Shown in pieces: positions 1 to 64,000 of a DNA stretch of 64,000 bases. Origin of the DNA: Candidatus Bathycorpusculum sp. (GTDB lineage: Archaea > Thermoproteota > Bathyarchaeia > Bathyarchaeales > Bathycorpusculaceae); contig WRJX01000104.1 in assembly GCA_009778385.1 (NCBI GenBank), positions 62,001 to 126,000 of the forward strand, given 5' to 3'. Below the pieces are notes generated by a model. That model was given only the letters and a program-made list of their open reading frames with translations. It was not told the DNA's origin and ran no database searches. Within the stretch, counting starts at the first letter, position 1. The number at the start of each line of letters is the position of its first letter. The position numbers and the translations under genes are program-made.

Positions 1-686
1 TCATGTTCATTTGGGCTGGGTTTTGCAAGAAAAAGCAGGGCTGCTTTTTCAAAGTCACCCTCTAGGATTGCCTTACCGACATGATGAGTTATTGGACGAG
101 TTGTGCCAAAGCGTTGATGACCATAGAAATTAGGGATGCCACCAAGTTGGGTAACTTCTTCAATGGTTTGGTTTACTTGTGCGTTAACTATGGCTGGGTC
201 TTGGGTTATGTCTGTGATTTTTATTTTGAAATTATTTCCTAAGAGGTAAAAAATTGACAGGGGATTACGTAGGTAACCTACTGGGCGGATCTGAACACCT
301 CTTACGGTTACTTTAGCTACATCCTCTGTTGTCAAATTCTCAACTGTAACGTACTGTGCGGTAATCGCTTTGGCGTCTTTTATTCCAGCGATTTGGATGC
401 TATTTTGTCCTAATCCAAGTTGGTTGGCAACGTTTTTTGTGGCTATGAAAGTGTCCCAGTTCTGTTTAACCAAAACACAAAGCAGATGTCGTTGGCGCTC
501 CAAAGATGCGCCTAATGCTTGTGTTTCTTCTTTTGGTGGGGTGATTTGAGCTTTTGAGCCATCTACTAGAGTTTCTTCGACTTGGAAATTTTCTGTTGCA
601 CCGCGGATTTTTCCGCCTATGCCGCTGGTTTGGGTTGTGTAGATTTCCATACCGAGCAACTGGTCGATTTCGGGTGCAGTCTGCAA
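1..686 (-). CDS. truD: tRNA pseudouridine(13) synthase TruD, N-terminal part (runs off the window)
   Basis: TruD isomerises uridine to pseudouridine in tRNA (position 13 in bacteria, 13/35 in the archaeal and eukaryotic family). The visible 228 codons carry the catalytic TruD motif GIKDAKAITAQ and the conserved FYGHQRFG segment, and open with the family's N-terminal pattern (LLGMEIY, GIGGKIR). I place the start at TTG (686) because an in-frame stop lies only four codons upstream and family-conserved residues begin before the first ATG (650). The C-terminal part lies beyond base 1. It sits 9 bp downstream of pth2, a pairing common in archaea, so the two are probably co-transcribed. Family assignment is firm; start choice is moderate. 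Confidence 0.9.
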   Translation of the reverse strand, partial: MQTAPEIDQLLGMEIYTTQTSGIGGKIRGATENFQVEETLVDGSKAQITPPKEETQALGASLERQRHLLCVLVKQNWDTFIATKNVANQLGLGQNSIQIAGIKDAKAITAQYVTVENLTTEDVAKVTVRGVQIRPVGYLRNPLSIFYLLGNNFKIKITDITQDPAIVNAQVNQTIEEVTQLGGIPNFYGHQRFGTTRPITHHVGKAILEGDFEKAALLFLAKPSPNEH

Positions 687-695
687 GATGGTTCC

Positions 696-1058
696 CTATA
701 ATAGTTTAAGTTTGCCTGTTAATCGGTCAATCATGGATGCAGGTGCTGGTCCAATGCCAAGGCATGTTACTGAGCCTTCTGGAATTTCGGTTAAGCCCCT
801 GTCGATAATTAGAGCGTGTGGAAGTCTAAGGTCGTCTGCAGCTTCTTCTAGTTCGCTGAGTTCTTTTTCGCTTGGAACTTTTAGGGCAACTTTTTTTTGT
901 CCTTCATGCAGCCAAGCTTCCCACCATTTTTTATGACGTGTGTAAGCTTCTTGTGCTGCTGAAACCGCTGCATGTCCTGCTTGTGCTGCGATTTTGCCTT
1001 TGCTCATCGGTAAATCGCTACGGAAAACTATGACCTGCTTGTATTCAAATTCACCCAT
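696..1058 (-). CDS. pth2: peptidyl-tRNA hydrolase 2 (Pth2)
   Basis: Pth2 cleaves the ester bond of peptidyl-tRNAs that drop off ribosomes and so recycles tRNA. The 120-aa length is typical for the archaeal/eukaryotic Pth2 family. Family landmarks are visible: KQVIVFRSDLPMSKGKIAAQ near the N-terminus, AGHAAVSA, the KKVALKVPSE strand, and the ending TCLGIGPAP with a hydrophobic tail. The start ATG is preceded by a purine-rich AAGGCGAAA. It stops with TAG just upstream of truD and probably forms a two-gene unit with it. Confidence 0.95.
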   Translation of the reverse strand: MGEFEYKQVIVFRSDLPMSKGKIAAQAGHAAVSAAQEAYTRHKKWWEAWLHEGQKKVALKVPSEKELSELEEAADDLRLPHALIIDRGLTEIPEGSVTCLGIGPAPASMIDRLTGKLKLL

Positions 1059-1097
1059 GCTGTTTCGCCTTTTGGCTAAAGTGTGTATTTCAATGTT

Positions 1098-2324
1098 TTA
1101 AGGGTTTGCAAGCAAATAAAGCAACCCAAAATATCCAAGTGCTACAAGTATCGCGGGTTTAGTCGCAACTTGTGTTATCATTCTGCCCTGATAATCAATC
1201 TCTTCTACGTCGCTTAATGCTTTATCTACACCGAGGCGGTTGCAGAAACGTAAAACTGAGTTCCAACGTTCATCTGAAAGCGAGTTTAGAAATTGTCTAA
1301 GTCGTAACATGAAAGAGATGTCAAAGTTTAGGGTTTTGTTGCAGTGTTTCTGGTAGGCGCTAAGTGTCTTAGCTGAAACATCACCTGAGTTAAGAGCGGA
1401 TTTGGCAACTTTGGCAGCGATTTCTCCGCAGGTTAAGCCGAAAATAACGCCGCCACCTGTTGTTGGCTTAACTTGGGAAGCAACATCGCCTACTGCTAAG
1501 AATCCGTTACTGTACGCCTTGTTAATTGGTCCCGCTAAAGTAATGGCGTGATAATTGGTTTTGAATATTTTTGCTCCCTTAACTTGTCTCTTGGCTATAG
1601 GGTGTTTAGTCATGAGGTTTCTAAGGTAAGTTTGTGGGTTTCCATGGTCTGTCGCCAAACCAAGTTTTGCTGATCCATCTGGGCGTGGAATGAGCCACCC
1701 ATAGAATCCGGGTGCATTGCTACCCATGTAAACTTCAACTGCATGCGGTTCAACGTCATGGACTTGGTCGATTTCTGTTTCAACAGCATAAACTAATCCT
1801 TTTCCGTTAAGTCCCTTAAGTTTAGCTTGATGGAGAAGTCTTGAGCTTATGCCTTCAGTGTCGATTGTAATTTTGGATGGAACTGGGGTGCCATCTTTTA
1901 GGTTTACACCTTTAACATAGCCGTTTTCAACTCGTAGCGACTGGACGGGTTGGCCTAAATGGAAAGTGGCGCCTGCTCGCTGCGCTTGATTGGCTATGTA
2001 CTGATCAAATTTTGCTCTATTTAAGGCGCAGGTTACGGGGGTTTTGAGTCGAACTGAGAATTTGGTTCCGGATGGGGAGTAAAAGTTGGCGGCGTTAAAC
2101 GTGTTTTCTATTATGCCCTTGGGGAGTGGGTAGTAGCCAATGGCTTTTAGGCTACGGATGCTGATGTGACCTGCGCAGTGAGAGGGCAAACCGATTTCTG
2201 TGTGCTCCTCATAAACGTCTGTTTTAACGTTCAACATTGCTAAACGTAGTGCCGTGTAGGAACCTACGGGTCCTGCGCCTATGATAACGGCATCTGTTTG
2301 CTGATTTTTCTGTTGCATCATCAC
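1098..2324 (-). CDS. geranylgeranyl reductase family FAD-dependent oxidoreductase
   Basis: Enzymes of this family reduce the double bonds of geranylgeranyl chains, in archaea mainly those of membrane ether lipids. The N-terminus (residues ~10-30) holds the dinucleotide-binding GAGPVGSYTALRLA motif. A second flavin motif, GFLAVGDVASQVKPTTGGGV, lies around residues 275-295. YEEHTEIGLPSHCAGHIS matches the conserved Cys-containing segment of archaeal reductases. The last ~18 residues are hydrophobic and could anchor the protein to the membrane. Three consecutive Met codons open the frame. The exact substrate (phospholipid-linked or free prenyl diphosphate) cannot be read from sequence alone. Confidence 0.85.
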   Translation of the reverse strand: MMMQQKNQQTDAVIIGAGPVGSYTALRLAMLNVKTDVYEEHTEIGLPSHCAGHISIRSLKAIGYYPLPKGIIENTFNAANFYSPSGTKFSVRLKTPVTCALNRAKFDQYIANQAQRAGATFHLGQPVQSLRVENGYVKGVNLKDGTPVPSKITIDTEGISSRLLHQAKLKGLNGKGLVYAVETEIDQVHDVEPHAVEVYMGSNAPGFYGWLIPRPDGSAKLGLATDHGNPQTYLRNLMTKHPIAKRQVKGAKIFKTNYHAITLAGPINKAYSNGFLAVGDVASQVKPTTGGGVIFGLTCGEIAAKVAKSALNSGDVSAKTLSAYQKHCNKTLNFDISFMLRLRQFLNSLSDERWNSVLRFCNRLGVDKALSDVEEIDYQGRMITQVATKPAILVALGYFGLLYLLANP

Positions 2325-2369
2325 TATTGGTACTGCTGGTTTACTAAAAAAAGGAATCGAAAAAAAGTG

Positions 2370-2624
2370 TTAATTGTGATTGGTTATGAGAAGTTTTGAG
2401 GCTGCCTCAAGGATTTTTCCTTCATTGTTTAAGGCGGCAATGCGGATGTTTTCTACTACTGGTTGAAATAGTTTGCCTACAAGTTTACTTGTTAAATCGC
2501 TTACAACCTTTTTCTGGTTCTCATCGATTGCCCCCATTTTTTTTAGAGCTTCGGCAAGTTCTTTTTGGCGGCTTTTCTCAACTTGCGAGAGTAAATCAAA
2601 AACAAGTTCATTAACATCTTCCAA
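2370..2624 (-). CDS. free-standing glutamyl-tRNA reductase dimerisation-domain-like protein
   Basis: This 84-aa acidic, helical protein resembles the C-terminal dimerisation domain of glutamyl-tRNA reductase (HemA): KELAEALKKMGAI, then a helix ending DLTSKLVGKLFQPV, then the KILEAASKLL ending. No catalytic or NADP-binding domain is present here or nearby, so it cannot be an enzyme by itself. The ORF is complete, with an ATG start and a stop, and lies 20 bp downstream of the winged-helix regulator and upstream of the geranylgeranyl reductase, all on the same strand. Function is unknown. A helical assembly module or a regulator of GluTR are inferences only. Confidence 0.6.
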   Translation of the reverse strand: MEDVNELVFDLLSQVEKSRQKELAEALKKMGAIDENQKKVVSDLTSKLVGKLFQPVVENIRIAALNNEGKILEAASKLLITNHN

Positions 2625-2644
2625 CAGTTTTGCACCTTCTATTT

Positions 2645-3613
2645 TTAGATAATGAAAGGGTTGGTTGAGAAGACTCTCTCAGTTGGTTGTGAGACGTATT
2701 CGGTGAAACTCCATGTTTCGTCCACTTCCTGTGACAGAATCTGTAGAATAATGGCTAATTTTTGTCCGTCATTGGTTAAACTGTATGTTAACGGAATTTT
2801 TCTTGTGAAGACAAGTTTTTTACCTTTTAGATGTCTTATGTGCACGTAGATTCTGCGTTGTGAGAGCCCAACAAGTTTTGCCAGTTTATCAGCATCTATT
2901 CCTTCATCAGGGATTGCTTGGTAAACTTTCATTTCTGAATCTGTTAACATTTCAAGTGCAGGGCTACGTTTTGACTTATGGAAGAAGATATAGTTTCGGT
3001 CTGCCGGAGGATTGACTAATCCAGAGGTGACTAGACGTTTGAGTGCCCGTGAAGTAATTGTTGGTGAGAGGAATTGTTTAATTTCTTCGCAAGTTTTTGG
3101 TTCTGAAAGCAACAATTGCATAAGCGTCTCTTCATGGCATTCTGACTGGGGGGGCAGTTTTTGGATGAATTCGTCAAAACCGTCAATCAGCTCATTTATG
3201 CAGTCACCAAATAGGGTGGCGCTGTACTTGTCTACCGATTCAGCTACCAATCCGATTGTTATTAGAGGTTGAATGTGTTCTTCACTTATTGTGTACAGGC
3301 TTTGTTTAGTACCAGTTTTTTTGAGTTCTTGCTGAATTTTGGCAAGTGTACATCTACCCTTGGCAATCGTTTGAAAAACACGGAGTCTTGTCGGGTTTTT
3401 TAAGACATTAAAGAAGTCTGTTGTATAGTTCGGGTTGTTCATAATGTTTCGAAGGTTTCTTAACTCATTTTTTAGTTTGTATAATCGGCATAGGCTAATG
3501 CATTGGATTGGTGCGACCGGTGTACAGTGTTTACACATATCATCTAGGCTTTTGAGGTTTTCAAATGTATCTTGGCGGTTTTGCATCTTTGACGATAATA
3601 AGCTAGTAACCAC
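2645..3613 (-). CDS. multi-winged-helix transcriptional regulator with N-terminal Cys motif (paralogue of 52161..53108)
   Basis: A 322-aa probable DNA-binding protein. Residues 27-42 contain Cys27, Cys30, Cys38 and Cys42 (CKHC...CISLC), a likely metal-binding knot, followed by the helix YKLKNELRNLR. Three HTH-like modules follow: around residues 60-110 (NPTRLRVFQTIAKG), 165-215 (LLLSEPKTCEEIKQFL) and 230-285 (TDSEMKVYQAIPDEGIDADK, LVGLSQRRIYVHIRHLKGK). The start is GTG at 3613, because a strong ribosome-binding site GGGAGG sits 7 nt upstream and overlaps the alternative TTG. The protein is clearly homologous along its length to the one at 52161..53108. Ligand and targets are unknown. Confidence 0.75.
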   Translation of the reverse strand: MVTSLLSSKMQNRQDTFENLKSLDDMCKHCTPVAPIQCISLCRLYKLKNELRNLRNIMNNPNYTTDFFNVLKNPTRLRVFQTIAKGRCTLAKIQQELKKTGTKQSLYTISEEHIQPLITIGLVAESVDKYSATLFGDCINELIDGFDEFIQKLPPQSECHEETLMQLLLSEPKTCEEIKQFLSPTITSRALKRLVTSGLVNPPADRNYIFFHKSKRSPALEMLTDSEMKVYQAIPDEGIDADKLAKLVGLSQRRIYVHIRHLKGKKLVFTRKIPLTYSLTNDGQKLAIILQILSQEVDETWSFTEYVSQPTERVFSTNPFII

Positions 3614-3947
3614 GTTTAGACCTCCCAATTGGTTGTTAGACTTTTAGAATCTCCAGAGCCATTTGTCAAACTAAAACATGTAGAGAGAGAAGCTGAGACT
3701 GAATCCAAGACATACAGTTTTCTCATCGAACATCCCTAAAAATATCAGCCGTGTACATATGTAAAAAGCGTTTTCGTAAAGAAATATTGACGACACTTAG
3801 TCAAGAAGTCTTTACTAAAATATAACCTCAAAAAGAAGACGGACTTTATTAAGAAAGACATAGAAACCTAGAAAGTAAATAACGTCATAAGTTAAGTTAA
3901 GAAATCAATTAGCTATAGGAAAGTTTTGTAGAGGAGAGAAAGAGAAG
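3614..3947. other. intergenic region, no gene seen
   Basis: AT-rich 334 bp between the regulator start and the stop of the rubredoxin-TPP gene, both on the minus strand. It must contain the regulator's promoter. I see a short palindrome TACATATGTA near 3755 but no convincing ORF, RNA or repeat. Confidence 0.5.
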
Positions 3948-5717
3948 CTATGGAAATCTTTGTGGATCAGTATCGATGTCAACTATTGTTGCAACGTTTG
4001 AGGCAAGTGCATTGTTTACTGCAGTGGGTAACTCTTCAGGGTGTGTGACTTTTATGCCGTAGCCGCCTGCGTGTTCTGCGAATTTAGCAAAGTTGAAGTC
4101 ATGTAATTCTGTTTGCCAGCTTTGATATCTTTCAACTTTTTGTTCTTGCATAATCATAGCTAGACTTTTGTTGTTGATTACAAACACTTTAATGGGCATT
4201 TGGTATTTTAACGCTGTAAGAAAGTCGCCTAAGACCATTGTTAAACCGCCGTCACCAGTGATACAGATATTTTGCCGTTCAGGATATGCTAAGGCAGCCG
4301 CCAGTGCACTAGGCAATCCAAAACTCATAGTTGCCAAGTTTCCACTCATAACTATCTTTTGGGAATGTTTCATCTGAAAGTTTCTGCCAAACCACCAACA
4401 GTTTTCACCTACATCAAGTGATATTACCGCATTGTCGGCAAGTTTCTCAGATAATACTTTCATTATGTAGGGTGCTCGGATAGGCTTAGCAATTGCATCG
4501 GCTTCTTTGGCAAGTTGATTTAGCCAATCTTGTTTAAGCTGTGTAATCTCTTGTATGTATGCTGTGTTATGTTTTTCTAAAACTTTAGCGGCAAGTTTAG
4601 GGATAAGTATAGCACTGTTTCCCAAAAGTCCAACTTCAACGGGATAACGGCGAGCAATCATAAGAGGGTTAATGTCAATTTGAATCATACGTTTTTTGGG
4701 AATCATACTTAGATCTGCAAATGATGAACCAATTACAATTAACAGATCAGTTTTATCCACAAGCTGACCAGCAGCTGTTGAACCTATTCCGCCATGACAA
4801 CCAACATACAAGGGCTCACTATCATCAACTATGTCTTTACCCTTGAAAGTTGAAACAATCGGAGCTGAAATTTTTTCTGCGAGCCGCAAAAGTTTGGTTT
4901 TTTGTCCTCTAGCACCTAAACCGATAATTATAACTGGACGACTTGCCGAATCAATCACTTTTGCGGCTTTTTCAATAATTACTTCCTCTTGACCGTAAGC
5001 AAAATTAGGCATACGCTCCTCAAAAGGCAAAATCTCCATATCACAAGGCAGTTTTTGAACATCATTAGGAATTCCAATGTGAGCAACACCCCTATCAACA
5101 AGTGCGTGTTTAACAGCTAAGGTTGCAAGCATCGTTGTTTGCTCAGGTGACATTAAAATCTTGTTAAAAACGCTTATAGGCTCAAAAAAGGCATAATGGT
5201 CAATTTCCTGTAGCGACCCATGGCCAATTTGTTTTCTTGCAACCATACCCGTTAAAACCAAAACTGGTGAATAGTCAAGTTTAGCGTCATACAAACCTGT
5301 TGCAAGATTAGTTGTGCCCGGTCCAGAAATGCTTAACACAGCAGCTACATGGCTTGTTAATTTACCATAAGCCGATGCCATAAACGCAGCTGTTTGTTCA
5401 TGGCGAACTTGCAAGTATTTAATTTTGCCATTACTTTTACGAATTGCATCTACAACACCTAACGTTGATGTACCAGGAATACCAAAAACGTACTGCACCC
5501 CCCATTCTACAAGTTGATTAACCAAAACTTCAGACACCGTATGAGAAACTTGCTTTTCTTCAGTAGCACCCTTTTGGTTTTCTGCAAGCATCACAAAAAC
5601 AGTTCTTGGGGCACCACATATTGGACAAACCCATCCCTTAGGTAAATCAACAAACTTTTTACCCTCCTTAGATTCATCATAAACATAATTACAAATAGTG
5701 CATCGATATTTAGCCAT
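3948..5717 (-). CDS. rubredoxin domain fused to a thiamine-pyrophosphate enzyme (acetolactate synthase/pyruvate oxidase superfamily)
   Basis: A 589-aa two-part protein. Residues ~1-45 form a short rubredoxin with two CxxC knuckles (CTIC and CPIC, with LPKGWVCPIC between loop and knuckle) that should hold one Fe(SCys)4. Residues ~58-589 are a complete ThDP-dependent enzyme. The Pyr domain carries VFGIPGTSTLGVVDAI and the catalytic Glu in RHEQTAAF. The central domain carries RPVIIIGLGARGQ. The PP domain has the GDG...NN metal/ThDP motif (ITGDGGLTM about residue 487, INN about 515). It resembles acetolactate synthase, pyruvate oxidase and sulfopyruvate decarboxylase relatives. No regulatory small subunit lies nearby. 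The rubredoxin suggests that electrons are passed on after substrate decarboxylation, which is inference. Confidence 0.85.
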   Translation of the reverse strand: MAKYRCTICNYVYDESKEGKKFVDLPKGWVCPICGAPRTVFVMLAENQKGATEEKQVSHTVSEVLVNQLVEWGVQYVFGIPGTSTLGVVDAIRKSNGKIKYLQVRHEQTAAFMASAYGKLTSHVAAVLSISGPGTTNLATGLYDAKLDYSPVLVLTGMVARKQIGHGSLQEIDHYAFFEPISVFNKILMSPEQTTMLATLAVKHALVDRGVAHIGIPNDVQKLPCDMEILPFEERMPNFAYGQEEVIIEKAAKVIDSASRPVIIIGLGARGQKTKLLRLAEKISAPIVSTFKGKDIVDDSEPLYVGCHGGIGSTAAGQLVDKTDLLIVIGSSFADLSMIPKKRMIQIDINPLMIARRYPVEVGLLGNSAILIPKLAAKVLEKHNTAYIQEITQLKQDWLNQLAKEADAIAKPIRAPYIMKVLSEKLADNAVISLDVGENCWWFGRNFQMKHSQKIVMSGNLATMSFGLPSALAAALAYPERQNICITGDGGLTMVLGDFLTALKYQMPIKVFVINNKSLAMIMQEQKVERYQSWQTELHDFNFAKFAEHAGGYGIKVTHPEELPTAVNNALASNVATIVDIDTDPQRFP

Positions 5718-5809
5718 AAAATTAACCTCAAAAATGTTCCACTAATTATTCAAGCATCCCACTTTATGTATTTATTGCCCAAAAACAAGCTTACAAAAGA
5801 CAAAAAATT

Positions 5810-6403
5810 TTAAACAAAAAGGTTTTTTAAAGTTACCTCGGCAGGGTAAACTCGCAGTACACCACCGTCTTTAATTACAATATCTTTATGTTCATGGTAA
5901 CTCCGTCTTTCTCTCATAAGCAGCTGATACTTGATTTTCAAGCCACCGCCATAGCCACCCAAAGAAAAATTTGCTTTAACCACACGGTGACAAGGAATAA
6001 GAGGGGCAAAAATGTTACCAGCCATAATGTTCCCAACCGCTCGTGGACCACCACCAACCGCTTTAGCAACTGCACCATAAGTGGAAATGTAACCAACAGG
6101 GATTTGCATAACCGCGTTAAGAACACTTGCGGTATATTTTGGCAGTTTATCGGTTACAAGTTTGAGACTACTATAGTTGACGTCTCTTCCTTCGAGAATA
6201 CCCTCCATTAAGGTAAATGTATCTTTTGCGCAAACGGATGGTGAAAACATAACCTGAAAAGGCATGTCAAATGGTAGATTACTTAGCAGATTGCTTAGTG
6301 CTTTTTGTTCAATGTCGGCAAAAGAGGTAGCAACAACTTGTTGCTCAGTGCAAGCTACTGCGAGCCAAGTACCGTTATCATTTTGAGTGTAGACTTGAAT
6401 CAT
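5810..6403 (-). CDS. ogt: methylated-DNA--[protein]-cysteine S-methyltransferase
   Basis: Suicidal repair protein that moves an alkyl group from O6-alkylguanine in DNA to its own cysteine. The 197-aa sequence has the conserved helix-turn-helix region (IPVGYISTYGAVAKAVGGG, PRAVGNIMAGN) followed by the active site IPCHRVV and the GGYGGGLKIK wing. The N-terminal ~90 residues correspond to the less conserved Ada/Ogt N-domain. The ATG start is preceded by AAGGA. It is followed downstream on the same strand by the rubredoxin-TPP gene after 92 bp; a functional link is not evident. Confidence 0.92.
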   Translation of the reverse strand: MIQVYTQNDNGTWLAVACTEQQVVATSFADIEQKALSNLLSNLPFDMPFQVMFSPSVCAKDTFTLMEGILEGRDVNYSSLKLVTDKLPKYTASVLNAVMQIPVGYISTYGAVAKAVGGGPRAVGNIMAGNIFAPLIPCHRVVKANFSLGGYGGGLKIKYQLLMRERRSYHEHKDIVIKDGGVLRVYPAEVTLKNLFV

Positions 6404-6908
6404 TTAACAATCCTTCTTTAAATCGGCTACTTATGAAAAAAGGTTTCTAAACTTTAAATTTTTTGTTCAATTTGCTTGGACCGCAAAAAAATTTCTCAGC
6501 TCTTTAGAGTTAAAAATTTTTGACTAGAACTTAACTGGGTCCAAAATGGTTATTTGAGGTTTCATTATCTACTCACATGCGGCTACGTAAATTACCATTT
6601 GATTTATCTGAAAATCATCATTTGTTTTATTGGCAAAAACCATAGTAATGGCAATACGTTATGTTAACTATAACTCTTTAATCAGGTAACCTCAAATAAT
6701 TCCGACATCTGTTTACATATTCTTTTCTTTTGATTCCATATAGCATCATCAACAAACTAATGTCTTCAAAAACGGTAACCATATACATAAAACGGTAAAA
6801 GGGATAGTGTTATGATTAATATTTTATCTAAGAAACAAAATACAACCAAAAAAAGGGTCATTTTGCGATGAGACGCAGGATAAAACTGTTATATTAGGCC
6901 TGACTTAA
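6404..6908. other. intergenic region, no gene seen
   Basis: About 500 AT-rich bp between ogt (leftward) and tRNA-Gly (rightward). It should hold the ogt promoter. Only very short ORFs occur (for example 19 codons starting at the ATG near 6812), with no family resemblance and no repeat structure that I can support. Confidence 0.5.
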
Positions 6909-6922
6909 CAATTTTTAAAGTA
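6909..6922 (+). promoter_or_regulatory. probable box A of tRNA-Gly(CCC)
   Basis: The AT-rich stretch CAATTTTTAAAG lies about 15-25 bp before the first base of the tRNA, near the distance expected for an archaeal TATA box when transcription begins close to the tRNA 5' end. Assigned from position and composition only. Confidence 0.35.
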
Positions 6923-6933
6923 TAATCTCTAAT

Positions 6934-7009
6934 GCGGTTGTAGTCTAGCTCGGTAGGACATCAGCTTCCCAAGCTGAATACTCGGGTTCAAATCCCGGCA
7001 ACCGCACCA
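6934..7009 (+). tRNA. tRNA-Gly (anticodon CCC)
   Basis: The cloverleaf can be folded by eye. The acceptor stem GCGGTTG (6934-6940) pairs with CAACCGC (6999-7005), the discriminator is A, and CCA is encoded at 7007-7009. The anticodon stem TCAGC/GCTGA encloses the loop TTCCCAA, with anticodon CCC at 6968-6970. The T arm has TTCAAAT. No intron is seen. It reads GGG glycine codons. A second glycine tRNA (UCC) is at 58711..58789. Confidence 0.95.
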
Positions 7010-7112
7010 AACCGCGTAATTCGATCCATAACACAAACAATACTAAAAAACACAGTTTAATATTTGAACTGTGAGAAGCAAGGAAACTAATTTTTGAGGA
7101 GAGAATAGGGGG

Positions 7113-7184
7113 ATGAATAAAATTCGGGTAGAAATTCCTCTACATACTAACCCAAAGGGTAATTCCCTTATAGCTGATATATAA
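7113..7184 (+). CDS. possible 23-codon peptide with good ribosome-binding site
   Basis: A short ORF opens with ATG at 7113 and ends at TAA 7182-7184. It is preceded by a strongly purine-rich GGAGAGAATAGGGGG tract that would serve as a ribosome-binding site. The peptide (starting MNKIRVEIPLH) resembles nothing I can name. It lies between tRNA-Gly and psmB and could be a leader, a remnant N-terminus or chance. Low confidence. Confidence 0.2.
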   Translation: MNKIRVEIPLHTNPKGNSLIADI

Positions 7185-7269
7185 AATAAATTTATTATTT
7201 AGGAAAAAATGGTTAATAAGTAGCCTTAATACAGTGTTTTGTGTATTAAAACAAGAAAGGCGAAAAGTT

Positions 7270-7983
7270 ATGGAAAGATATGGATTTCAGTCACAATTTC
7301 CATCCTTACGGAAAATTCCACAAATGCATGTAATGCCTCAAGAAGAACAAAGTCAGCAGCAGACTCAGAGTGATCAGGCTCAGCAAGGCATGGCGTGGAT
7401 GCCGGGTGCAACAACAGTTGGCATCGTTTGTGCTGATGGTATAGTTTTAGCTTCGGAAAAACGTGTAACATATGGCGGATTTATCATGAGCCGAGGCGGT
7501 AAAAAAGTTTTCAAAGTAACAGATCAGATTGGTGTCGCATGCGCTGGACTTGTTGGTGACATGCAGGTTCTCGCCAGAGAAATGGACGCTCAAGCTAAAC
7601 TTTTCAGCATGGACGTTGGCAGAAAAATCAGTGTAAGAGCGGCTTCTAAACTTTTAGCAAACATTCTTTTTAATCGCAGGGGTGCGCCACTGTTCACTCA
7701 AACCATTATTGGAGGGTTAGACGAGGAAGGTGCATCGTTGTATGTTTTGGATGTTTTAGGTTCACTTATTCCAGATAAGTATGCTGCGGTTGGTTCAGGA
7801 ACAGAAGTGGCTATAGGTGTTATCGAGGAGGCATATAAAGAATCGATAACTATTGTTGAAGCAAAAGAACTTATCAGAAGGGCTATTAAATCTGCAATAA
7901 ATAGAGATGCGATGAGCGGCGATGGAATTGACTTCCTTGTTATAACTAAGGAAGGCGTAACTGAAGAATCAGCTAAATTTTAA
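7270..7983 (+). CDS. psmB: 20S proteasome beta subunit
   Basis: Beta-ring subunit of the 20S proteasome, the main cytosolic protease. The 237-aa protein has a long Gln-rich propeptide (residues 1-46), then ATTVGIVCADG, the Glu17-equivalent in ASEKRVT, the Lys33-equivalent in RGGKKVF, AGLVGDMQVL, and the conserved SGDGIDFLVIT ending. The residue aligned with catalytic Thr1 is Ala47 (P-G-A-T-T-V-G instead of G-T-T-T-V-G). It may therefore be a non-catalytic beta of the crenarchaeal beta1 kind, or be processed one residue later. I choose ATG 7270 (AGGCGAAAAG just upstream) over GTG 7234. The alpha subunit is at 43423..44151. Confidence 0.9.
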   Translation: MERYGFQSQFPSLRKIPQMHVMPQEEQSQQQTQSDQAQQGMAWMPGATTVGIVCADGIVLASEKRVTYGGFIMSRGGKKVFKVTDQIGVACAGLVGDMQVLAREMDAQAKLFSMDVGRKISVRAASKLLANILFNRRGAPLFTQTIIGGLDEEGASLYVLDVLGSLIPDKYAAVGSGTEVAIGVIEEAYKESITIVEAKELIRRAIKSAINRDAMSGDGIDFLVITKEGVTEESAKF

Positions 7984-8066
7984 AACGAACTCTTTTTTAA
8001 CTATATTTCAATTTTTTAGTTTCTATTTAATATTTAATTGTTGGTTGGCGGGAGAGGTGAGTGTGC

Positions 8067-8690
8067 ATGTCGTTTGAATTAACCGATGAAGATGGAAAAG
8101 TCTTAGTTAAGCTTGCGAGGAGCGCTGTTGAAACTTTTCTTGAAAAAGGACAGACCATAAAGTCACCTAAGGATGTTTTACAAAAGTTTTATGAGAAATG
8201 TGGTGTTTTTGTGACCATAAATACATTCAAGGATGGCGAAAAAACATTACGTGGTTGCATAGGCTACCCCTATCCAATGATTCAGCTTATAGATGCAGTT
8301 ATTGATTCTGCCATAAATGCTGCAACAGAGGATCCGCGTTTTTCGCCGATGAGTTTTGATGAATTAGATAAATGTGTTTTTGAGGTTAGCGTTTTAACAC
8401 CGCCAGAGCAAGTGCAGGTAAGTAATCCTAAGAAGTATGTACAACAGATTAAAGTTGGACAAGATGGTCTAGTTATAGAAAGGGGTTACAATAAAGGACT
8501 GCTTTTACCTCAGGTGCCTGTTGAGTGGCAATGGTGTGAGGAAGAATTTCTTTGTCAGTGTTGTATGAAGGCGGGATTGCCACCGGATAGTTGGTTAACA
8601 AAGGATACTAAAATTTATAAATTTACAGCTATAATTTTTGAAGAGCAAACACCAAATGGAGAAATTAAACGTTTAAGCTTGAATCAATAA
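8067..8690 (+). CDS. AMMECR1 domain protein
   Basis: A 207-aa member of the AMMECR1 family, widespread in archaea and eukaryotes and of uncertain biochemical function. The hallmark LRGCIGYPYP is near residues 67-76, followed by AATEDPRF and the FEVSVLTPPEQ segment, with a C-terminal domain containing LLLPQVPVEW and WLTKD. The start is taken as ATG 8067, with GGAGAGGTGA about 7 nt upstream, rather than the GTG at 8061. It follows psmB on the same strand after an 83-bp gap and converges with the glycosyltransferase 7 bp beyond its stop. Confidence 0.9.
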   Translation: MSFELTDEDGKVLVKLARSAVETFLEKGQTIKSPKDVLQKFYEKCGVFVTINTFKDGEKTLRGCIGYPYPMIQLIDAVIDSAINAATEDPRFSPMSFDELDKCVFEVSVLTPPEQVQVSNPKKYVQQIKVGQDGLVIERGYNKGLLLPQVPVEWQWCEEEFLCQCCMKAGLPPDSWLTKDTKIYKFTAIIFEEQTPNGEIKRLSLNQ

Positions 8691-8697
8691 AATTAAC

Positions 8698-9834
8698 TTA
8701 GAGAGCAGTTTCTATAATTTCAACTGCTCTGTCTAAACCATTGAGTTTGCTGGAAAATTTGTTAAGTTCAAGCACGTTTTTCTTGTAAATTGAATATTTC
8801 TGCTCCATTTCTTGCATGGCTTTTGTGAGCTCTTTCTGGTTTTTAACCTTAATTGAGCAGCCTAAATCGTGTAGTTTTGTTGCGTTACCATCTTGTTCGA
8901 GTTGGGTTGGAATACATATGCTTGGTTTAGCATACTTGGCAGTTTCAAAGCAAGTTACGTGTCCACCGCTAAAGATGACATATTTGGCGTTTTTCATAGC
9001 TTCATAGCGTTCAGTTGTAGAAAGCCAGTTATGTATTTCACAGTTGCCGACTTTTACTGAAGATTTTTTTCCGGGAATGCCAAGACTAATTATTGCTTTG
9101 TTAGAAGTTTTTTGGAGAGCGGGTAACAGGATTTTGAGTAGTTTTGAGCGTGTTCCTACTGGTCCACTTATAGGAGCAAAGATATGCTCATCGGAGCCTT
9201 GTACATGGGTTACATCCATGAAGGCACCGACATACTCTATTTTGTCTTCAAAAATTGAACCATGTAGATTGCCGATGTTGTAGTCTGAGATTGTATAAGG
9301 ATAGGGATTGTCGGGAATAACAATTTTTGTACACTGCTTAATGTATCTGTCCACTATATATTCGCCGGGGTTGAAAAAATGCATAAAGCCATAGGTGGGA
9401 CGTATGAAATTTGCAATGTAAACAGATGGGATCTTCCACTTAGTTGCGAGCCGTAAAGCAGTTATGTCACCATCAGCAATCAACAAATCAGGAGTAATAG
9501 TACGTATGTGTTTTCTTAAATCGTAATACCTGTAGATGATTTCCATGGCATTAGAGTTTTTCATCTCAAACTGGCGACTATCTGCGTTAAATACAGGTAA
9601 AGGAAATAGGATGTTAATTAGTGACGCTGACATGACAATGCCAGAAGCATTTTCATACCATGCAATTGGTGCACATTTGTAGGCATGTTTAAACTCTTTT
9701 TTGAGCAAATCATAGGCCTTGCCGCCTGAAAAAAAGAACACCTCATGTCCAGCTTGTTCTAGCCGTTTACCTAATGGAATAATTCGCGAAACATGACCTA
9801 ACCCTAATTCTGAGCAGGTAAACAACAGTCGCAT
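8698..9834 (-). CDS. glycosyltransferase, MJ1255/GT28-like
   Basis: A 378-aa protein with a GT-B fold pattern. The N-terminus RLLFTCSELGLGHVSRIIPL contains the Gly-rich loop of MurG/UGT relatives. The C-terminal nucleotide-sugar-binding half has VIFSGGHVTCFETAKYAKP and IPTQLEQDGNATKLHDLG, the donor-binding signature of this group. It likely transfers a sugar from a nucleotide donor onto a lipid or surface acceptor; neither partner can be named. The start is ATG 9834, chosen over an upstream TTG (9867) because the family motif begins directly after it. It is divergent from nadC with about 90 bp between starts. Confidence 0.78.
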   Translation of the reverse strand: MRLLFTCSELGLGHVSRIIPLGKRLEQAGHEVFFFSGGKAYDLLKKEFKHAYKCAPIAWYENASGIVMSASLINILFPLPVFNADSRQFEMKNSNAMEIIYRYYDLRKHIRTITPDLLIADGDITALRLATKWKIPSVYIANFIRPTYGFMHFFNPGEYIVDRYIKQCTKIVIPDNPYPYTISDYNIGNLHGSIFEDKIEYVGAFMDVTHVQGSDEHIFAPISGPVGTRSKLLKILLPALQKTSNKAIISLGIPGKKSSVKVGNCEIHNWLSTTERYEAMKNAKYVIFSGGHVTCFETAKYAKPSICIPTQLEQDGNATKLHDLGCSIKVKNQKELTKAMQEMEQKYSIYKKNVLELNKFSSKLNGLDRAVEIIETAL

Positions 9835-9925
9835 GTAACCACAGCAATGAAATGTCCTTAATTTCAATTTCTAAACTCAAGGTGCAATAAAAGCATTTAA
9901 ACATTTGATAAATTAAGTTACAGTT

Positions 9926-10783
9926 ATGTTTGTGCCTATAAAGCTTATTGAAAAAAGACTCATACAACTTTTAAACGATGACGTGGGTCAAGGCGACGTT
10001 ACAGCAGACGCAATCATTCCAGCAGACTTTATCGTAACTGCGGAAGTAATTGCTAAAGAACCTGGAATAGTTGCAGGTATTAAAGAAGCAGGCATACTTG
10101 CTCAAATCATGGATTTAAAAGTTAAAACCAATGTCGTGGATGGCGAGCAAGTAAAAGATAAGCAGGTTTTAATGCAAATAACCGGTGATGCACAAGCTAT
10201 TCTAACAGTTGAACGCACCCTGCTTAATTTGTTGTCACGCATGTGTGGTATCGCAACAGCTACACGTAAATTCACTGAAAAACTGAAAAACGCAAAATCC
10301 TCTGCAAAAATCGCCGCAACCCGAAAAACTGCTCCAGGCTTATTGTACTTTGATAAAAAAGCTGTTGCTATAGGCGGTGGCGACCCGCATAGACTGCATT
10401 TAGACGACATGATTTTAATCAAAGACAACCATATCGCAGTAATCGGTGATTCAGCAAAAGCGGTAAAGTTGGCAAAAGAAAACGGTTCATTTAGTAAAAA
10501 AATTGAGGTTGAAATAACAAAGTCAACTGACATTCTTCGAGTGGCTGAGGCAGGAGCAGATATAATCATGCTAGATAACTTTACACCAGATGAAACAGTC
10601 AAAGCAGCTGAAACACTTAAAAATGCAAAACTACCGCACAAAGTCTTGTTAGAAGTAAGTGGCGGAATTAACAACGAAACATTGCTAGATTATGCTCAAG
10701 CTAAAGTTGATATCATTAGCATCGGAGCATTAACACACAGCGTAAAATCGCTAGACATCAGTTTAGAGATAATCAAAAAATAA
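9926..10783 (+). CDS. nadC: nicotinate-nucleotide pyrophosphorylase (quinolinate phosphoribosyltransferase)
   Basis: NadC converts quinolinate and PRPP to nicotinate mononucleotide, CO2 and pyrophosphate in NAD synthesis. The 285-aa length is normal. Visible landmarks: GDVTADAIIP at the N-terminus, ERTLLNLLSRMCGIAT, ATRKTAPGLL (phosphate-binding Arg/Lys), GGGDPHRLHLDD, IKDNHI, IEVEI, and the barrel-end motif LLEVSGGIN. Neither nadA nor nadB is in the window, so the rest of the pathway must be encoded elsewhere. It converges with the SpoIIM-like gene with 16 bp between stops. Confidence 0.95.
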   Translation: MFVPIKLIEKRLIQLLNDDVGQGDVTADAIIPADFIVTAEVIAKEPGIVAGIKEAGILAQIMDLKVKTNVVDGEQVKDKQVLMQITGDAQAILTVERTLLNLLSRMCGIATATRKFTEKLKNAKSSAKIAATRKTAPGLLYFDKKAVAIGGGDPHRLHLDDMILIKDNHIAVIGDSAKAVKLAKENGSFSKKIEVEITKSTDILRVAEAGADIIMLDNFTPDETVKAAETLKNAKLPHKVLLEVSGGINNETLLDYAQAKVDIISIGALTHSVKSLDISLEIIKK

Positions 10784-10799
10784 ACAAAATACAGGGGAG

Positions 10800-11447
10800 T
10801 TATACACCTGTATAAAGGATCATCCATGCTTCCACTAGAGCACCTATAGCAAGCAACCCGGCAGTTATACCGATGAATATAGCAGTCCATTTTAGTTCCC
10901 GCCAACGCCTCTGAGTTAACCGTCGAAACAGCCAAACACTTCCACACATACCCAATGAATATGAGACAAATTCAATCCAAAATATAGGCGTAATCATTAG
11001 CAACAATAATCCATCGCTTGCCGCCAGCCCTTGCACCGTCGAAATTGCACCTATAGCCACACCTGTAGAGAACAACGAAAACAATCCAAACGCAACACCA
11101 AACACAGGAATAAACATGACTAAACAAATCATAAAGTTGTTAGTAAAAATTGCAACCGTTAAAGAAGCCAAACTATCGTTTTCAACTATTGTTTGATTAA
11201 CTTGGTCAGAAATCATATGTGCCTCTTCAGCACCCAAAGGTACCAAAGTTCCAGCAAAAGTTACTACAACAGACAACACAAAAATAAAGATCAACGAATA
11301 GATCCTCTTTCGCATAGGTGAAGCTTTCTTCCAAAATGACAAAATAGCGCTCAATACAACATAACCTTCTTTTAACGACAAATTCCTAAAATCACACACA
11401 TAAATTAACATTTCTGTCACTTTAATCTTGGTTTTTCGCCACATCAA
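10800..11447 (-). CDS. stage II sporulation protein M-like (DUF95) integral membrane protein
   Basis: A 215-aa membrane protein with about five hydrophobic segments: residues ~48-70, 105-125, 128-150, 155-178 and 185-212. The segment beginning IFTNNFMICLVMF and the run GLFSLFSTGVAIGAIST match the SpoIIM/DUF95 family, which archaea have without sporulating. PIFWIEFVSYSLGM corresponds to the family's proline/Glu segment near the C-terminus. Function in archaea is unknown; a role in membrane remodelling or transport is speculation. The N-terminal ~40 residues are less typical, and translation could start at an internal Met. Confidence 0.7.
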   Translation of the reverse strand: MMWRKTKIKVTEMLIYVCDFRNLSLKEGYVVLSAILSFWKKASPMRKRIYSLIFIFVLSVVVTFAGTLVPLGAEEAHMISDQVNQTIVENDSLASLTVAIFTNNFMICLVMFIPVFGVAFGLFSLFSTGVAIGAISTVQGLAASDGLLLLMITPIFWIEFVSYSLGMCGSVWLFRRLTQRRWRELKWTAIFIGITAGLLAIGALVEAWMILYTGV

Positions 11448-11810
11448 CTACAAAAACGCGAAAAACAAGTTTACCAGCCATAAGAGACTGCAAATAAACC
11501 GATCACACGGACAAGACCACTACAGATACTGGACGATTGACAATTGACGATTATTTTGCCGTACAGACAATAATTATTCATCGTTCATTGTGTTAATTCC
11601 AAACAAAGACTAAAGCGGTTCGTTCCAAAATGGAACATACTGATTTTTCGTCTAATTCACTGCTTTCAAATATGTTTTTTAAATGTTTAGTGAAGTAGCG
11701 TTCGTTGTAGTGTTAAAGCAACACTCTAAATTAAGATTATCAGTGTAAAATCAGTCACCACGTCATTAACTTTTTACAGTAAACAAAAAAAGGAAACAAA
11801 GAAAACAGGA
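11448..11810. other. intergenic region with a 15-bp palindrome
   Basis: 363 AT-rich bp upstream of the SpoIIM-like gene and downstream of rlmE, both on the minus strand. The only structure seen is GTTCCA-AAA-TGGAAC (11622-11636), a perfect inverted repeat with 6-bp arms, about 175 bp upstream of the membrane-protein start. No ORF or RNA gene is recognised. Confidence 0.4.
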
Positions 11811-12431
11811 TTACTCTTCAAATTTAGTCTTTAAACCTAAAGCTAATAAATACATCTCAGAGCTTTTTGCTCGACTAGCAGCTGGCTTAACAAATTTGAC
11901 CTCAGTGAAATGGCTCTTGGCGGTTTGGATAAATTCATCCATTAAATCACCTTGAAAAAGCTTTACAAAAAAGTTACCACCAGGACGTAGAATCTGCAGT
12001 GCAATCTCTAACGCTTTAGTTGCCAAGTCGATTTGTCGTGCATGGTCAACTTCCCAGATACCTGTAATGTTTGGTGCAGCATCAGAAATTACTGCGTCAG
12101 ATTTGCGTGGTAAAAATGACAATATTTGCTCTGTAATATTAGGGTCAGTTAAGTCACCAATAATTGTTCGGATGTAATCTTGAGGGAAAGGCTCAATCGG
12201 ATTGAGGTCTACACCTAAGACAAAGCCATGTCTGCCAGTCATTTTTCTGGCTACTTGAATCCAACCACCCGGTGCAGCGCCTAAATCCACAACAACATCA
12301 CGCAAGTTAATAAAACCATATTTTTCATTAACTTGAACTAGTTTGTATGTGGCGCGGCTACGGTAGTTTTCAGCTTTAGCTTTCTTATAGTAGAACTCGT
12401 TTTTTCTTTCACGTATCCAAGCCTTCGGCAA
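11811..12431 (-). CDS. rlmE: 23S rRNA (uridine-2'-O-)-methyltransferase (RrmJ/FtsJ)
   Basis: SAM-dependent 2'-O-methyltransferase of the FtsJ family. The N-terminal helix WIRERKNEFYYKKAKAENYR with SRATYKL is typical of archaeal members. The SAM-binding motif VVVDLGAAPGGWIQVA follows, then LGVDLNPIEP, the SDAAPNITG motif, and FFVKLFQGD, completing the K-D-K-E catalytic set. I prefer the TTG at 12431, because GAGG lies 9 nt upstream and the family N-terminus begins there; ATG 12440 and GTG 12461 are in-frame alternatives. The gene overlaps the 3' end of the TFE-beta gene, indicating translational coupling. Confidence 0.92.
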   Translation of the reverse strand: MPKAWIRERKNEFYYKKAKAENYRSRATYKLVQVNEKYGFINLRDVVVDLGAAPGGWIQVARKMTGRHGFVLGVDLNPIEPFPQDYIRTIIGDLTDPNITEQILSFLPRKSDAVISDAAPNITGIWEVDHARQIDLATKALEIALQILRPGGNFFVKLFQGDLMDEFIQTAKSHFTEVKFVKPAASRAKSSEMYLLALGLKTKFEE

Positions 12432-12843
12432 GGGAATCATCCTCGGGTATACTTGACTCACTTAGAGTTTCAGGCGTAGTTTGTGTTTGGTTTTTGTTTC
12501 CTAAACCTAAAATCCAGTCAGTTAATCTTTGGCAGTTTTTAGGAGAAATTGTAGTGGTTGGGTCACATCTTGCATTGTCTGGACATAACAGACAGGGGCA
12601 ATCAACAATAGTTTCAATAGATGCCGGAAGTCTTTTCGGATATAGCCTATATGTCCATCGGCCGTCCTGCAATTCTTTTTCTCTACGGATGAGCCCTTTT
12701 TCTTCTAACTTAATTGATACACGTGAACCTTCACGGCTACTTGCACTCAGTTCACGCCATAAATCTGATTGAAGTACACCCTGATAACCTGTGTTCACCA
12801 CATAATGGAGCGCTTTTTGTTCAAGGTCATTACGTTTAGGCAT
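12409..12843 (-). CDS. TFE-beta / RPC34-like transcription factor with Fe-S cysteine motif
   Basis: A 144-aa protein with an N-terminal winged helix (residues ~5-70: GVLQSDLWRELSASSREGSR, SIKLEEKGLIRRE) followed by a four-Cys segment (residues ~80-108: CPCLLCPDNARC, then ISPKNCQRLTDWI). The order of Cys residues, the I-x-P-x-x-C step and the tryptophan match the C-terminal Fe-S domain of RNA polymerase III subunit RPC34/RPC39 and its archaeal relative TFE-beta, which pairs with TFE-alpha in promoter opening. A Ser/Glu-rich tail of ~30 residues follows. It is divergent from kae1 and overlaps rlmE. Fe-S binding is inferred from the motif. Confidence 0.75.
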   Translation of the reverse strand: MPKRNDLEQKALHYVVNTGYQGVLQSDLWRELSASSREGSRVSIKLEEKGLIRREKELQDGRWTYRLYPKRLPASIETIVDCPCLLCPDNARCDPTTTISPKNCQRLTDWILGLGNKNQTQTTPETLSESSIPEDDSLAEGLDT

Positions 12844-12922
12844 GCTAAGATCAGTTCCAGATAATGTAATAAATTGCTCGTTTCAGATAAAAATATGTAT
12901 CCCTCTTAGAACCTTGATTCAC

Positions 12923-13957
12923 ATGACTAACACGCAGAAAACGTCACTAACTGACAACATGTACTGCTTAGGTATAGAATCCACAGCAGACGATTTCGGT
13001 GTAGGCATAGCCAGATTCAACGGTGAAATTCTTGCAAACGCAGTAGAAGGCTACGTGCCAATAGAAGGGGGAATCCACCCAAGAGAAGCAGCACGTCATC
13101 ATGCTGAAGTTGCAGATAAAGTCTTCTGCCAAGCATTAACAGATGCAAAAATAAAACCTAAAGACCTTACATGCATCTCTTTTTCCATGGGTCCTGGACT
13201 AGGCCCCTGTCTACGCACAGGAGCAACTGTAGCCCGTGCCTTAGCATCATACTTACAGATTCCGCTAGTTGGCGTAAACCATTCCGTTGCACACATCGAA
13301 ATTGGAAAACTTGAAACAGGTGCAACAGACCCCGTTACACTTTACGCTTCAGGCGGAAACACAATGGTCACTGCATTTGAATCTAAACGTTATAGAGTTT
13401 TCGGCGAAACCTTAGATATTGCACTTGGCAACTGCCTAGACGTTTTTGGAAGACAAGCAGGCCTAAAAAACCAGAAAGGTTTGCCACTTGGAGCAGCAAT
13501 AGAGCAACTTGCACTTAAAGGCAAAAACCTTATCACACTACCATATGTAGTAAAAGGCATGGACTTATCCTTAAGCGGACTTTTAACAGCAGCAACCACA
13601 CAACTTCAAAAAGAAAAACACCCCATTGAAGATGTATGCTACAGCCTTCAAGAGCACGCTTTTGCTATGGTTGCCGAAATTACTGAACGAGCATTAGCAC
13701 ACACTGAAAAAAAAGAAGTCCTACTAACAGGTGGTGTAGCAGCCAATAAACGATTACAGACAATGCTTAAAGCAATCACAGAGGAACACGATGCAAGCTT
13801 TAATGTGGTTCCTCAAAAATTTGCCACAGACAACGGCGCAATGATTGCCTGGACAGGCACGTTAGCCTACACCCACGGCTTAATTACCCCTATAAATGAG
13901 AGTTACGTGAAACTGCGTTGGCGAGTAGACAAAGTAGATGTACCATGGATAAACTAA
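12923..13957 (+). CDS. kae1: KEOPS complex catalytic subunit Kae1 (tRNA threonylcarbamoyladenosine synthase)
   Basis: Kae1 transfers the threonylcarbamoyl group to A37 of ANN-decoding tRNAs. Visible: LGIESTADDFGVG, PREAARHHAEVA (metal-binding His pair), SMGPGLGPCLRTG, VGVNHSVAHIEIG, YASGGNT, the DVFGR core, LLTGGVAANKRL and FATDNGAMIAWTG. A probable box A (ATAAAAATATG, ~12888-12898) lies about 27 bp before ATG 12923, which fits a leaderless start there; ATG 12959 is the alternative. It is a separate gene from bud32, not fused, but overlaps it by 13 nt. Pcc1 is encoded at 39752..40009. Confidence 0.95.
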   Translation: MTNTQKTSLTDNMYCLGIESTADDFGVGIARFNGEILANAVEGYVPIEGGIHPREAARHHAEVADKVFCQALTDAKIKPKDLTCISFSMGPGLGPCLRTGATVARALASYLQIPLVGVNHSVAHIEIGKLETGATDPVTLYASGGNTMVTAFESKRYRVFGETLDIALGNCLDVFGRQAGLKNQKGLPLGAAIEQLALKGKNLITLPYVVKGMDLSLSGLLTAATTQLQKEKHPIEDVCYSLQEHAFAMVAEITERALAHTEKKEVLLTGGVAANKRLQTMLKAITEEHDASFNVVPQKFATDNGAMIAWTGTLAYTHGLITPINESYVKLRWRVDKVDVPWIN

Positions 13958-14604
13958 AACAACCTGTTTTACTAAAAAAAGGTGCGGAAGCAAGCCTCTA
14001 TCTTTCCAATTGTCACGGAAGAAAAGCTATAACTAAAATCCGAACACCAAAAAAGTACCGGCCAGAAATCCTTGACAAACAGATCCGTAGCTACCGCACA
14101 ATACATGAATCCCAACTGTTACATCAATCCAAAGTCGCCGGTATTGCAACACCACTAATTTACATGGTAAACGTACCAGAAGCCACTATTATAATGGAAT
14201 ACATTGAAGGCATCCAAGTAAAGCAGTATATAAATAGGGCTTCAGAAGCAGAACGTAAAAAGATTTGTCTAGAAATCGGTGGGTTAGTTGGTAAACTCCA
14301 CAAAGAAAACGTGATCCACGGTGACTTAACAACTTCAAATATGATACTGGATAATCAAGGCAGAATTTTTCTTGTAGATTTTGGGTTAGGTGAAAAAAGT
14401 GTTGAATTAGAAGCAAAAGGTGTCGATTTACACCTGTTAAAACGTGCTCTACAAAGTACACATTTTACTTTTTGGGAAACCTGTTTTAATGATGTTTTTG
14501 CAAGTTACAGTTTAGTGTTAGGTGACAAGTTGGCGGAAAAGGTTTATGAGAAAATCAGTGAAATTGAAAGGCGAGGGCGCTATGTTGAAGAACGTAAACA
14601 ATAA
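13945..14604 (+). CDS. bud32: KEOPS complex kinase/ATPase Bud32
   Basis: A 219-aa small RIO-like kinase of the KEOPS complex that supports Kae1. Conserved parts: GAEASLYLS (Gly-rich loop), the Lys in AITKIRTPKKYR, EILDKQIRSYRT, MEYIEGI, the catalytic loop HGDLTTSNM, and the metal-binding DFGLGEKS. The ATG at 13945 overlaps the last codons of kae1 in another frame, consistent with coupled translation. The order kae1-bud32 mirrors the fused gene seen in some methanogens. Confidence 0.95.
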   Translation: MDKLKQPVLLKKGAEASLYLSNCHGRKAITKIRTPKKYRPEILDKQIRSYRTIHESQLLHQSKVAGIATPLIYMVNVPEATIIMEYIEGIQVKQYINRASEAERKKICLEIGGLVGKLHKENVIHGDLTTSNMILDNQGRIFLVDFGLGEKSVELEAKGVDLHLLKRALQSTHFTFWETCFNDVFASYSLVLGDKLAEKVYEKISEIERRGRYVEERKQ

Positions 14605-15193
14605 CGCGGAACCGCAGATTAAAAGTAAATTTGTTTTGTTTATAACGGGTAACTTTCACAAGTTTAACGAGGTACGCAGTATCTTGAGTTCCATGGGAAT
14701 AGCTATTGGTATGTTATGTGTGAAAGGAAAAGAGATTCAAAGTGATAACACCAACGAAATTGCAGAGAACAGTGCAATAGAAGCATTTGACCGATGTCAT
14801 TTGCCACTAATTGTTGAAGATGCAGGATTGTTCATTGATGCCTTTGAAGGTTTTCCAGGTCCATACTCAGCTTATGTCTATAAAACAATTCAAAACAAAG
14901 GCATTTTAAAATTAATGGAAGGCATACAGAATCGTAAAGCATCCTTCTATTCAGCTATAGTATACTACAGTCAAAAGACTGGCCCATTGCTTTTTGAAGG
15001 CAAAACAGAAGGAGAAATAACGCTTACAGAACGCAAAGGTGAGGGCAATTCAGGTTTTGGTTTTGACCCAATTTTCCAGCCGTCTCGCAGTGAGAAAACG
15101 TTTGCAGAGATGACTTTAAAAGAAAAAAATCTTGTGTCACATCGAGCTAAAGCGGCTATTAAATTTGCTGAATGGTACAAGCAGACGCAATAA
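14582..15193 (+). CDS. rdgB: XTP/dITP pyrophosphatase (HAM1/RdgB family)
   Basis: House-cleaning enzyme that hydrolyses non-canonical purine nucleoside triphosphates to monophosphates. The family motif TGNFHKFNEV is near the N-terminus, followed by IVEDAGLFIDA, GFPGPYSAYVYKT, and the substrate loop GNSGFGFDPIFQ. I start at ATG 14582 (GGCGAGGGC upstream) to give 203 aa, because upstream residues do not fit the family. The start lies 23 bp inside the end of bud32, so kae1-bud32-rdgB form one overlapping operon. Confidence 0.93.
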   Translation: MLKNVNNNAEPQIKSKFVLFITGNFHKFNEVRSILSSMGIAIGMLCVKGKEIQSDNTNEIAENSAIEAFDRCHLPLIVEDAGLFIDAFEGFPGPYSAYVYKTIQNKGILKLMEGIQNRKASFYSAIVYYSQKTGPLLFEGKTEGEITLTERKGEGNSGFGFDPIFQPSRSEKTFAEMTLKEKNLVSHRAKAAIKFAEWYKQTQ

Positions 15194-15313
15194 CATTTTT
15201 AGCTTAAAGGTTCTTTTTTAGATTATCATTATTTTTTTGAATCAGTAAGATAAGTATAATTATTGTCTGTAACGTTATACAGTTCAGTTGTCATAGTAAG
15301 ATGATGATTGATA

Positions 15314-15781
15314 ATGCCTCAAAATAAAGGTGCCATTGATATCTTTGGATTGTTATCAGAAGACACTGTTGATTCTGAAAAGAAAAAGAATCGAGAAGCA
15401 CTTTTAGCGCCAACTGGTGTAAAAGACTTTTTCCAAGAAGGCAAAATTAGTATCAACAGTTACACTTGCCTTGGTGTACAATGTAAAGAATGCGTCAAAG
15501 TTTGCCCAACAAATGCTCTGTACTGGGGAAGTGGCAAAGTTGAAATTGTAGAGGACTTATGCGTTTACTGTGGAGCTTGCGTTCTAAATTGTCAAGTTGA
15601 TGATTGCATAAAGTTGGAACGTAAACGAGACGATGGTAAAGTTGAAAAATTTAGTAAACCAAAAGATGTGCTGTTGCTTCAGAAAAAAGCAAATACTAAC
15701 AAACGGGTTCAACGAGTACGAAGCGTTATTTTGAAACCCCAAGATTACTATATTCAGTATCCAAAGACCAAACAAAAATAG
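15314..15781 (+). CDS. 4Fe-4S dicluster-type ferredoxin domain protein
   Basis: A 155-aa protein with a central region (residues ~50-100) bearing two cysteine groups: CLGVQCKECVKVCP and CVYCGACVLNCQVDDC. The second departs from the usual CxxCxxCxxxCP because the last Cys is not followed by Pro. The N-terminal ~45 residues and the basic C-terminal ~50 residues (rich in Lys/Arg) have no recognised domain. Likely an electron carrier or the Fe-S subunit of an unknown complex; no partner subunits lie next to it. The ATG at 15314 is preferred over an upstream TTG. Confidence 0.75.
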   Translation: MPQNKGAIDIFGLLSEDTVDSEKKKNREALLAPTGVKDFFQEGKISINSYTCLGVQCKECVKVCPTNALYWGSGKVEIVEDLCVYCGACVLNCQVDDCIKLERKRDDGKVEKFSKPKDVLLLQKKANTNKRVQRVRSVILKPQDYYIQYPKTKQK

Positions 15782-15901
15782 CACCCTCAGTTACAGAAAC
15801 CCATTTACATTAACCAGTTTAAAAAATGAGGTTAATTTGATGTTTTAGAGGTATGGCAATGCTATGGGTGTATTATTGTTTTCTTGAATGGTAGTGCTAA
15901 A

Positions 15902-15934
15902 TTTTATATTTGGCGCATGTTATAAGCATAACAT
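15902..15934 (+). promoter_or_regulatory. box A plus palindromic operator of the ribbon-helix-helix gene
   Basis: TTTTATATT (15902-15910) looks like a TATA box. Directly after it lies ATGTTAT-AAGC-ATAACAT (15917-15934), a perfect inverted repeat with 7-bp arms and a 4-bp spacer, ending 22 bp before the ATG of the repressor-like gene. Its position between TATA box and expected start site is that of an autorepression operator. Confidence 0.6.
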
Positions 15935-15956
15935 AGTTTGAGGGGAAATAAACAAC

Positions 15957-16112
15957 ATGAAACTTGTAACAGTATTATTACCAGAAGCCTATCTAGAAGG
16001 CTTAGATGAACTAGTCAGAAGAAACATGTACCCAAGTAGAAGTAACGTAATACGTAGTGCCGTACGAGACCTGCTAAAACAAGAATTATGGGGAAATAAA
16101 CGCGAAAAATAA
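15957..16112 (+). CDS. ribbon-helix-helix (CopG-type) DNA-binding protein, 51 aa
   Basis: A short but complete gene. ATG 15957 is preceded by GAGGGGAAA, and the reading frame ends at TAA 16110-16112. The protein begins with a beta-strand pattern (MKLVTVLLPEAYLEGLDELV) and continues RRNMYPSRSNVIRSAVRDLL, the classical ribbon-helix-helix pattern in which the strand of a dimer contacts DNA and the SRSNVIRSAVRD helices pack the dimer. No ligand-binding (ACT-type) domain follows, so it is not a full NikR. No toxin gene accompanies it. The palindrome just upstream suggests autoregulation. It converges with pyrF. Confidence 0.8.
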   Translation: MKLVTVLLPEAYLEGLDELVRRNMYPSRSNVIRSAVRDLLKQELWGNKREK

Positions 16113-16122
16113 TTAGCGTCCC

Positions 16123-16926
16123 CTAAGGTTTAGTTAAATTCCAAAGTTTACGTGCAGCTTCTGCAGGGTTTTCAGCTGAAACGATTTCACGCCCAACAAT
16201 TAAGTAGTTTGTACCAGCTTTAATTGCAGCGTCTACACTTCCACCCTGAGCACCAACACCAGGTGAATAGATAGGCACTTTTTCACCCAACATTTGATGT
16301 ATTTCTTTTATTTTTTCAGGAACCGTAGCTCCAACTACAGCACCGTCTGCCTCGTAAGCAACATCTTTTTGTGCAAACATCATGTACTGTGAAGTGGATA
16401 TACCTGTAACGGGATCTATTACTGTTTGCCCATAGCCTTCAACTGCACCTTTGTGGCTCATGTAGGTGAGCAGAATTACACCCTTATTTTGCTTACGGGA
16501 AGTCTCAAAAATCGGTTTTAATCCATCTTCCCAACCGATGAAGGGGTTAGCAATAATTGCATCAAACCCGGCAGCATAATAATAGTCAGCTATAATTTGA
16601 TTAGTGTTACCTATATCGTTAACTTTTGCATCCATTATTGCCAAAAGCCCTTTTGCATGGATTTTATCCACAAGAATCTTTACCCCATTAAATAGACCAA
16701 GAGGCAAAACTAGGTGATTATTGATTTTGACCGCGCAAATATATGGATAAACCTGTTCCAGTATGGCGTCTGCTTTTGAAAGCAGGTCTTGGCTATTGTT
16801 TGGGTCTTGAAAGGGGAAGTCTAAAGCTAAGACTATACGCGAATTGTTAGCTTTAGCTATTTCTTGAATTTTGGATTTAAACTGCAAAGTATACACCCTT
16901 AAGGGTTCTATTTGTCTTTCATCCAT
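16123..16926 (-). CDS. pyrF: orotidine 5'-phosphate decarboxylase
   Basis: Last step of UMP synthesis, OMP to UMP plus CO2. The 267-aa TIM-barrel protein has RIVLALDFP at strand 1, the substrate Lys in AVKINNH, the catalytic DAKVNDIGNT tetrad motif, and the phosphate-binding end YSPGVGAQGG and YLIVGREI. It is somewhat longer than the ~210-230 aa archaeal form and carries an N-terminal extension of about 25 residues, reminiscent of the longer PyrF class. It stands alone; pyrE is not adjacent. Confidence 0.93.
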   Translation of the reverse strand: MDERQIEPLRVYTLQFKSKIQEIAKANNSRIVLALDFPFQDPNNSQDLLSKADAILEQVYPYICAVKINNHLVLPLGLFNGVKILVDKIHAKGLLAIMDAKVNDIGNTNQIIADYYYAAGFDAIIANPFIGWEDGLKPIFETSRKQNKGVILLTYMSHKGAVEGYGQTVIDPVTGISTSQYMMFAQKDVAYEADGAVVGATVPEKIKEIHQMLGEKVPIYSPGVGAQGGSVDAAIKAGTNYLIVGREIVSAENPAEAARKLWNLTKP

Positions 16927-17019
16927 TAAACACTTTTTATTTTACGTGAGGCTTAAATTTCTGAAGTCCCCTACATCTGCCAAACAACAACTTAGACTTA
17001 CAATTAGAAGGGATAATTT

Positions 17020-18933
17020 ATGGGCAAAAGCATAACAGAAAAAATATTTGAAAAGCACTTAGCCGACGGCAAAATGAACACGGGTGAAGAAATCGGCTTA
17101 AAAATCGACCATACCTTAACCCAAGACTCCACAGGCACAATGGCTTACCTTGAATTTGAAGCCATAGGCATCTCACAGGTCAAAACACAACTCAGCCTAA
17201 GCTTTGTAGACCACAACATGCTTCAAAACGACTTCCGCAATGCTGATGACCATCGTTACCTACAGAGCGTCGCAGCCAAATACGGCATAGTCTTTAGCAG
17301 ACCAGGCAACGGTATCTGCCATCAGCTTTATCTTGAACGCTTTGCCCAACCGGGTCTAACACTGCTGGGTAGTGATAGCCATACACCAACAGCAGGCGGC
17401 ATGGGAATGATAGCCATCGGAGCAGGAGGACTTGATGTAGCAGCTGCAATGGCAGGCGAACCCTTCTATCTCGAAATGCCAAACGTATATGGCATCAATT
17501 TAACAGGTAAACTCTCACCCTTTGTCTCAGCAAAAGATGTAATCCTTGAAGTTCTAAGAAAAATAACTGTAAAGGGCGGCGTAAACAAAGTTCTTGAATA
17601 CTTTGGCCCAGGCGTTAAAACCCTAAGTGTTCCGGAACGTGGAACAATAACTAACATGGGAACCGAGACAGGTGCCACAACATCCATTTTTCCTTCAGAT
17701 GAGGCTACAAGGCAGTTTTTAGCTAGTCAAGGACGAGAAAATCAGTGGTCTGAGCTCAAAGCTGACGAAAACACACAGTATAGTGAAGTCCTAGATATCG
17801 ATTTAGCTAAGGTTGAGCCGCTTTTGGCTATGCCTCACAGTCCAGACAACGTTAAACCCATAAGTGAACTGGAAGGAATCCCAGTTGACCAGGTTTGTAT
17901 AGGCAGCTGTACCAATTCATCTCTTAGAGACTTAAAAATAGTTTCAGCCCTGCTAAAAGGTAGAAAAGTTCACGAAAACCTCAGTCTAACAGTTTCTGCA
18001 GGTTCACGGCAAGCAATGGAAAACCTTGCAGTTACAGGTGAACTGGAACCATTAATTCAATCAGGTGCAAGAATTCTAGAAAACTCCTGTGGTCCATGCA
18101 TTGGTATCGGCCAAGCTCCAACTACTGGTGCCGTATCTCTGCGTACGTTTAACCGTAACTTTAAAGGTAGAAGCGGAACACAAGATGCTAAAGTATATCT
18201 TGTAAGTCCAGAAACTGCCGTTGCGGCTGCATTAACAGGTAAAATCACTGACCCGCGTAAACTTGGAGTATTCCCAGAAATTGCTATGCCAGAAAAATTC
18301 ATACTAAGCGATGCTATGTTCATTCCTGCAACCGTAGACCCAAACGCCAAAGTGATTATGGGGCCCAATATTGCACCTCTACCACAATTCCAACCTACTC
18401 CAGCTCAACTCAATGGTGAAGTTCTGCTTAAAGTCGGCGACAACATTACAACAGATGATATCCTTCCAGGTGGAACAGACATCATGTCCCTTCGCAGTAA
18501 CATCCCAGAAATCAGCAAATACATATTCTGTCGCATAGATGCAAACTTTTATCAACGCGCAACCCAGAAGCATGGCGGCTTTATTGTAGGTGCAGAAAAC
18601 TATGGGCAAGGCTCCTCACGTGAACACGCAGCACTAGCCCCAAAATACATTGGGGTAAAAGCAGTCATTGCAAAATCATTCGCACGAATTCACATGGCCA
18701 ACCTAATCAATTTTGGAATTCTACCATTAACCTTTGCAGCCAAACAAGACTATGACAACATTGACCAAGGTGACATGCTAGAATTAGAAACAAACCAATT
18801 AGCTGAAAACCTAACACTGAAAAACAAGACCAAAAACACAGAAATCAAAGTTAATTTAAACCTAAGCAATCAAGAAAAAGAACAAATAAAGGCAGGCGGC
18901 AAACTATCAGTTATCAAAGCTAAACAAAAATAA
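17020..18933 (+). CDS. acn: aconitate hydratase (short, Aquifex-like type)
   Basis: Interconverts citrate and isocitrate through a [4Fe-4S] cluster. The 637-aa protein is shorter than AcnA/AcnB (about 850-900 aa). It keeps FVDHNML, LLGSDSHTPTAGG, the cluster ligands in IGSCTNSS and NSCGPCIGIGQAP, and the swivel domain with DNITTDDILPGGTD, GAENYGQGSSREHAAL and SFARIHMANLINFGILPL. Members of this length are usual in some bacteria and archaea. No other TCA-cycle gene lies nearby. Confidence 0.92.
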   Translation: MGKSITEKIFEKHLADGKMNTGEEIGLKIDHTLTQDSTGTMAYLEFEAIGISQVKTQLSLSFVDHNMLQNDFRNADDHRYLQSVAAKYGIVFSRPGNGICHQLYLERFAQPGLTLLGSDSHTPTAGGMGMIAIGAGGLDVAAAMAGEPFYLEMPNVYGINLTGKLSPFVSAKDVILEVLRKITVKGGVNKVLEYFGPGVKTLSVPERGTITNMGTETGATTSIFPSDEATRQFLASQGRENQWSELKADENTQYSEVLDIDLAKVEPLLAMPHSPDNVKPISELEGIPVDQVCIGSCTNSSLRDLKIVSALLKGRKVHENLSLTVSAGSRQAMENLAVTGELEPLIQSGARILENSCGPCIGIGQAPTTGAVSLRTFNRNFKGRSGTQDAKVYLVSPETAVAAALTGKITDPRKLGVFPEIAMPEKFILSDAMFIPATVDPNAKVIMGPNIAPLPQFQPTPAQLNGEVLLKVGDNITTDDILPGGTDIMSLRSNIPEISKYIFCRIDANFYQRATQKHGGFIVGAENYGQGSSREHAALAPKYIGVKAVIAKSFARIHMANLINFGILPLTFAAKQDYDNIDQGDMLELETNQLAENLTLKNKTKNTEIKVNLNLSNQEKEQIKAGGKLSVIKAKQK

Positions 18934-19153
18934 AAAGAAAAATAATTCACCTCTTTACTTTTATGTACCACAAAAGATGCAATTGCTACAGCGACAATAT
19001 TCCAATAATAGCGGTAAAGTAGCGTCTGGCGGTATTGTGTTAAGTTCTATTAGTTTTTAGTTTAGAGACTGTGTTGCTTGTTAACTTGTACGGTATTTTT
19101 GGAAGAGGTAAGTATTGTTAATAGCTGGATAAGAAAAAGATGAAGAATTAACT

Positions 19154-19591
19154 TCAAAGACCTATCTCGATTAGTTTCCTAATACTGTTAATTTCTACTC
19201 CTTTTGTGCCTGTTAAAATGCGGGTAAATTTTGAGTTAGCCTTAGAGCCTATTGTGACTACTGTATCACCTTTAAGAGATAGAGTTACAGTTATGCCTTC
19301 ACGACAAAAGTCTTCAGCAATCTCTTTGACCATAGGTTGCATATTTTGCGCTGTCTGTAAACTGGCAACCCCACGTTCAATGGTACCAATTACACCCTTC
19401 TGCTGTTTATCGTCTTTACGTACACTGGCTACTATGTCTTTTATGAACTCTTTGTCCTTAGCGTTAACATCAATTTTTTTATCCGTCGCAGTGATTTCTA
19501 GGGCTTCTTTGTTGTTTTGGCTTACTTTTATTTTGCCTGATTTGAAGCTCTCAGCTAGAAAAGTCGTTAGCTGCAAGCTGTTTTTCCTCAA
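19154..19591 (-). CDS. conserved-looking hypothetical protein, partner of 19596..19838
   Basis: A 145-aa Lys-rich soluble protein that I do not recognise. The N-terminal half (KSGKIKVSQNNKEALEITAT, then EFIKDIVASVRKD) looks like a beta/alpha unit followed by a linker and a C-terminal domain with GITVTLSLKGDTVVTIGS, a beta-hairpin motif. No Cys or catalytic motif stands out. It starts with ATG 4 bp after the stop of the upstream 80-aa gene, indicating an operon of two. Confidence 0.5.
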   Translation of the reverse strand: MRKNSLQLTTFLAESFKSGKIKVSQNNKEALEITATDKKIDVNAKDKEFIKDIVASVRKDDKQQKGVIGTIERGVASLQTAQNMQPMVKEIAEDFCREGITVTLSLKGDTVVTIGSKANSKFTRILTGTKGVEINSIRKLIEIGL

Positions 19592-19595
19592 AAAA

Positions 19596-19838
19596 TTATG
19601 GGGTTGGTTCTGCGTCTGAAGCGTAGACTATGTCTAGAATTATTGAACCGTTAATTTTTGCCTTTATTACGCCTGTTTCTATTGTTAGGTCTTCAAAACT
19701 AAGTTTTATGTCAGATTTTTTTCCTGCAAGTCTATCCATGATTGCAATTATGGTATCGCCCATTGAGTCAGCAGCTTTTTCTAATCCATGAGAAGTTTTC
19801 TCTATACCTTTTTGTATGGTTTCTTTTTTGTTTTCCAT
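19596..19838 (-). CDS. small hypothetical protein, first gene of a two-gene unit
   Basis: An 80-aa protein starting at ATG 19838; a GTG four codons upstream is possible. The N-terminal half is an amphipathic helix (KGIEKTSHGLEKAADSMGD), and the C-terminal half is beta-rich (LSFEDLTIETGVIKAKING). The KINGSIILDIVY segment recalls a beta-hairpin also seen in the downstream partner. Unknown family. Close spacing to 19154..19591 says the two act together. Confidence 0.5.
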   Translation of the reverse strand: MENKKETIQKGIEKTSHGLEKAADSMGDTIIAIMDRLAGKKSDIKLSFEDLTIETGVIKAKINGSIILDIVYASDAEPTP

Positions 19839-20231
19839 AATAAGCACCACTGAAAAGAGGGCGATTTAGAAATAAATACTTAACTGATACACCTTTAGGT
19901 AGAATACACTTACGGTTATCATTTAACCAAAAAATGCAGCTTTTTGGTTTAATACTTATCTTTGTTTTGTGGGTTTATGGTTTGTGGTTAAATTTTCTCT
20001 GGCGTTCGTGGGCGTTGATTTATTTATGAGGTACATTAGTAAAGAAAGAAGTGGATAGTTCAACTTGTTAGTAATTTTCCATTTTGGCGTGTGGGGGTTT
20101 AAAAGTTTAGAATTTAGTTTTGAGCTATTGACGGCTAAATGTATCAGATAGTTTTTCTTTTTTGATATTAGTTATGATTGTATTTTTGTGTTTTTATGGA
20201 TAAGTATGTAAATTAGAAAGCAGATGTTTGA
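19839..20231. other. divergent intergenic region with a hairpin
   Basis: 393 bp between the leftward two-gene unit and the rightward P-type ATPase. It holds a 9-bp perfect stem AACCAAAAA/TTTTTGGTT (19925-19933 and 19941-19949) with a 7-nt loop. A 31-codon hydrophobic ORF (19934-20029) starts in the loop but has no ribosome-binding site and is probably chance. Otherwise AT-rich promoter DNA. Confidence 0.4.
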
Positions 20232-22667
20232 GTGATTGTTTTGGCAGAAAAAAGTGCAGTTATAGAAAATTCAACACCAAAAAGTAATGGTCGTGAAATT
20301 TTGGAGACTGGACTTAGTTCGGCAGAAGTAGAGAGTAGAAGAAAGCAGTTTGGCTTCAATGAGGTTGCAGAGAAGAAGGTTAATCCTTGGTGGCAGTTTG
20401 CTAAGAAATTTTGGGGTCTTACCGCTTGGTTGTTGGAGATAATTGTTATTCTTTCGCTTTTTTTGCAACGTTATGCTGATGCTTGCATTATTTTGGGTTT
20501 GCTTATTTTAAATGCTGTGTTAGGTTTTGAGGAAGAGCTTAGGGCTTCAAAAGCTGTAGAGACTTTAAAGGAGAAACTTAGGGTTAATGCCCGTGTTCTA
20601 AGGGATGGTGTCTGGAAGGTTTTACCTGCGCGTGAGATTGTTCCAGGTGATGTTGTGAGGATTAGGTCAGGGGATTTTGTTCCTGCTGATGTGAAGATAG
20701 TAACAGGTAGTCTTGAAGTTGATCAGTCAGCTTTGACTGGTGAGTCATTTGGTGTGGAAAAAAATCTAGGTGATCTTCTTTATTCGGGTTCGGTTGTGAA
20801 ACGTGGAGAAGCAAATGGTGTAGTTGTATCAATAGGGGTCAATACGTATTTTGGTAGAACGACACAGCTTGTTCAGTTAGCTAAGCCTAAACTGCATATT
20901 GAAGAGGTTATAGCTAGTGTGGTTCGTTGGTTGCTTGTCATTGTTTCTGTTTTGGCCATTGTAGCGCTTGTTTTCTCTATACTTAGAGGATTTGATGTAA
21001 TTGATACTTTACCGATTCTTTTGGTTATTTTGTTGTCTGCAATTCCAGTGGCGTTGCCTGCTATGTTCACGGTTAGTATGGCACTTGGGGCGATGGAATT
21101 ATCCAAAAAAGGTGTGTTGATAACTCGTTTAAGTGCTGTAGAAGACGCTGCAACTATGAATGTGCTCTGTGTTGATAAAACTGGAACAATAACCAGAAAC
21201 AAGCTTTCAATAGTCAAAACTGTGCCTCACAATGGATTTAGTGAAGAGGATGTGATGCTTTATGGAGCATTAGCATCTAAAGAGGCAAATCATGATCCTA
21301 TAGACATTGCATTTATTGAGAGAACACAGCAGGAAAAGCTGCCAATTGACATGTTTAAGCAGACAAGTTTTGTTCCGTTTGATCCTAAAACACGGTGCAC
21401 AGAAGCCACCATACAGAAAGAAAATGGTGAAACGTTTAGAGTTATGAAGGGTGCGATTAGAGTTATCTGTGAAGCCTGCAGGTTAACAGAAACTGAAGAG
21501 AAGCAGCTTGAAGAACAAACTCAAGAGTATGCATTGAAGGGTTATAGAACTCTTGCAGTAGCTAAAATAGACAATGAAAGAGAAACCAAACTTGTGGGCT
21601 TAGCTATTCTTTATGATATGCCCCGTTCAGACTCAAAACAACTCATACACGAATTAAACGAACTGGGAATTTCTGTAAAAATGCTCACCGGTGATGCATT
21701 ACCGATTGCAAAAGAAACCGCTAAAAACGTTGGTTTAGGTGAACATATCACTTTGGTTTCCAGCTTGAAGGCAGACATTAAAAAAGACGCGTTTCTTGCT
21801 AAAGATGAAGCTTGGGAAAGTGATGGCTTTGCAGAAGTGTATCCTGAAGACAAGTACACAATTGTTAAGAGTTTACAAGATTGTAAGCATATTGTTGGGA
21901 TGACAGGAGACGGCGTAAATGATGCCCCTGCTTTAAGGCAATCTGAAGTGGGTATTGCGGTAAGCAATGCTACGGATGTGGCAAAAGGTGCAGCAAGCGT
22001 TGTTCTTATCAATGAAGGGTTAATCAGCATAGTAGATTTAGTCAAAAATGGCAGAGTTATATATGAGCGGATAACTGCGTGGATTTTAAGCAAAATCATC
22101 AGAACCCTTCAAGTGTCTGTTTTTACAGTTCTAACATTTCTGTTGACTGGAAGTTATGTGATTTCGGCCTTTGAGATTATCATGTACTTTTTCTTAACGG
22201 ATTTTGTAAAAATCGCATTGTCTACAGATAAACTTCAAGGCTCAGATAAGCCGGCCACTTGGAAGTTAAGTGGAGCAGTTAAGGCTTCAGTCATTTTGGG
22301 GACACTTATAATTGTTGAATCTACTGCATTACTATACATGGCTCTTAACGTGTTCAATGTGTCAATTAGTGATCCAGTGTTATACACTTACACTTTTGAA
22401 ATTTTATTTTACTCTGCATTGTTCCTTAACTTTAATGTTCGTGAGAGAAGACTCTTCTACAAATCCATGCCAAGCAAAATTCTCTTACTTGCCATAATTG
22501 CAAGTTTAATCGCTGGAACTATACTAGTCACAGTTGGAATTCCAGGCCTTGTAGCGGTACCTATCACGGGAACGTTAGCAATGCTTGGGCTTTCAGCGTT
22601 TTTCTCGTTTATAGTTAACGATTTAGTAAAAGTCTTCATAGTACAAAAAATCGGAATAAAATGGTAA
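20232..22667 (+). CDS. P3A-type cation (H+) transporting P-type ATPase
   Basis: An 811-aa membrane pump like plant/fungal plasma-membrane H+-ATPases and their archaeal relatives. Order of parts: N-terminal cytosolic segment, TM pair around residues 55-95, A-domain with LTGESFGVEK, TM pair ~235-290 containing the PVALPAMF ion-site motif, phosphorylation motif VDKTGTITRN (~318), nucleotide site KGAIRVICEAC, hinge TGDGVNDAPAL (~560), and six C-terminal TM segments. Predicted to hydrolyse ATP to drive H+ (or another cation) out of the cell. Start GTG 20232 is assumed, without a clear ribosome-binding site. No regulatory gene adjoins it. Confidence 0.88.
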   Translation: MIVLAEKSAVIENSTPKSNGREILETGLSSAEVESRRKQFGFNEVAEKKVNPWWQFAKKFWGLTAWLLEIIVILSLFLQRYADACIILGLLILNAVLGFEEELRASKAVETLKEKLRVNARVLRDGVWKVLPAREIVPGDVVRIRSGDFVPADVKIVTGSLEVDQSALTGESFGVEKNLGDLLYSGSVVKRGEANGVVVSIGVNTYFGRTTQLVQLAKPKLHIEEVIASVVRWLLVIVSVLAIVALVFSILRGFDVIDTLPILLVILLSAIPVALPAMFTVSMALGAMELSKKGVLITRLSAVEDAATMNVLCVDKTGTITRNKLSIVKTVPHNGFSEEDVMLYGALASKEANHDPIDIAFIERTQQEKLPIDMFKQTSFVPFDPKTRCTEATIQKENGETFRVMKGAIRVICEACRLTETEEKQLEEQTQEYALKGYRTLAVAKIDNERETKLVGLAILYDMPRSDSKQLIHELNELGISVKMLTGDALPIAKETAKNVGLGEHITLVSSLKADIKKDAFLAKDEAWESDGFAEVYPEDKYTIVKSLQDCKHIVGMTGDGVNDAPALRQSEVGIAVSNATDVAKGAASVVLINEGLISIVDLVKNGRVIYERITAWILSKIIRTLQVSVFTVLTFLLTGSYVISAFEIIMYFFLTDFVKIALSTDKLQGSDKPATWKLSGAVKASVILGTLIIVESTALLYMALNVFNVSISDPVLYTYTFEILFYSALFLNFNVRERRLFYKSMPSKILLLAIIASLIAGTILVTVGIPGLVAVPITGTLAMLGLSAFFSFIVNDLVKVFIVQKIGIKW

Positions 22668-22734
22668 ACTTTTTTTCAAATCTTGGGCATAACAATTAAA
22701 ACTATAATCACACCTATACCGGTAAGGGAATTAC

Positions 22735-23025
22735 GTGCAGATTTCAATCCGCTACTTCACTATGTTACGAGAAATAACGGGTAAAAAAGAAGAAAAGCTT
22801 GCCTTTTCGGAAAATCAAAAAACCACCGTTATCTTAGTCTTAAAAGTATTATCTGACAACTATGGCAAACTGTTCACAGATTATGTTTTTGATTCTGATG
22901 GACTGATTAAGGGTTTTCTGCAGCTGCTCATCAACGGCACTAGCATAACTATACTTGATGGATCTGAGTCGTTGCTTCAAGATGGAGATGTTTTAGCAAT
23001 TTTGCCTCCAGTCGGTGGCGGCTAA
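22735..23025 (+). CDS. MoaD/ThiS-type ubiquitin-like protein (possible SAMP)
   Basis: A 96-aa beta-grasp protein (ISIRYFTMLREITGKKEEKL at the start, DGDVLAILPPVGGG at the end). The C-terminal double glycine is the tail that is adenylated by an E1-like enzyme, either to carry sulfur for molybdopterin (MoaD) or to be joined to proteins (SAMP). No moaE, moeB or other cofactor gene is nearby, so the two roles cannot be separated. Start codon GTG. Its TAA overlaps the stop of the convergent TIM-barrel gene. Confidence 0.8.
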   Translation: MQISIRYFTMLREITGKKEEKLAFSENQKTTVILVLKVLSDNYGKLFTDYVFDSDGLIKGFLQLLINGTSITILDGSESLLQDGDVLAILPPVGGG

Positions 23026-23783
23026 GTCAATAAATTATCAAAAAACCGTTTAGTTTGAACTATTTCATCCCTTGTTGTCGCATGATGTAGCTCTAACGTG
23101 ATAGGACCAGTGTAACCGTACTCTTTAAGTTCAGTTATTAGCCATTTTAGTTCAGGTGTTTCCTCAAGAAAAGGTCTATGTGACTTGTTAGCCATATGAA
23201 TATTGCAGAGTACTGAGTGATATTTTTTGAGCAGGAGTTTTGCTTCTTTGGTTTCAAGTGCATGACAAAAGTCAAGGGTAAAGCCCATTTCACGCTTTGG
23301 ATCAATGACATCTAAAACTTCTTCTATCTGTTCCACATTTTTGCCAAACCCAGTTGAAGTGTAAGAAAGGTTCTCCAAAGCCAGTTTGATACCAAATTTT
23401 GTGGCAAAAGGCACTATTTCCCCAAAAACTGCTTCCAAACACTCGCGTCTAACGGGTTTGGAGAGTTTTTTAGAAGCGTTAGAATGAACCACCATCAATG
23501 GAGCTTTAAGTGCGCGAGCGCATTCGAGCGATATTTTTCCATAATAAACAGCTTGGTGAACCTCAATAGGGTCTTTAACATGCATAACTGCTGAGTGTAA
23601 AGTTAAGCAGTTTAAACCTGAAGCTTCAAACGCTTTCTGTTCACGGTAAACATCTGTATCGTGTTCTTTTTTAACGGATTTCATGTTAAACTCAATGTTC
23701 TTAAATCCTAACTCTTTAACAGCAGCAAAATTTTCCTTTATACCCAGCTTACTAAAAAGACCATTTGACAGACTTAACTTCAT
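23022..23783 (-). CDS. xylose isomerase-like TIM-barrel (sugar phosphate isomerase/epimerase) protein
   Basis: A 253-aa protein of the AP-endonuclease-2/sugar isomerase superfamily. Visible metal-site strands: NIEFN, LHSAVM, MVVHSN, KLALENLS (Glu ligand), TLDFCHAL (Asp/His), NIHMANK (His), and the final TLELHHA. The start is ATG 23783, with GGAAAGTG about 7 nt upstream. Possible roles include sugar isomerase, epimerase or endonuclease IV-like DNA repair. The family call is good, the substrate unknown. The last 4 bp are shared with the moaD-like gene on the other strand. Confidence 0.8.
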   Translation of the reverse strand: MKLSLSNGLFSKLGIKENFAAVKELGFKNIEFNMKSVKKEHDTDVYREQKAFEASGLNCLTLHSAVMHVKDPIEVHQAVYYGKISLECARALKAPLMVVHSNASKKLSKPVRRECLEAVFGEIVPFATKFGIKLALENLSYTSTGFGKNVEQIEEVLDVIDPKREMGFTLDFCHALETKEAKLLLKKYHSVLCNIHMANKSHRPFLEETPELKWLITELKEYGYTGPITLELHHATTRDEIVQTKRFFDNLLT

Positions 23784-24027
23784 TAAACACACTTTCCGTA
23801 TTAATTATTTTTAGCTTAAAAGATAAACAGACTGGTTTTACATTTCTTTTCAAGACAAATAAGCGTTATATTACCCGGTCTTCCGTGTTTAAATTGTTTA
23901 TAACTTCCACATGTAGACACTAAAAACCATAGTTATTTGTCTTTTAAAGGTAGCACGGAGAATGCTTTAAACTGTAGGCGGTAAAAATAAAAGCTAACAA
24001 TAACTAAGTAGTTAAGGAGTGCGTACT

Positions 24028-24606
24028 GTGCCGCCGGCTGTAGTGAAAAATGTTCAAGAATTAATTTATTGGCAGTATGCAAAAATTATTGCCCAATCAG
24101 CAGGGCTTAGCAAGAAAGACTACGGGTTTGTAACCAACAAATTCAAGCAGCTTAACCAAGGCGTAATCACGTGGAATGAACTTAGGGAATATATCAAAGA
24201 GAAGGGGCAACAGGAGTGTGGTTACTGTGGTAATAAAGCAGATTTGACTTTGGAGCATTTGTTACCGCAGAAATTTAATGGTCCAAATAATGAGCGGAAT
24301 GTAATTTGGGTTTGTAAAAGCTGTAATGCCAAAAAGGGTGCAAAGCGACTATACGAGTATCATGTATATAAGGGCGGTTTAAACGAAGCGAAATATAAAG
24401 TGCCTCGAATTGCTGAGGGAAAATACCTCAAATTTGCCTACGATACCCTGCAAGCTAATAACATGTTGCAGTTAAAAATTTCAGATTTAACAGCGCAGAT
24501 ATGTCCAGAATGTGACCTTAAATCGCTTTGCATAAAAGAGGGCACAGAAGGTAAACTATCCACACTTTGTATTGATGGATTACTGACTTTGTGTTTCAAA
24601 AAATAA
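24028..24606 (+). CDS. HNH endonuclease
   Basis: A 192-aa nuclease. The core lies around residues 68-115: CGYCG, the LEHLLP His pair segment, NVIWVCKSCNAKKG with the second zinc knuckle and the conserved Asn. The C-terminal part has four further Cys (CPECDLKSLC) that could bind metal. The first GTG (24019) overlaps the ribosome-binding site AAGGAG, so GTG 24028 is the likely start. No methyltransferase, toxin partner or phage gene is nearby. It converges with infB, 3 bp apart. Confidence 0.82.
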   Translation: MPPAVVKNVQELIYWQYAKIIAQSAGLSKKDYGFVTNKFKQLNQGVITWNELREYIKEKGQQECGYCGNKADLTLEHLLPQKFNGPNNERNVIWVCKSCNAKKGAKRLYEYHVYKGGLNEAKYKVPRIAEGKYLKFAYDTLQANNMLQLKISDLTAQICPECDLKSLCIKEGTEGKLSTLCIDGLLTLCFKK

Positions 24607-24609
24607 TGT

Positions 24610-26403
24610 TTAGAGAGGTAATACTCCGCCCCAGAACAAGGTTTTTTTACGCATCAATTTAACGTATTCTTTAAGCACAGTAATTTCTGCTTCAGTTAAA
24701 TCGTCTAAGTGATTAGTGAACAATTTTTTGACATCATCTTCAGGAATTTTCACAAAAAGAACATCACGTTCAAAGATATGCCTACCTGCAATGGGTTTAT
24801 CCATAGAGATCGCCACTTGTTCACCTGCTTTAGCCTCACTGATTGCTTTACCTTCATCTTGAACCTGTTGAATTTCGCCAAGATCAGAACTATCTTCTAC
24901 ACGCATAAGCGATACCTTTGGCTTTACTCGGCCACCTTGAATTTCTACACCTACAACTAAAGGTTTGGCTCTACGGAAAATGCAATTGGGTAACACCATT
25001 AGTTTGCCAGGTTTAACAAGGGCATTAAATTCTTCTTCATTACTGCGTTCACGTTTCTCTTTAACCCATTTAAGATAGTTGTCGATAAGATTGTAAATAA
25101 TTGGATCACGGAAGATTTTAACACCGTTAGCTTCAGCTTCTTCCTCAGCGTCAGGCAAAGTTTTCACGCCAAAAGCCAAAATTGCACCCACAAGTGGATC
25201 ATGTTGCTTAACTACGGATGCCTCTATAACATCACGTTTACTTATGTCGCCTACGTCTGCGCTTCGAACTTGTACATTATTTGCTTTGAGAATTTCAGCC
25301 ATAGCCTCAAGTGAACCTAAAGTGTCTGCTTTGGCGATAACACCATCAATTTCTTTGGTAATTCTAACTCTGCCAACTTCCTCAGTAATAAGGTCACAAT
25401 ACTTGGCTACATTTTCACCTTGGGGCACTGCAAGCAATGGGGCACCAGCCAATGCGTCCTCAAGACCAGGGGCAACAATTTTCACACCAGCACTTGCATA
25501 GACACAGTCTACGCTAGCAAATTTATCTCGGGGGTCACGCATTTCATCCAATGGTTTAGGTACCAATATCGTACGGACACGAGCAGTGATTGGACCTTGT
25601 TTACCTCCGACTACAACTAGGTCATCTTTGCTCAGAGTTCCATCATAAACAATAGCGTTCAAAGTCATACCCAAACCAGGTTCCTCTTTAACTTCTAAGA
25701 TAGAACCTTTTGCAGGACCGTCAGTTGTTTGAAGACGTTTCTTTAGGAACTGCTGCGTTAAACCAACAAGCACCATAATCAGCTCAGCTAGACCCTCAGC
25801 TGTTTTAGCGCTTGTAGGCACTAAAGCTACGTTTTGGGAGAAATCACGTATGTGGTCAAACCGGTCAGTTTTAAAACCTAACCTGCTAAAATCACCCATG
25901 ACACGATATAGGCGATTGTCAACTTCTTGCTGGACAAAACTAGACTGTTTAGCGTATGACTGCAAAAACGGCTGACCCTGTGTTGACTTCCATCCAGGAA
26001 CACGGTCAATCTGATTAACCGCCACAATAAAGGGAGTTTTACGTGCTTTAAGAATTTCAAGACATTCAAAAGTTTGGGCCTCAAAACCACGCAAAGAGTT
26101 AACGACAAGAATTGCAATATCTGCAACACTACCACCTCTACGCCTAAGATTAGTAAATGCTTCATGACCAGGTGTATCTACAATGAGTAAACCTGGAATC
26201 TCAATACCTGTCTTAAAAGTGGACATGTAAGGACCGATAAGTTGTTTTAGGGTTTCAACTGGGAAAAAGCTAGCACCTATATGTTGGGTCATACCTCCTG
26301 CCTCCCGGTTATGAACGTTAGTTTTACGAAGTTCATCAAGCAGCGAAGTTTTGCCCGCGTCGACATGCCCTAGAACACAAACAATTGGTTGACGAATTGG
26401 CAC
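24610..26403 (-). CDS. infB: translation initiation factor aIF5B
   Basis: Ribosome-subunit-joining GTPase, 597 aa, normal for archaeal aIF5B. G1 GHVDAGKTS (residues 12-20), switch GGMTQHIGAS, G3 DTPGHEAF (~75). The G4 motif reads NQID instead of NKID. Domain II begins around KGSILEVKEEPGLG, followed by the alpha/beta domain III, the linker helix and C-terminal domain IV (ELVEIQ-like VVGVEIQGGRVKP, FERDVLFV). No intein. A single-gene transcription unit, with its promoter in the AT-rich region to the right. Confidence 0.95.
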   Translation of the reverse strand: MPIRQPIVCVLGHVDAGKTSLLDELRKTNVHNREAGGMTQHIGASFFPVETLKQLIGPYMSTFKTGIEIPGLLIVDTPGHEAFTNLRRRGGSVADIAILVVNSLRGFEAQTFECLEILKARKTPFIVAVNQIDRVPGWKSTQGQPFLQSYAKQSSFVQQEVDNRLYRVMGDFSRLGFKTDRFDHIRDFSQNVALVPTSAKTAEGLAELIMVLVGLTQQFLKKRLQTTDGPAKGSILEVKEEPGLGMTLNAIVYDGTLSKDDLVVVGGKQGPITARVRTILVPKPLDEMRDPRDKFASVDCVYASAGVKIVAPGLEDALAGAPLLAVPQGENVAKYCDLITEEVGRVRITKEIDGVIAKADTLGSLEAMAEILKANNVQVRSADVGDISKRDVIEASVVKQHDPLVGAILAFGVKTLPDAEEEAEANGVKIFRDPIIYNLIDNYLKWVKEKRERSNEEEFNALVKPGKLMVLPNCIFRRAKPLVVGVEIQGGRVKPKVSLMRVEDSSDLGEIQQVQDEGKAISEAKAGEQVAISMDKPIAGRHIFERDVLFVKIPEDDVKKLFTNHLDDLTEAEITVLKEYVKLMRKKTLFWGGVLPL

Positions 26404-26773
26404 GGTACTTTTTCCTCCTTAAATAAATTTGTAGATTTAAATTAATGCAGGTTAGACTAATAAAAATACTTCATTTAATAACTAAGACTATTCATGCCTA
26501 AATACTTTCATTTAATAAAACAAGTCTCTTAATAAAAATTACCTAAAAGATAAAAAAACTCTAATACACTAAACAGGGCAACAATCTAAAACCGAAGACA
26601 AAATCTATCCAGCCTTAGAAACATCAACCGCCAAAAATTAAAAAAAGAGGAAAACACACACTTCCACCATTGCGCACCATCAATGTTGAATCTAAAGGCG
26701 CAATATTGTTGTTACTGTTCTATCTTTTAAATGGACCACACACTTTTTTCAAGGTTAGAAGTGTGTGTCTTAG
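26404..26773. other. intergenic region and left border of a decayed insertion element
   Basis: 370 bp holding the infB promoter region, then ATTGCGC (26669-26675) inverted against GCGCAAT (~26698-26704). Last comes a 9-bp inverted repeat CACACACTT/AAGTGTGTG (26737-26745 and 26759-26767) immediately before the transposase remnant. The latter may be the old element end or a hairpin. No intact gene. Confidence 0.4.
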
Positions 26774-27400
26774 TTGGATGGAGATTGGGAAAAACTCAAA
26801 GTATGGTTGATTAAGAAGCGGTTTGAGGGAATTGCTGTTACAGATATCTGTTCTCAAACACGGGTTGATAGGAAAACGTTCTATCGCTGGTGGAATCGCG
26901 ATCAAACCCAAGGGTGGAGCAAGCTGTAAGAAAAACCAAGAGGCCACCGCTTTAGTCCTGAAGTGGATAAAATTTTGAAAGCTAAAATCATTAAACTGCG
27001 CACAAAATATGAGTGGGGTCCAAAAAAGATAACGGGTTATCTTTCCCATAGAGGCTTTGAGGTAGATAATAATCAAGTCTACAAAATCATCTGTCAAGCA
27101 GGCCTAAACCACCCCCTAACAAAACCTAGAAAGACCAACTGGGGAACCAAACGCTTTGAGCGAGAGCATTGTAATAGTTTATGGCAGACCGATTTCAAGT
27201 TATGCAATGAGGATTACTGGATGATCAGCTACCAAGACGTTCATTCACGCTTTATCACGGGTCGATAAAGATTTGGAGCCCTACCGGTGAGAACGCTATG
27301 CTGCTGCTTGATAGGGTGGTTAGGAAGTATGGATCCCCGAAGTAGATTTTAACTAAATCAAGGCACACAGTTTAAACCTCCCGAGGGGAAGTTTCTGCGT
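26774..27400 (+). pseudogene. IS481-type DDE transposase, broken by stops and frameshifts
   Basis: The first frame reads an HTH-like segment (IAVTDICSQTRVDRKTFYRW), is interrupted by TAA at 26927-26929, and resumes in the same frame through KYEWGPKKITGYLSHRG and the catalytic-core start LWQTDFKLC (first Asp) and DVHSRFITG. A stop follows at 27266. After a shift to another frame comes SPTGENAMLLLDRVVRKYG, then a further stop and shift to NQGTQF (second-Asp region of the family). At least two stops and two frameshifts make it inactive. The surrounding inverted repeat may be its old end. Confidence 0.8.
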
Positions 27401-27661
27401 TTAGAACCTCACTGTACAGAGCGGGGTATTTACCTTGTTACCAAAAGAGGTACGTTTTAACATACTCGCGTGCGCCAAGACTTTCTCGACTGTATCTTAA
27501 CGCAAAAAATGAAGTTTTTATCACATATAGTGTTGACGTTTTGTACCACGTTTTACTGAAATGATGATATAGCTTAAATAATTCAGGACAATAAAGATAA
27601 ACGATAAATAACGACTCGCGACAAAAATGAGAAAAATATAAGTTCTGCTGTACCGTCAAAG

Positions 27662-28294
27662 TTGACTTTCTGCATTCATATCGATTTTAGTGCCCCTTAC
27701 CGCGAACATCTTGAAAAAGTGAAAAACAACGCATATAACAATTTTGATGACTATGATAGAAAACAGAGGACACCCATAGCCACTCACCTTGAACCCGGAG
27801 GAAACTACGTTTTAAGAAACGAACATTCAACACATTACAATGATATTGCGAATTTTTGTATTTCTGTTATAGATGAGCCGGAAACGGAGAGTAATCGTAA
27901 CAGTTTTTTAGAGACACTTAACGCCAAGCTTAGAGTCGAAGGCAAGAATAAGATTAACTATATTCAAGTAGATCGAACATCTAACGGCAGTATTATGGTT
28001 TTGGTTACAATTTTCACTTTTATAGCAAGCATTAGTGGCTTTGTTCAGACGATTAATATGATAAAAAAGTTTATTGAAGAATACATGTCCGCTGAACTAA
28101 AAAAGAAATATAGTGGAGACATTGTTGTTGTTAATGTATCCACAGATGCTGTCAATGAAATAGGTAAAGAACAACCGAAAAATATCATCCATAAACGAGA
28201 TGGCTTCTTCTATTATCTGTTCGCTTCAAACATTGCACTTGTCGCATTTATCATAGCTCTTGTTTGGAAAGCAGTTACCGGAACATATTTTTAA
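27662..28294 (+). CDS. unknown two-transmembrane protein beside the transposase remnant
   Basis: A 210-aa protein that I cannot assign. The first ~110 residues are soluble and charged (HLEPGGNYVLRNEHSTH). A hydrophobic stretch lies around residues 116-140 (MVLVTIFTFIASISGFVQT), then a Lys-rich amphipathic segment and a beta-rich piece (GDIVVVNVSTDAV), and a C-terminal TM (residues ~183-208) ends at the stop. The TTG start at 27662 has no ribosome-binding site. The frame is open for about 60 bp upstream, but no ATG is found, so the N-terminus may be lost or start at a rare codon. Its setting next to a dead insertion element and far from operons suggests accessory DNA. Confidence 0.5.
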   Translation: MTFCIHIDFSAPYREHLEKVKNNAYNNFDDYDRKQRTPIATHLEPGGNYVLRNEHSTHYNDIANFCISVIDEPETESNRNSFLETLNAKLRVEGKNKINYIQVDRTSNGSIMVLVTIFTFIASISGFVQTINMIKKFIEEYMSAELKKKYSGDIVVVNVSTDAVNEIGKEQPKNIIHKRDGFFYYLFASNIALVAFIIALVWKAVTGTYF

Positions 28295-28485
28295 TAAAAA
28301 TCCCAATTTTTTGTAAATTACTAAACCTGAAAATAATCCGGCAAAGATGAAACTCTCAAAAGTGCAATATGAGCAAATCAACCTTTTGCCGTCACAAATG
28401 CCGCATAAATCAAGGGAAAAACTGACCTTGAATTATCAAAAAGTCCTCTTAAAAGGCGTAATTTTTGGTAACAAAGCTTCAAAAA

Positions 28486-28682
28486 ATGGGAGGTAATGTA
28501 ATCAGAGATAGTGAGGGTAATGTGCATCTCGTAGATAGTGAGGGATTATTTTTGGTGCAAAAGGTGCTGTAGTTATTTGTGTGGGTATTGTGGTTGCAGT
28601 GGTGGGTGTAGTTATAGTGGTTATGTTTTTTTATGTCCAAAAAAGAAGGGCATATTTAGAGCAAAAATTACGTAGTAATTGA
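28486..28682 (+). pseudogene. small single-TM protein gene split by a -1 frameshift
   Basis: ATG 28486 opens a frame (MGGNVIRDSEGNVHLVDSEG) that stops at 28572. A -1 shift in the TTTTT run (28549-28553) would join it to a frame encoding a strongly hydrophobic helix of about 20 residues, followed by FFYVQKRRAYLEQKLRSN and TGA at 28680-28682. Together they give a plausible ~65-aa membrane protein with a basic tail. Sequence error, decay or true frameshifting cannot be told apart. No homologue recognised. Confidence 0.35.
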
Positions 28683-28774
28683 AATCTTTTGCCTTCTTAT
28701 TTTACTACGCCAATTTTGTATCACTATCGTTTTGGACACTTAAATGAAAGAATCATAGGTTGTTATAAAGAGGA

Positions 28775-29896
28775 TTACTTTTTCTTTTTACCTGCGCTAG
28801 CTGCCATGTTTGGTCCAGCTTCGAGTTTAGTAGGTAAATATTTGTCTACAATGTAAGTTAAACCGTAGCGGCTGAAAGCTTCGAGTTCGGTCTTTCGTCG
28901 AATTTTAAGGAATGTTGCGATTTCACGTTGCCATATGGGGTCATTTTGGTACCGGGGGTCTTTTTGTAGTTCATAGAGGCGTTTAATATCCACTTCATCC
29001 AATGGGTCAGTTGGTAATTTGTATTCGATGATGTCACTTGCCCAAACGCCGCTCCAAACTGCATCGGGAGTGTTTAGGTCTCGTAGGTGTGCAGCGTTAG
29101 CTGAACCTGAAATGATAACCTGTGCGATGTGCATTCCCCACGGGTCACCGTCAGTTAAGATAAAGACGGGCAGGTTAAGTTCATCATTCAAGCGTCGTAT
29201 GAAGCTGCGAGTTTGCCTTGGAGCTTGACCACCACATGAGATTAAGAGTGATTTGTGTTTGCTGTGAACGCTTTCTTCAATAAACCTAGTGAAAAGTGCA
29301 CCCTTCTCTATGGCTATGACTTTATCGGCAGTAGTTTTAAGAAACTCTGAAGAGGTTATTGCGGGCCCAATGAGTACGCCGTCTGGGTGGCTGGTTAAGT
29401 TAACTGATTTTCCTTCATAACCTGGAACAGTGTATGCTATATCTAAATCGCCAAATATGGCGCTGCGTTCTTCTGGAAAAATGTTAAAATCTTCTCGGGC
29501 AAAACCTGTAAGAGTTTCAAGATCAGTGATAATGTTATTTGATTCTTGCTGGTCAGAAAAAGTCATTTCATATGCTTGAGCAGAGTAGTAGACATCTCTT
29601 AAAGTAGAAGTTTTACGTTGACTAGTAAGTTCGTTACTAAACATTGCAACCCAGGCGAGCTGAGTAAAGGGTTTAATGTGTCGGATGTTTCGGGTGCTTC
29701 GTCCGACAAATTTTTCACCTAAAATATACTGGCGCAAGTGTTCGTCATAGGTGATGTTTTCAGTGCTTCGGCTGGGCATGTTAACTGTTGGAAAGACACC
29801 TTGATCAAGCTGATTGTATACTGAAGTGCCAAAGGTTTTAAGCCCTTTGAGGACTTCTTGTTTTCTTTCAGAAATCTTAGCTTTCTTCTGTGCCAT
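28775..29896 (-). CDS. top6A: DNA topoisomerase VI subunit A
   Basis: The Spo11-related subunit that cuts both DNA strands and passes another duplex through. The catalytic tyrosine lies in TLRDVYYSAQ (Tyr103 or 104). The TOPRIM fold follows, with Glu in FPEERSAIFGDL and the DGD metal site in ILTDGDPWGMHIA. The 373-aa length is normal. The Lys-rich C-terminus ends GKKKK. Its start overlaps the end of top6B by 20 bp, the usual archaeal gene order. Confidence 0.96.
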   Translation of the reverse strand: MAQKKAKISERKQEVLKGLKTFGTSVYNQLDQGVFPTVNMPSRSTENITYDEHLRQYILGEKFVGRSTRNIRHIKPFTQLAWVAMFSNELTSQRKTSTLRDVYYSAQAYEMTFSDQQESNNIITDLETLTGFAREDFNIFPEERSAIFGDLDIAYTVPGYEGKSVNLTSHPDGVLIGPAITSSEFLKTTADKVIAIEKGALFTRFIEESVHSKHKSLLISCGGQAPRQTRSFIRRLNDELNLPVFILTDGDPWGMHIAQVIISGSANAAHLRDLNTPDAVWSGVWASDIIEYKLPTDPLDEVDIKRLYELQKDPRYQNDPIWQREIATFLKIRRKTELEAFSRYGLTYIVDKYLPTKLEAGPNMAASAGKKKK

Positions 29897-31418
29897 ATTT
29901 TTGCACGCTCTTCAATAGTTTATCTACATCAGGTCGTCTAGTTTGCCCAGACAATGTGGTTGAAAATTCTGCGATTCTAGGCAGGTACTTGCTAAAAATA
30001 CTAAGCCGCTTCTTTTCCATGTGTACGTGTTCTTGGCGGGTTAAAAAGTGTGAAAGCTGCCTTGAAACTTCACGAATCGCGTTTGCTTCTTCCTTACGAA
30101 CTTCAATACGGTCAGAAATAAATTCTTTACCAACTGTCTTGTAAGGTACCTTTGTGCTACAAACATGAATAACAATAGCAATAGGCATATCTGGAGTTAC
30201 TTTATAGCGCCGCCAATTCATAGCTGAAATAACTTTGTAAGCTACATCACTTGCTTCATCATAAAGGAGCGGAATTTTGTTAGCAAAACGATAAATCACA
30301 AAACCACCCGTTCTAGGAACGTTACCACCATATGCAATAGCCATTTCTACAATGAATGGGTGGCCAGCATATGTAGATGGTCTACGTTGGTGAACTACTA
30401 GGTATTCAGGGCTTAATTCTTTCGTAACACCCGCTTTAAGCAGTTCCTCACCTAGCGGTGATAGGCAGTTTGCGTCTGGAGGTAAGAAATCTTTATAGCG
30501 TTTTAGATTTTGCATTAATTTGACTATTTCTTCATGTGAAAGTTTTTTTGGGCTTTTACTAATTGGGATTTCTGCGAAGTCAAGGAATTTTTGAGCGGTA
30601 ATTTCGCCTACTCTATGAAAGTGTTGCCTAAGGAAGGTAGACATGTTAGTGCAGGTAGTTACTTGGATGAGACGTTGTAGTAACTCTACGTCTACTCCGT
30701 AGGGGTGTGGATGAGTCTCTGTTGGAGGGTCAGGCATTATAGTTGTAGCACGGGTAAACTTGTAGAGTCTTCCTTTTGGATCAACAAAGGTAATGTTTGC
30801 ATACGGATTGACCATTGCAGTTTGTTTGAAGTATTCAATGATTTTGGGCATTGCCCGCAAGTAGTCGCCTTCAAGGGTGAATTCAATGATTGTTCCACGC
30901 CAACCGTCTTTGTTGGTTATGACTTTGCGGTCTAAAATTATGGGTTTGTTTCGTTGGATATCAATCATTAATTTGAAGCTGTAAATTTTTTCTTGACCGG
31001 TACTTGAGGTTATCATTACGGGTTTGTGTGTTGTAATTTGTCCATAAAGGACAGCCATTTTTCCGCCTAAACCAAATGTACCTCTTGCCTGCTTATGTTT
31101 GTATTTTGAGCCATAGAGAACTTGGCCAAAAGCTGAGGGTATAAACCGTGGTTGGATACCACTGCCGTTGTCTTGGACACGGAGTTTATAGATTTGGGTA
31201 TCCTTAGTAGCTTCTGATTCAAAAGATAAACGTACATAGACATCTGGAGGGATCTTTTGACTTTCGGCAGCGTCAAGAGAATTTTCCACCACTTCGCGGA
31301 TTGCTACGAAGATACTTCTTGACGGATTAGTTAAGCCTGCGATGTCTCGGTTTCGGTAGAAAAAGTCCGATACACTCATTTCTTCAAACGTTGCTTGAGA
31401 CACGGTTCGCTTACCCAC
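29877..31418 (-). CDS. top6B: DNA topoisomerase VI subunit B
   Basis: ATPase subunit of topoisomerase VI, 513 aa. GHKL motifs: REVVENSLDAAE (N box), VQDNGSGIQP (G1) and GTFGLGGKMAVLYGQ (G2). A helix-two-turn-helix insert around DFAEIPISKSPKKLSHEE and the transducer domain with the conserved Lys in CSTKVPYKTVGKEF follow. Probable box A TAATAAATATAC (complement of 31452-31463) lies about 40 bp upstream of the start. Co-transcribed with top6A. Confidence 0.96.
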   Translation of the reverse strand: MGKRTVSQATFEEMSVSDFFYRNRDIAGLTNPSRSIFVAIREVVENSLDAAESQKIPPDVYVRLSFESEATKDTQIYKLRVQDNGSGIQPRFIPSAFGQVLYGSKYKHKQARGTFGLGGKMAVLYGQITTHKPVMITSSTGQEKIYSFKLMIDIQRNKPIILDRKVITNKDGWRGTIIEFTLEGDYLRAMPKIIEYFKQTAMVNPYANITFVDPKGRLYKFTRATTIMPDPPTETHPHPYGVDVELLQRLIQVTTCTNMSTFLRQHFHRVGEITAQKFLDFAEIPISKSPKKLSHEEIVKLMQNLKRYKDFLPPDANCLSPLGEELLKAGVTKELSPEYLVVHQRRPSTYAGHPFIVEMAIAYGGNVPRTGGFVIYRFANKIPLLYDEASDVAYKVISAMNWRRYKVTPDMPIAIVIHVCSTKVPYKTVGKEFISDRIEVRKEEANAIREVSRQLSHFLTRQEHVHMEKKRLSIFSKYLPRIAEFSTTLSGQTRRPDVDKLLKSVQKYGTEES

Positions 31419-31776
31419 TTCCAGTTTAAAGTTGCCTATATTTTCCGTAGTATATTTATTACTTGTTCTTTAAGTTAACTGAGGTTCAAGATTAAACTAT
31501 TCATTTTTAAAAAGCACAGAAAATAAGGATATGTACTTTTTTGCTACAAACAAGTATAAAAAACAGGCAAAAACAAACGTAAATTAATTCATCGTCATAA
31601 TTGACAGAAGCACTAGATTTTTCAGGTTTACAGATTGCACTTCATGATTATATCTTTCACGTGAACCTTGTTTCTTTTTACAACAAACTGCTTAAAAAAA
31701 CACCAGAAAAAACCTCTAAACCCAAAATTTAACGCTTAAACTATCTTATAAGGCAATAATTTAAAATAACCCCTTA
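31419..31776. other. divergent promoter region
   Basis: 358 AT-rich bp between top6B and the small membrane protein gene. A TATA-like stretch serves top6B (31452-31463, minus strand) and another (CTTATAAGG, ~31743-31751) serves the rightward gene. No further gene seen. Confidence 0.45.
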
Positions 31777-32022
31777 ATGTTTAATGTAGCAATTAACTTC
31801 AACAACACGGTTGGAACTAAAAAGATGAGCGAAACCGACTCTTACTGGGTAACTTTAGTTGAAAAAATAGTTGGAATAATCCTAATTATCATCAGCGGAT
31901 TAATGCTCTACTACACTGCAACAACTACCGCTCTAGGAACATACAACACAATGTTCGGAGTCTTAGGAGCAGTTGTCTTAATCGTTGGCATTTTCCTATT
32001 GATCGTTAGACCACCAGAATAA
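31777..32022 (+). CDS. small membrane protein with two TM segments
   Basis: 81 aa from ATG 31777, or 65 aa from ATG 31825 (MSETDSYWVTLVEK). TATA-like CTTATAAGG sits about 27 bp before 31777, which would suit a leaderless start there, while the internal ATG gives a tidier protein; I cannot decide. Two hydrophobic helices (around IVGIILIIISGLMLYY and MFGVLGAVVLIVGIFLLIV) are joined by a short Thr-rich loop. The family is not recognised. Isolated gene. Confidence 0.55.
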   Translation: MFNVAINFNNTVGTKKMSETDSYWVTLVEKIVGIILIIISGLMLYYTATTTALGTYNTMFGVLGAVVLIVGIFLLIVRPPE

Positions 32023-32748
32023 AGGCAGTCAACCAACTCTAATCCTCAATTTTATAAGAGTTTTCATTGTTGACACAAATCGGTTATTTCATTTCCAGGC
32101 GCCCTAGTTTGTGTTAATTTTTTTTTGTTTTCTTTTAATCAACCGCATCGTTAACATTAACACATATATAATTAAAACTAAGTTCCTTGAAGAAAATATC
32201 AGATTCTGCGCCTAATAATGTCACCACACCAGATATTTGAAACACAGCACTATTCAATAAGCAATGTAATTATATTGTTATCTTCTTTTACTGCTCCTAC
32301 GGACTTTAACTTACCAATCCATTACTCTATCAGATTATGTTAATACCAGTAATTCTGACAACACATCAACAAGTATATCATAAAATTGTCGATTCGACAA
32401 GTTAACTCTAACTTCAAAACAATCCACAATAGCCTAACTTGAGCTTGAAACACATGTCTCTGACAAAACGTTAGGAACGGATGAATCATACAACACTTCA
32501 GAATAGGAACTCAAACAGCTAAAATCCGTATGGCAAATTTCTGAACCTGACTTCAAAAGCAAATTGAATAAATTAACCATCCATTTGAGTATTTACAGAA
32601 AACTTGGGATTTTCCTTCAAGTAGACAAAACACCCTAAACACTCAAGCAACTACTTGGCAATTTTAATACCATAAATCAAATTAAATTTATAATAAATTA
32701 CATTTAATAAATGAAAAATAGATTTGGGTAAACTAATTTTTGGTGAAA
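32023..32748. other. 726-bp AT-rich region without an intact gene
   Basis: Between the small membrane gene and the end of the ribosomal operon. Around 32430-32640 one plus-strand frame stays protein-like over ~65 codons except for a single TAG (for example SVWQISEPDFKSKLNKLTI), which could be a decayed gene. Elsewhere I see only AT-rich DNA. Confidence 0.35.
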
Positions 32749-32979
32749 TTAGTAGAAATTGAGTGATTCTTTGCGTTTTTCTGCTTCTTCGTAGAACCGT
32801 AACACATCGTCTACTATTTCCACGTTTGAAAGCAGCATACGTCTGCAACAGTAGCGCTTGATACCAAGACTGTCAAGCACATCGCTTGCATTTTCACCTG
32901 TCTTGATGCGCCTTGCGAATTCTTCCCATTTGTCTCCAACCAGTTTACCGCAGGTGAAGCATCTTACGGGAATTATCAC
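32749..32979 (-). CDS. rpoN: DNA-directed RNA polymerase subunit N (Rpo10)
   Basis: Small zinc-binding RNAP subunit homologous to eukaryotic RPB10. It starts at GTG 32979 (AAGGTGA about 10 nt upstream), giving 76 aa: [20 protein letters not shown] with the CxxC pair, and [20 protein letters not shown] with the CC pair, together the family's atypical zinc site. Reading further upstream would run into rps9 and is not real. Last gene of the rps13-to-rpoN operon. Confidence 0.95.
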
Positions 32980-32992
32980 TTTCTTTTTCACC

Positions 32993-33403
32993 TTACCTGT
33001 AACTTTTCTGTTCCTTTGCGCGAGCGCCGGCTCCACCGAACTTTTTGGTTTCTTTAGCTCTGGAGTCACCAACAATCATTGTTCGGTCGTATTCACTAAA
33101 GACTGTGCGTAGATGAGTGCTTTTTGTCCATTTAAGTAAGGCATTTGCGACTGCCATGCGAGCTGCTTCTGCTTGACCCATGAAACCGCCACCGCTAGTT
33201 TGAACATCAAGATCTACTTGTTTCCAGACGTCTCCACCTGCTTGTAGAAGTGGCTCCATGATCTTCTCGCGTGCAATGTGAGGTTCGTAAATTTCAACGG
33301 GGGTTAGATTTATACGCACTTTGCCTATGCCTTGTTTCACTACTGCACGTGCAGTAGCTGTTTTTCGTTTTCCGCTAACAACTATTACTTTCTTTGCTGG
33401 CAT
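32993..33403 (-). CDS. rps9: 30S ribosomal protein uS9
   Basis: 136 aa. [19 protein letters not shown] at the N-terminus, [21 protein letters not shown] in the middle, and a basic tail ending in KEQKSYR, the C-terminal extension that reaches the ribosomal P site. Start ATG 33403 has AAGGTGA at the right spacing; the ATG two codons upstream overlaps that site. It starts 2 bp before the end of rpl13. Confidence 0.96.
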
Positions 33404-33405
33404 AA

Positions 33406-33846
33406 TCATTCACCTTGGTTCCATCCGATTTCTTTTGATAGTTCACCTAAAGTAAAGGATGGCCCCTTAAGTTTTGAAGCTTGAGCTTCTTCGAATTGGA
33501 TTGTTTGTTGGTTTTTAAATTCTAATGGGATACCCATGAAGACTTTTAAACGTTTAAATGCTGTTTTACCCTTTGGCTGACGATAAGGTAACATACCTCG
33601 AACAGTTTTTTTGAGCATTCTGTCGGGTCTGCGGTAGTGAAATGGTCCACGTTCAGGTGCACCCACTTCAAGGAAGAGGTGTGCCTCTGCAATTTTGCTT
33701 TTCTTTTTTCCTGAATAAATCGCTTTTTCAGCGTTAAGAATGGTTACGTGTTCACCGTTTAGCAACAGCTTTGCAATGTTGCTTGACATCCGGCCAATGA
33801 TTAAGCCGTCAGCGTTTACATAAATTACTTGGGATTTTGTTGACAT
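33406..33846 (-). CDS. rpl13: 50S ribosomal protein uL13
   Basis: 146 aa. YVNADGLIIGRMSSNIAKLL, then RGPFHYRRPDRMLKKTVRGM, LPYRQPKGKTAFKRLKVF and MGIPLEF, the characteristic uL13 stretch. Start ATG 33846 (MSTKSQVI) is chosen over one three codons upstream, which would overlap rpl18e. Co-transcribed in the canonical archaeal order. Confidence 0.96.
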   Translation of the reverse strand: MSTKSQVIYVNADGLIIGRMSSNIAKLLLNGEHVTILNAEKAIYSGKKKSKIAEAHLFLEVGAPERGPFHYRRPDRMLKKTVRGMLPYRQPKGKTAFKRLKVFMGIPLEFKNQQTIQFEEAQASKLKGPSFTLGELSKEIGWNQGE

Positions 33847-33851
33847 ACATT

Positions 33852-34214
33852 TCACCGGATAATTTTTATGTTTGAACCTTTGGGGTTATCTGCAACAAGT
33901 TCAGGTATTGTTACATACTTTGCGTTTATAGCGTCAAGCTTTGCTTTTGCCATTTCTGAAATGCTAAAAGCAGCCACTGTAATTGGGTGGGTTAATGAAC
34001 CTGTTCCAAGGATTTTTCCGGGAACTACAACTATATCTGCGCGTTTTGTGTTCCTGTTTATGCTACTCAGGTTCACTGCAACACGTCGAGAGCGTGGTTG
34101 AGCTAACTGTTCAGCTACAGCTAACCAAATTGGTGCATCTTTTTCTCTGCTCTCTTTCTTTAATTGTTTGATGAGCTGAATTAATTCGGGATTGGTTGAT
34201 TCTGTTTGTATCAT
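33852..34214 (-). CDS. rpl18e: 50S ribosomal protein eL18
   Basis: 120 aa, archaeal/eukaryotic-specific large-subunit protein. Family pattern: ELIQLIKQLKKESREKDAPI, RRVAVNLSSINRNTK, VVPGKILGTGSLTHPITVAA and KYVTIPELVADNPKGSNIKI. Overlaps the end of rpoD by 4 bp (translational coupling). Confidence 0.96.
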   Translation of the reverse strand: MIQTESTNPELIQLIKQLKKESREKDAPIWLAVAEQLAQPRSRRVAVNLSSINRNTKRADIVVVPGKILGTGSLTHPITVAAFSISEMAKAKLDAINAKYVTIPELVADNPKGSNIKIIR

Positions 34215-35029
34215 TGTTTTTCTACCTTTTTTGTTTGTTCTTCAAATTCTTTAAGTTGCTGCCCAAAAATTTTTGTTGCTTCTTGAAGCACTCGTTCAGG
34301 TGGAAGCGCACCTGTTGACTCTAAATTAATGATAAAATTATTTTTTTCCCATTCAACTTTAATCAAGGAAGGCTTTTTTGGACAGGCATCAACACAATCC
34401 ATACAGAGATTGCATGAATACAAGTCACGAACATCAACTTTACCACCTTTGATTTCTAACACTTTTTTAGGGCAGATGTTAACGCATTTTTGACAGTCTT
34501 CACATAACTCTGCAGGTGTTGTAATTTTTGGATAATATTTGTATGCAGAGACACAAACTGGTTGCCATTTTACATGGGTTTTACCTGTACCAAGTCTTGC
34601 GTAGGCTTCAAGTTTTAACTTTTGACCTTTTGCAAGTTTGACGATTGGAATTTTATCGGATACAGGAACGATTTCAGGGTTTTCAGAAACAAGTTCACCA
34701 CTGTAAACGGTTCGTGTACCATCTTTTGCCTCTGCGTCTAAAGTTAATGTAACACGGCACTGTGGACAACCAAATTCATTTTGACAGGAACATTCTTCAG
34801 GAGTGTTATAATTGTCAAGATCTGTTTTTAGTGGAGTAAGACCAAGTCTGTGAGCAATAATTTCATCCTGCAAAATGGATGAGTTATCGATCATTACAAC
34901 CTCGTCAATTGCCATACAGTGAACATGAGCAAGTGATATTCGACGAAGAGCATTCATTAAAGAAACATCTGTGTCTCTTACAATTACACGAATTATATTA
35001 TCAGTTTTTTCAAGGATTTCAATTTTCAC
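34211..35029 (-). CDS. rpoD: DNA-directed RNA polymerase subunit D (Rpo3) with two 4Fe-4S motifs
   Basis: Assembly-platform subunit (alpha/RPB3 homologue), 272 aa. The dimerisation domain starts with NALRRISLAHVHCMAIDEV. An inserted ferredoxin-like domain (about residues 165-220) carries two complete cysteine groups, CEDCQKCVNICPK and CNLCMDCVDACPK, each suited to one [4Fe-4S] cluster. A CSCQNEFGCPQC segment near residue 80 could bind zinc. Many archaea have lost one or both clusters; here both look intact. It is preceded by a 105-bp gap to rps11. Confidence 0.95.
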   Translation of the reverse strand: MKIEILEKTDNIIRVIVRDTDVSLMNALRRISLAHVHCMAIDEVVMIDNSSILQDEIIAHRLGLTPLKTDLDNYNTPEECSCQNEFGCPQCRVTLTLDAEAKDGTRTVYSGELVSENPEIVPVSDKIPIVKLAKGQKLKLEAYARLGTGKTHVKWQPVCVSAYKYYPKITTPAELCEDCQKCVNICPKKVLEIKGGKVDVRDLYSCNLCMDCVDACPKKPSLIKVEWEKNNFIINLESTGALPPERVLQEATKIFGQQLKEFEEQTKKVEKQ

Positions 35030-35134
35030 TTGCTAAGACACTCCAACAATAGATGCAAATTTGGTTTGCGTTTCAATAATTGTTTCAGGGCATTATTTCA
35101 ATTTTTCTATTAAGCAAATAAGGAAAAGGGAAGT

Positions 35135-35536
35135 TTAAACTCTTCTGCCTCGTCTGCCACCAGGTCTTCGTGTGCCATCATGAGGAATTGGGGTTACTTC
35201 TTCGATGCGTTCAATGCGGAAACCAAATCGGGCAAGGGCTCTGATTGCTGCTTGTGCACCAGGACCAGGAGTTCTTGGACCACTACCGCCAGGCGCACGA
35301 ACTTTAATGTGGATAGCTGTGACGCCTTTGTCTCTTGCAACTTCTGCTGCTCCTGTCGCTGCACGCATAGCTGCATATGGTGATGATTCCATGCGGTCAG
35401 CTTTGACGAACATACCGCCTGTTGTGCGTGCAATTGTTTCTGCGCCACTGATGTCGGTTATGTGGATTAGTGTGTTGTTGTAGGAACTAAAGATGTGGAC
35501 TATACCCCATTTCTCATTACGTTTACTGTTACTCAA
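35135..35536 (-). CDS. rps11: 30S ribosomal protein uS11
   Basis: 133 aa. Conserved [34 protein letters not shown], and the Arg/Gly-rich C-terminus [19 protein letters not shown] typical of archaeal uS11. It overlaps rps4 by 4 bp. Confidence 0.96.
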
Positions 35537-36123
35537 AATCTGCCGCCTCCACGTCCGCCTCTCCTACCTCGAGTAGGTTGTCGGATTTCACGTTCTTTTG
35601 CGACCAAGGTTAAACTTACTCGTAATGAGTGGTCTTGGTTTGATACCGCACTTGTCATAGAGTAAGTAATCTGTGCTTCTTCTGCCTTTGGCACGACGTA
35701 ACCAGGGATTGTTACTCTACGGTTGTTAATTGATATGTGACCGTGAGTGATTAGTTGGCGTGATTGGAATATTGTCCGCGTCAAACTCTTTCGGAAGACA
35801 ATTGTTTGTAGTCTTCGTTCTAAGATGTCTTCAATAGTTAAGTCTAAGACATTATCTAAAACAGCTGTCTCCTGTAATATACCTAGCTTCTTTAAGCGAG
35901 CTAGCAATTCACCTTCCATTTTTGCACGTTCTTCAGGTGTTTTACTGATCAATGAACGCGCAATGCCTCTTACTTTAGACAGGTATGTTTTGTGACGCCA
36001 GAGCTCGTGTTTGTTTCTTAAGCCGTATTGACCTAAGAGTTTAAGCTCTTCTTGAAGAATATCTTTGCGCCAACGGAAACGTGGCGTTTCGAATTTCTTA
36101 CGCTGCTTCTTTGGATCTCCCAC
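35533..36123 (-). CDS. rps4: 30S ribosomal protein uS4
   Basis: 196 aa, archaeal form without the bacterial N-terminal zinc site. Opens with [18 protein letters not shown], then the S4 domain ([17 protein letters not shown]-like: [20 protein letters not shown]). A Gly/Arg-rich tail [12 protein letters not shown] may contact rRNA. Two bp separate it from rps13. Confidence 0.96.
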
Positions 36124-36125
36124 GA

Positions 36126-36611
36126 TTATTTACCTCCTTCAGATCCGCCTGACTTTTGCTGTAAAGTCTTCTTCTTAACGCCCAAGGCTTTGCCTGCACG
36201 TCCAGTGGTCTTTGTCCTTTGACCGCGAACTTTTAAGCTGTAAGCATGACGGTATCCACGCCAAGAACGGATTTCTTTAGCTTGATCAATGTCAGTCTTG
36301 ACTTTGAAAATTAAATCAGCACTCAACAGATGTGCATCTTTACCTGTTTCGGAATCTTTTTGTCTATTATAGAGCCAGCTAGGTATGCCATATTTTGCTG
36401 GATCTCGTATTACATCCTCTATTTTTGCGATGTCTGAATCTGTGATGAAACCTACTCGCAAGTCTGGATTAACGCCGGCTTTTTTAAGAACAGCGTTGGA
36501 CAGGCTCATGTTGATGCCCCTAACCCGTTTTACTGCATAAGAAGTTTTAAGGGTGCCCGGTGAATCAGAGCCCATGATACGTACTATGTGACGAAATTCC
36601 TGTGACGACAT
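36126..36611 (-). CDS. rps13: 30S ribosomal protein uS13
   Basis: 161 aa. Contains FRHIVRIMGSDSPGTLKTSY, VKRVRGINMSLSNAVLKKAG and the C-terminal RNA-binding part SWRGYRHAYSLKVRGQRTK with TTGRAGKALGVKKK. First gene of the operon; its promoter must lie in the roughly 200 bp to its right, upstream of the ABC exporter's end. Confidence 0.96.
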   Translation of the reverse strand: MSSQEFRHIVRIMGSDSPGTLKTSYAVKRVRGINMSLSNAVLKKAGVNPDLRVGFITDSDIAKIEDVIRDPAKYGIPSWLYNRQKDSETGKDAHLLSADLIFKVKTDIDQAKEIRSWRGYRHAYSLKVRGQRTKTTGRAGKALGVKKKTLQQKSGGSEGGK

Positions 36612-36814
36612 TCTAAATTATCTTCCGTTTTAACTTGAAGCATATACGAAATGAAGCAGTATTTATTTAAACCTTCCCTTGCCAGAATATTCGTTTAATG
36701 AAATCTATAATTGCTAACTACCTCAACAGAGTGCTTAACAGATAGATTAGAAGGCAACTTTAGGTGTATCAATCAATACTAAAAAATCTGTTGTTGGAAA
36801 TCAGGCTTTTTGTC

Positions 36815-38218
36815 TTACATTTTCATCAAGTTATTTGGCAATTGTTTGTTAAATCTTAGTATTATCATTGTACCGATAAAACACATACTCAATAATAAAA
36901 GAAATAACCCACCGATACAAGTAACCAGCATTTGAGGGGATATAGTTACATTAGGAAGAATAAAGAAAAAATTAAAGAACATTCCAACTGTGATTCCTAT
37001 GATAGCTGAAGGAAAAATAAAAGTTAAACTCTCCATAAGCACTATTTTTGCATTATAATCACTTTTAGCACCCATAGCCCGCAGAATGCCAAAGTCATGC
37101 ATACGTCCAGAAAAAGAAACGAGCAAACAATTAAGCAGACCAATCATTGTAGTTATAACCGACAATATTGGAAAAGGCAGAATAGAAAGCCAGACATTAT
37201 CAATATTTGATAAACTCAATTGATGAACTCTATCAAGATGTAAAGTACTTAGACCATATTGGTCAGCTAAGTTTTCGATTTCAGAAATAGCGGCTTCATC
37301 TTGCACTTTAACTAGTACAAGATTTTGTGCTGCCATAGAGTTAAGCTTTTGAAGTGAGTCAAGGGGCACATAAATAACAAAGCCCTGATTAACAGGGTCT
37401 AAGGTAACATTACCTATTGGAAATTCTTTTCTGTCGCTTGAATCATCGGAGTTTATCACAATTTTTTGTTTAAGGGGTTTATCAAAGATGCTTTGCCCCA
37501 AAGAGGCCCCGATTATTGTTGTATTTGAGTTTAAAAACATGTTTTGCATTAACAAATTATCCGCAATAGAGTCAGCGTTTACCCCAACTATCAATGCAGT
37601 AGTAGACCGCACATTAGTGGGACCATAAGTTACGTAGTAAGGGCCATCAGCACCAGCAACAATTTCTGAAGTTTGCACCTCTACAACAGTACCTACCATT
37701 ATTAACCGATTGTCGATAATATTTATCTGTTGAATATTGGTTAATTTCTCAAGGAAACTTTCATCAATAAAGAATTGCGGTTCAAGAAAATTGAAGGTAT
37801 CAAGGGTGGTATTTAACGTGTCAATCATCATAGCTGCATATTCATCTATAACTTGCTTGTTTCCTATAGCGATAACGTTTTGGCCGAAAGAATTATCTAC
37901 ATAGTTTCGTGTTGTTGACCAAGCCACCACACCACCTGCTAATGATACAGTCATTAGAAAAATGCAAAGTGTTAGGCAGACAATAGCAGTTTTTGACTTT
38001 GACCTACTTCTAATCATGCCTTTAAAAACTACTTGAAGTATCCAAGGTAATCGGTCTATAAATTTTCTTAGGCCTACAAGCTGTTCTTTAATAAAGTCAA
38101 AGTTTTGCGTGTCCCCAGCAAACAAATTTACTGGAGTGACTTTAAAAAATTGTTCAGCTTTACGGCTTGAAATAACCCAAGAAACACAAAAAAAGACTAC
38201 TAAGAGCCCCAAGAACAT
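36815..38218 (-). CDS. FtsX-type ABC permease, C-terminal part (same frame as 38231..38692, separated by one TAG)
   Basis: A 467-aa protein starting with a TM segment (MFLGLLVVFFCVSWVIS), then a cytosolic stretch, another TM (KTAIVCLTLCIFLMTVSLAG), a ~230-residue extracytoplasmic MacB-like domain (about residues 95-330), and a C-terminal FtsX domain of three TMs with FGILRAMGAKSDYNAKIV. The upstream ORF ends in TAG at 38233-38231, and the frame continues from that TAG through four sense codons to this ATG. The two halves are therefore one frame interrupted by a single amber codon, giving a ~625-aa double-FtsX permease if read through. Confidence 0.8.
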   Translation of the reverse strand: MFLGLLVVFFCVSWVISSRKAEQFFKVTPVNLFAGDTQNFDFIKEQLVGLRKFIDRLPWILQVVFKGMIRSRSKSKTAIVCLTLCIFLMTVSLAGGVVAWSTTRNYVDNSFGQNVIAIGNKQVIDEYAAMMIDTLNTTLDTFNFLEPQFFIDESFLEKLTNIQQINIIDNRLIMVGTVVEVQTSEIVAGADGPYYVTYGPTNVRSTTALIVGVNADSIADNLLMQNMFLNSNTTIIGASLGQSIFDKPLKQKIVINSDDSSDRKEFPIGNVTLDPVNQGFVIYVPLDSLQKLNSMAAQNLVLVKVQDEAAISEIENLADQYGLSTLHLDRVHQLSLSNIDNVWLSILPFPILSVITTMIGLLNCLLVSFSGRMHDFGILRAMGAKSDYNAKIVLMESLTFIFPSAIIGITVGMFFNFFFILPNVTISPQMLVTCIGGLFLLLLSMCFIGTMIILRFNKQLPNNLMKM

Positions 38219-38230
38219 AAAGAAAGATAC

Positions 38231-38692
38231 CTAGCCTTGAGATAAGAGTGCACCAGGCAAAAAAATCGCAGAATAAACAATAAATGTGATTGAACCAAGC
38301 AGTCCACCTAAGACACAGCCATAAATAATTATTAGCAATGGTTCAGCCATAACATAAGAGAAACCAATATCATCTTTGCTACCTAACGCCTTTATTAAAC
38401 CTACATCTTTTTGTCGATCAGCCATCATTGATGTAAAAAGAAAATAAATTACAACCATACCAACAAGAAAAATAAGAGCAGTATCAAAGTAGATAAATTG
38501 AGCAATTGTACTTGATAAAAAATTTACGAACCTAGTTCCTACATGTGAACCAAAAAGTAGACCAAACCCCTGGCCGAGTAAAATTAGGAAAATAGTGCTT
38601 GCTATACATATGACTAAGCCAATGAGGGCTATCGCAGGCTGAAATTTTCTATGTTTAAATGCTTTTTTAGCGAACTCAAAATTGTCTAGCAA
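38231..38692 (-). CDS. FtsX-type ABC permease, N-terminal part (amber-terminated)
   Basis: A 153-aa segment with TM1 (AIALIGLVICIASTIFLILL) and the first FtsX domain: TMs around residues 62-85 and 108-145 with the typical DRQKDVGLIKALGSKDDIGF cytosolic loop between them. It lacks the extracytoplasmic and second FtsX domains, which follow in the same frame after the TAG. It overlaps the ATPase gene by 17 bp, so ATPase and permease are coupled. Alone it would be a truncated, probably non-functional permease unless it assembles with the downstream half. Confidence 0.78.
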   Translation of the reverse strand: MLDNFEFAKKAFKHRKFQPAIALIGLVICIASTIFLILLGQGFGLLFGSHVGTRFVNFLSSTIAQFIYFDTALIFLVGMVVIYFLFTSMMADRQKDVGLIKALGSKDDIGFSYVMAEPLLIIIYGCVLGGLLGSITFIVYSAIFLPGALLSQG

Positions 38693-39383
38693 TATTTACT
38701 ATTCTCCCTTTTTCAAGTCTCATAGTGGCATCAGCGAGCTCAACTATGCGTTCATCATGCGTCACAATAATCATGGTTTTCTTTTGAGTTTTACTTATCT
38801 GCTTTAAGAAAGTTATAATTTCTCTACCTGTAGTCCAATCTAGATTTCCTGTAGGTTCATCAGCTAGGATTAATGGAGGGTCGTTGGCAAGCGCTCTTGC
38901 TACGGCTACTCTTTGTTGTTCACCGCAACTCATTTGAAAAGGAAGATGGTCAGCCCTATTTGCTAAACCGACCAGATTCAATAGTTCCTCTGCTCGTTTT
39001 TTGATTAATTGTTCATCTTCAAAATTAGCTAGCTTCATAGGGAATTGGATGTTTTCAATGGAAGTTAGTGTGGATATGAGATTATAAGTTTGAAAGATAA
39101 AACCGATATTTGAAGATCTAAATGAGGAGAGAGCTTCATCATTTAGAGATGAGAGGTCTGTGTTACATACTTTAATTGTACCACTTGAGGGCTTATCCAA
39201 TCCACCTATAAGGTTTAGCAAGGTGCTTTTGCCAGAACCTGAATGACCAAGAATAACAATGAACTCGCCTAAAGCAATTTCAAATGTTGCAGTATCTAAT
39301 GCTAATATTTTTGCATTCTGAAAATCGAACTCTTTAGTTAGCTTTAATGCCTCCACGGCACTAATTCGTTTATCATTACCCAT
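38676..39383 (-). CDS. ABC transporter ATP-binding protein (MacB/LolD-like)
   Basis: A 235-aa ATPase that powers the adjacent FtsX-type permease, a class that exports lipoproteins, peptides or drugs, or transmits force across the membrane. Walker [10 protein letters not shown] (~45), Q-loop IFQTYNLIS, Walker [13 protein letters not shown] and the switch His in VTHDE are intact. The signature reads MSCGEQQR instead of LSGGEQQR, with Cys at the second position where Gly is usual. Substrate unknown. Confidence 0.92.
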
Positions 39384-39751
39384 GGACCTCTATCTCCAAA
39401 TTTAACTTGATAAGCGCAAGCTAGAAAATAGGCTCATTAAAAGCCCGCTATGCGCCCATATTCAAGCACCGCCAATTCCAAGAGGAAGTTGACCCTATTT
39501 ATATTGGATAAAAAGTATCGCCTATTGCTTAAAAACTCTGTGTATTTAGCTGAGAAGGTCTACAAACAATCTTGTAATCCAGTATGATATTGTCTATGAA
39601 TTTGGTAGAGCTAATGCACTTCAACCTTGAGTTACCCAAAAACAAAATCTTGCAAACTTAAAGACCAGAAAATCCATTCTAACCTAACTCACAGTTATCT
39701 ATGCAAAAATTTATGCAATCAGTAATGGCTAAAAAATAAGTCGAAAATAGG
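39384..39751. other. intergenic region, no gene seen
   Basis: 368 bp between the ABC ATPase start and the end of pcc1, both leftward genes. It should hold the ABC-operon promoter. I find no ORF, RNA or strong repeat. Confidence 0.5.
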
Positions 39752-40009
39752 TTACATATATTCGGCTACTTCAACAACATTTACGGTTGAGGCAATCCAA
39801 CGTAAATAAGCATTAATCGTTGCACGTAGAGCAATAGTATCTTCAGCATCTACCGTTAAAACAAGAAAACTTTCTTGTACTTGCAGATTCACGCTTGCTC
39901 GATGAGTGACAGGTGAATTAACTTCAGGCCTTAGTGCTGCAACTGCGGCAGAAAGTTGTTTGGGATCACAAAATTTTAGACGGATAGACGCTTTAACCTT
40001 AGTTGCCAT
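39752..40009 (-). CDS. pcc1: KEOPS complex subunit Pcc1
   Basis: An 85-aa member of the Pcc1/CTAG family that binds tRNA and dimerises in the KEOPS complex. Pattern: KASIRLKFCDPKQLSAAVAA, a central strand SFLVLTVDAED, and the helix TIALRATINAYLRWIA. It ends the proteasome-SBDS-exosome-eL43 string, its usual archaeal neighbourhood. It works with Kae1 and Bud32 encoded at 12.9-14.6 kb; Cgi121 is not in the window. Confidence 0.9.
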   Translation of the reverse strand: MATKVKASIRLKFCDPKQLSAAVAALRPEVNSPVTHRASVNLQVQESFLVLTVDAEDTIALRATINAYLRWIASTVNVVEVAEYM

Positions 40010-40107
40010 CAGATCTCACTTCTGAAACTAAAGGGAGTATTCAAATAAATAAGGTCTAAGTAAAAATAAACAAAAATGAAAATAAATTAAAGAAGAAAAG
40101 AAGACGT

Positions 40108-40437
40108 TTACTCGACTTCTTCAGATGTTACTGCTTCAACTGTTGGAGCAGCGGTTTTTGCGGCTTCTTCAGCTGCACCTTTTGCAGATCGTTTAGCTAT
40201 AACACCTAGTTTTGTTATTGGAGTGTATGCTCCACCTGCATAGGTATAGTTACATTTACCGCATTGCCAGACACCAACACTAACACGGTGTACTCTTATG
40301 AAACCGCATTGTGGGCATTTGTGAGGCTTCTTTAATTCAGTTATCACTTTCACGTAGCGTTTCCTAACTGTGGAGCCGTAACGTGCGCCTAAGCCACGAG
40401 TTGAACCAACTTTCTTCATTTTCGGCAACTTTTTCAC
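40108..40437 (-). CDS. rpl37ae: 50S ribosomal protein eL43 (L37Ae)
   Basis: 109 aa. The RNA-binding start GLGARYGSTVRKRYVKV is followed by a C4 zinc finger (CPQCGF...CGKCNY). The tail is an Ala/Glu-rich extension of ~25 residues (AAEEAAKTAAPTVEAVTSEE) beyond the usual end, of unknown purpose. Overlaps rrp42 by 4 bp. Confidence 0.94.
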   Translation of the reverse strand: MKKLPKMKKVGSTRGLGARYGSTVRKRYVKVITELKKPHKCPQCGFIRVHRVSVGVWQCGKCNYTYAGGAYTPITKLGVIAKRSAKGAAEEAAKTAAPTVEAVTSEEVE

Positions 40438-41225
40438 CAGTTAAATTTTTTGCGCAGTTCTTCTGCTTTTGCTTGTGCAAGCTTTGAAGCATCTAAAATC
40501 TGTTGCGGTGTAAAATAGCCGGAACCGCCTTTCTGAACAGCACAAATGTTACCCTTCTCGTTGACTGCTATAGAGATTCTTGAATCCATCACTTGTTCTT
40601 CTTCAAGTTGTGGATCAATGACTAGTTGGTTGTTGATTTTACCGATTGTAACAGTGATTGGACGACTCTTCATTGGTAACTGTGTGTAGCCTTGCTTGAT
40701 TTTCAGTTCGCCATCTTTTAACTCATAGTTAGGCAGTTTAGTGTTTCGCAATGCAGCCAAGGCGGCTAATGCGGAAGCATCAATTAGGTTACCGTCATAG
40801 TTAAGGACGTAAACGTCTATGAAAACGACAAAGACTTTTTTACCTGCTTCAATACATAGCTTTTCTGTGTCGATAGCATGTGATTCACGGAGTCCACGGT
40901 CAACGATTCTTGCTAGTTCAATGCTATTTTCATCTGGTGGTCCTGGCTCAAAGTTTGGCGAAGCTAAAGGTACAAGTTCAGCGTTTACTGTCTGTACGCC
41001 TTCATTTGGCGTGTCTGAGAATGGTTCGCCAGTTTCAACTTTAACTCCAACTAGAACCTCAGTTTTTCCTAGGTAAATACGTGCTGAACCTTCTGCTTTT
41101 TCAATTACACCTTCCTCAATTTTGATTGGTCGATAGTCTTGCAGACCACGTTCATCTAAACGTTTACCATTTTCGATGTGTTGACTAATTTGCTTCAGTC
41201 TAACTCTTGTAATAAGTGATGACAT
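40434..41225 (-). CDS. rrp42: archaeal exosome subunit Rrp42
   Basis: Non-catalytic RNase PH-fold subunit of the hexameric exosome ring, 263 aa. RLDERGLQDYRPIKIEEGVI, ARIYLGKTEVLVGVKVETG, and FVVFIDVYVLNYDGNLIDAS are visible. It lacks the paired Asp active-site motif of Rrp41, as expected. Shares one base (41225) with the rrp41 stop. It contributes RNA- and phosphate-binding residues at the interface with Rrp41. Confidence 0.95.
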   Translation of the reverse strand: MSSLITRVRLKQISQHIENGKRLDERGLQDYRPIKIEEGVIEKAEGSARIYLGKTEVLVGVKVETGEPFSDTPNEGVQTVNAELVPLASPNFEPGPPDENSIELARIVDRGLRESHAIDTEKLCIEAGKKVFVVFIDVYVLNYDGNLIDASALAALAALRNTKLPNYELKDGELKIKQGYTQLPMKSRPITVTIGKINNQLVIDPQLEEEQVMDSRISIAVNEKGNICAVQKGGSGYFTPQQILDASKLAQAKAEELRKKFNW

Positions 41226-41977
41226 TACTCGTCTACCTCTTTTTCTTCTTCTACGTCTTTAACAACCATATATTTGGTTTTCAACGCTTCTTTTTGCATC
41301 TCGTAGATTTTTTTGCATCCACCCATAGCCAAATCTACAGCTTGCTGGAATTCATCTGGGGTAAGAATACCATCCATTTGAAGCAGTGTAATAGCGTTTA
41401 ACGATGGCATATAAGCGACTGGAACGTCTGCGGCACCAAGCTTGTCTTCTGCATCGTACAAATCAAGGACAACTGTGTCATCAACTTTGCCAGCTGCACA
41501 AGCAACTACAAGGTCACGCATTGGAACACCAGCGTCAGCAATTGCTAAAGCAGCAGCTGTAATGCTTGCGCATCTTGTTCCACCATCTGCTTGCAATACT
41601 TCAATAAACACGTCTACGCCTGTTCGTGGGTAAAGTTCCAAAAATAGTGCGGGTTCAAGTGATTCACGGATGACTTTGGAGAGTTCTACTTCTCTTCTAG
41701 ATGGTGCGGGCGACTTTCGTTCTGGAACTGAGAATGGAGCCATGTGATAACGGCATCTTAGGACCATTCTGTCTGCAAGAGCTAAGTGTTTTGGATGCAT
41801 CTCTCTTGGACCAAAAGCTGCGGCTAAAATCTTATTTTTGCCATGTTCAATGTAAGCTGAACCATCAGCGTTTGAAAGCACACCAACTTGAAGCTTTAGA
41901 GGTCGAAGTTCATCTGCTTTGCGACCATCCAATCTTACACCTTTTTTGTCAATAAGTCTATCAGATTTATCATTCAT
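41225..41977 (-). CDS. rrp41: archaeal exosome catalytic subunit Rrp41
   Basis: Phosphorolytic 3'-5' exoribonuclease subunit, 250 aa. Contains [38 protein letters not shown], and the active-site acidic motif [15 protein letters not shown] with the metal-binding aspartates. An acidic Glu-rich C-terminus (VEEEKEVDE) follows. It overlaps rrp4 by 8 bp. Confidence 0.96.
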
Positions 41978-42710
41978 TCTTAGGTTCCTCCACGTTTACG
42001 TTATTTTCTTTAAGCAGTTGTGTAATGCGATCAGTTAGACCACTTGTATGTGATTCCTGCTCGATTTTTCTAATCGCTGTAATGGCAAGCTCTTCATCTT
42101 CAGGAGTCTTGCCAGTAACTAGAATTACTCCGTTGAGTCCAAGGATAATTTGACAGTTTGTTTCCTGTTTAATCATGGAAATCATTGAACCTTTTCGACC
42201 TATGACTCGGGGGATCTTAGTTGGTACAACATGAAGGATTTGCCCCCGTGTGATTTTTCCAAGGCCGGGTTCTCCAACGGTAAGTTGCGGGTCATGTAAT
42301 CGATCGTATGAAGCGATTTTTGCAACAATTAAATCGCCTGCGGTTAGAACTGTAGATAGTTCGTCATTTTGAGGCTTAAAAGGCCTGTTTAAAACATCTG
42401 ATGCTCTTAGCATTGCATTGTAGGGTGACTTAATGTTAACTGTCCAACCGTTGAACCCTACTTCCATGACAGTTCCTATGACTATGTCACCTACTTTAGG
42501 TACGTAAAAAGCCCTAAGCGCAACCATGTTGATTTTTTTGTTATCGCTATCTACAAGTCCAATTCGTTGGGCATAGATTTTGTTTTCTTCAGCATACGTG
42601 TTTTCGCCGGGTAAATAGTCGCCTTCTGCAAGCAATTCTCCAGGCGTAACAAGCTGTTTTTTTTCAAAGAATGTTGGCATAAATTTTTCATCCAGATTTT
42701 CGTTTTCCAT
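41970..42710 (-). CDS. rrp4: exosome RNA-binding cap subunit Rrp4
   Basis: 246 aa with the three-domain order of Rrp4: N-terminal domain ([20 protein letters not shown]), S1 domain ([20 protein letters not shown]), and a KH domain with the loop [12 protein letters not shown]. It forms the trimeric cap feeding RNA to the Rrp41-Rrp42 ring. Csl4 and DnaG are not in the window. It lies 15 bp after the SBDS gene. Confidence 0.95.
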
Positions 42711-42725
42711 TATTTTTTCATTATT

Positions 42726-43415
42726 TTAAGATATTATTTTTGCTTCGCCACTTCCCTTAGTTGCGTCACCAAGTTTGTTTAACACTGAAGCATAGACACC
42801 GGCAGGCACTTCGATTTCTCCATACCAAGAACCGTCACCGCGCCATTCTTCACGTTTAAGAACCCCAAAAGTTTTGATTGTTCCATAAGCCCTTGAAGCG
42901 TATTGTGAAGGTATTTTTATTGCAACAACGACTTGCTCGATCTTTAAAGCCAAAATGGGTCTAAGCAGTTTAACTATGTCTTTTGCTTGTTCCTCCACTG
43001 ACTTGTAAGGATCAATGGGGTAACGTATTTGCTCCATAGCGTTTTCAATACGTGCTGGTGGATGGGGCAGATTTGTTTTGGGATCAACTGCTTGGCGAGA
43101 GATAAAATCAATAATTTGTCTGCGTTTATCTTCGACCATTTTGCGTCTTTGGTCGGTTGTTAACTGTAAGGTGCCTCTTTTTAAAATTTCATCCGCAATT
43201 TTCAATGGGTCAATTGTCTTGAAAACTTTTTTCATTGCTTCTTCGGAAACTTTTGTACCCTTATTTGCGTCAGAAAAAATTATTTCAGCGGCTAAAACTT
43301 CAGTTATTGCTGAAGCTTTGCCGTTGTGATATTCTAACGCTTTTTGAGGTTTTACCAAGATTTCGAAGTGCTCATCATCTTTGGTTAAGCGTGCAATGGT
43401 GAATTTTTCACTCAT
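42726..43415 (-). CDS. ribosome maturation protein SBDS
   Basis: 229 aa, the archaeal SBDS/Sdo1 homologue that helps release aIF6 from the large subunit. The N-terminal FYSH domain ([36 protein letters not shown]) is followed by the helical middle ([15 protein letters not shown]) and the C-terminal ferredoxin-like domain ([16 protein letters not shown]). Start ATG 43415. Positioned between psmA and rrp4, as in many archaea. Confidence 0.95.
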
Positions 43416-43422
43416 CACAACG

Positions 43423-44151
43423 TCACTTGCTTGAACCCAATTCTTTAGTGTAAGCGTCTATTTTCTCGTCAGAGAGCATTTCGAGTTTTTTAGTCGCAGT
43501 AGGTATGATTGCTATTTTGATTCGTGGTGGAAGTTGTCTTGCTTCTAAAGCTTTTATTAAGCATTTTACTGCAAGTTTTGTTATGTCCTCGAGACTCATG
43601 GTTTCCTTGTATTCTTCTTTGAGAATATTTAGAACGGTTTCTCTTCCTGCGCCTAAGGCAGTTGCTTTGTAGCCTCTGTAAGTTCCGCTGGGGTGTGTTC
43701 CGAAAACGCGTGAACCGGTTTTGTCGACCCCTGCGAAGATAATAGATACACCAAAGGGTCTTACACCGGCATGTTGTGTATACATTTGTTGTATGTCACA
43801 GATGCGTTTGGTTACAACTTCAACGTCTATGGGTTCATCGTAAGTTAGTTTGTTACTTTGAGAGTAAACTCTTGCCTGATCAATCAGGATTCTTGCGTCG
43901 GAACTTAAACCAACAATTGCTGCGCCTATGTGATCGTCTACGCGGAAGATTTTGTAAGAGAAGCCTGCTTCTTCAAGGACTTCGAGGCTTTCTTCAGAGC
44001 CAAGCACAACGCCTTCGGCGGTTTGGATACTTAAAATAGTGGCTCCACGATTCACTAATTCCATGGCATATTCTACTTGGAAAAGTCTGCCATCAGGGGA
44101 GAAAACAGTAATTGCACGGTCATAAGCTCCGGGTGCTGCGAATACAGACAT
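43423..44151 (-). CDS. psmA: 20S proteasome alpha subunit
   Basis: 242 aa. The family N-terminus [20 protein letters not shown] with [11 protein letters not shown] forms the gate helix, and the Lys in [20 protein letters not shown] helps bind activators. [13 protein letters not shown] and [16 protein letters not shown] are conserved. It forms the outer rings with the beta subunit encoded at 7270..7983, here in the canonical string psmA-SBDS-rrp4-rrp41-rrp42. The protein ends in ELGSSK; the C-terminal HbYX of the activating ATPase would be elsewhere. Confidence 0.96.
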
Positions 44152-44506
44152 AATGTTAACCTCACTTTACACTTCTACACTTTGCACAGTCTCATATAAT
44201 AACTAAACTAAAAACCTTTCCTATTGACGCAATGTAGTGGTTGATATGCAGTGTTCATTAAATTTGACAACATTTATCAAGTAAGTAAAATGGTTTAGAT
44301 ATTTGTAAATATACTGATGTAAAATTTTTTGAGTTGATTGTAGTTTAAAACTAAAAACAAATCAAGTAAGCAATTTTAAAGTGGATAACCTTTTTCTTGT
44401 TAATTTTGTTAGAAATAAGATGTGTTGTTTTTATCAGAAGAAGGGATTAAAGTAAAGTATATTAGGTTTTGAAACACTAGGAAAATATTGATTTTTGGTG
44501 AAATTT
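44152..44506. other. divergent promoter region of psmA and the SOD gene
   Basis: 355 bp between divergent genes. A TATA-like AAAGTATATTAGG lies at ~44452-44465 for the SOD gene, and TTATTATATGAG on the complementary strand at ~44192-44203 for psmA. No ORF or RNA gene seen. Confidence 0.45.
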
Positions 44507-45118
44507 ATGGAAAAAGTAAGAACTTTTACCTTACCCAAGTTACCCTATGATTACAATGCACTTGCACCCTACATGTCAGAAGAACAACTAAAACTACATC
44601 ATGACAAACATCATCAAACATATGTGAATGGTGCCAACGCAGCTTTCGAAAAATTGGATAAAGCACACCAAGAAAACATTGACATAGACACCAAGGCTGT
44701 TCTAAAAGACTTGGCCTTCAATGTTGGTGGGCATCTATTGCACTCAATTTTCTGGGAAAATTTAGCACCTTCAGGAAAAGGTGGTGGAGTACCAGGAGGA
44801 GCAATCGCGGACATAATCAACGAGGAATTTGGAAGTTTTAAAAGATTTAAGAAAGAGTTTTCTGCAGCAGCTGCTAGCACTGAAGGTTCTGGTTGGGCAG
44901 CCCTTGCTATACATCCATGTGTTGGAAGACCTTTAATAATGCAAATTGAGAAACACAATGTTAACGTTTTTCCAACGTTTAATGTTTTAATGGTTATGGA
45001 TGTTTGGGAACACGCCTATTATGTTGATTATCAGAATCAGCGGCCAAAATACATTGAAGCCTTTTGGAACATTGTCAATTGGGATCAGGTCAATAAGAAT
45101 CTAAGTTTTGTAAAGTAA
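44507..45118 (+). CDS. sod: superoxide dismutase, Fe/Mn type
   Basis: 203 aa. The four metal ligands sit in [13 protein letters not shown] (His), [15 protein letters not shown] (His), and [13 protein letters not shown] (Asp and His). The GSGWAAL core and [13 protein letters not shown] start are typical. Fe versus Mn preference cannot be decided by eye. The start is ATG 44507, with TTGGTG upstream; the TTG/GTG before it give a four-residue extension at most. First gene of the redox-rich region. Confidence 0.95.
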
Positions 45119-45183
45119 GCAAATAAACTTACTTTCTATTTTTTGAAAGCATTTTGTTAGATGTTTGTTATGAATAGGGGTTT

Positions 45184-45498
45184 TTAGGGTGGAGTTATTT
45201 TTATGGCTTGTGTGGGGCATTGCATTTCACAGGCTAAGCATTGTATGCAATCTTTTTCTCGAATAGGGTCAGATTTCTTTTCTGAAGATGCATTTCCTGG
45301 AGTTTCAGCCCATTCATAAAGTGATACAGGGCAAACATCTATACATATGCCGTCGCCTACGCAGACGTCCCAGTCAACTGCGGCATTTGTTCCATGAATG
45401 CCAAGTTTGTTAGGTGGTTCAACTGGACCCCAAACATTATGGCTATTATGTTGTGATACTACGTGTCGATTTTTTTGAAAATCAGAGTCAATAGGCAA
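45184..45498 (-). CDS. zinc-containing-type ferredoxin (two Fe-S clusters)
   Basis: 104 aa, close in pattern to the Sulfolobus-type ferredoxins. The N-terminal ~45 residues have His residues (HVVSQHNSHNVWG, IHGT) that bind zinc in the family. Then VDWDVCVGDGICIDVCPVSL has Gly-Asp-Gly in place of the second Cys region, so that cluster is probably [3Fe-4S]. The second group CIQCLACEMQCP gives a [4Fe-4S] cluster. Likely a low-potential carrier for oxidoreductases. It converges with the SOD gene. Confidence 0.88.
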   Translation of the reverse strand: MPIDSDFQKNRHVVSQHNSHNVWGPVEPPNKLGIHGTNAAVDWDVCVGDGICIDVCPVSLYEWAETPGNASSEKKSDPIREKDCIQCLACEMQCPTQAIKITPP

Positions 45499-45753
45499 AA
45501 ATAAATCACCATAATAAAGTCAGAAAAGCGCAAATATTAGTTTTTCTGCAAGCTCACTTAAGGTAAATACTATTCGATACACATCAATAAATTGAAATAT
45601 GCTTAGATGACATGCATAGTTTGTTGATGAAACATTTTATACCACCATACTTACGAAGGTTTCCGTGAGCGACGAGGATATTATTAAGCGTAAACATGGA
45701 TTGATTGAAAAGTTTATTTGACGTTTCAGTCTTATTTTTATGTGCTGATTTTT

Positions 45754-47127
45754 ATGGTTGAACAATTTGACATTATAGTTATTGGTTCAGGTTCAGGTAT
45801 GCTGATTGCTTCAGTTGCTGTTGAGCAGGGACTAAAAGTTGCGCTTGTTGAAAGTGGACGTATGGGTGGTACCTGTATTAATCGGGGTTGTGTGCCGTCT
45901 AAAATGTTGATTTATCCTGCTGATGTAGTAGCTATCCTTAGAGATGCTAAGAAAATTGGTGTTAATGCAATCGTAAGCCAGATGGATTTTCAGGGCATTA
46001 TGATGCGTATGCATACGGTGGTTGATGAGGATTCAAATATGCAAATTCAGGGAGTGGAGCAAACTCCAAGTTTGACGTGGTTTAAGGAAATGGGTGAATT
46101 TGTAGATGACTACACCCTGCAGGTTGGTACCCATACAATTAGTGCTAAAAAAATTTACATAGTCTCAGGTGCGCGTTCAGCTGTTCCGCCGATTAAGGGC
46201 CTTGAACGTGTCGACTATTTAACAAGTGATAGTGTTTTGCAATTGCGAGAGCCACCAAAAAGTGTTATAATTGTTGGAGGAGGATACATAGGTGTTGAAT
46301 ATGGGCATTTTTTTGCAGGTATGGGAATAGAGACTACCATTATTCAGCGTTCGCCTAAACTGATACCCGAGGAGGAGCCAGATGTTTCTGATTTGTTAAA
46401 GCTGGAATTAGAGAAAAGGGTAAAAGTTTACACTAATCTTGAGGCGTTAGAGGTAAAACAAGAATCTAATGGAGTGATGTTGACCACTAAAGACCGTGTT
46501 GACAGGGCTGTTAAAGAGTTTAGGGCTGAACGGTTAATGGTTGCAACAGGTCGTGTTTCAAATGCAGATATTCTTAAACCAGAAAAAACTGGCGTGCAGC
46601 TTGATGAACGGGGTTACATAAAAGTTGATGATTATTTGGAAACCAGTAAAAAGAATATTTGGGCTTTTGGTGATGCAATTGGGAAGGCTATGTTTAAGCA
46701 TGCAGCTAATTTTGAAGCTATTATAGTTTGGCATAACTCAAATCATGATCACAAAGTTTCAATGAATTACTTGACGGTGCCACATGGAATCTTTACATAT
46801 CCTCAAATTGCGTCTATAGGGCTAAAGGAAGCTGAAGCTAAGGCTAAACACAAAATCTTGATTGGAAAAATATTTTATCGTGATGTAGCCATGGGGGCAG
46901 CTATGGGTGAACCAAACGGTTTTGTGAAAGTTATTGTGGAACAGGAAACAGGCAAAATTTTGGGTGCCCATATAATTGGCGCTGAAGCAACAGTGCTTAT
47001 TCAGGAAATCGTAAATGCAATGGCTTCAGGAAAAGGAACCTTTGAACCTATTGTTCAGGCAATGCATATTCACCCAGCACTCTCCGAAGTGGTACAAAAC
47101 GCTTTTGGAAATCTATATCCAGCTTAA
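45754..47127 (+). CDS. FAD-dependent disulfide oxidoreductase (dihydrolipoamide dehydrogenase/mercuric reductase-like)
   Basis: 457 aa, class I flavoprotein disulfide reductase. FAD motif IIVIGSGSGMLIASVAV, redox-active pair GGTCINRGCVPSK, NAD(P)-binding IIVGGGYIGVEYGHF, second FAD motif NIWAFGDAIG, and the C-terminal catalytic His in AMHIHPALSEVV. The start is ATG 45754. No lipoyl enzyme (E1/E2, glycine cleavage) is near, so a role as a pyridine-nucleotide-driven reductase for the neighbouring thiol proteins is an inference. It is followed 65 bp later by the glutaredoxin gene. Confidence 0.88.
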   Translation: MVEQFDIIVIGSGSGMLIASVAVEQGLKVALVESGRMGGTCINRGCVPSKMLIYPADVVAILRDAKKIGVNAIVSQMDFQGIMMRMHTVVDEDSNMQIQGVEQTPSLTWFKEMGEFVDDYTLQVGTHTISAKKIYIVSGARSAVPPIKGLERVDYLTSDSVLQLREPPKSVIIVGGGYIGVEYGHFFAGMGIETTIIQRSPKLIPEEEPDVSDLLKLELEKRVKVYTNLEALEVKQESNGVMLTTKDRVDRAVKEFRAERLMVATGRVSNADILKPEKTGVQLDERGYIKVDDYLETSKKNIWAFGDAIGKAMFKHAANFEAIIVWHNSNHDHKVSMNYLTVPHGIFTYPQIASIGLKEAEAKAKHKILIGKIFYRDVAMGAAMGEPNGFVKVIVEQETGKILGAHIIGAEATVLIQEIVNAMASGKGTFEPIVQAMHIHPALSEVVQNAFGNLYPA

Positions 47128-47192
47128 TACTGATTGAAGCTAAACAGTTATATTTTCTTAAAAGCTATTTTTAGTTAGGAGCACTTATTTTT

Positions 47193-47477
47193 ATGCAGTT
47201 TTCTAAAGTAACTGGAAAAAAAGTAGACCACAAAGTTACCCTTTATGCCCTTAGCACCTGTGTTTGGTGTAAAATGACAAAACAGTTTCTAACAGATAAG
47301 GGAGTTGAATATGAATTTATTGATGTTGACTTACTTGAAGACAATGACAAAGAGAAAATACGCCAATCCATTTTAAGTAAAGGAGCAAAGCTAAGTTATC
47401 CAACTATAATTGTCGATGACAAAACAATCATCACTGGCTTTAAAAAAGACCAACTTAAAGAGGTACTAGGCGTTTGA
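47193..47477 (+). CDS. glutaredoxin-like protein
   Basis: 94 aa with one thioredoxin fold. VTLYALSTCVWCKMTKQFL has the active-site CVWC, then FIDVDLLEDND, and the cis-proline segment SYPTIIVDDK with GFKKDQL. Its TGA overlaps the TTG start of the FTR-rubredoxin gene by 4 bp, so the two proteins are almost certainly made together and the glutaredoxin is the probable substrate or partner of the reductase. Confidence 0.9.
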   Translation: MQFSKVTGKKVDHKVTLYALSTCVWCKMTKQFLTDKGVEYEFIDVDLLEDNDKEKIRQSILSKGAKLSYPTIIVDDKTIITGFKKDQLKEVLGV

Positions 47478-48067
47478 CCACCATAGAACAAATCAGTCAA
47501 AGAGCAGAAGCAGACGCAAAAACATATGGATACTATTTAACACCTAACCCAGAATTACTGCAAGCATTTTTTGAAGGATTAAAAACCAACGAAAACCGCT
47601 ATGGGTACCCTCTATGCCCCTGTCGCTTAGCATCAGGAAAATTTGAATACGACAGAGACATAATTTGCCCCTGTGATTACCGAGACATCGATATAGCCCA
47701 ATACGGTGCATGCTATTGCCGTCTATATGTCAACAAAACTGTGTACGAAAACAAAAACCTACCAGACGTCCCTGAACGCCGACCCATAGAGAAACAAAAC
47801 CGTGCCTATGAACCAAAAACCTCCACAGCGGGCGCGTCAATCTCTGAAAATCAAGCAACAACCGAAAAAACAATACCCACGCAAGCAAAATCAGCCGTGT
47901 CACAACCAGCAAGTACCGAAAGCGGAGAAGTAAAAAAGAAACTGTGGTACTGCAAACAATGCGGCTATGTAACCTACAGGGAAGATCCACCATATATTTG
48001 TCCGATTTGTAAGGCTAAACATGAAATGTTTGAAGAAATAAACCTTAAAATAAGTCTTAGCGGCTAA
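47474..48067 (+). CDS. ferredoxin:thioredoxin reductase catalytic subunit fused to a rubredoxin domain
   Basis: 197 aa. Residues ~40-90 carry the FTR catalytic chain signature: PLCPCR, IICPCDYRDIDI and YGACYC, six cysteines for the [4Fe-4S] cluster and disulfide; the usual CHC is CYC here. A Pro/Thr/Ser-rich linker (about residues 95-155) leads to a C-terminal rubredoxin (WYCKQCGYV, YICPICKAKHEMFE). The FTR part would reduce a thioredoxin or glutaredoxin with ferredoxin electrons; the fused rubredoxin may be donor or relay (inference). Start TTG 47474 overlaps the glutaredoxin stop. Confidence 0.87.
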   Translation: MTTIEQISQRAEADAKTYGYYLTPNPELLQAFFEGLKTNENRYGYPLCPCRLASGKFEYDRDIICPCDYRDIDIAQYGACYCRLYVNKTVYENKNLPDVPERRPIEKQNRAYEPKTSTAGASISENQATTEKTIPTQAKSAVSQPASTESGEVKKKLWYCKQCGYVTYREDPPYICPICKAKHEMFEEINLKISLSG

Positions 48068-48233
48068 ACCTTATTTATTATTAATTCTACAGTTTCAATA
48101 CTCACATAGTCTTTAAGTGAAGACATTACGTAATAAATATCCAAGCCTTCACCAAGCAATTTAAAAATCTTTTTAGCTAAACCAAATATTAACCATCAAA
48201 CATGTACATTTATTTTAGGAAAGAAATAACACC

Positions 48234-48902
48234 ATGAAAAATCCAAAAGTTTACCGGCTGCCAAAAGGAAGAGTTCGAAAAATAGTTGAACTCTTAGAAG
48301 AACAGTATCCAGATGCAAAAGTCGCCCTAAACTACACCAACCCACTAGAAATTTTAATTGCAACTATGCTTTCTGCGCAAACAACAGATGAAAGAGTCAA
48401 CATAGTAACCAAGAGTCTATTTAAAAAATACAAGACACCCCAAGACTACGTAAACATAAACATAAAAGAACTGGAAGATGACATTCATTCAACTGGATTT
48501 TACCATAACAAGGCACGCAACCTACAGAACTGTTGCAAAATGCTTATTGAAAAATTTAACGGTCAAGTTCCAAAAACCATGCCTGAACTGCTTGAATTAC
48601 CAGGTGTTGCACGCAAAACCGCCAATATCGTCATGTATAACGCTTACGGAATAGTTGAAGGTATAGCTGTGGACACACATGTACGCAGACTATCTCAACG
48701 ACTTGGACTAGCAGACACAGACAATACAGACAAAATCGAAAAAGAACTAATGCAGATAACCCCCAGAGAAGACTGGATGAAACTAACTGACCTATTGATT
48801 TTACATGGACGTAAAATTTGCGATGCAAAAAAAACCTCAATGCAATATCTGTGTACTCAACAACATTTGCCCCAGTGCCTTTACCTTCAAGTAGCTAGTT
48901 AG
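48234..48902 (+). CDS. nth: endonuclease III, 3' end frameshifted
   Basis: DNA glycosylase/AP lyase for oxidised pyrimidines. LSAQTTDERVN, the helix-hairpin-helix ELPGVARKTANIV with catalytic Lys, and VDTHVRRLSQRLGL with catalytic Asp are intact. The C-terminal Fe-S ligand pattern is lost in this frame after ICDAKK. Removing one A from the A8 run (48827-48834) restores CDAKKPQCNICVLNNIC, exactly the canonical C-x6-C-x2-C-x5-C. That frame ends at TAG 48892-48894, just short of the next gene's stop. So the real protein probably ends at 48894; the extra A is an error, a mutation or a slippage site. Confidence 0.9.
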   Translation: MKNPKVYRLPKGRVRKIVELLEEQYPDAKVALNYTNPLEILIATMLSAQTTDERVNIVTKSLFKKYKTPQDYVNINIKELEDDIHSTGFYHNKARNLQNCCKMLIEKFNGQVPKTMPELLELPGVARKTANIVMYNAYGIVEGIAVDTHVRRLSQRLGLADTDNTDKIEKELMQITPREDWMKLTDLLILHGRKICDAKKTSMQYLCTQQHLPQCLYLQVAS

Positions 48903-49410
48903 TTCGGGGTTTTAAGAAGCTATCAGTTACGGTTGGCATGACTGTTATAATGTGGGAGTATGGAGTGTCAGTAATTGGAAAATAGTAATCTTTGCATTCG
49001 ACAGTTTGCCCCACGTCCACCTCAAGCAGATCATATTCAGAGTCATAGCCTATACCTATGATTCCGCCCTCGCGAAAGGTGTTAGACCACAAAGATCCAG
49101 ATATTTCGGATAGGTCAGCACTTGACCACACAACCTCGGTGATGTTTAGAAGAATGTAGTAACGGAAAGAGTGGTAAGAACTGTAGCCAAACCACCCTTG
49201 GAAGCCCAGCCCATAGCATACGTAGTTTTTTTCGATTGATAAAACAACACCACGCACTAAAAGATTAGAATCCTCATACACAGCCTGTCTGGGGTATTTG
49301 TGTGCAGCAAGCGATTCCTGACGCCACGTCAATGCGACCCCAAAAACAACCACTACCAACACTACAGTGATAATCAAGCGCTGTTTACGCTTTCCTAACA
49401 ACCTAACCAT
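48895..49410 (-). CDS. hypothetical membrane-anchored extracytoplasmic protein
   Basis: 171 aa. A basic N-terminus (RLLGKRKQR) followed by a TM helix (residues ~11-29, LIITVVLVVVVFGVALTW) acts as signal anchor. The remaining ~140 residues are beta-rich, with many aromatic residues (GLGFQGWFGYSSYHSFRYY) and two Cys (YVCYGL, ECKDYY). No family recognised. It could be an OB-like or lipocalin-like outside domain, which is a guess. Convergent with nth. Confidence 0.55.
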   Translation of the reverse strand: MVRLLGKRKQRLIITVVLVVVVFGVALTWRQESLAAHKYPRQAVYEDSNLLVRGVVLSIEKNYVCYGLGFQGWFGYSSYHSFRYYILLNITEVVWSSADLSEISGSLWSNTFREGGIIGIGYDSEYDLLEVDVGQTVECKDYYFPITDTPYSHIITVMPTVTDSFLKPRTN

Positions 49411-49548
49411 GTCAGAATTCCCCTTTAACGCTATACCTGAATAAATTTAGGCTTGTTCATATAAGTTCTAACCTTAAAACAGGACATCTGAATCGTTGAG
49501 GTAATCATTTTATAGCACACCATATTTCTTTCTTTTAGGAGATTTTTT

Positions 49549-50019
49549 ATGGTAATCAAAGTTGGCAATAAAGCCCCAGATTTTACCCTACTAGACACAG
49601 ATATGAAGCTTAGGAGTCTACATGAGTTTTTGGGGCACAAAGTTGTTTTGGCTTTTTTTGTCACTGCTTTCACTGTAACTTGCACCAAAGAAGCCTGTCG
49701 ATTCCGTGATTCCATGAACATACTAACTAATTTAGAAGCACAAGTCATAGGCATAAGTGTCAATAACGTGGAGTCAAACAAGGAATTTGTTAAAAGAAAC
49801 CGCCTGCCTTTCCCAGTTTTAAACGACAAATATCACGAATCTTTGAAAGCCTATGGCTTAACTTCAAAAGATACCATTGGACCAAACGGTTACGAGTATA
49901 CCAAACGATCAATAGTTATTATTGACAAAACAGGTATCATTTGTTATGTTTGGAGAGCAGATTCAGCAACTGTGGAACCCAACTATGAAGAAATCCAAAA
50001 TGAACTACAGAAAATTTAG
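49549..50019 (+). CDS. peroxiredoxin (AhpC/TSA, BCP-like)
   Basis: 156 aa thiol peroxidase. The N-terminal [13 protein letters not shown] is standard. The peroxidatic Cys lies in [10 protein letters not shown]; the family proline (PxxxTxxC) is replaced by Val. The catalytic Arg is probably in [13 protein letters not shown] second Cys four residues after the first and one near the C-terminal third (IICYVWR) may serve as resolving Cys. Start ATG with AGGAGA at good spacing. Electron donors may be the thiol proteins encoded at 45.7-48.1 and 53.2 kb (inference). Confidence 0.88.
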
Positions 50020-50141
50020 CAAGATTTACAAATACAAGTCGTTTTCCTAAAATTCCTAACCTTACCAGTTAATGACACATGACGATAAACTTTGCCTCAA
50101 CCAACCACACCATACTTCATTGTTACTTAGCGCCATGTAAA

Positions 50142-50585
50142 CTAATGTGGAAACAGATGCATATGTTCCTCCATTAGACACTTATCCATGATTATAGTAA
50201 GCCCTGCTTGTTTTGCAGTTTCAGTTGCCACCTCATTTTGAATGCCCAGTTGCAGCCAAACCACGAATGGTTGTCCATACCGTTTTTTTAGCTCAATTGT
50301 TTCATCGACAATCTGCAAGACAGATGTACTTTTACGGAAAATATCCACGATCTCGATGTTTTTTGCGAGTTTGGGCGGTATATCAAGAAGGTTTTTGTAG
50401 CTTTTACTACCTAAGGCTTGGTTGATTGTAGGGTTTACAGGTATTATGTAGTAGTTGTGCTGTTTAAGGTAGGCAGCTACACGGTGGCTGGGTTTTCCAA
50501 TGGTGTTTGATAGGCCAACTATTGCTATGGTTTGGTATTTTGTTAGGATTTCTTTTATTTGCTCTTCTTCTTTGTTGTTGTTCAC
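50142..50585 (-). CDS. CoA-binding domain protein (YccU-like)
   Basis: 147 aa with a Rossmann-type CoA-binding fold. IAIVGLSNTIGKPSHRVAAY, the YYIIPVNPTINQALGSKSY strand-loop, VDIFRKSTSVLQIVDE and VVWLQLGIQNE match the family, which includes the CoA-binding part of succinyl-CoA synthetases. The physiological role is unknown. It follows the HtrA gene on the same strand with 17 bp between. Confidence 0.88.
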   Translation of the reverse strand: MNNNKEEEQIKEILTKYQTIAIVGLSNTIGKPSHRVAAYLKQHNYYIIPVNPTINQALGSKSYKNLLDIPPKLAKNIEIVDIFRKSTSVLQIVDETIELKKRYGQPFVVWLQLGIQNEVATETAKQAGLTIIMDKCLMEEHMHLFPH

Positions 50586-50602
50586 TTTTCATCCGCGCTT
50601 GT

Positions 50603-51541
50603 TCAAGGGGTTTGGTTTAGGGTTAAGTCAAAGTAGTGTTCGCGGTTATTGCGTAGGGCAAAGATTTGGATTGAGTCGCCAACTTTGTGTTTATGAATTT
50701 GGGCAACTAAATCTTCGATTTTGTGGATTTCAGTGTTATCTATTCTTAGAATTATGTCGCCTTCGTTTATTCCGGCTGTAGCTGCGGGGCTTTCTTTTGA
50801 GATTTTAGTAACTAAAACTCCGTGGTTGACAGGTAGTCCATAATAGTGTGCCATGTCGATGGTTAAGCTTAGGCCGATTATGCCGAGCCATGCGCGTTTA
50901 GGTGTTTCTTTGGTTACGATGCCGTTTGTACAGGTTTTTGCGGAGTTTATAGGGATGGCAAAGCCGATGCCTTGAGCGTAGGGGATAATTGCGGTATTGA
51001 TGGCGATTATTTTTCCTTCTAGGTCTACTAATGGGCCGCCGCTGTTGCCAGGGTTAATGGCTGCGTCTGTTTGAACGAGGTTTTCGAAAAGTCCTCGTTG
51101 AGATTCAATGGTGCGGTTAATTGCGCTGACGACGCCGCTTGTAACGCTTGGGCCGCCTGTTAGGCCAAAGGGGTTGCCAATTGCGTAGACTCGTTGTCCG
51201 ACTCTAAGTTTGTTGGAATCGCCAAGTTCGGAGGCTTGTAGGTCTTTTCCGTTGACTTTTATAACTGCAATGTCGTGAATGGCGCAGGATCCGGTGATTG
51301 TACCTTGTAGGACTTCGTTGTTCCAGAGTGTTATGTTGATTTTTTCTGCGCCACCTACTACATGGTTGTTGGTTAAAATTAGGCCTTGGTTTGCGTCAAT
51401 TATGGTGCCTGAGCCCATGCCGCCGACTGGAACTGTTTGGTAGAATATGTTGTGGATCAGTTTTACTGTGCTTATGTTTACGACACTTTTGCTTACTTTT
51501 TCGATGATGTCTAGAACAGTTTTTTCATCGTGTGAAGACAA
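50603..51541 (-). CDS. HtrA/DegP-like serine protease with PDZ domain
   Basis: 312 aa. The trypsin-like catalytic triad is visible: His in TNNHVVGGAE, Asp in HDIAVIKV and Ser in NPGNSGGPLVD. A PDZ domain (residues ~215-300) contains YGLPVNHGVLVTKIS and GINEGDIILRIDN. No signal peptide or TM segment is apparent, so the protein seems cytosolic, unlike many HtrAs. It probably handles damaged proteins. Nearby redox genes suggest a stress role. Confidence 0.92.
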   Translation of the reverse strand: MSSHDEKTVLDIIEKVSKSVVNISTVKLIHNIFYQTVPVGGMGSGTIIDANQGLILTNNHVVGGAEKINITLWNNEVLQGTITGSCAIHDIAVIKVNGKDLQASELGDSNKLRVGQRVYAIGNPFGLTGGPSVTSGVVSAINRTIESQRGLFENLVQTDAAINPGNSGGPLVDLEGKIIAINTAIIPYAQGIGFAIPINSAKTCTNGIVTKETPKRAWLGIIGLSLTIDMAHYYGLPVNHGVLVTKISKESPAATAGINEGDIILRIDNTEIHKIEDLVAQIHKHKVGDSIQIFALRNNREHYFDLTLNQTP

Positions 51542-51617
51542 GATATGATCTAGTTTTAGTTAACTTTGGGCTTTAATAAATGTTCGACGTGTTTTGGGTT
51601 TATAGAAAGGGTGTGGG

Positions 51618-52007
51618 TTAGCAGGTTTTTATTTTGCAGAAGGTGCATGTTTCAATCCATTCTTGGGTCGCATCTTTGCGGCATAGGTTGCACATTAGGC
51701 CTTTTTCTCGGATGATTTTGCAGGTTTGGCAGAATAGTAGCATAATTTCTTGTTTTTTGTTTGGTTCTTTAATTAGGTAGGTTACCATTTGGTTGATGAG
51801 TAATTGGATTTCTATAGAGTTTTCGATTTCGGTTAGGTTGTTGCCGCGGTTGTGGTTCATGTAGCGGCTGATGGCGGATTGTGAGAGGCCTAAAAGTGTT
51901 GCTGTGTCTTTTTCTTTTAGTTTGTGTTTTTCTATTATGGTTCTGGCCATTATGGCTTTTATTGCTGGTAGGACTGTTTTTACGCCGATTTCGCATGGTA
52001 GTAGCAA
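51618..52007 (-). CDS. HTH regulator with C-terminal zinc-ribbon-like cysteines
   Basis: 129 aa. The N-terminal half contains a helix-turn-helix (LKEKDTATLLGLSQSAISRY, residues ~30-50), and the C-terminal third has three CxxC pairs (CQTC, CNLC, CTFC) plus one terminal Cys, suited to zinc or Fe-S binding. This looks like a small archaeal regulator family. Start TTG 52007 is preceded by AGGTGA. It is divergent from the 315-aa regulator and may share the TGTCAT sites between them. Confidence 0.75.
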   Translation of the reverse strand: MLLPCEIGVKTVLPAIKAIMARTIIEKHKLKEKDTATLLGLSQSAISRYMNHNRGNNLTEIENSIEIQLLINQMVTYLIKEPNKKQEIMLLFCQTCKIIREKGLMCNLCRKDATQEWIETCTFCKIKTC

Positions 52008-52040
52008 TCAATCACCTGTTTATTGTGGTAGTTTAGGGGG

Positions 52041-52086
52041 AAATATATTTAAAGTTGACGATTGTCATATTTATGACATGTGTCAT
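52041..52086. promoter_or_regulatory. shared divergent promoter with three TGTCAT half-sites
   Basis: AAATATATTTAAA (52041-52053) is a near-symmetrical TATA element between two divergent regulator genes. Downstream on the plus strand come TGTCAT (52063-52068), its inverse ATGACA (52073-52078) and again TGTCAT (52081-52086). The first pair forms an inverted repeat with a 4-bp spacer; the last two form one with a 2-bp spacer. Position over the expected plus-strand start site suggests an operator. Confidence 0.6.
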
Positions 52087-52160
52087 GAAGGGATTATCAA
52101 AAACCACAAAAATTAACGTTCTACATCCTCTCGTCATGGCAACGCTAAGTGGGGGAAATA

Positions 52161-53108
52161 ATGGGAAACGTTGTAATGCCGATAAAAAACAGCAAAAAAA
52201 AGAATGATCTAACAGATTTATTGACCAACCTTGACACTGAATGCAAAAACTGTGCACCCACATCACCGCTAGAATGCATAGGACAATGCCATATATACAA
52301 ACTAAAAAACGAACTACGTCAACTTCGCCACATAATAAGTAGACCAAACTTTATGAAAGAACTTTTTAACACCATAAAAAACAAAACCAGATTCCACATT
52401 TTACAATCAACCGTTAAAAGTAAATATTTAGTTAACCAAATTCAGCAAGAACTTAAAAAAACAGGCCATACTCACAGTCAAAACACCATTGACACAGAAT
52501 ATATGCACCCATTAATGCAAGTCGGCCTTACAAATAAAACCAGAGAAGAATACTATGCAACCAACTTTGGCAACAGGCTAACCAAATTACTTTGCAACTT
52601 TCCAGAATACTGCACAATACTTTCTGCACATAGTAAATGTTACGAAGAAACCTTACTTTTAGCCCTAACTGCAGGACCTAAAACCTTCGAAGACATACAA
52701 GAAATTATTTCACCAAAAAGTACTTCTCGCATCTTAAAGCGCCTTCGCGATGTAAATTTAATCGAAACACCAAAAGAAAGAAACTACATATTCTTCTTTA
52801 AAACCAAACGAGACCCAAACAAAGAGACATTTACACTAACAGAAAAAAAGGTTTATGAAGCAATCAGTCCAGAAGGCATCTCTGTGGGAAAACTTGCTAA
52901 AAAAACAGGGCTTTCAATAAGAAGAACCTACAAGTATCTACATGGATTAAAAGGAAAGAAACTGGTTTTCATTCGTAAAGCACCTAAAATGTATGGTTTA
53001 ACCGTTAAAGGTGAAAAACTATCGTTTGTCCTTGACGAACTTTACCAGCTAGTTGAAGAAACCTGGAGCTCTTCACAACACATTTTCAACGCCGATAGCA
53101 CCACATAA
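52161..53108 (+). CDS. multi-winged-helix transcriptional regulator with N-terminal Cys motif (paralogue of 2645..3613)
   Basis: 315 aa, with the same layout as the protein at 2.6 kb: a Cys knot (CKNCAPTSPLECIGQC), the YKLKNELRQLR helix, then three HTH-like modules (KTRFHILQSTV; TAGPKTFEDIQEIISPKSTS; TEKKVYEAISPEGISVGKLA with SIRRTYKYLHGLKGKKLVF). The shared blocks YKLKNELR, IQQELKKTG, RNYIFF and LKGKKLVF run in the same order in both proteins. The start is ATG 52161, with GGGGGA upstream. Probably transcribed from the divergent promoter with TGTCAT sites. Target genes and signal unknown; Cys residues suggest metal or redox sensing (inference). Confidence 0.77.
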   Translation: MGNVVMPIKNSKKKNDLTDLLTNLDTECKNCAPTSPLECIGQCHIYKLKNELRQLRHIISRPNFMKELFNTIKNKTRFHILQSTVKSKYLVNQIQQELKKTGHTHSQNTIDTEYMHPLMQVGLTNKTREEYYATNFGNRLTKLLCNFPEYCTILSAHSKCYEETLLLALTAGPKTFEDIQEIISPKSTSRILKRLRDVNLIETPKERNYIFFFKTKRDPNKETFTLTEKKVYEAISPEGISVGKLAKKTGLSIRRTYKYLHGLKGKKLVFIRKAPKMYGLTVKGEKLSFVLDELYQLVEETWSSSQHIFNADSTT

Positions 53109-53209
53109 CATTTCTTTTTTTAAAAGTTATATTGCAGGTAACCTGATTCTATTACGTAGCTCTAAAGCCATTTACTGGTATGGGACCTTCTTTATTGGAG
53201 ACAGTTTTT

Positions 53210-53872
53210 ATGGGAATGATTCCTGAAGACAAAAAAGAACTTTTAAAAAACGATTTAAACCAAAAACTAACAACCCCTGTTAAAATTGTTATGTTTACAC
53301 AAGAAATACAATGTAATTCCTGCCAAGGTACAAGAGAATTAATCCAAGAAATTGCCACTTTAAACAGCAAGTTGACAGTTAAAGTTTACGATTTTGTAGC
53401 TGATGCTGCAGAAGTTAAAGAATATGGGGTTGACAAGGTTCCTGCGTTAGCGATTATCGGTGCAAAAGATTATGGCGTACGAATCTATGGATTGCCTTAC
53501 GGGTATGAACTGCAAACATTAATTGATGCCGTCTTTAACGTTTCAAAAGGCACAACCGACTTGAAAGAAAAAACCAAAAAGATACTTCTAGACATTAAAT
53601 CTCCAGTTCACATTCAGGTTTTTGTTTCTCTAACATGCCCACATTGCGCAGTTGCAGCAAGTATAGCACACAAACTCGCCATAGAAAGCGGCGGATATGT
53701 GAAAGCTGACGTTATAAGTACAAGCGAATTTCCAGATTTAGCCATAAAATACAATGTGATAGGCGTCCCAAAAGTGGTGATAAACAACAAAAGGGATTTT
53801 GTAGGGGCTTATGACGAAGACTCGTTTGCTGAAAACATCCTATTAGAAACGGTTTCTAAACAGACTTTATGA
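53210..53872 (+). CDS. pdo: protein disulfide oxidoreductase with two thioredoxin folds
   Basis: 220 aa, archaeal PDO/glutaredoxin-like family that makes or breaks protein disulfides in the cytosol. The first fold has CNSC (in EIQCNSCQGTREL), the second has CPHC (in SLTCPHCAVAASI). Cis-proline motifs VPALAI and VPKVVI are present in each. The start is ATG 53210, with GGAG 9 nt upstream. Could receive electrons from the flavoprotein at 45.7 kb (inference). It follows the paralogous regulator, separated by about 100 bp. Confidence 0.92.
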   Translation: MGMIPEDKKELLKNDLNQKLTTPVKIVMFTQEIQCNSCQGTRELIQEIATLNSKLTVKVYDFVADAAEVKEYGVDKVPALAIIGAKDYGVRIYGLPYGYELQTLIDAVFNVSKGTTDLKEKTKKILLDIKSPVHIQVFVSLTCPHCAVAASIAHKLAIESGGYVKADVISTSEFPDLAIKYNVIGVPKVVINNKRDFVGAYDEDSFAENILLETVSKQTL

Positions 53873-54005
53873 AAGATGCTGACCATAGTTTACTTGCGGG
53901 TCAGTCCGACCGTTGCTTGGTCAATCGACCGTTAAACAGACTGGACTTAACCCGAGCGGCTAAAAAACTGGACGTTAATCGTCCGAATGAGAATAACAAA
54001 ACTAA

Positions 54006-54740
54006 TTACAAGATATTAAGGAACGGCCCTAAAATAACGATTAGCACTATAACTATGATGCCTAAAGCAAACAGCAGGTTTGCAATAAAGTTAAATTTTT
54101 TAGATTCAAATTTGCCGGCCAATTTCAATTGTTCATAGGCCATAATGCAAAATGACAGCCAAAAGGCGCCAAATAACCAACCACCTACAACGTCGCTTAA
54201 CCAGTGAACATTAAGGTAAATTCTGTCAAAACCTACAAGAGCAACCACTAAACCAAAACTTGTCAAAGATAAAAGTTTTACGCGTTGGCTGCTGTTCCAG
54301 TTTAGCCAAATATAGTAAACCATTAAGCCAATAAAAATAATTGTACTTGCACTATGACCACTGGGATATGAGAAACCTGAACCGGGCAAAAGCTGGTTTT
54401 CTGGTCTGGCAACTTGGGTAACATTTTTTATGATTGCAACCAGTACACTTCCACTTAATGCTGTTAAAAGTATTACACTTTGGGCTTTACGATTTTTTAT
54501 AAAAAGGAAACTGGCTATTAACAGTGATGCCGCAGCTATTATGGTCGTGTCAAAAGCAACGGAGATAACTTTTGCTAGAAGAGTTGCTGTGTCAGTGTGG
54601 ATATTCAGTACCCAAAGATTAACTGTAACATCAATTGATTGAAAACTCGCTCTGAAAATTGAGAATAGCATGAACACAACAAAAAAGACAATACTCACCA
54701 TTGCTGCATTTCGGCTTTGACGTAATTGATTTATGTTCAA
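54006..54740 (-). CDS. PAP2-superfamily membrane phosphatase
   Basis: 244 aa with about six TM segments. The phosphatase motifs are in order: KNVTQVARPEN (C1, Lys and Arg), YPSGHSAST (C2) and RIYLNVHWLSDVVGG (C3 with catalytic His and Asp). Such enzymes hydrolyse phosphatidic acid or, in archaea, polyprenyl diphosphates; the substrate is undetermined. Isolated leftward gene. Confidence 0.87.
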   Translation of the reverse strand: MNINQLRQSRNAAMVSIVFFVVFMLFSIFRASFQSIDVTVNLWVLNIHTDTATLLAKVISVAFDTTIIAAASLLIASFLFIKNRKAQSVILLTALSGSVLVAIIKNVTQVARPENQLLPGSGFSYPSGHSASTIIFIGLMVYYIWLNWNSSQRVKLLSLTSFGLVVALVGFDRIYLNVHWLSDVVGGWLFGAFWLSFCIMAYEQLKLAGKFESKKFNFIANLLFALGIIVIVLIVILGPFLNIL

Positions 54741-54816
54741 TTTTTTGAATCCTCAATTGGAATAGATAAATCTGGAACAGTTAAAAAAGAGTCCAGATTC
54801 TGTTGTTAAACCGTTT

Positions 54817-55092
54817 CTAATCTAATCGTTTGATTATGTGGTATCCGAATTCTGTTTTAACAGGATCAGAAATCTGACCTTTTTCAAGTTGGAACGCAGC
54901 AGTTTCAAAAGGTTTTACCATTTGACCTCGTCCAAAGGTACCAAGATCTCCGCCTTTTTTACCTGAAGGACAAAGAGAAACTTGTTTGGCTATCTCGGAA
55001 AAGCCTTCACCTTTATCTATACGTGCTTTTATTGCTTGAGCTTCTGTTAAGGTTTTTACTAGAATATGAGCACAATGTACTTTATCGGACAT
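54817..55092 (-). CDS. parvulin-type peptidyl-prolyl cis-trans isomerase
   Basis: 91 aa, a minimal PpiC domain. VHCAHILVKTLTEAQAIKAR, SLCPSGKKGGDLGTFGRGQM, FETAAFQLEKG, and GYHIIKRLD define the fold and active-site His/Asp/Cys region. No signal peptide, so cytosolic. A second, unrelated prolyl isomerase (cyclophilin) lies at 57.3 kb. Confidence 0.92.
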   Translation of the reverse strand: MSDKVHCAHILVKTLTEAQAIKARIDKGEGFSEIAKQVSLCPSGKKGGDLGTFGRGQMVKPFETAAFQLEKGQISDPVKTEFGYHIIKRLD

Positions 55093-55336
55093 AAATAATG
55101 TTTAGCGGCATGTTAACATATAACTTTTTCCCCAGACATACAATAGAAGTTTGGCAAACTTTAACAACAAAAACGGCTTTACAACACATTCATCCAGCCG
55201 ATGATCAACATTATTTAATGCATACTTAATGGTGATGTTGATTTCTAAATAGTTTATCCAATTATGAGATTCTAAATTCTTGAGAGTAAGGGGTTAAATA
55301 CAATATTTTTAAATTGCTCTAAAGCTTAGCTGGTTT

Positions 55337-55735
55337 ATGCATGAATGGGCATTAGCTGAGGCAATATTGACTACGGCGGCACAAATCGCTGAAAAAGAAC
55401 GATTAAAAGAAGTTACTGAAGTAACAATTCGAATAGGGGAACTTCAGGATGTTGAACCAGAAATTTTAAAGTTTGCGTTAGGTGAAATAAAATCAGATTT
55501 ATTTAAAAATGCTAAATTTCGTCTTCTTAAGGCTAAAACTGAGTTGAAATGCCGGGTTTGTGGGACTATTTGGAGATTTAAAAGAGAAAGTCTTGATGCC
55601 GCCACTGCTGAAGCCATTCATTTTGTGCCCGAAGCAGCTCACACGTTTGTTAAATGTCCAAAGTGTGGTAGTCCTGATTTTGAAATAGCAAGTGGACGGG
55701 GTGTTTGGCTTGACAGCATCCAAGGAGTCAAATAA
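55337..55735 (+). CDS. hypA: hydrogenase nickel-insertion protein HypA
   Basis: 132 aa. Starts with the nickel-binding MHE, and has a zinc ribbon of two CxxC pairs (CRVC and CPKC) around residues 73-116. RIGELQDVEPEILKFAL is the conserved HypA helix. It hands Ni to [NiFe]-hydrogenase precursors (or to other Ni enzymes). It is followed 5 bp later by a Mrp/MinD-type ATPase, the arrangement of archaeal HypA-HypB(AT). No hydrogenase structural gene is in the window. Confidence 0.92.
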   Translation: MHEWALAEAILTTAAQIAEKERLKEVTEVTIRIGELQDVEPEILKFALGEIKSDLFKNAKFRLLKAKTELKCRVCGTIWRFKRESLDAATAEAIHFVPEAAHTFVKCPKCGSPDFEIASGRGVWLDSIQGVK

Positions 55736-55740
55736 ACCAA

Positions 55741-56484
55741 ATGATTGATCCGCGAGTTAACGTTATAGACAGTCGTCTTGCAAATGTGAAACGAATTATT
55801 GTAGTTTCCAGTGGTAAAGGCGGCGTTGGAAAAAGTATGGTCGCAACTACATTGGCGTTGATTCTTAAAGATGAAGGCTATAAAGTTGGTTTGTTTGATT
55901 TAGACTTTACCAGTCCATCAACCCATGTTATTCTAAATGCACCGGTTACTGTTCCGCAGGAAGATAAAGGTATAGTGCCTGTCTCAGTGAAGGGGCTTAA
56001 GTATATGTCGATGGTTTATTTTGTAGGTGAAAATCCTGCGCCTTTGCGTGGAGTAGATGTTTCCAACGCGTTAATTGAGTTGTTAGCGGTTACGCAGTGG
56101 GGTGAATTGGATTTTTTGATTATTGATATGCCTCCTGGAATTGGTGATGTTATTCTTGACCTGTTGCGGTTAATTAAGAGGGCTGAATTTTTAATTGTTA
56201 CAACTTCGTCGCTTTTGGCTTTTGAAACAGTGAAGAAACAGGTTGCTTTACTTTGTGAGTTGAAGGCGTCAATTATTGGTTTGGTGGAAAACATGAAACA
56301 AGCCTCAAACATCAACAATAGTATAGAGATAGAGGCTAGAAATGTTGGTTTACGGTTTCTTGGAGAAATCGTTTTTGATTCAACTGTTGAAACATCTTTT
56401 GGTGATGAAGTTAAATTGCTTGGTACAAGTGTTGGTAGAATGCTTAAACGCGTTGTTGAAAAGGATCTTTTGGTTAAGAGTTGA
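55741..56484 (+). CDS. Mrp/MinD-type P-loop ATPase (atypical archaeal HypB)
   Basis: 247 aa. The deviant Walker A SSGKGGVGKSMVATTLA is near residue 22. Switch I/II segments VGLFDLDFTSPST and LIIDMPPGIGD follow, then TTSSLLAFETVK and GLVENMK. No CxxC Fe-S carrier motif is present at the C-terminus, which separates it from classical NBP35/Mrp carriers. In Thermococcus a protein of this family drives HypA-mediated Ni loading. The 5-bp spacing after hypA strongly suggests the same job here. Confidence 0.83.
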   Translation: MIDPRVNVIDSRLANVKRIIVVSSGKGGVGKSMVATTLALILKDEGYKVGLFDLDFTSPSTHVILNAPVTVPQEDKGIVPVSVKGLKYMSMVYFVGENPAPLRGVDVSNALIELLAVTQWGELDFLIIDMPPGIGDVILDLLRLIKRAEFLIVTTSSLLAFETVKKQVALLCELKASIIGLVENMKQASNINNSIEIEARNVGLRFLGEIVFDSTVETSFGDEVKLLGTSVGRMLKRVVEKDLLVKS

Positions 56485-57224
56485 AGGGTTTGGGGCAGGT
56501 TAAGGCTGTAATTTTTGATTACATTGGTACAATTGTTAACTGTATTGGGTATAGTATGGATGCTTCAAAAATGAAGCTTTACACGTCGCTTGTTGAGGAG
56601 GGTTTTAGGGTTACGGTTGATGATTTTTTAGAGGCTTACAGCAGGGCTCATGAGAAATATCGTGTTATTCGCTATGGTGAGTGGCGTGAGGTGACAAATG
56701 CGGTTTGGGTTGCTGAGGCGTTAAATGAGGTGGGGTATAAAGTTGACCCAGATGATGCTCATATTAAAGTGGCGTTGAATGTTTTCTTTAAGGATTTTAT
56801 TGATTCGCTTAGGTTGAGGGTGGGTGCAGTGAAGCTTTTTGAGCAGGCAATATCTCATGGCAAAGTTGGTTTGCTTTCTAACTTTACTTATGCCCCCGTT
56901 GTGTATTTTAGCCTCAACAAGTTGGGTGTAAGTAAATATTTTGACACTGTTGTTGTTTCAGAAGAGAATGGCTGGAGAAAACCCTCGCCACACATATTTA
57001 GAGACGTTTTGGAGCGGTTGCAGGTGAGCGCGGACGAGGCGGTTTATATTGGAGACAGCCCGCATGAAGACATCAAAGGCGCAAAAGACGCTGGACTTAG
57101 AACAGTGTTTGTTAGATCGCAATTTTATTCATTAAAAGATTTAACAACGTGTAGTTTAACAGCAGAATTTACAGCCAAAAACCTAAATGAAGTCTCTGAA
57201 ATTTTCAGCCAGATAACTAAGTAG
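56481..57224 (+). CDS. HAD-superfamily hydrolase with altered nucleophile motif
   Basis: 247 aa with a HAD fold. The first motif reads FDYIGTIV: the nucleophile Asp is present, but the second Asp of DxD is replaced by Ile. LLSNFT is motif II, KPSPHIFRDVLERL holds the motif III Lys, and YIGDSPHEDIKGAKDAGL is motif IV. Loss of the general acid Asp lowers phosphatase activity in classical HADs, so this may be a dehalogenase-like or otherwise divergent enzyme. TTG start overlaps the ATPase stop by 4 bp. Confidence 0.82.
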   Translation: MKGLGQVKAVIFDYIGTIVNCIGYSMDASKMKLYTSLVEEGFRVTVDDFLEAYSRAHEKYRVIRYGEWREVTNAVWVAEALNEVGYKVDPDDAHIKVALNVFFKDFIDSLRLRVGAVKLFEQAISHGKVGLLSNFTYAPVVYFSLNKLGVSKYFDTVVVSEENGWRKPSPHIFRDVLERLQVSADEAVYIGDSPHEDIKGAKDAGLRTVFVRSQFYSLKDLTTCSLTAEFTAKNLNEVSEIFSQITK

Positions 57225-57315
57225 GCGCGGCAGGGTTTTGGTGTTTTTCTGAAAAAAGATAAACTGTAGGGTTTTGGAAAAATTTTATATAAAGTATTGT
57301 TGTTGAATTTGAGTT

Positions 57316-58002
57316 ATGGCTCCAAAATATAATCGCAAAAAACCAGTGCAGCACAAATCTAACTCTAAAAAGAGCAGCACAAAAAAGAAACAGTTATACA
57401 TCGTTGTCGGCATTTTGGCTATAGTCTTAATTATTGTCGGCGCATACGTTGCAGTTGGATTTAACTCAAACAACGATAATTCAACAGCAACACCTACCCC
57501 AACTCCTACTACAACAAATGGCACAAAAGTATTACTGCAAACAAGTATGGGTAACATAACAATTCAATTGTTTGACGATAAACCAATAACTACCCAGAAC
57601 TTTCTAGATCTGGTTGCCTCAGGAAAATATGATGGCACAGTATTTCACCGGATAATGAAAGATTTCATGATACAAGGTGGCGCAATAAATGGAGATCTGG
57701 CAACCATAAAAGATGAAATCGGCTCATACAACCATAACTACCAATACACAATTGCCATGGCAAAAACCAATGACCCTAACTCTGCAACAAGTGGTTTCTT
57801 CATAAACACAGTTGACAACAGCAAAATTACCTACTCAGACGGCACCAAATTCGATGACACATACACTGCATTTGGAATAGTAGTTGAAGGTAAAGACGTA
57901 GTTAACGCAATAGCAAAAGTTCCAGTAACTGCAAACATCAGCGGTGAAGTAAGTCAACCAACACAGACAGTAACACTCATTTCAGCAACAATAATTTCTT
58001 AA
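57316..58002 (+). CDS. membrane-anchored cyclophilin-type prolyl isomerase
   Basis: 228 aa. A basic N-terminus (KYNRKKPVQHKSNSKKSSTK) is followed by a TM helix (residues ~27-50, LYIVVGILAIVLIIVGAYVA), a Thr/Pro linker, and a cyclophilin domain (residues ~72-228): VFHRIMKDFMIQGG, IAMAKTNDPNSATSGFFIN and FGIVVEGKDVVNAI. The N-in anchor places the domain outside the cell, so it likely folds exported proteins. The ATG has few upstream cues. Confidence 0.9.
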   Translation: MAPKYNRKKPVQHKSNSKKSSTKKKQLYIVVGILAIVLIIVGAYVAVGFNSNNDNSTATPTPTPTTTNGTKVLLQTSMGNITIQLFDDKPITTQNFLDLVASGKYDGTVFHRIMKDFMIQGGAINGDLATIKDEIGSYNHNYQYTIAMAKTNDPNSATSGFFINTVDNSKITYSDGTKFDDTYTAFGIVVEGKDVVNAIAKVPVTANISGEVSQPTQTVTLISATIIS

Positions 58003-58330
58003 AATCAACTTTCTTTTTTCTTAGTTTAAAAAGTGCTTAATAATATGAATATAGACAGAAGCTTGTTTTTCAATATCCACAAACAGCTGATAGTTTGGAT
58101 AATAAAAGACAGAAAGAGGAAAAACACAAAACTAAATTTCAAATAGGTATAAACTGCAAAGTAGCACACTAACAACATAAAGTCGGTTTCATATAATATG
58201 GACGACACAACAGTGCAGTTACACAAAAAACAGACTAATAGCTATAAATAAATTATCGACAAAACTATTGGGCATTGTTTGGTGTTTGTTTAGTGGTTAT
58301 GTACGTAAAAAGTATAAGGTTTGAAGGTTT
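58003..58330. other. intergenic region, no gene seen
   Basis: 328 AT-rich bp between the cyclophilin stop and the end of the frameshifted small gene on the other strand. No ORF or RNA structure that I can support. Confidence 0.45.
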
Positions 58331-58524
58331 TTACTTTTTTTCTTCCTTGGGCTTGGATCCGATTTCGACGACAAGTATGTTTACCTGGTAGTTTTTGCCA
58401 CCTGACATCATTTTACCTTGTGCATGATAACCGCGCTACCCGTTTTAAAGTCTTTTTTACCCAAAAGGAAATTCATTCTTTCGCCATTTAACTCAATAGT
58501 AACCATATCAACGTCATTACTCAT
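58331..58524 (-). pseudogene. small conserved-looking protein gene with a one-base deletion
   Basis: From ATG 58524 the frame reads NDVDMVTIELNGERMNFLLG then KKDFKTGS and soon hits a stop. A shift of one base (one nucleotide missing near GGTAGCGCGG, 58430-58441) continues as GYHAQGKMMSGGKNYQVNI, LVVEIGSKPKEEKK and TAA at 58333-58331. Total length 194 bp is one short of a whole number of codons. The beta-rich product of ~64 aa looks like a real small protein; family not identified. Confidence 0.6.
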
Positions 58525-58710
58525 TTTTCAAAACATCCTATCTCATGATTTAAACAGCACATTGCTACTTTTCACCTTTTCGCTAAACCAAAAACTAAAA
58601 CACCATAAACCACAAACCTGTTCAGTTGATTGTAAACTATAAAAATGGTCTAATCCACCCTCACAATAGAGGTAACTCGATACAGTGAGTTTATGCATTG
58701 AGAAAATGTT

Positions 58711-58789
58711 TGGTGCGGTCGCCGGGATTTGAACCCGGGATCATTAGCTTGGAAGGCTAAAGTCCTAAACCAGGCTAGACGACAACCGC
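58711..58789 (-). tRNA. tRNA-Gly (anticodon TCC)
   Basis: On the minus strand, acceptor stem GCGGTTG/CGACCGC, D-arm GTC...GGAC, anticodon stem TTAGC/GCTAA with loop CTTCCAA (anticodon TCC, complement of 58751-58753), T-loop TTCAAAT, discriminator A and encoded CCA (complement of 58711-58713). No intron. Reads GGA/GGG codons. Confidence 0.95.
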
Positions 58790-59166
58790 CCTTTTTGTAG
58801 AGCAACATCATTTTTGCTCAGTGTATTAGGCAGACAATAGCTTGAGTTTTTAATAAAGTTTTCAGGGCAGCTGAATGTTTGTTTTGCACTAGTAACTGTG
58901 GCTTGTTAGCATACCATGTTATGATCTGGTTATTTTGTTTATTTTTAAGAGTGGTGATAATGTTGTTAGGAAAGAGAGTAGCTGTATGTTAGCGAGGTGC
59001 CTTTTTAGTTGAAGTTTTTGATGTAGAAATTGTTTTGAAAGGGCGTGTGATGGATTTTAACAGTTTTTGTTCGCAGAATTTTGTGTGGTTTTTTGTTTTT
59101 TGGGGGAAGGATATATCTTGGTCAATAATTTTATGCTTAGGTTTATCTATGTTAGAGAGGAAAGTT
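58790..59166. other. intergenic region with upstream open frame
   Basis: 377 bp between tRNA-Gly(TCC) and the zinc-ribbon protein. It should contain the tRNA promoter (AT-rich GTTTTTAATAAAG at ~58847). The frame of the next gene is open back to 59035, but that part is hydrophobic and has no ribosome-binding site. Confidence 0.4.
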
Positions 59167-59439
59167 ATGTGTCCAGAAATGCACAAGGTGCCCAGTAATA
59201 GTATTAAGGTTTTAACTAAAGATGCAAAGCAGATGGTTAATGGCCCGTATTATTGTCCAAAGTGTCGGAAGGAGTTGTTGCAAATTTTGGGGAATGTTGA
59301 TAAGAAAGAGGTTTTTGCCGTCTGTAAATGCGGCATATCTCAACAGTTAACTTATGCACCAGTTTTTCAACCAATTGACTACTATAACAAATTTCGAGAC
59401 ATCTGGAAAAAACAAACCTACGGCATAATCAAACGCTAA
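59167..59439 (+). CDS. small zinc-ribbon hypothetical protein
   Basis: 90 aa from ATG 59167, chosen for the GAGAGG ribosome-binding site 6 nt upstream; longer upstream starts add an unlikely aromatic leader. Cysteines form YYCPKCRKEL and FAVCKCGIS, a four-Cys zinc ribbon around residues 29-60, after an N-terminal CPEMHKVPSN. The C-terminus (IDYYNKFRDIWKKQTYG) is basic/aromatic. Function unknown. Confidence 0.6.
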   Translation: MCPEMHKVPSNSIKVLTKDAKQMVNGPYYCPKCRKELLQILGNVDKKEVFAVCKCGISQQLTYAPVFQPIDYYNKFRDIWKKQTYGIIKR

Positions 59440-59538
59440 ACCAGAGCACTTATTTTTTGCTCAAACTAAACACTTGAAGTCGTCTTAAAATTCAGGTGCT
59501 GATTAATCCCAATATATACTTTGATTGATTTTGATATA

Positions 59539-61065
59539 CTATATTTCGGTTTTAAGTTGACGGTTGTTTCTTTTTGGTGTGAATGTGTTGAGGGTGTTTT
59601 TGATTTCGGCTATTATTAGTTTAAGGAGCTTGCGTGCTTGCTTGTCAATTGCGAGGAGTAACAGGAGATAGATACTGATTCCAGTGACTGTTTTTATAAA
59701 TGTTAGCATTAGGGTGGTTGTGGTGGGTGTGAGGTAAAGTATTAAGGCCATTGTTGCTGCTGCGAGGATATATTTTGTGATGCTTTGCCATGCAATTGGT
59801 AGTTTTATTTGTTTGTGCATGACTAGATATAGTCCGATAAAAGTTGTTGTGTGTACACCAATGTTTACTAGAATCACATAGATTACTGACTCGATGGGGG
59901 TTGCGGGGATTTGGGTTAAGACAAGATAGATTAGTGGGAGAGATATTGCAGCTTGGATAAATGATAGGGAGAATACCTTGAAGATTCGGGTTTTGGGTAG
60001 TTGTCGGAGGGGGATTTTACCGTCGGTGTCAAAGTTTTCGGTGCCCATTAGGTAGTTATTATAGAAGGCACTTACCATAACAATTAACGTGTCGATTGTT
60101 AGCATAATTAGGGCTGGCCATGCTATGGCAAAGTCTATATTTAGAACTGTTAAAAATGAAGTGGACATAACTATATTTAGGGTCGCTATGGGGATAGCAA
60201 ACATTAGAACCATTTTAAATGAGTTATCGACATGCTCATGGACGGCACTGTTGCTTAGCAGTTTGGGATATAATGCAAAAGCTAAGGATGAGGCATAGGT
60301 TATAATGTTTGCAAGAGCCCAAGCAACTTGGTAGTAAGCACGGGTCTCAGCACCACCAAAATAATACAGAAGAACGAGGGCAAAGGCGAGGAGTTGGGTT
60401 CCAGCGGCATTGTAAGCAATTAAAGTTGAGCCTTTTAACCATTCTTTTAAGTAGTCTAGACGAATCTTTTGTTTAAATTCGTCTTTAAAAATTTGAATGT
60501 AGTAGAACGCTTGTATCAAAAAAGATAAAGTTAAGCTCAAAATTGCGCCTAGGAATAGCTGTTTGAGTCCAAGGATAATGATGAATGCTAAAACAATTTT
60601 TACTATTTCAGCAATTAGTATACCATAACCTATTATTTGCGGTTTATATGAACGTAGACAGGCTTCAAGATTAGTTATTAATGCAGTACCTAAAATATAC
60701 AGGGATGCGAGGTAGTAGATTGGTAGGTACTCGTGGGTTCCGATGGTTTGGGCTATGAGGGTTATGATTGGAAAATAAATTGCTATAGAGCCTAAAGCAA
60801 TGATAAGATTTGCAATTATGCTGGTTTTTACTGCACCTTCTTTACTTCTTGCCACAAAACGTGTTGCCCAAAATGGAATGAATCCTGTAAAAATCAAAAA
60901 GTAAGCAGTGTAATCAAAAATGTTTGTCCATGTGCCATACTGTTCAGAGGTCATAGATCGAGTTAAAAGTAATGTGTAGACTAAACCGGTAATGACACTT
61001 AGAATTTGGGCTGTAAATATGATAAACCCAGAATATTGAAGCCTTAATTGCTTTTTATCTTCCAT
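59539..61065 (-). CDS. Wzx-type polysaccharide/oligosaccharide flippase
   Basis: 508 aa with about 14 TM helices, MATE/MOP superfamily. The N-terminal block (SGFIIFTAQILSVITGLVYT and TRSMTSEQYGTWTNI) is characteristic of the lipid-linked oligosaccharide exporters used for surface glycans or N-glycosylation. The last ~30 residues are basic and cytosolic (FTPKRNNRQLKTE). No glycosyltransferase adjoins it; the nearest in this window is at 8.7 kb. Confidence 0.85.
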   Translation of the reverse strand: MEDKKQLRLQYSGFIIFTAQILSVITGLVYTLLLTRSMTSEQYGTWTNIFDYTAYFLIFTGFIPFWATRFVARSKEGAVKTSIIANLIIALGSIAIYFPIITLIAQTIGTHEYLPIYYLASLYILGTALITNLEACLRSYKPQIIGYGILIAEIVKIVLAFIIILGLKQLFLGAILSLTLSFLIQAFYYIQIFKDEFKQKIRLDYLKEWLKGSTLIAYNAAGTQLLAFALVLLYYFGGAETRAYYQVAWALANIITYASSLAFALYPKLLSNSAVHEHVDNSFKMVLMFAIPIATLNIVMSTSFLTVLNIDFAIAWPALIMLTIDTLIVMVSAFYNNYLMGTENFDTDGKIPLRQLPKTRIFKVFSLSFIQAAISLPLIYLVLTQIPATPIESVIYVILVNIGVHTTTFIGLYLVMHKQIKLPIAWQSITKYILAAATMALILYLTPTTTTLMLTFIKTVTGISIYLLLLLAIDKQARKLLKLIIAEIKNTLNTFTPKRNNRQLKTEI

Positions 61066-61207
61066 GTCATACTTTCCCGTCTAGGCCTGCTTTTAAATTA
61101 AAGATTGCATCATATACATTAGTGTCTGGTGTTAGTTGTAAAGTTATTTTCTAATTCTAAAGTAAGCAGTAGTGGTGATACTTAAAAAATGAGAAGGGGA
61201 AGAAGTT

Positions 61208-62695
61208 TTAGCCTTTAACAACTGATAGGGGTACAAGTCGTGCTACTTTGGTTGCTATGCCAACTTGGTCACTGACGTCTGCAACTGTATCGACGTTTTT
61301 GTATGCTGGGTCGGCTTCTTCGGCTAACACCATTGGGCTTGCTGCTCGAACAGTTATGCCACGTTTTTCAAGGCCTGTTTTGATTTCTCCGCCCCAATAT
61401 TTACGTTTGGCTGCAGATCTACTCATCATACGTCCAGCACCATGTGCGGTAGAGCCAAAAGTTAAATCCATGGCTTTTTGACTGCCAACTAGAACCCATG
61501 AACTTGTTCCCATGCTACCGGGGATAAGGACGGGTTGGCCTTCACTTCGGTAGTCTGCTGGTACATCTGGGTGTCCGGGTGGAAAAGCACGCGTTGCACC
61601 TTTACGATGAACCCAAACTTTTTTGGTTTCATTGCCAATTTTATGATCTTCAATTTTTGCAATGTTATGAGCAACATCATAAACAAGTTTTAGACAAAGT
61701 TTTTCTGGATCCTGTTTTAGTACCTGCTGGAAGCTTTGACGTACCCAGTGCATGATAGCATGACGATTAGCAAACGCATAATTTACGGCACAGGCCATTG
61801 CTTGATAGTAATTATGGGCTTCAAGACTTGTTCCCGGTGCGCAGGCTAATTCTCGATCTGGAACACTAATTTTGTATTTTTGAATGGCGTGTTCCATGAC
61901 GCGCAGGTAATCTGAGCAAACTTGATGCCCATACCCCCGGGAACCGCAATGTATCATAACAGTTATTTGACCTTCATGGGTTATGCCAAAGGTTTTAGCG
62001 GTTTTTGCGTTAAATATTTTGTCGACTTTTTGGATTTCAAGAAAATGATTCCCTGAACCTAAAGTGCCAATTTGTGTTAAACCCCGACTTTTAGCTGTGT
62101 TTGAAACCATATCTGGATTGGCATTTATCATGCAGCCTTGTTCTTCACAGTGCTCTGCATCTTCTTTCCAACCTAAACCACGTTCAATTAAAAAGTTTAC
62201 ACCATCAACAGTTAGACGGTCTAGGTCACTGTTGCTTATTGTTAGGTCTTTTCTGCGGCTACCTAATCCTGAGGGAACATTATGAAATATGGCTTCTGCA
62301 AGAGCAGGTAAGTGGGGACGTATGTTTTGTTCTGTGAGGTTTGAAGTTAAAAGTCTAACACCACAGTTGATATCATATCCAACGCCGCCGGGGCTTATGA
62401 CGCCTTCATTGTGATCAGTTGCTGCAACTCCTCCTATGGGAAATCCATACCCTTCATGCCCATCAGGTAAAGTGATTGCATACTTGTAAATACCAGGTAA
62501 TTGTGCAACATTGGCGCATTGCCAAAGCGTTCGGTCAGTTTGCATTTTCTCCAGTAAGTTTTGATTAGCAAAAATCATACCGGGAACACGCATATCTGCT
62601 TTGTACTGGGGAATCTTCCAAAGGTAATCAGTAACTTTTTCCAGAGGAACATGTTCTGGTGCTGGTCGTCCTTCATCTTCGCTCAAAAATTTCAC
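61208..62695 (-). CDS. rtcB: RNA-splicing ligase RtcB
   Basis: 495-aa GTP-dependent ligase that joins tRNA exons (2',3'-cyclic phosphate or 3'-phosphate to 5'-OH). Metal ligands: GGVGYDINCGVR (Cys), GSGNHFLEI (His), HCGSRGYGHQV (His), DVAHNIAK (His) and AHGAGRMMSRSAA (His404-like, guanylylated). No intein is present, unlike in several archaea. Alone in its unit; its right neighbour (MBL hydrolase) is on the same strand 36 bp upstream. Confidence 0.96.
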   Translation of the reverse strand: MKFLSEDEGRPAPEHVPLEKVTDYLWKIPQYKADMRVPGMIFANQNLLEKMQTDRTLWQCANVAQLPGIYKYAITLPDGHEGYGFPIGGVAATDHNEGVISPGGVGYDINCGVRLLTSNLTEQNIRPHLPALAEAIFHNVPSGLGSRRKDLTISNSDLDRLTVDGVNFLIERGLGWKEDAEHCEEQGCMINANPDMVSNTAKSRGLTQIGTLGSGNHFLEIQKVDKIFNAKTAKTFGITHEGQITVMIHCGSRGYGHQVCSDYLRVMEHAIQKYKISVPDRELACAPGTSLEAHNYYQAMACAVNYAFANRHAIMHWVRQSFQQVLKQDPEKLCLKLVYDVAHNIAKIEDHKIGNETKKVWVHRKGATRAFPPGHPDVPADYRSEGQPVLIPGSMGTSSWVLVGSQKAMDLTFGSTAHGAGRMMSRSAAKRKYWGGEIKTGLEKRGITVRAASPMVLAEEADPAYKNVDTVADVSDQVGIATKVARLVPLSVVKG

Positions 62696-62731
62696 CAGCT
62701 ACACAAAAAAGAAAGAGATGTTATAAAACAT

Positions 62732-63655
62732 TTAGGAGACAAGTTTTGTCTGGGTTTTTTTGGCGTACTCTATAAAACCGCAGATGCTGTTATCTATTGC
62801 AGTTTTAGCGTAAACCTTGTGTTCGCGCAAAAAGTTTGCAAGTTTACTCATTATAGGATCTTCTGTTAGGACACTTGTAGCAATTTGCTCAAAGGTTTGA
62901 TTTTGTTTTACTGCCTCTTGTACTATTTTATCCCACATCAACAGCTGCGCCTTGTAACCACGTAAACGTCTAACTGCGTCGTCTGCTTTTCCAAAGTGAC
63001 TATAATACAACACAGAAGGACGAAAATCAATGAGCTTATTTAATGAGGCAATGGAGGCATCAAGGTAGAAAGGCGGCGGAGTGGTTGGAGATACCAGGTT
63101 GAACTCTTGGAAATAGGTACCTGCGGCGTCACCTAGAAAGATACCATTGTTAAAGCTTTCGTGGAAGCTTAGACTATGCGAAGCGTGACCTAGAGTTTCA
63201 AAAATTGTTAGTTTGCCGTTATCGCCAAAGTTAATTGTACCCTCGGTCATAGGGATCACTCTGTCTTGGGGAACAGGTTCAGGTTTTCCAAATATTTCAC
63301 TTACAAAACCAAGCACAGACTGTGAGGAGGACCAAAGTTTTTCAGGATTAACTATGTGGGGGATACCTCTTGGATGGACCAGGATTTTAGCGTTTGGCAG
63401 ATGTTTGAGCAGAGTTCCTGCACCGCCTCCATGATCAAGATGGATATGTGTGATTGCAATGGTATCTATGTCTTCAGGGTTTATTTTTAATTCAGCTAAA
63501 CCACAGAGTAAATTGGGTATAGAGTTAGTTGGTCCTGTCTCTATAAGTACAGCCTTTTTAGCGGTCTTTATAACATAGCTTCCAATGAGACTTTTGTATC
63601 CACCCGTTTCAAGATCAATCAGGTAGAGATTTTTTCCGATTTGTTTAGTGTGCAA
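62732..63655 (-). CDS. metallo-beta-lactamase-fold hydrolase
   Basis: 307 aa. The metal-site motif THIHLDHGGGAG (HxHxDH) is near residue 70; further ligands are in LGHASHSLSF (His) and FLGDAAG (Asp), and a late His in YYSHFGKAD. A C-terminal helical part of ~80 residues (about 225-305) is appended to the fold. Probably a glyoxalase II-like or lactonase-like enzyme; the substrate cannot be named. May be in one unit with rtcB. Confidence 0.82.
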   Translation of the reverse strand: MHTKQIGKNLYLIDLETGGYKSLIGSYVIKTAKKAVLIETGPTNSIPNLLCGLAELKINPEDIDTIAITHIHLDHGGGAGTLLKHLPNAKILVHPRGIPHIVNPEKLWSSSQSVLGFVSEIFGKPEPVPQDRVIPMTEGTINFGDNGKLTIFETLGHASHSLSFHESFNNGIFLGDAAGTYFQEFNLVSPTTPPPFYLDASIASLNKLIDFRPSVLYYSHFGKADDAVRRLRGYKAQLLMWDKIVQEAVKQNQTFEQIATSVLTEDPIMSKLANFLREHKVYAKTAIDNSICGFIEYAKKTQTKLVS

Positions 63656-63783
63656 ACTTAATCCTTCTTGTGCGTTAGGTGAGAGCTATTATGCATAAAG
63701 GTTTCCATAAAATAGTGCGAGTTACGCAATAAATTTATTATTTAGTTTCAGTCAAAGTTGAGCAGCCACCGGAGAAAGTTAAA

Positions 63784-64000
63784 GTGAGAGCTATCATCTT
63801 TGGAGCACCAGGTGCAGGTAAAGGCACTTATTCAACTAGGCTTAAAGCCAAACTTGGTGTTGAAGTTATTGCCATGGGAGATATCTTCCGTGCGCAGGTA
63901 AAAGAAAATTCCGAGTTAGGTAAAAAAGTAAAGAGTTACGTAGAAAAAGGCGCGTTAGTTCCTGACGAAATCGTTGTTGAAGTATTAAAGCAACATTTAG
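63784..64000 (+). CDS. adk: adenylate kinase, N-terminal part (runs off the window)
   Basis: The GTG start (63784) is preceded by GGAGAAAG. The frame reads RAIIFGAPGAGKGTYSTRL with the P-loop GAPGAGKGT, then GVEVIAMGDIFRAQVKEN with the AMP-binding region and KSYVEKGALVPDEI. This is the common bacterial-type/short adenylate kinase family (AMP + ATP to 2 ADP), not the Methanococcus/Sulfolobus AdkA. The 72 codons seen stay open to the window edge. Confidence 0.93.
   Translation, partial: MRAIIFGAPGAGKGTYSTRLKAKLGVEVIAMGDIFRAQVKENSELGKKVKSYVEKGALVPDEIVVEVLKQHL

Follow-up and report, generated by a model that had tools for sequence, protein, structure and literature searches.

A gene on the minus strand of the window, that is, of the whole stretch of 64,000 nucleotides from Candidatus Bathycorpusculum sp. 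that was analysed, encodes a rubredoxin-pyruvate oxidase-like fusion protein of 589 amino acids (positions 3948..5717). The protein is predicted to be a soluble pyruvate oxidase-like ThDP/FAD enzyme that carries its own electron acceptor, an N-terminal rubredoxin, and a probability of about 0.6 is given to this reading. The fusion of a rubredoxin and a ThDP enzyme, proposed in a preliminary description of this DNA, is confirmed; the open reading frame begins with ATG and fits these coordinates exactly. The rubredoxin domain (residues 3-41, 5595..5711, minus strand as for all features below) scores 35.4 bits against Pfam PF00301 (cut-off 23, E 1.1e-8), and the two N-terminal CxxC knuckles described earlier are found as C6/C9 and C31/C34, the putative Fe ligands. 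The loop between them is indeed shorter than usual, with 21 residues between the pairs (CxxC-x21-CxxC) versus the canonical 29. A short loop has precedent because solved rubredoxins of 45-46 amino acids (6nw0, 6rxn) are among those that match the domain. All four cysteines are retained in 70 of 70 readable rubredoxin domains of relatives, fused or split, which places the fusion far beyond chance; the spacing is x21 in 38 of these, x29 in 30 and intermediate in 2. A linker at about residues 45-58 (5544..5585) is modelled with low confidence (pLDDT <50 at residues 46-56), as expected of a flexible segment, and 20-27 amino acids separate the fourth cysteine from the ThDP domain in fused relatives.

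The remainder of the chain is the complete ThDP enzyme that had been recognised from its catalytic Glu, GDG and NN, all of which are present. Its three Pfam domains (TPP_enzyme_N, M and C) cover residues 60-176, 248-372 and 435-581. The PYR domain (PF02776, 5190..5540) contains the catalytic Glu107 and the Q170-E171 motif, the central, putative FAD-binding domain (PF00205, 4602..4976) contains G266xG268, G309, G330, F333 and D348, and the PP domain (PF02775, 3975..4415) contains GDG at 488-490, NN at 515-516 and a pyruvate oxidase-type Glu525. Only eight residues follow residue 581, and there is no membrane-binding tail. When 88 relatives are aligned with PoxB, the Lactobacillus plantarum enzyme LpPOX and acetohydroxyacid synthase (AHAS), Glu107, Gln170, the GDG Asp489 and Glu525 are invariant (88/88), and it is from these residues that ThDP chemistry is predicted.

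Placement in the acetolactate synthase superfamily, the label first given to the enzyme part, stands as far as superfamily membership goes, but the nearest relatives are pyruvate oxidases and not acetolactate synthase proper. The top NCBIfam profile is the pyruvate oxidase PRK08611 (499.5 bits, cut-off 742), with spxB at 354 (cut-off 638) and PRK09124 at 350 (cut-off 792); acetolactate synthase profiles score lower than the top profile (PRK08322, 343.9 bits; TIGR00118, 332.9 bits). The closest solved structures are E. coli PoxB (3eya, E 3e-80) and L. plantarum pyruvate oxidase. An AlphaFold2 model built from 18 family members (pLDDT 74.5, pTM 0.75) retrieved PoxB 3eya first in Foldseek (E 7e-42), with C. 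glutamicum PQO next. Against the pyruvate oxidase-like reading, no NCBIfam equivalog cut-off is reached, so that every named pyruvate oxidase is missed; the P-Y of the FAD segment is replaced; and the model is only of moderate quality.

A look for FAD-site residues in the central domain shows the glycines and the Asp retained and one segment changed. Scored against the FAD contacts given in the PoxB annotation, GxG (266-268), G309 and D348 never vary, 87 of 88 relatives retain G330, and position 333 is Phe or Tyr throughout. Segment 274-278 of PoxB is unlike that of classical pyruvate oxidases in the whole clade, where S/A-x or R-x stands in place of P-Y (277-278); AHAS, which binds FAD, likewise lacks this P-Y. 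Binding of FAD by the enzyme part is thus likely, judged from its residues. All 88 relatives end 7-15 residues past the position of PoxB residue 525, compared with 47 in the 572-residue PoxB chain, and the membrane route of PoxB is therefore absent. With the cut-offs missed and this tail lacking, the enzyme part would work as a pyruvate oxidase outside the membership of PoxB, SpxB and LpPOX.

The same electron path could serve another 2-oxo acid, from which the rubredoxin would collect the electrons. Variation at the position of PoxB F112 (F, I, L, V, T or M), Met or Asn in place of F465, and a tree in which the clade is separate from classical pyruvate oxidases are consistent with a different substrate, as are the POR_N-type genes (pyruvate:ferredoxin oxidoreductase-type) already present in the window genome. 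Against this, Gln170 and Glu525, which are common to pyruvate oxidases, do not vary, and pyruvate is the substrate of all the closest characterised relatives. A substrate other than pyruvate is regarded as unlikely.

An electron-carrying role of the N-terminal domain is supported best by lineages in which an unrelated redox domain occupies its place. A plasmid of Mycobacteroides abscessus subsp. bolletii encodes the same ThDP enzyme with an N-terminal Rieske [2Fe-2S] domain (PF00355, 45 bits; L065 3842-5743). With this protein as query, the Rieske-ThDP architecture is found on plasmids of Halorubrum, Haloferax, Halorarius and Salinirubellus (L159-L162) at 53-54% identity over 99-100% of the length, and four further Rieske-ThDP fusions occur in genomes of the phylum of Methanoculleus. 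All Rieske versions have the complete CPH...CPWH ligand pattern (CxH/CxxH) and sit at the same N-terminal place as the rubredoxin. In the tree they form one clade (100/100) that adjoins the rubredoxin lineages, and the Rieske, rubredoxin and carrier-less lineages group together (100/97), separate from classical pyruvate oxidases and from AHAS. The branching order within this joint clade is compatible with either rubredoxin or Rieske coming first. Among the best 30 matches listed from the plasmid collection no bacterial rubredoxin fusion was seen, a result that is informative only where a match reaches the N-terminus. Two haloarchaeal plasmids encode a PAS sensor histidine kinase immediately upstream of the Rieske fusion (L160 1749-2840; L162 1733-2812). 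In some methanogens a kinase-like cluster likewise sits immediately upstream of the carrier-less enzyme (L113, L127, L130, L131), and its member in L111 appears HisKA-like by eye.

Rubredoxin folds readily take Zn, and the rubredoxin-like domain could instead be a structural or zinc knuckle used for docking or oligomerisation, attached to an enzyme that is non-redox or linked to O2 or flavin. The short x21 loop and the existence of rubredoxin-less members fit such a role. The replacement of rubredoxin by Rieske favours electron transfer and is hard to explain by a purely structural N-terminal domain, since a structural knuckle would not predict it. Full-length canonical x29 rubredoxins are present in fused and split methanogen versions (79 bits in one split protein), and rubredoxins as short as 45-46 amino acids have solved structures. 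A structural knuckle is considered improbable.

The enzyme could also be a carboligase akin to acetolactate synthase, switched by a rubredoxin that senses redox state or oxygen. This would agree with the superfamily membership and with the scores of AHAS models, of which acolac_lg reaches 332.9 bits, below the AHAS cut-off of 538. The position of Glu525 (PoxB E469, Lp E483), however, is Glu in 88/88 relatives and Trp in 4/4 AHAS proteins, AHAS forms a distant clade, and the window genome has a separate AHAS gene on another contig, where it adjoins an isopropylmalate/citramalate-synthase-like gene. A carboligase with a sensor switch is very improbable, and the preliminary description's own doubt, that the enzyme might be a plain acetolactate synthase, is answered by the same three findings. 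On these grounds, identity with acetolactate synthase was rejected.

The question whether the fusion recurs is answered by genomes of two groups, Bathyarchaeota and Halobacteriota, and a chance or assembly artefact that joined two unrelated reading frames is refuted by full-length fusions of 65-76% identity in 20 independent public records and of about 45-48% in methanogens. When one genome was scanned for each species, 22 loci were found, of which 20 are full-length fusions in Bathyarchaeota-type records (19 labelled Candidatus Bathyarchaeota and one labelled "bacterium"). The other two are a fusion of full length (~47% identity) in a Methanoculleus MAG and, in Methanoregula, a rubredoxin that does not represent the rubredoxin-ThDP fusion. 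Within the window's phylum, 12 of 300 genomes, its own counted, have the full-length fusion, and relatives at E <= 1e-90 occur in 74 of 345 genomes of the phylum of the Methanoculleus MAG, many Halobacteriota (methanogens) among the holders of the fusion. A unique or chimeric fusion was rejected on this recurrence in independent genomes. Of the clade members at the loci examined, 58 are fused, 10 are split and 20 lack a rubredoxin. The last, 20 of 88 without a rubredoxin fused or directly upstream, count against the proposed reading and indicate that the domain is dispensable for the fold. Two genomes of the Methanoculleus phylum (L067, L068) carry Bathyarchaeota-type fusions at 62-64% identity that are nested in the Bathyarchaeota clade, and either gene transfer or mis-binned contigs could account for them. 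The frame of the fusion is broken in one Bathyarchaeota record (L047) and in one Halobacteriota genome (L120/L166), through either a sequencing error or decay of the gene. A CDGSH + 4Fe-4S mono-cluster protein of 211 amino acids is encoded directly upstream of the divergent (~37%) rubredoxin-fused group (L110, L119, L120).

Separate genes for the two domains in relatives, which had been named as evidence against a meaningful fusion, do exist, yet in a form that leaves the idea standing. Ten methanogen genomes encode the rubredoxin in a reading frame of its own, of 65-67 amino acids (79 bits against PF00301 for the single one scored), the last 20 nucleotides of which overlap the ATG of the ThDP gene; both the overlap and the start are conserved in 10/10 of these genomes, and the fusion recurs elsewhere. 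The split members form one clade nested among fused proteins. The overlap suggests coupled production of rubredoxin and enzyme, and a pattern of fused and adjacent genes is a classical sign of two parts that work together.

In the mechanism proposed for the soluble pyruvate oxidase-like enzyme, pyruvate would add to ThDP and lose CO2, and the hydroxyethyl/acetyl intermediate would then reduce FAD. FADH2 would pass its electrons one at a time to the Fe(Cys)4 centre of the rubredoxin, held on its flexible linker of 20-27 residues, and the products would be acetate (or acetyl phosphate) and CO2. The reduced rubredoxin would dock on an external acceptor, here most plausibly a flavodiiron protein or rubrerythrin that removes O2 or peroxide. 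FAD occupancy, pyruvate as the substrate, Fe and not Zn in the rubredoxin, the direction of electron flow and the terminal acceptor are predictions, as are all steps after decarboxylation. Oxidative decarboxylation of pyruvate has a very low potential. Rubredoxins lie between -50 and +50 mV, as quoted in PMC10502027, and transfer to the rubredoxin would be strongly downhill.

The window genome offers candidate clients for such a carrier, flavodiiron proteins and rubrerythrins being typical partners of rubredoxin. Its A-type flavodiiron protein gene adjoins a rubrerythrin gene (L200; G000:C101:55370-57007), a pair likely to serve O2/peroxide defence, and a second rubrerythrin is also encoded; desulfoferrodoxin is absent. 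No PF00301 rubredoxin of the window genome other than the fused domain exceeds the Pfam cut-off, and this also applies to all 14 other sampled congeners with the fusion, except for one with an extra weak match. Stand-alone rubredoxins are found in 1/15 members of the genus with the fusion versus 6/16 without it (Fisher p = 0.08), a tendency only towards complementarity. Fusion-less congeners can have a protein of ~225 amino acids that carries a rubredoxin at its N-terminus and another, short CxxC...CxxC knuckle at its C-terminus (L212, L213). A TrxB-like NAD(P)H-FAD reductase gene is divergently adjacent in ~13 distinct Bathyarchaeota loci (about half), often followed by FlpD/ferredoxin, NfnA-like and NfnB-like genes. 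The window copy lacks this neighbourhood and has no redox neighbour in an operon, and the TrxB-like protein was for this reason rejected as a central operon partner.

Several lineages encode a glutamate-synthase-like FMN protein (PF01645) beside the pyruvate oxidase-like enzyme or not far from it (L053 4424-5914, L161 8288-9991, and L163, L112, L136, L138, L140, L141 and L147). The N-terminal domains of the two agree: each has a rubredoxin in the Methanoculleus MAG, each has a Rieske domain in haloarchaea, and neither has a carrier in the rubredoxin-less clade. Rubredoxin-bearing PF01645 copies are common in methanogens, where they are mostly non-adjacent. A wider proposal can be put forward tentatively, at somewhat less than even odds: a whole branch of archaeal pyruvate oxidases, to which one bacterial outlier belongs, may have swapped quinone or O2 for a plug-in N-terminal one-electron carrier, rubredoxin in anaerobes and Rieske in aerobes, exchanged with lifestyle, and together with the carrier-matched glutamate-synthase-like FMN neighbour it may form an undescribed two-enzyme redox module.

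The recurrence of the fusion and the Rieske domain that oxygen-loving archaea have at the same place suggest a pyruvate oxidase that wires its electrons to a built-in carrier and not to oxygen or the membrane. If this is true, a built-in one-electron iron carrier would be a third acceptor class beside those of quinone- and O2-linked pyruvate oxidases, and strict anaerobes would gain a ThDP/FAD route from pyruvate to rubredoxin that feeds O2 and peroxide defence. The natural swap of rubredoxin and Rieske on one enzyme could also serve as a ready-made system for studying the exchange of redox modules between anoxic and oxic lineages. A study of Bathyarchaeota places poxL among oxygen-dependent genes and pathways, as a sign of microoxic life, in a text from which the term rubredoxin is absent (PMC7110647). 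That poxL probably includes the same gene family, and if it is the rubredoxin-fused family, the oxygen-dependent reading would need revision.

Rubredoxin fusions to other enzymes are known, and fusion to a pyruvate oxidase is without description in the literature searched; a full-text search, with subscription papers mostly outside it, returned no paper on a rubredoxin- or Rieske-fused pyruvate oxidase. Among characterised enzymes, the pyruvate:quinone oxidoreductases E. coli PoxB and C. glutamicum PQO (3eya, 3ey9, 9ev3-9ev6) are the best matches in sequence and fold. They have in common with the window protein the three ThDP-enzyme domains, the catalytic Glu, the active-site Glu and the glycines and Asp of the FAD domain, whereas the window protein adds an N-terminal rubredoxin, lacks the C-terminal membrane peptide, has S/A-x for P-Y and falls below the family cut-offs. 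The O2-using pyruvate oxidase of L. plantarum (1pow, 4fee) shares the GxGAR motif of the FAD domain and the active-site pattern, but has no rubredoxin, uses O2 as acceptor and has a longer C-terminus. The class III hybrid cluster protein of the methanogen Methanothermobacter (7e0l) has an N-terminal rubredoxin on a flexible linker, in some lineages only (PMC10502027); this rubredoxin matches the window domain, while the enzyme, with its Fe-S-O hybrid cluster, is unrelated. Flavodiiron-rubredoxin-reductase fusions such as FDP_F of Clostridioides difficile (PMC6033852) and that of Trichomonas (PMC9364112) likewise join rubredoxin to redox partners for electron delivery, although theirs serves a diiron site and involves no ThDP oxidase.
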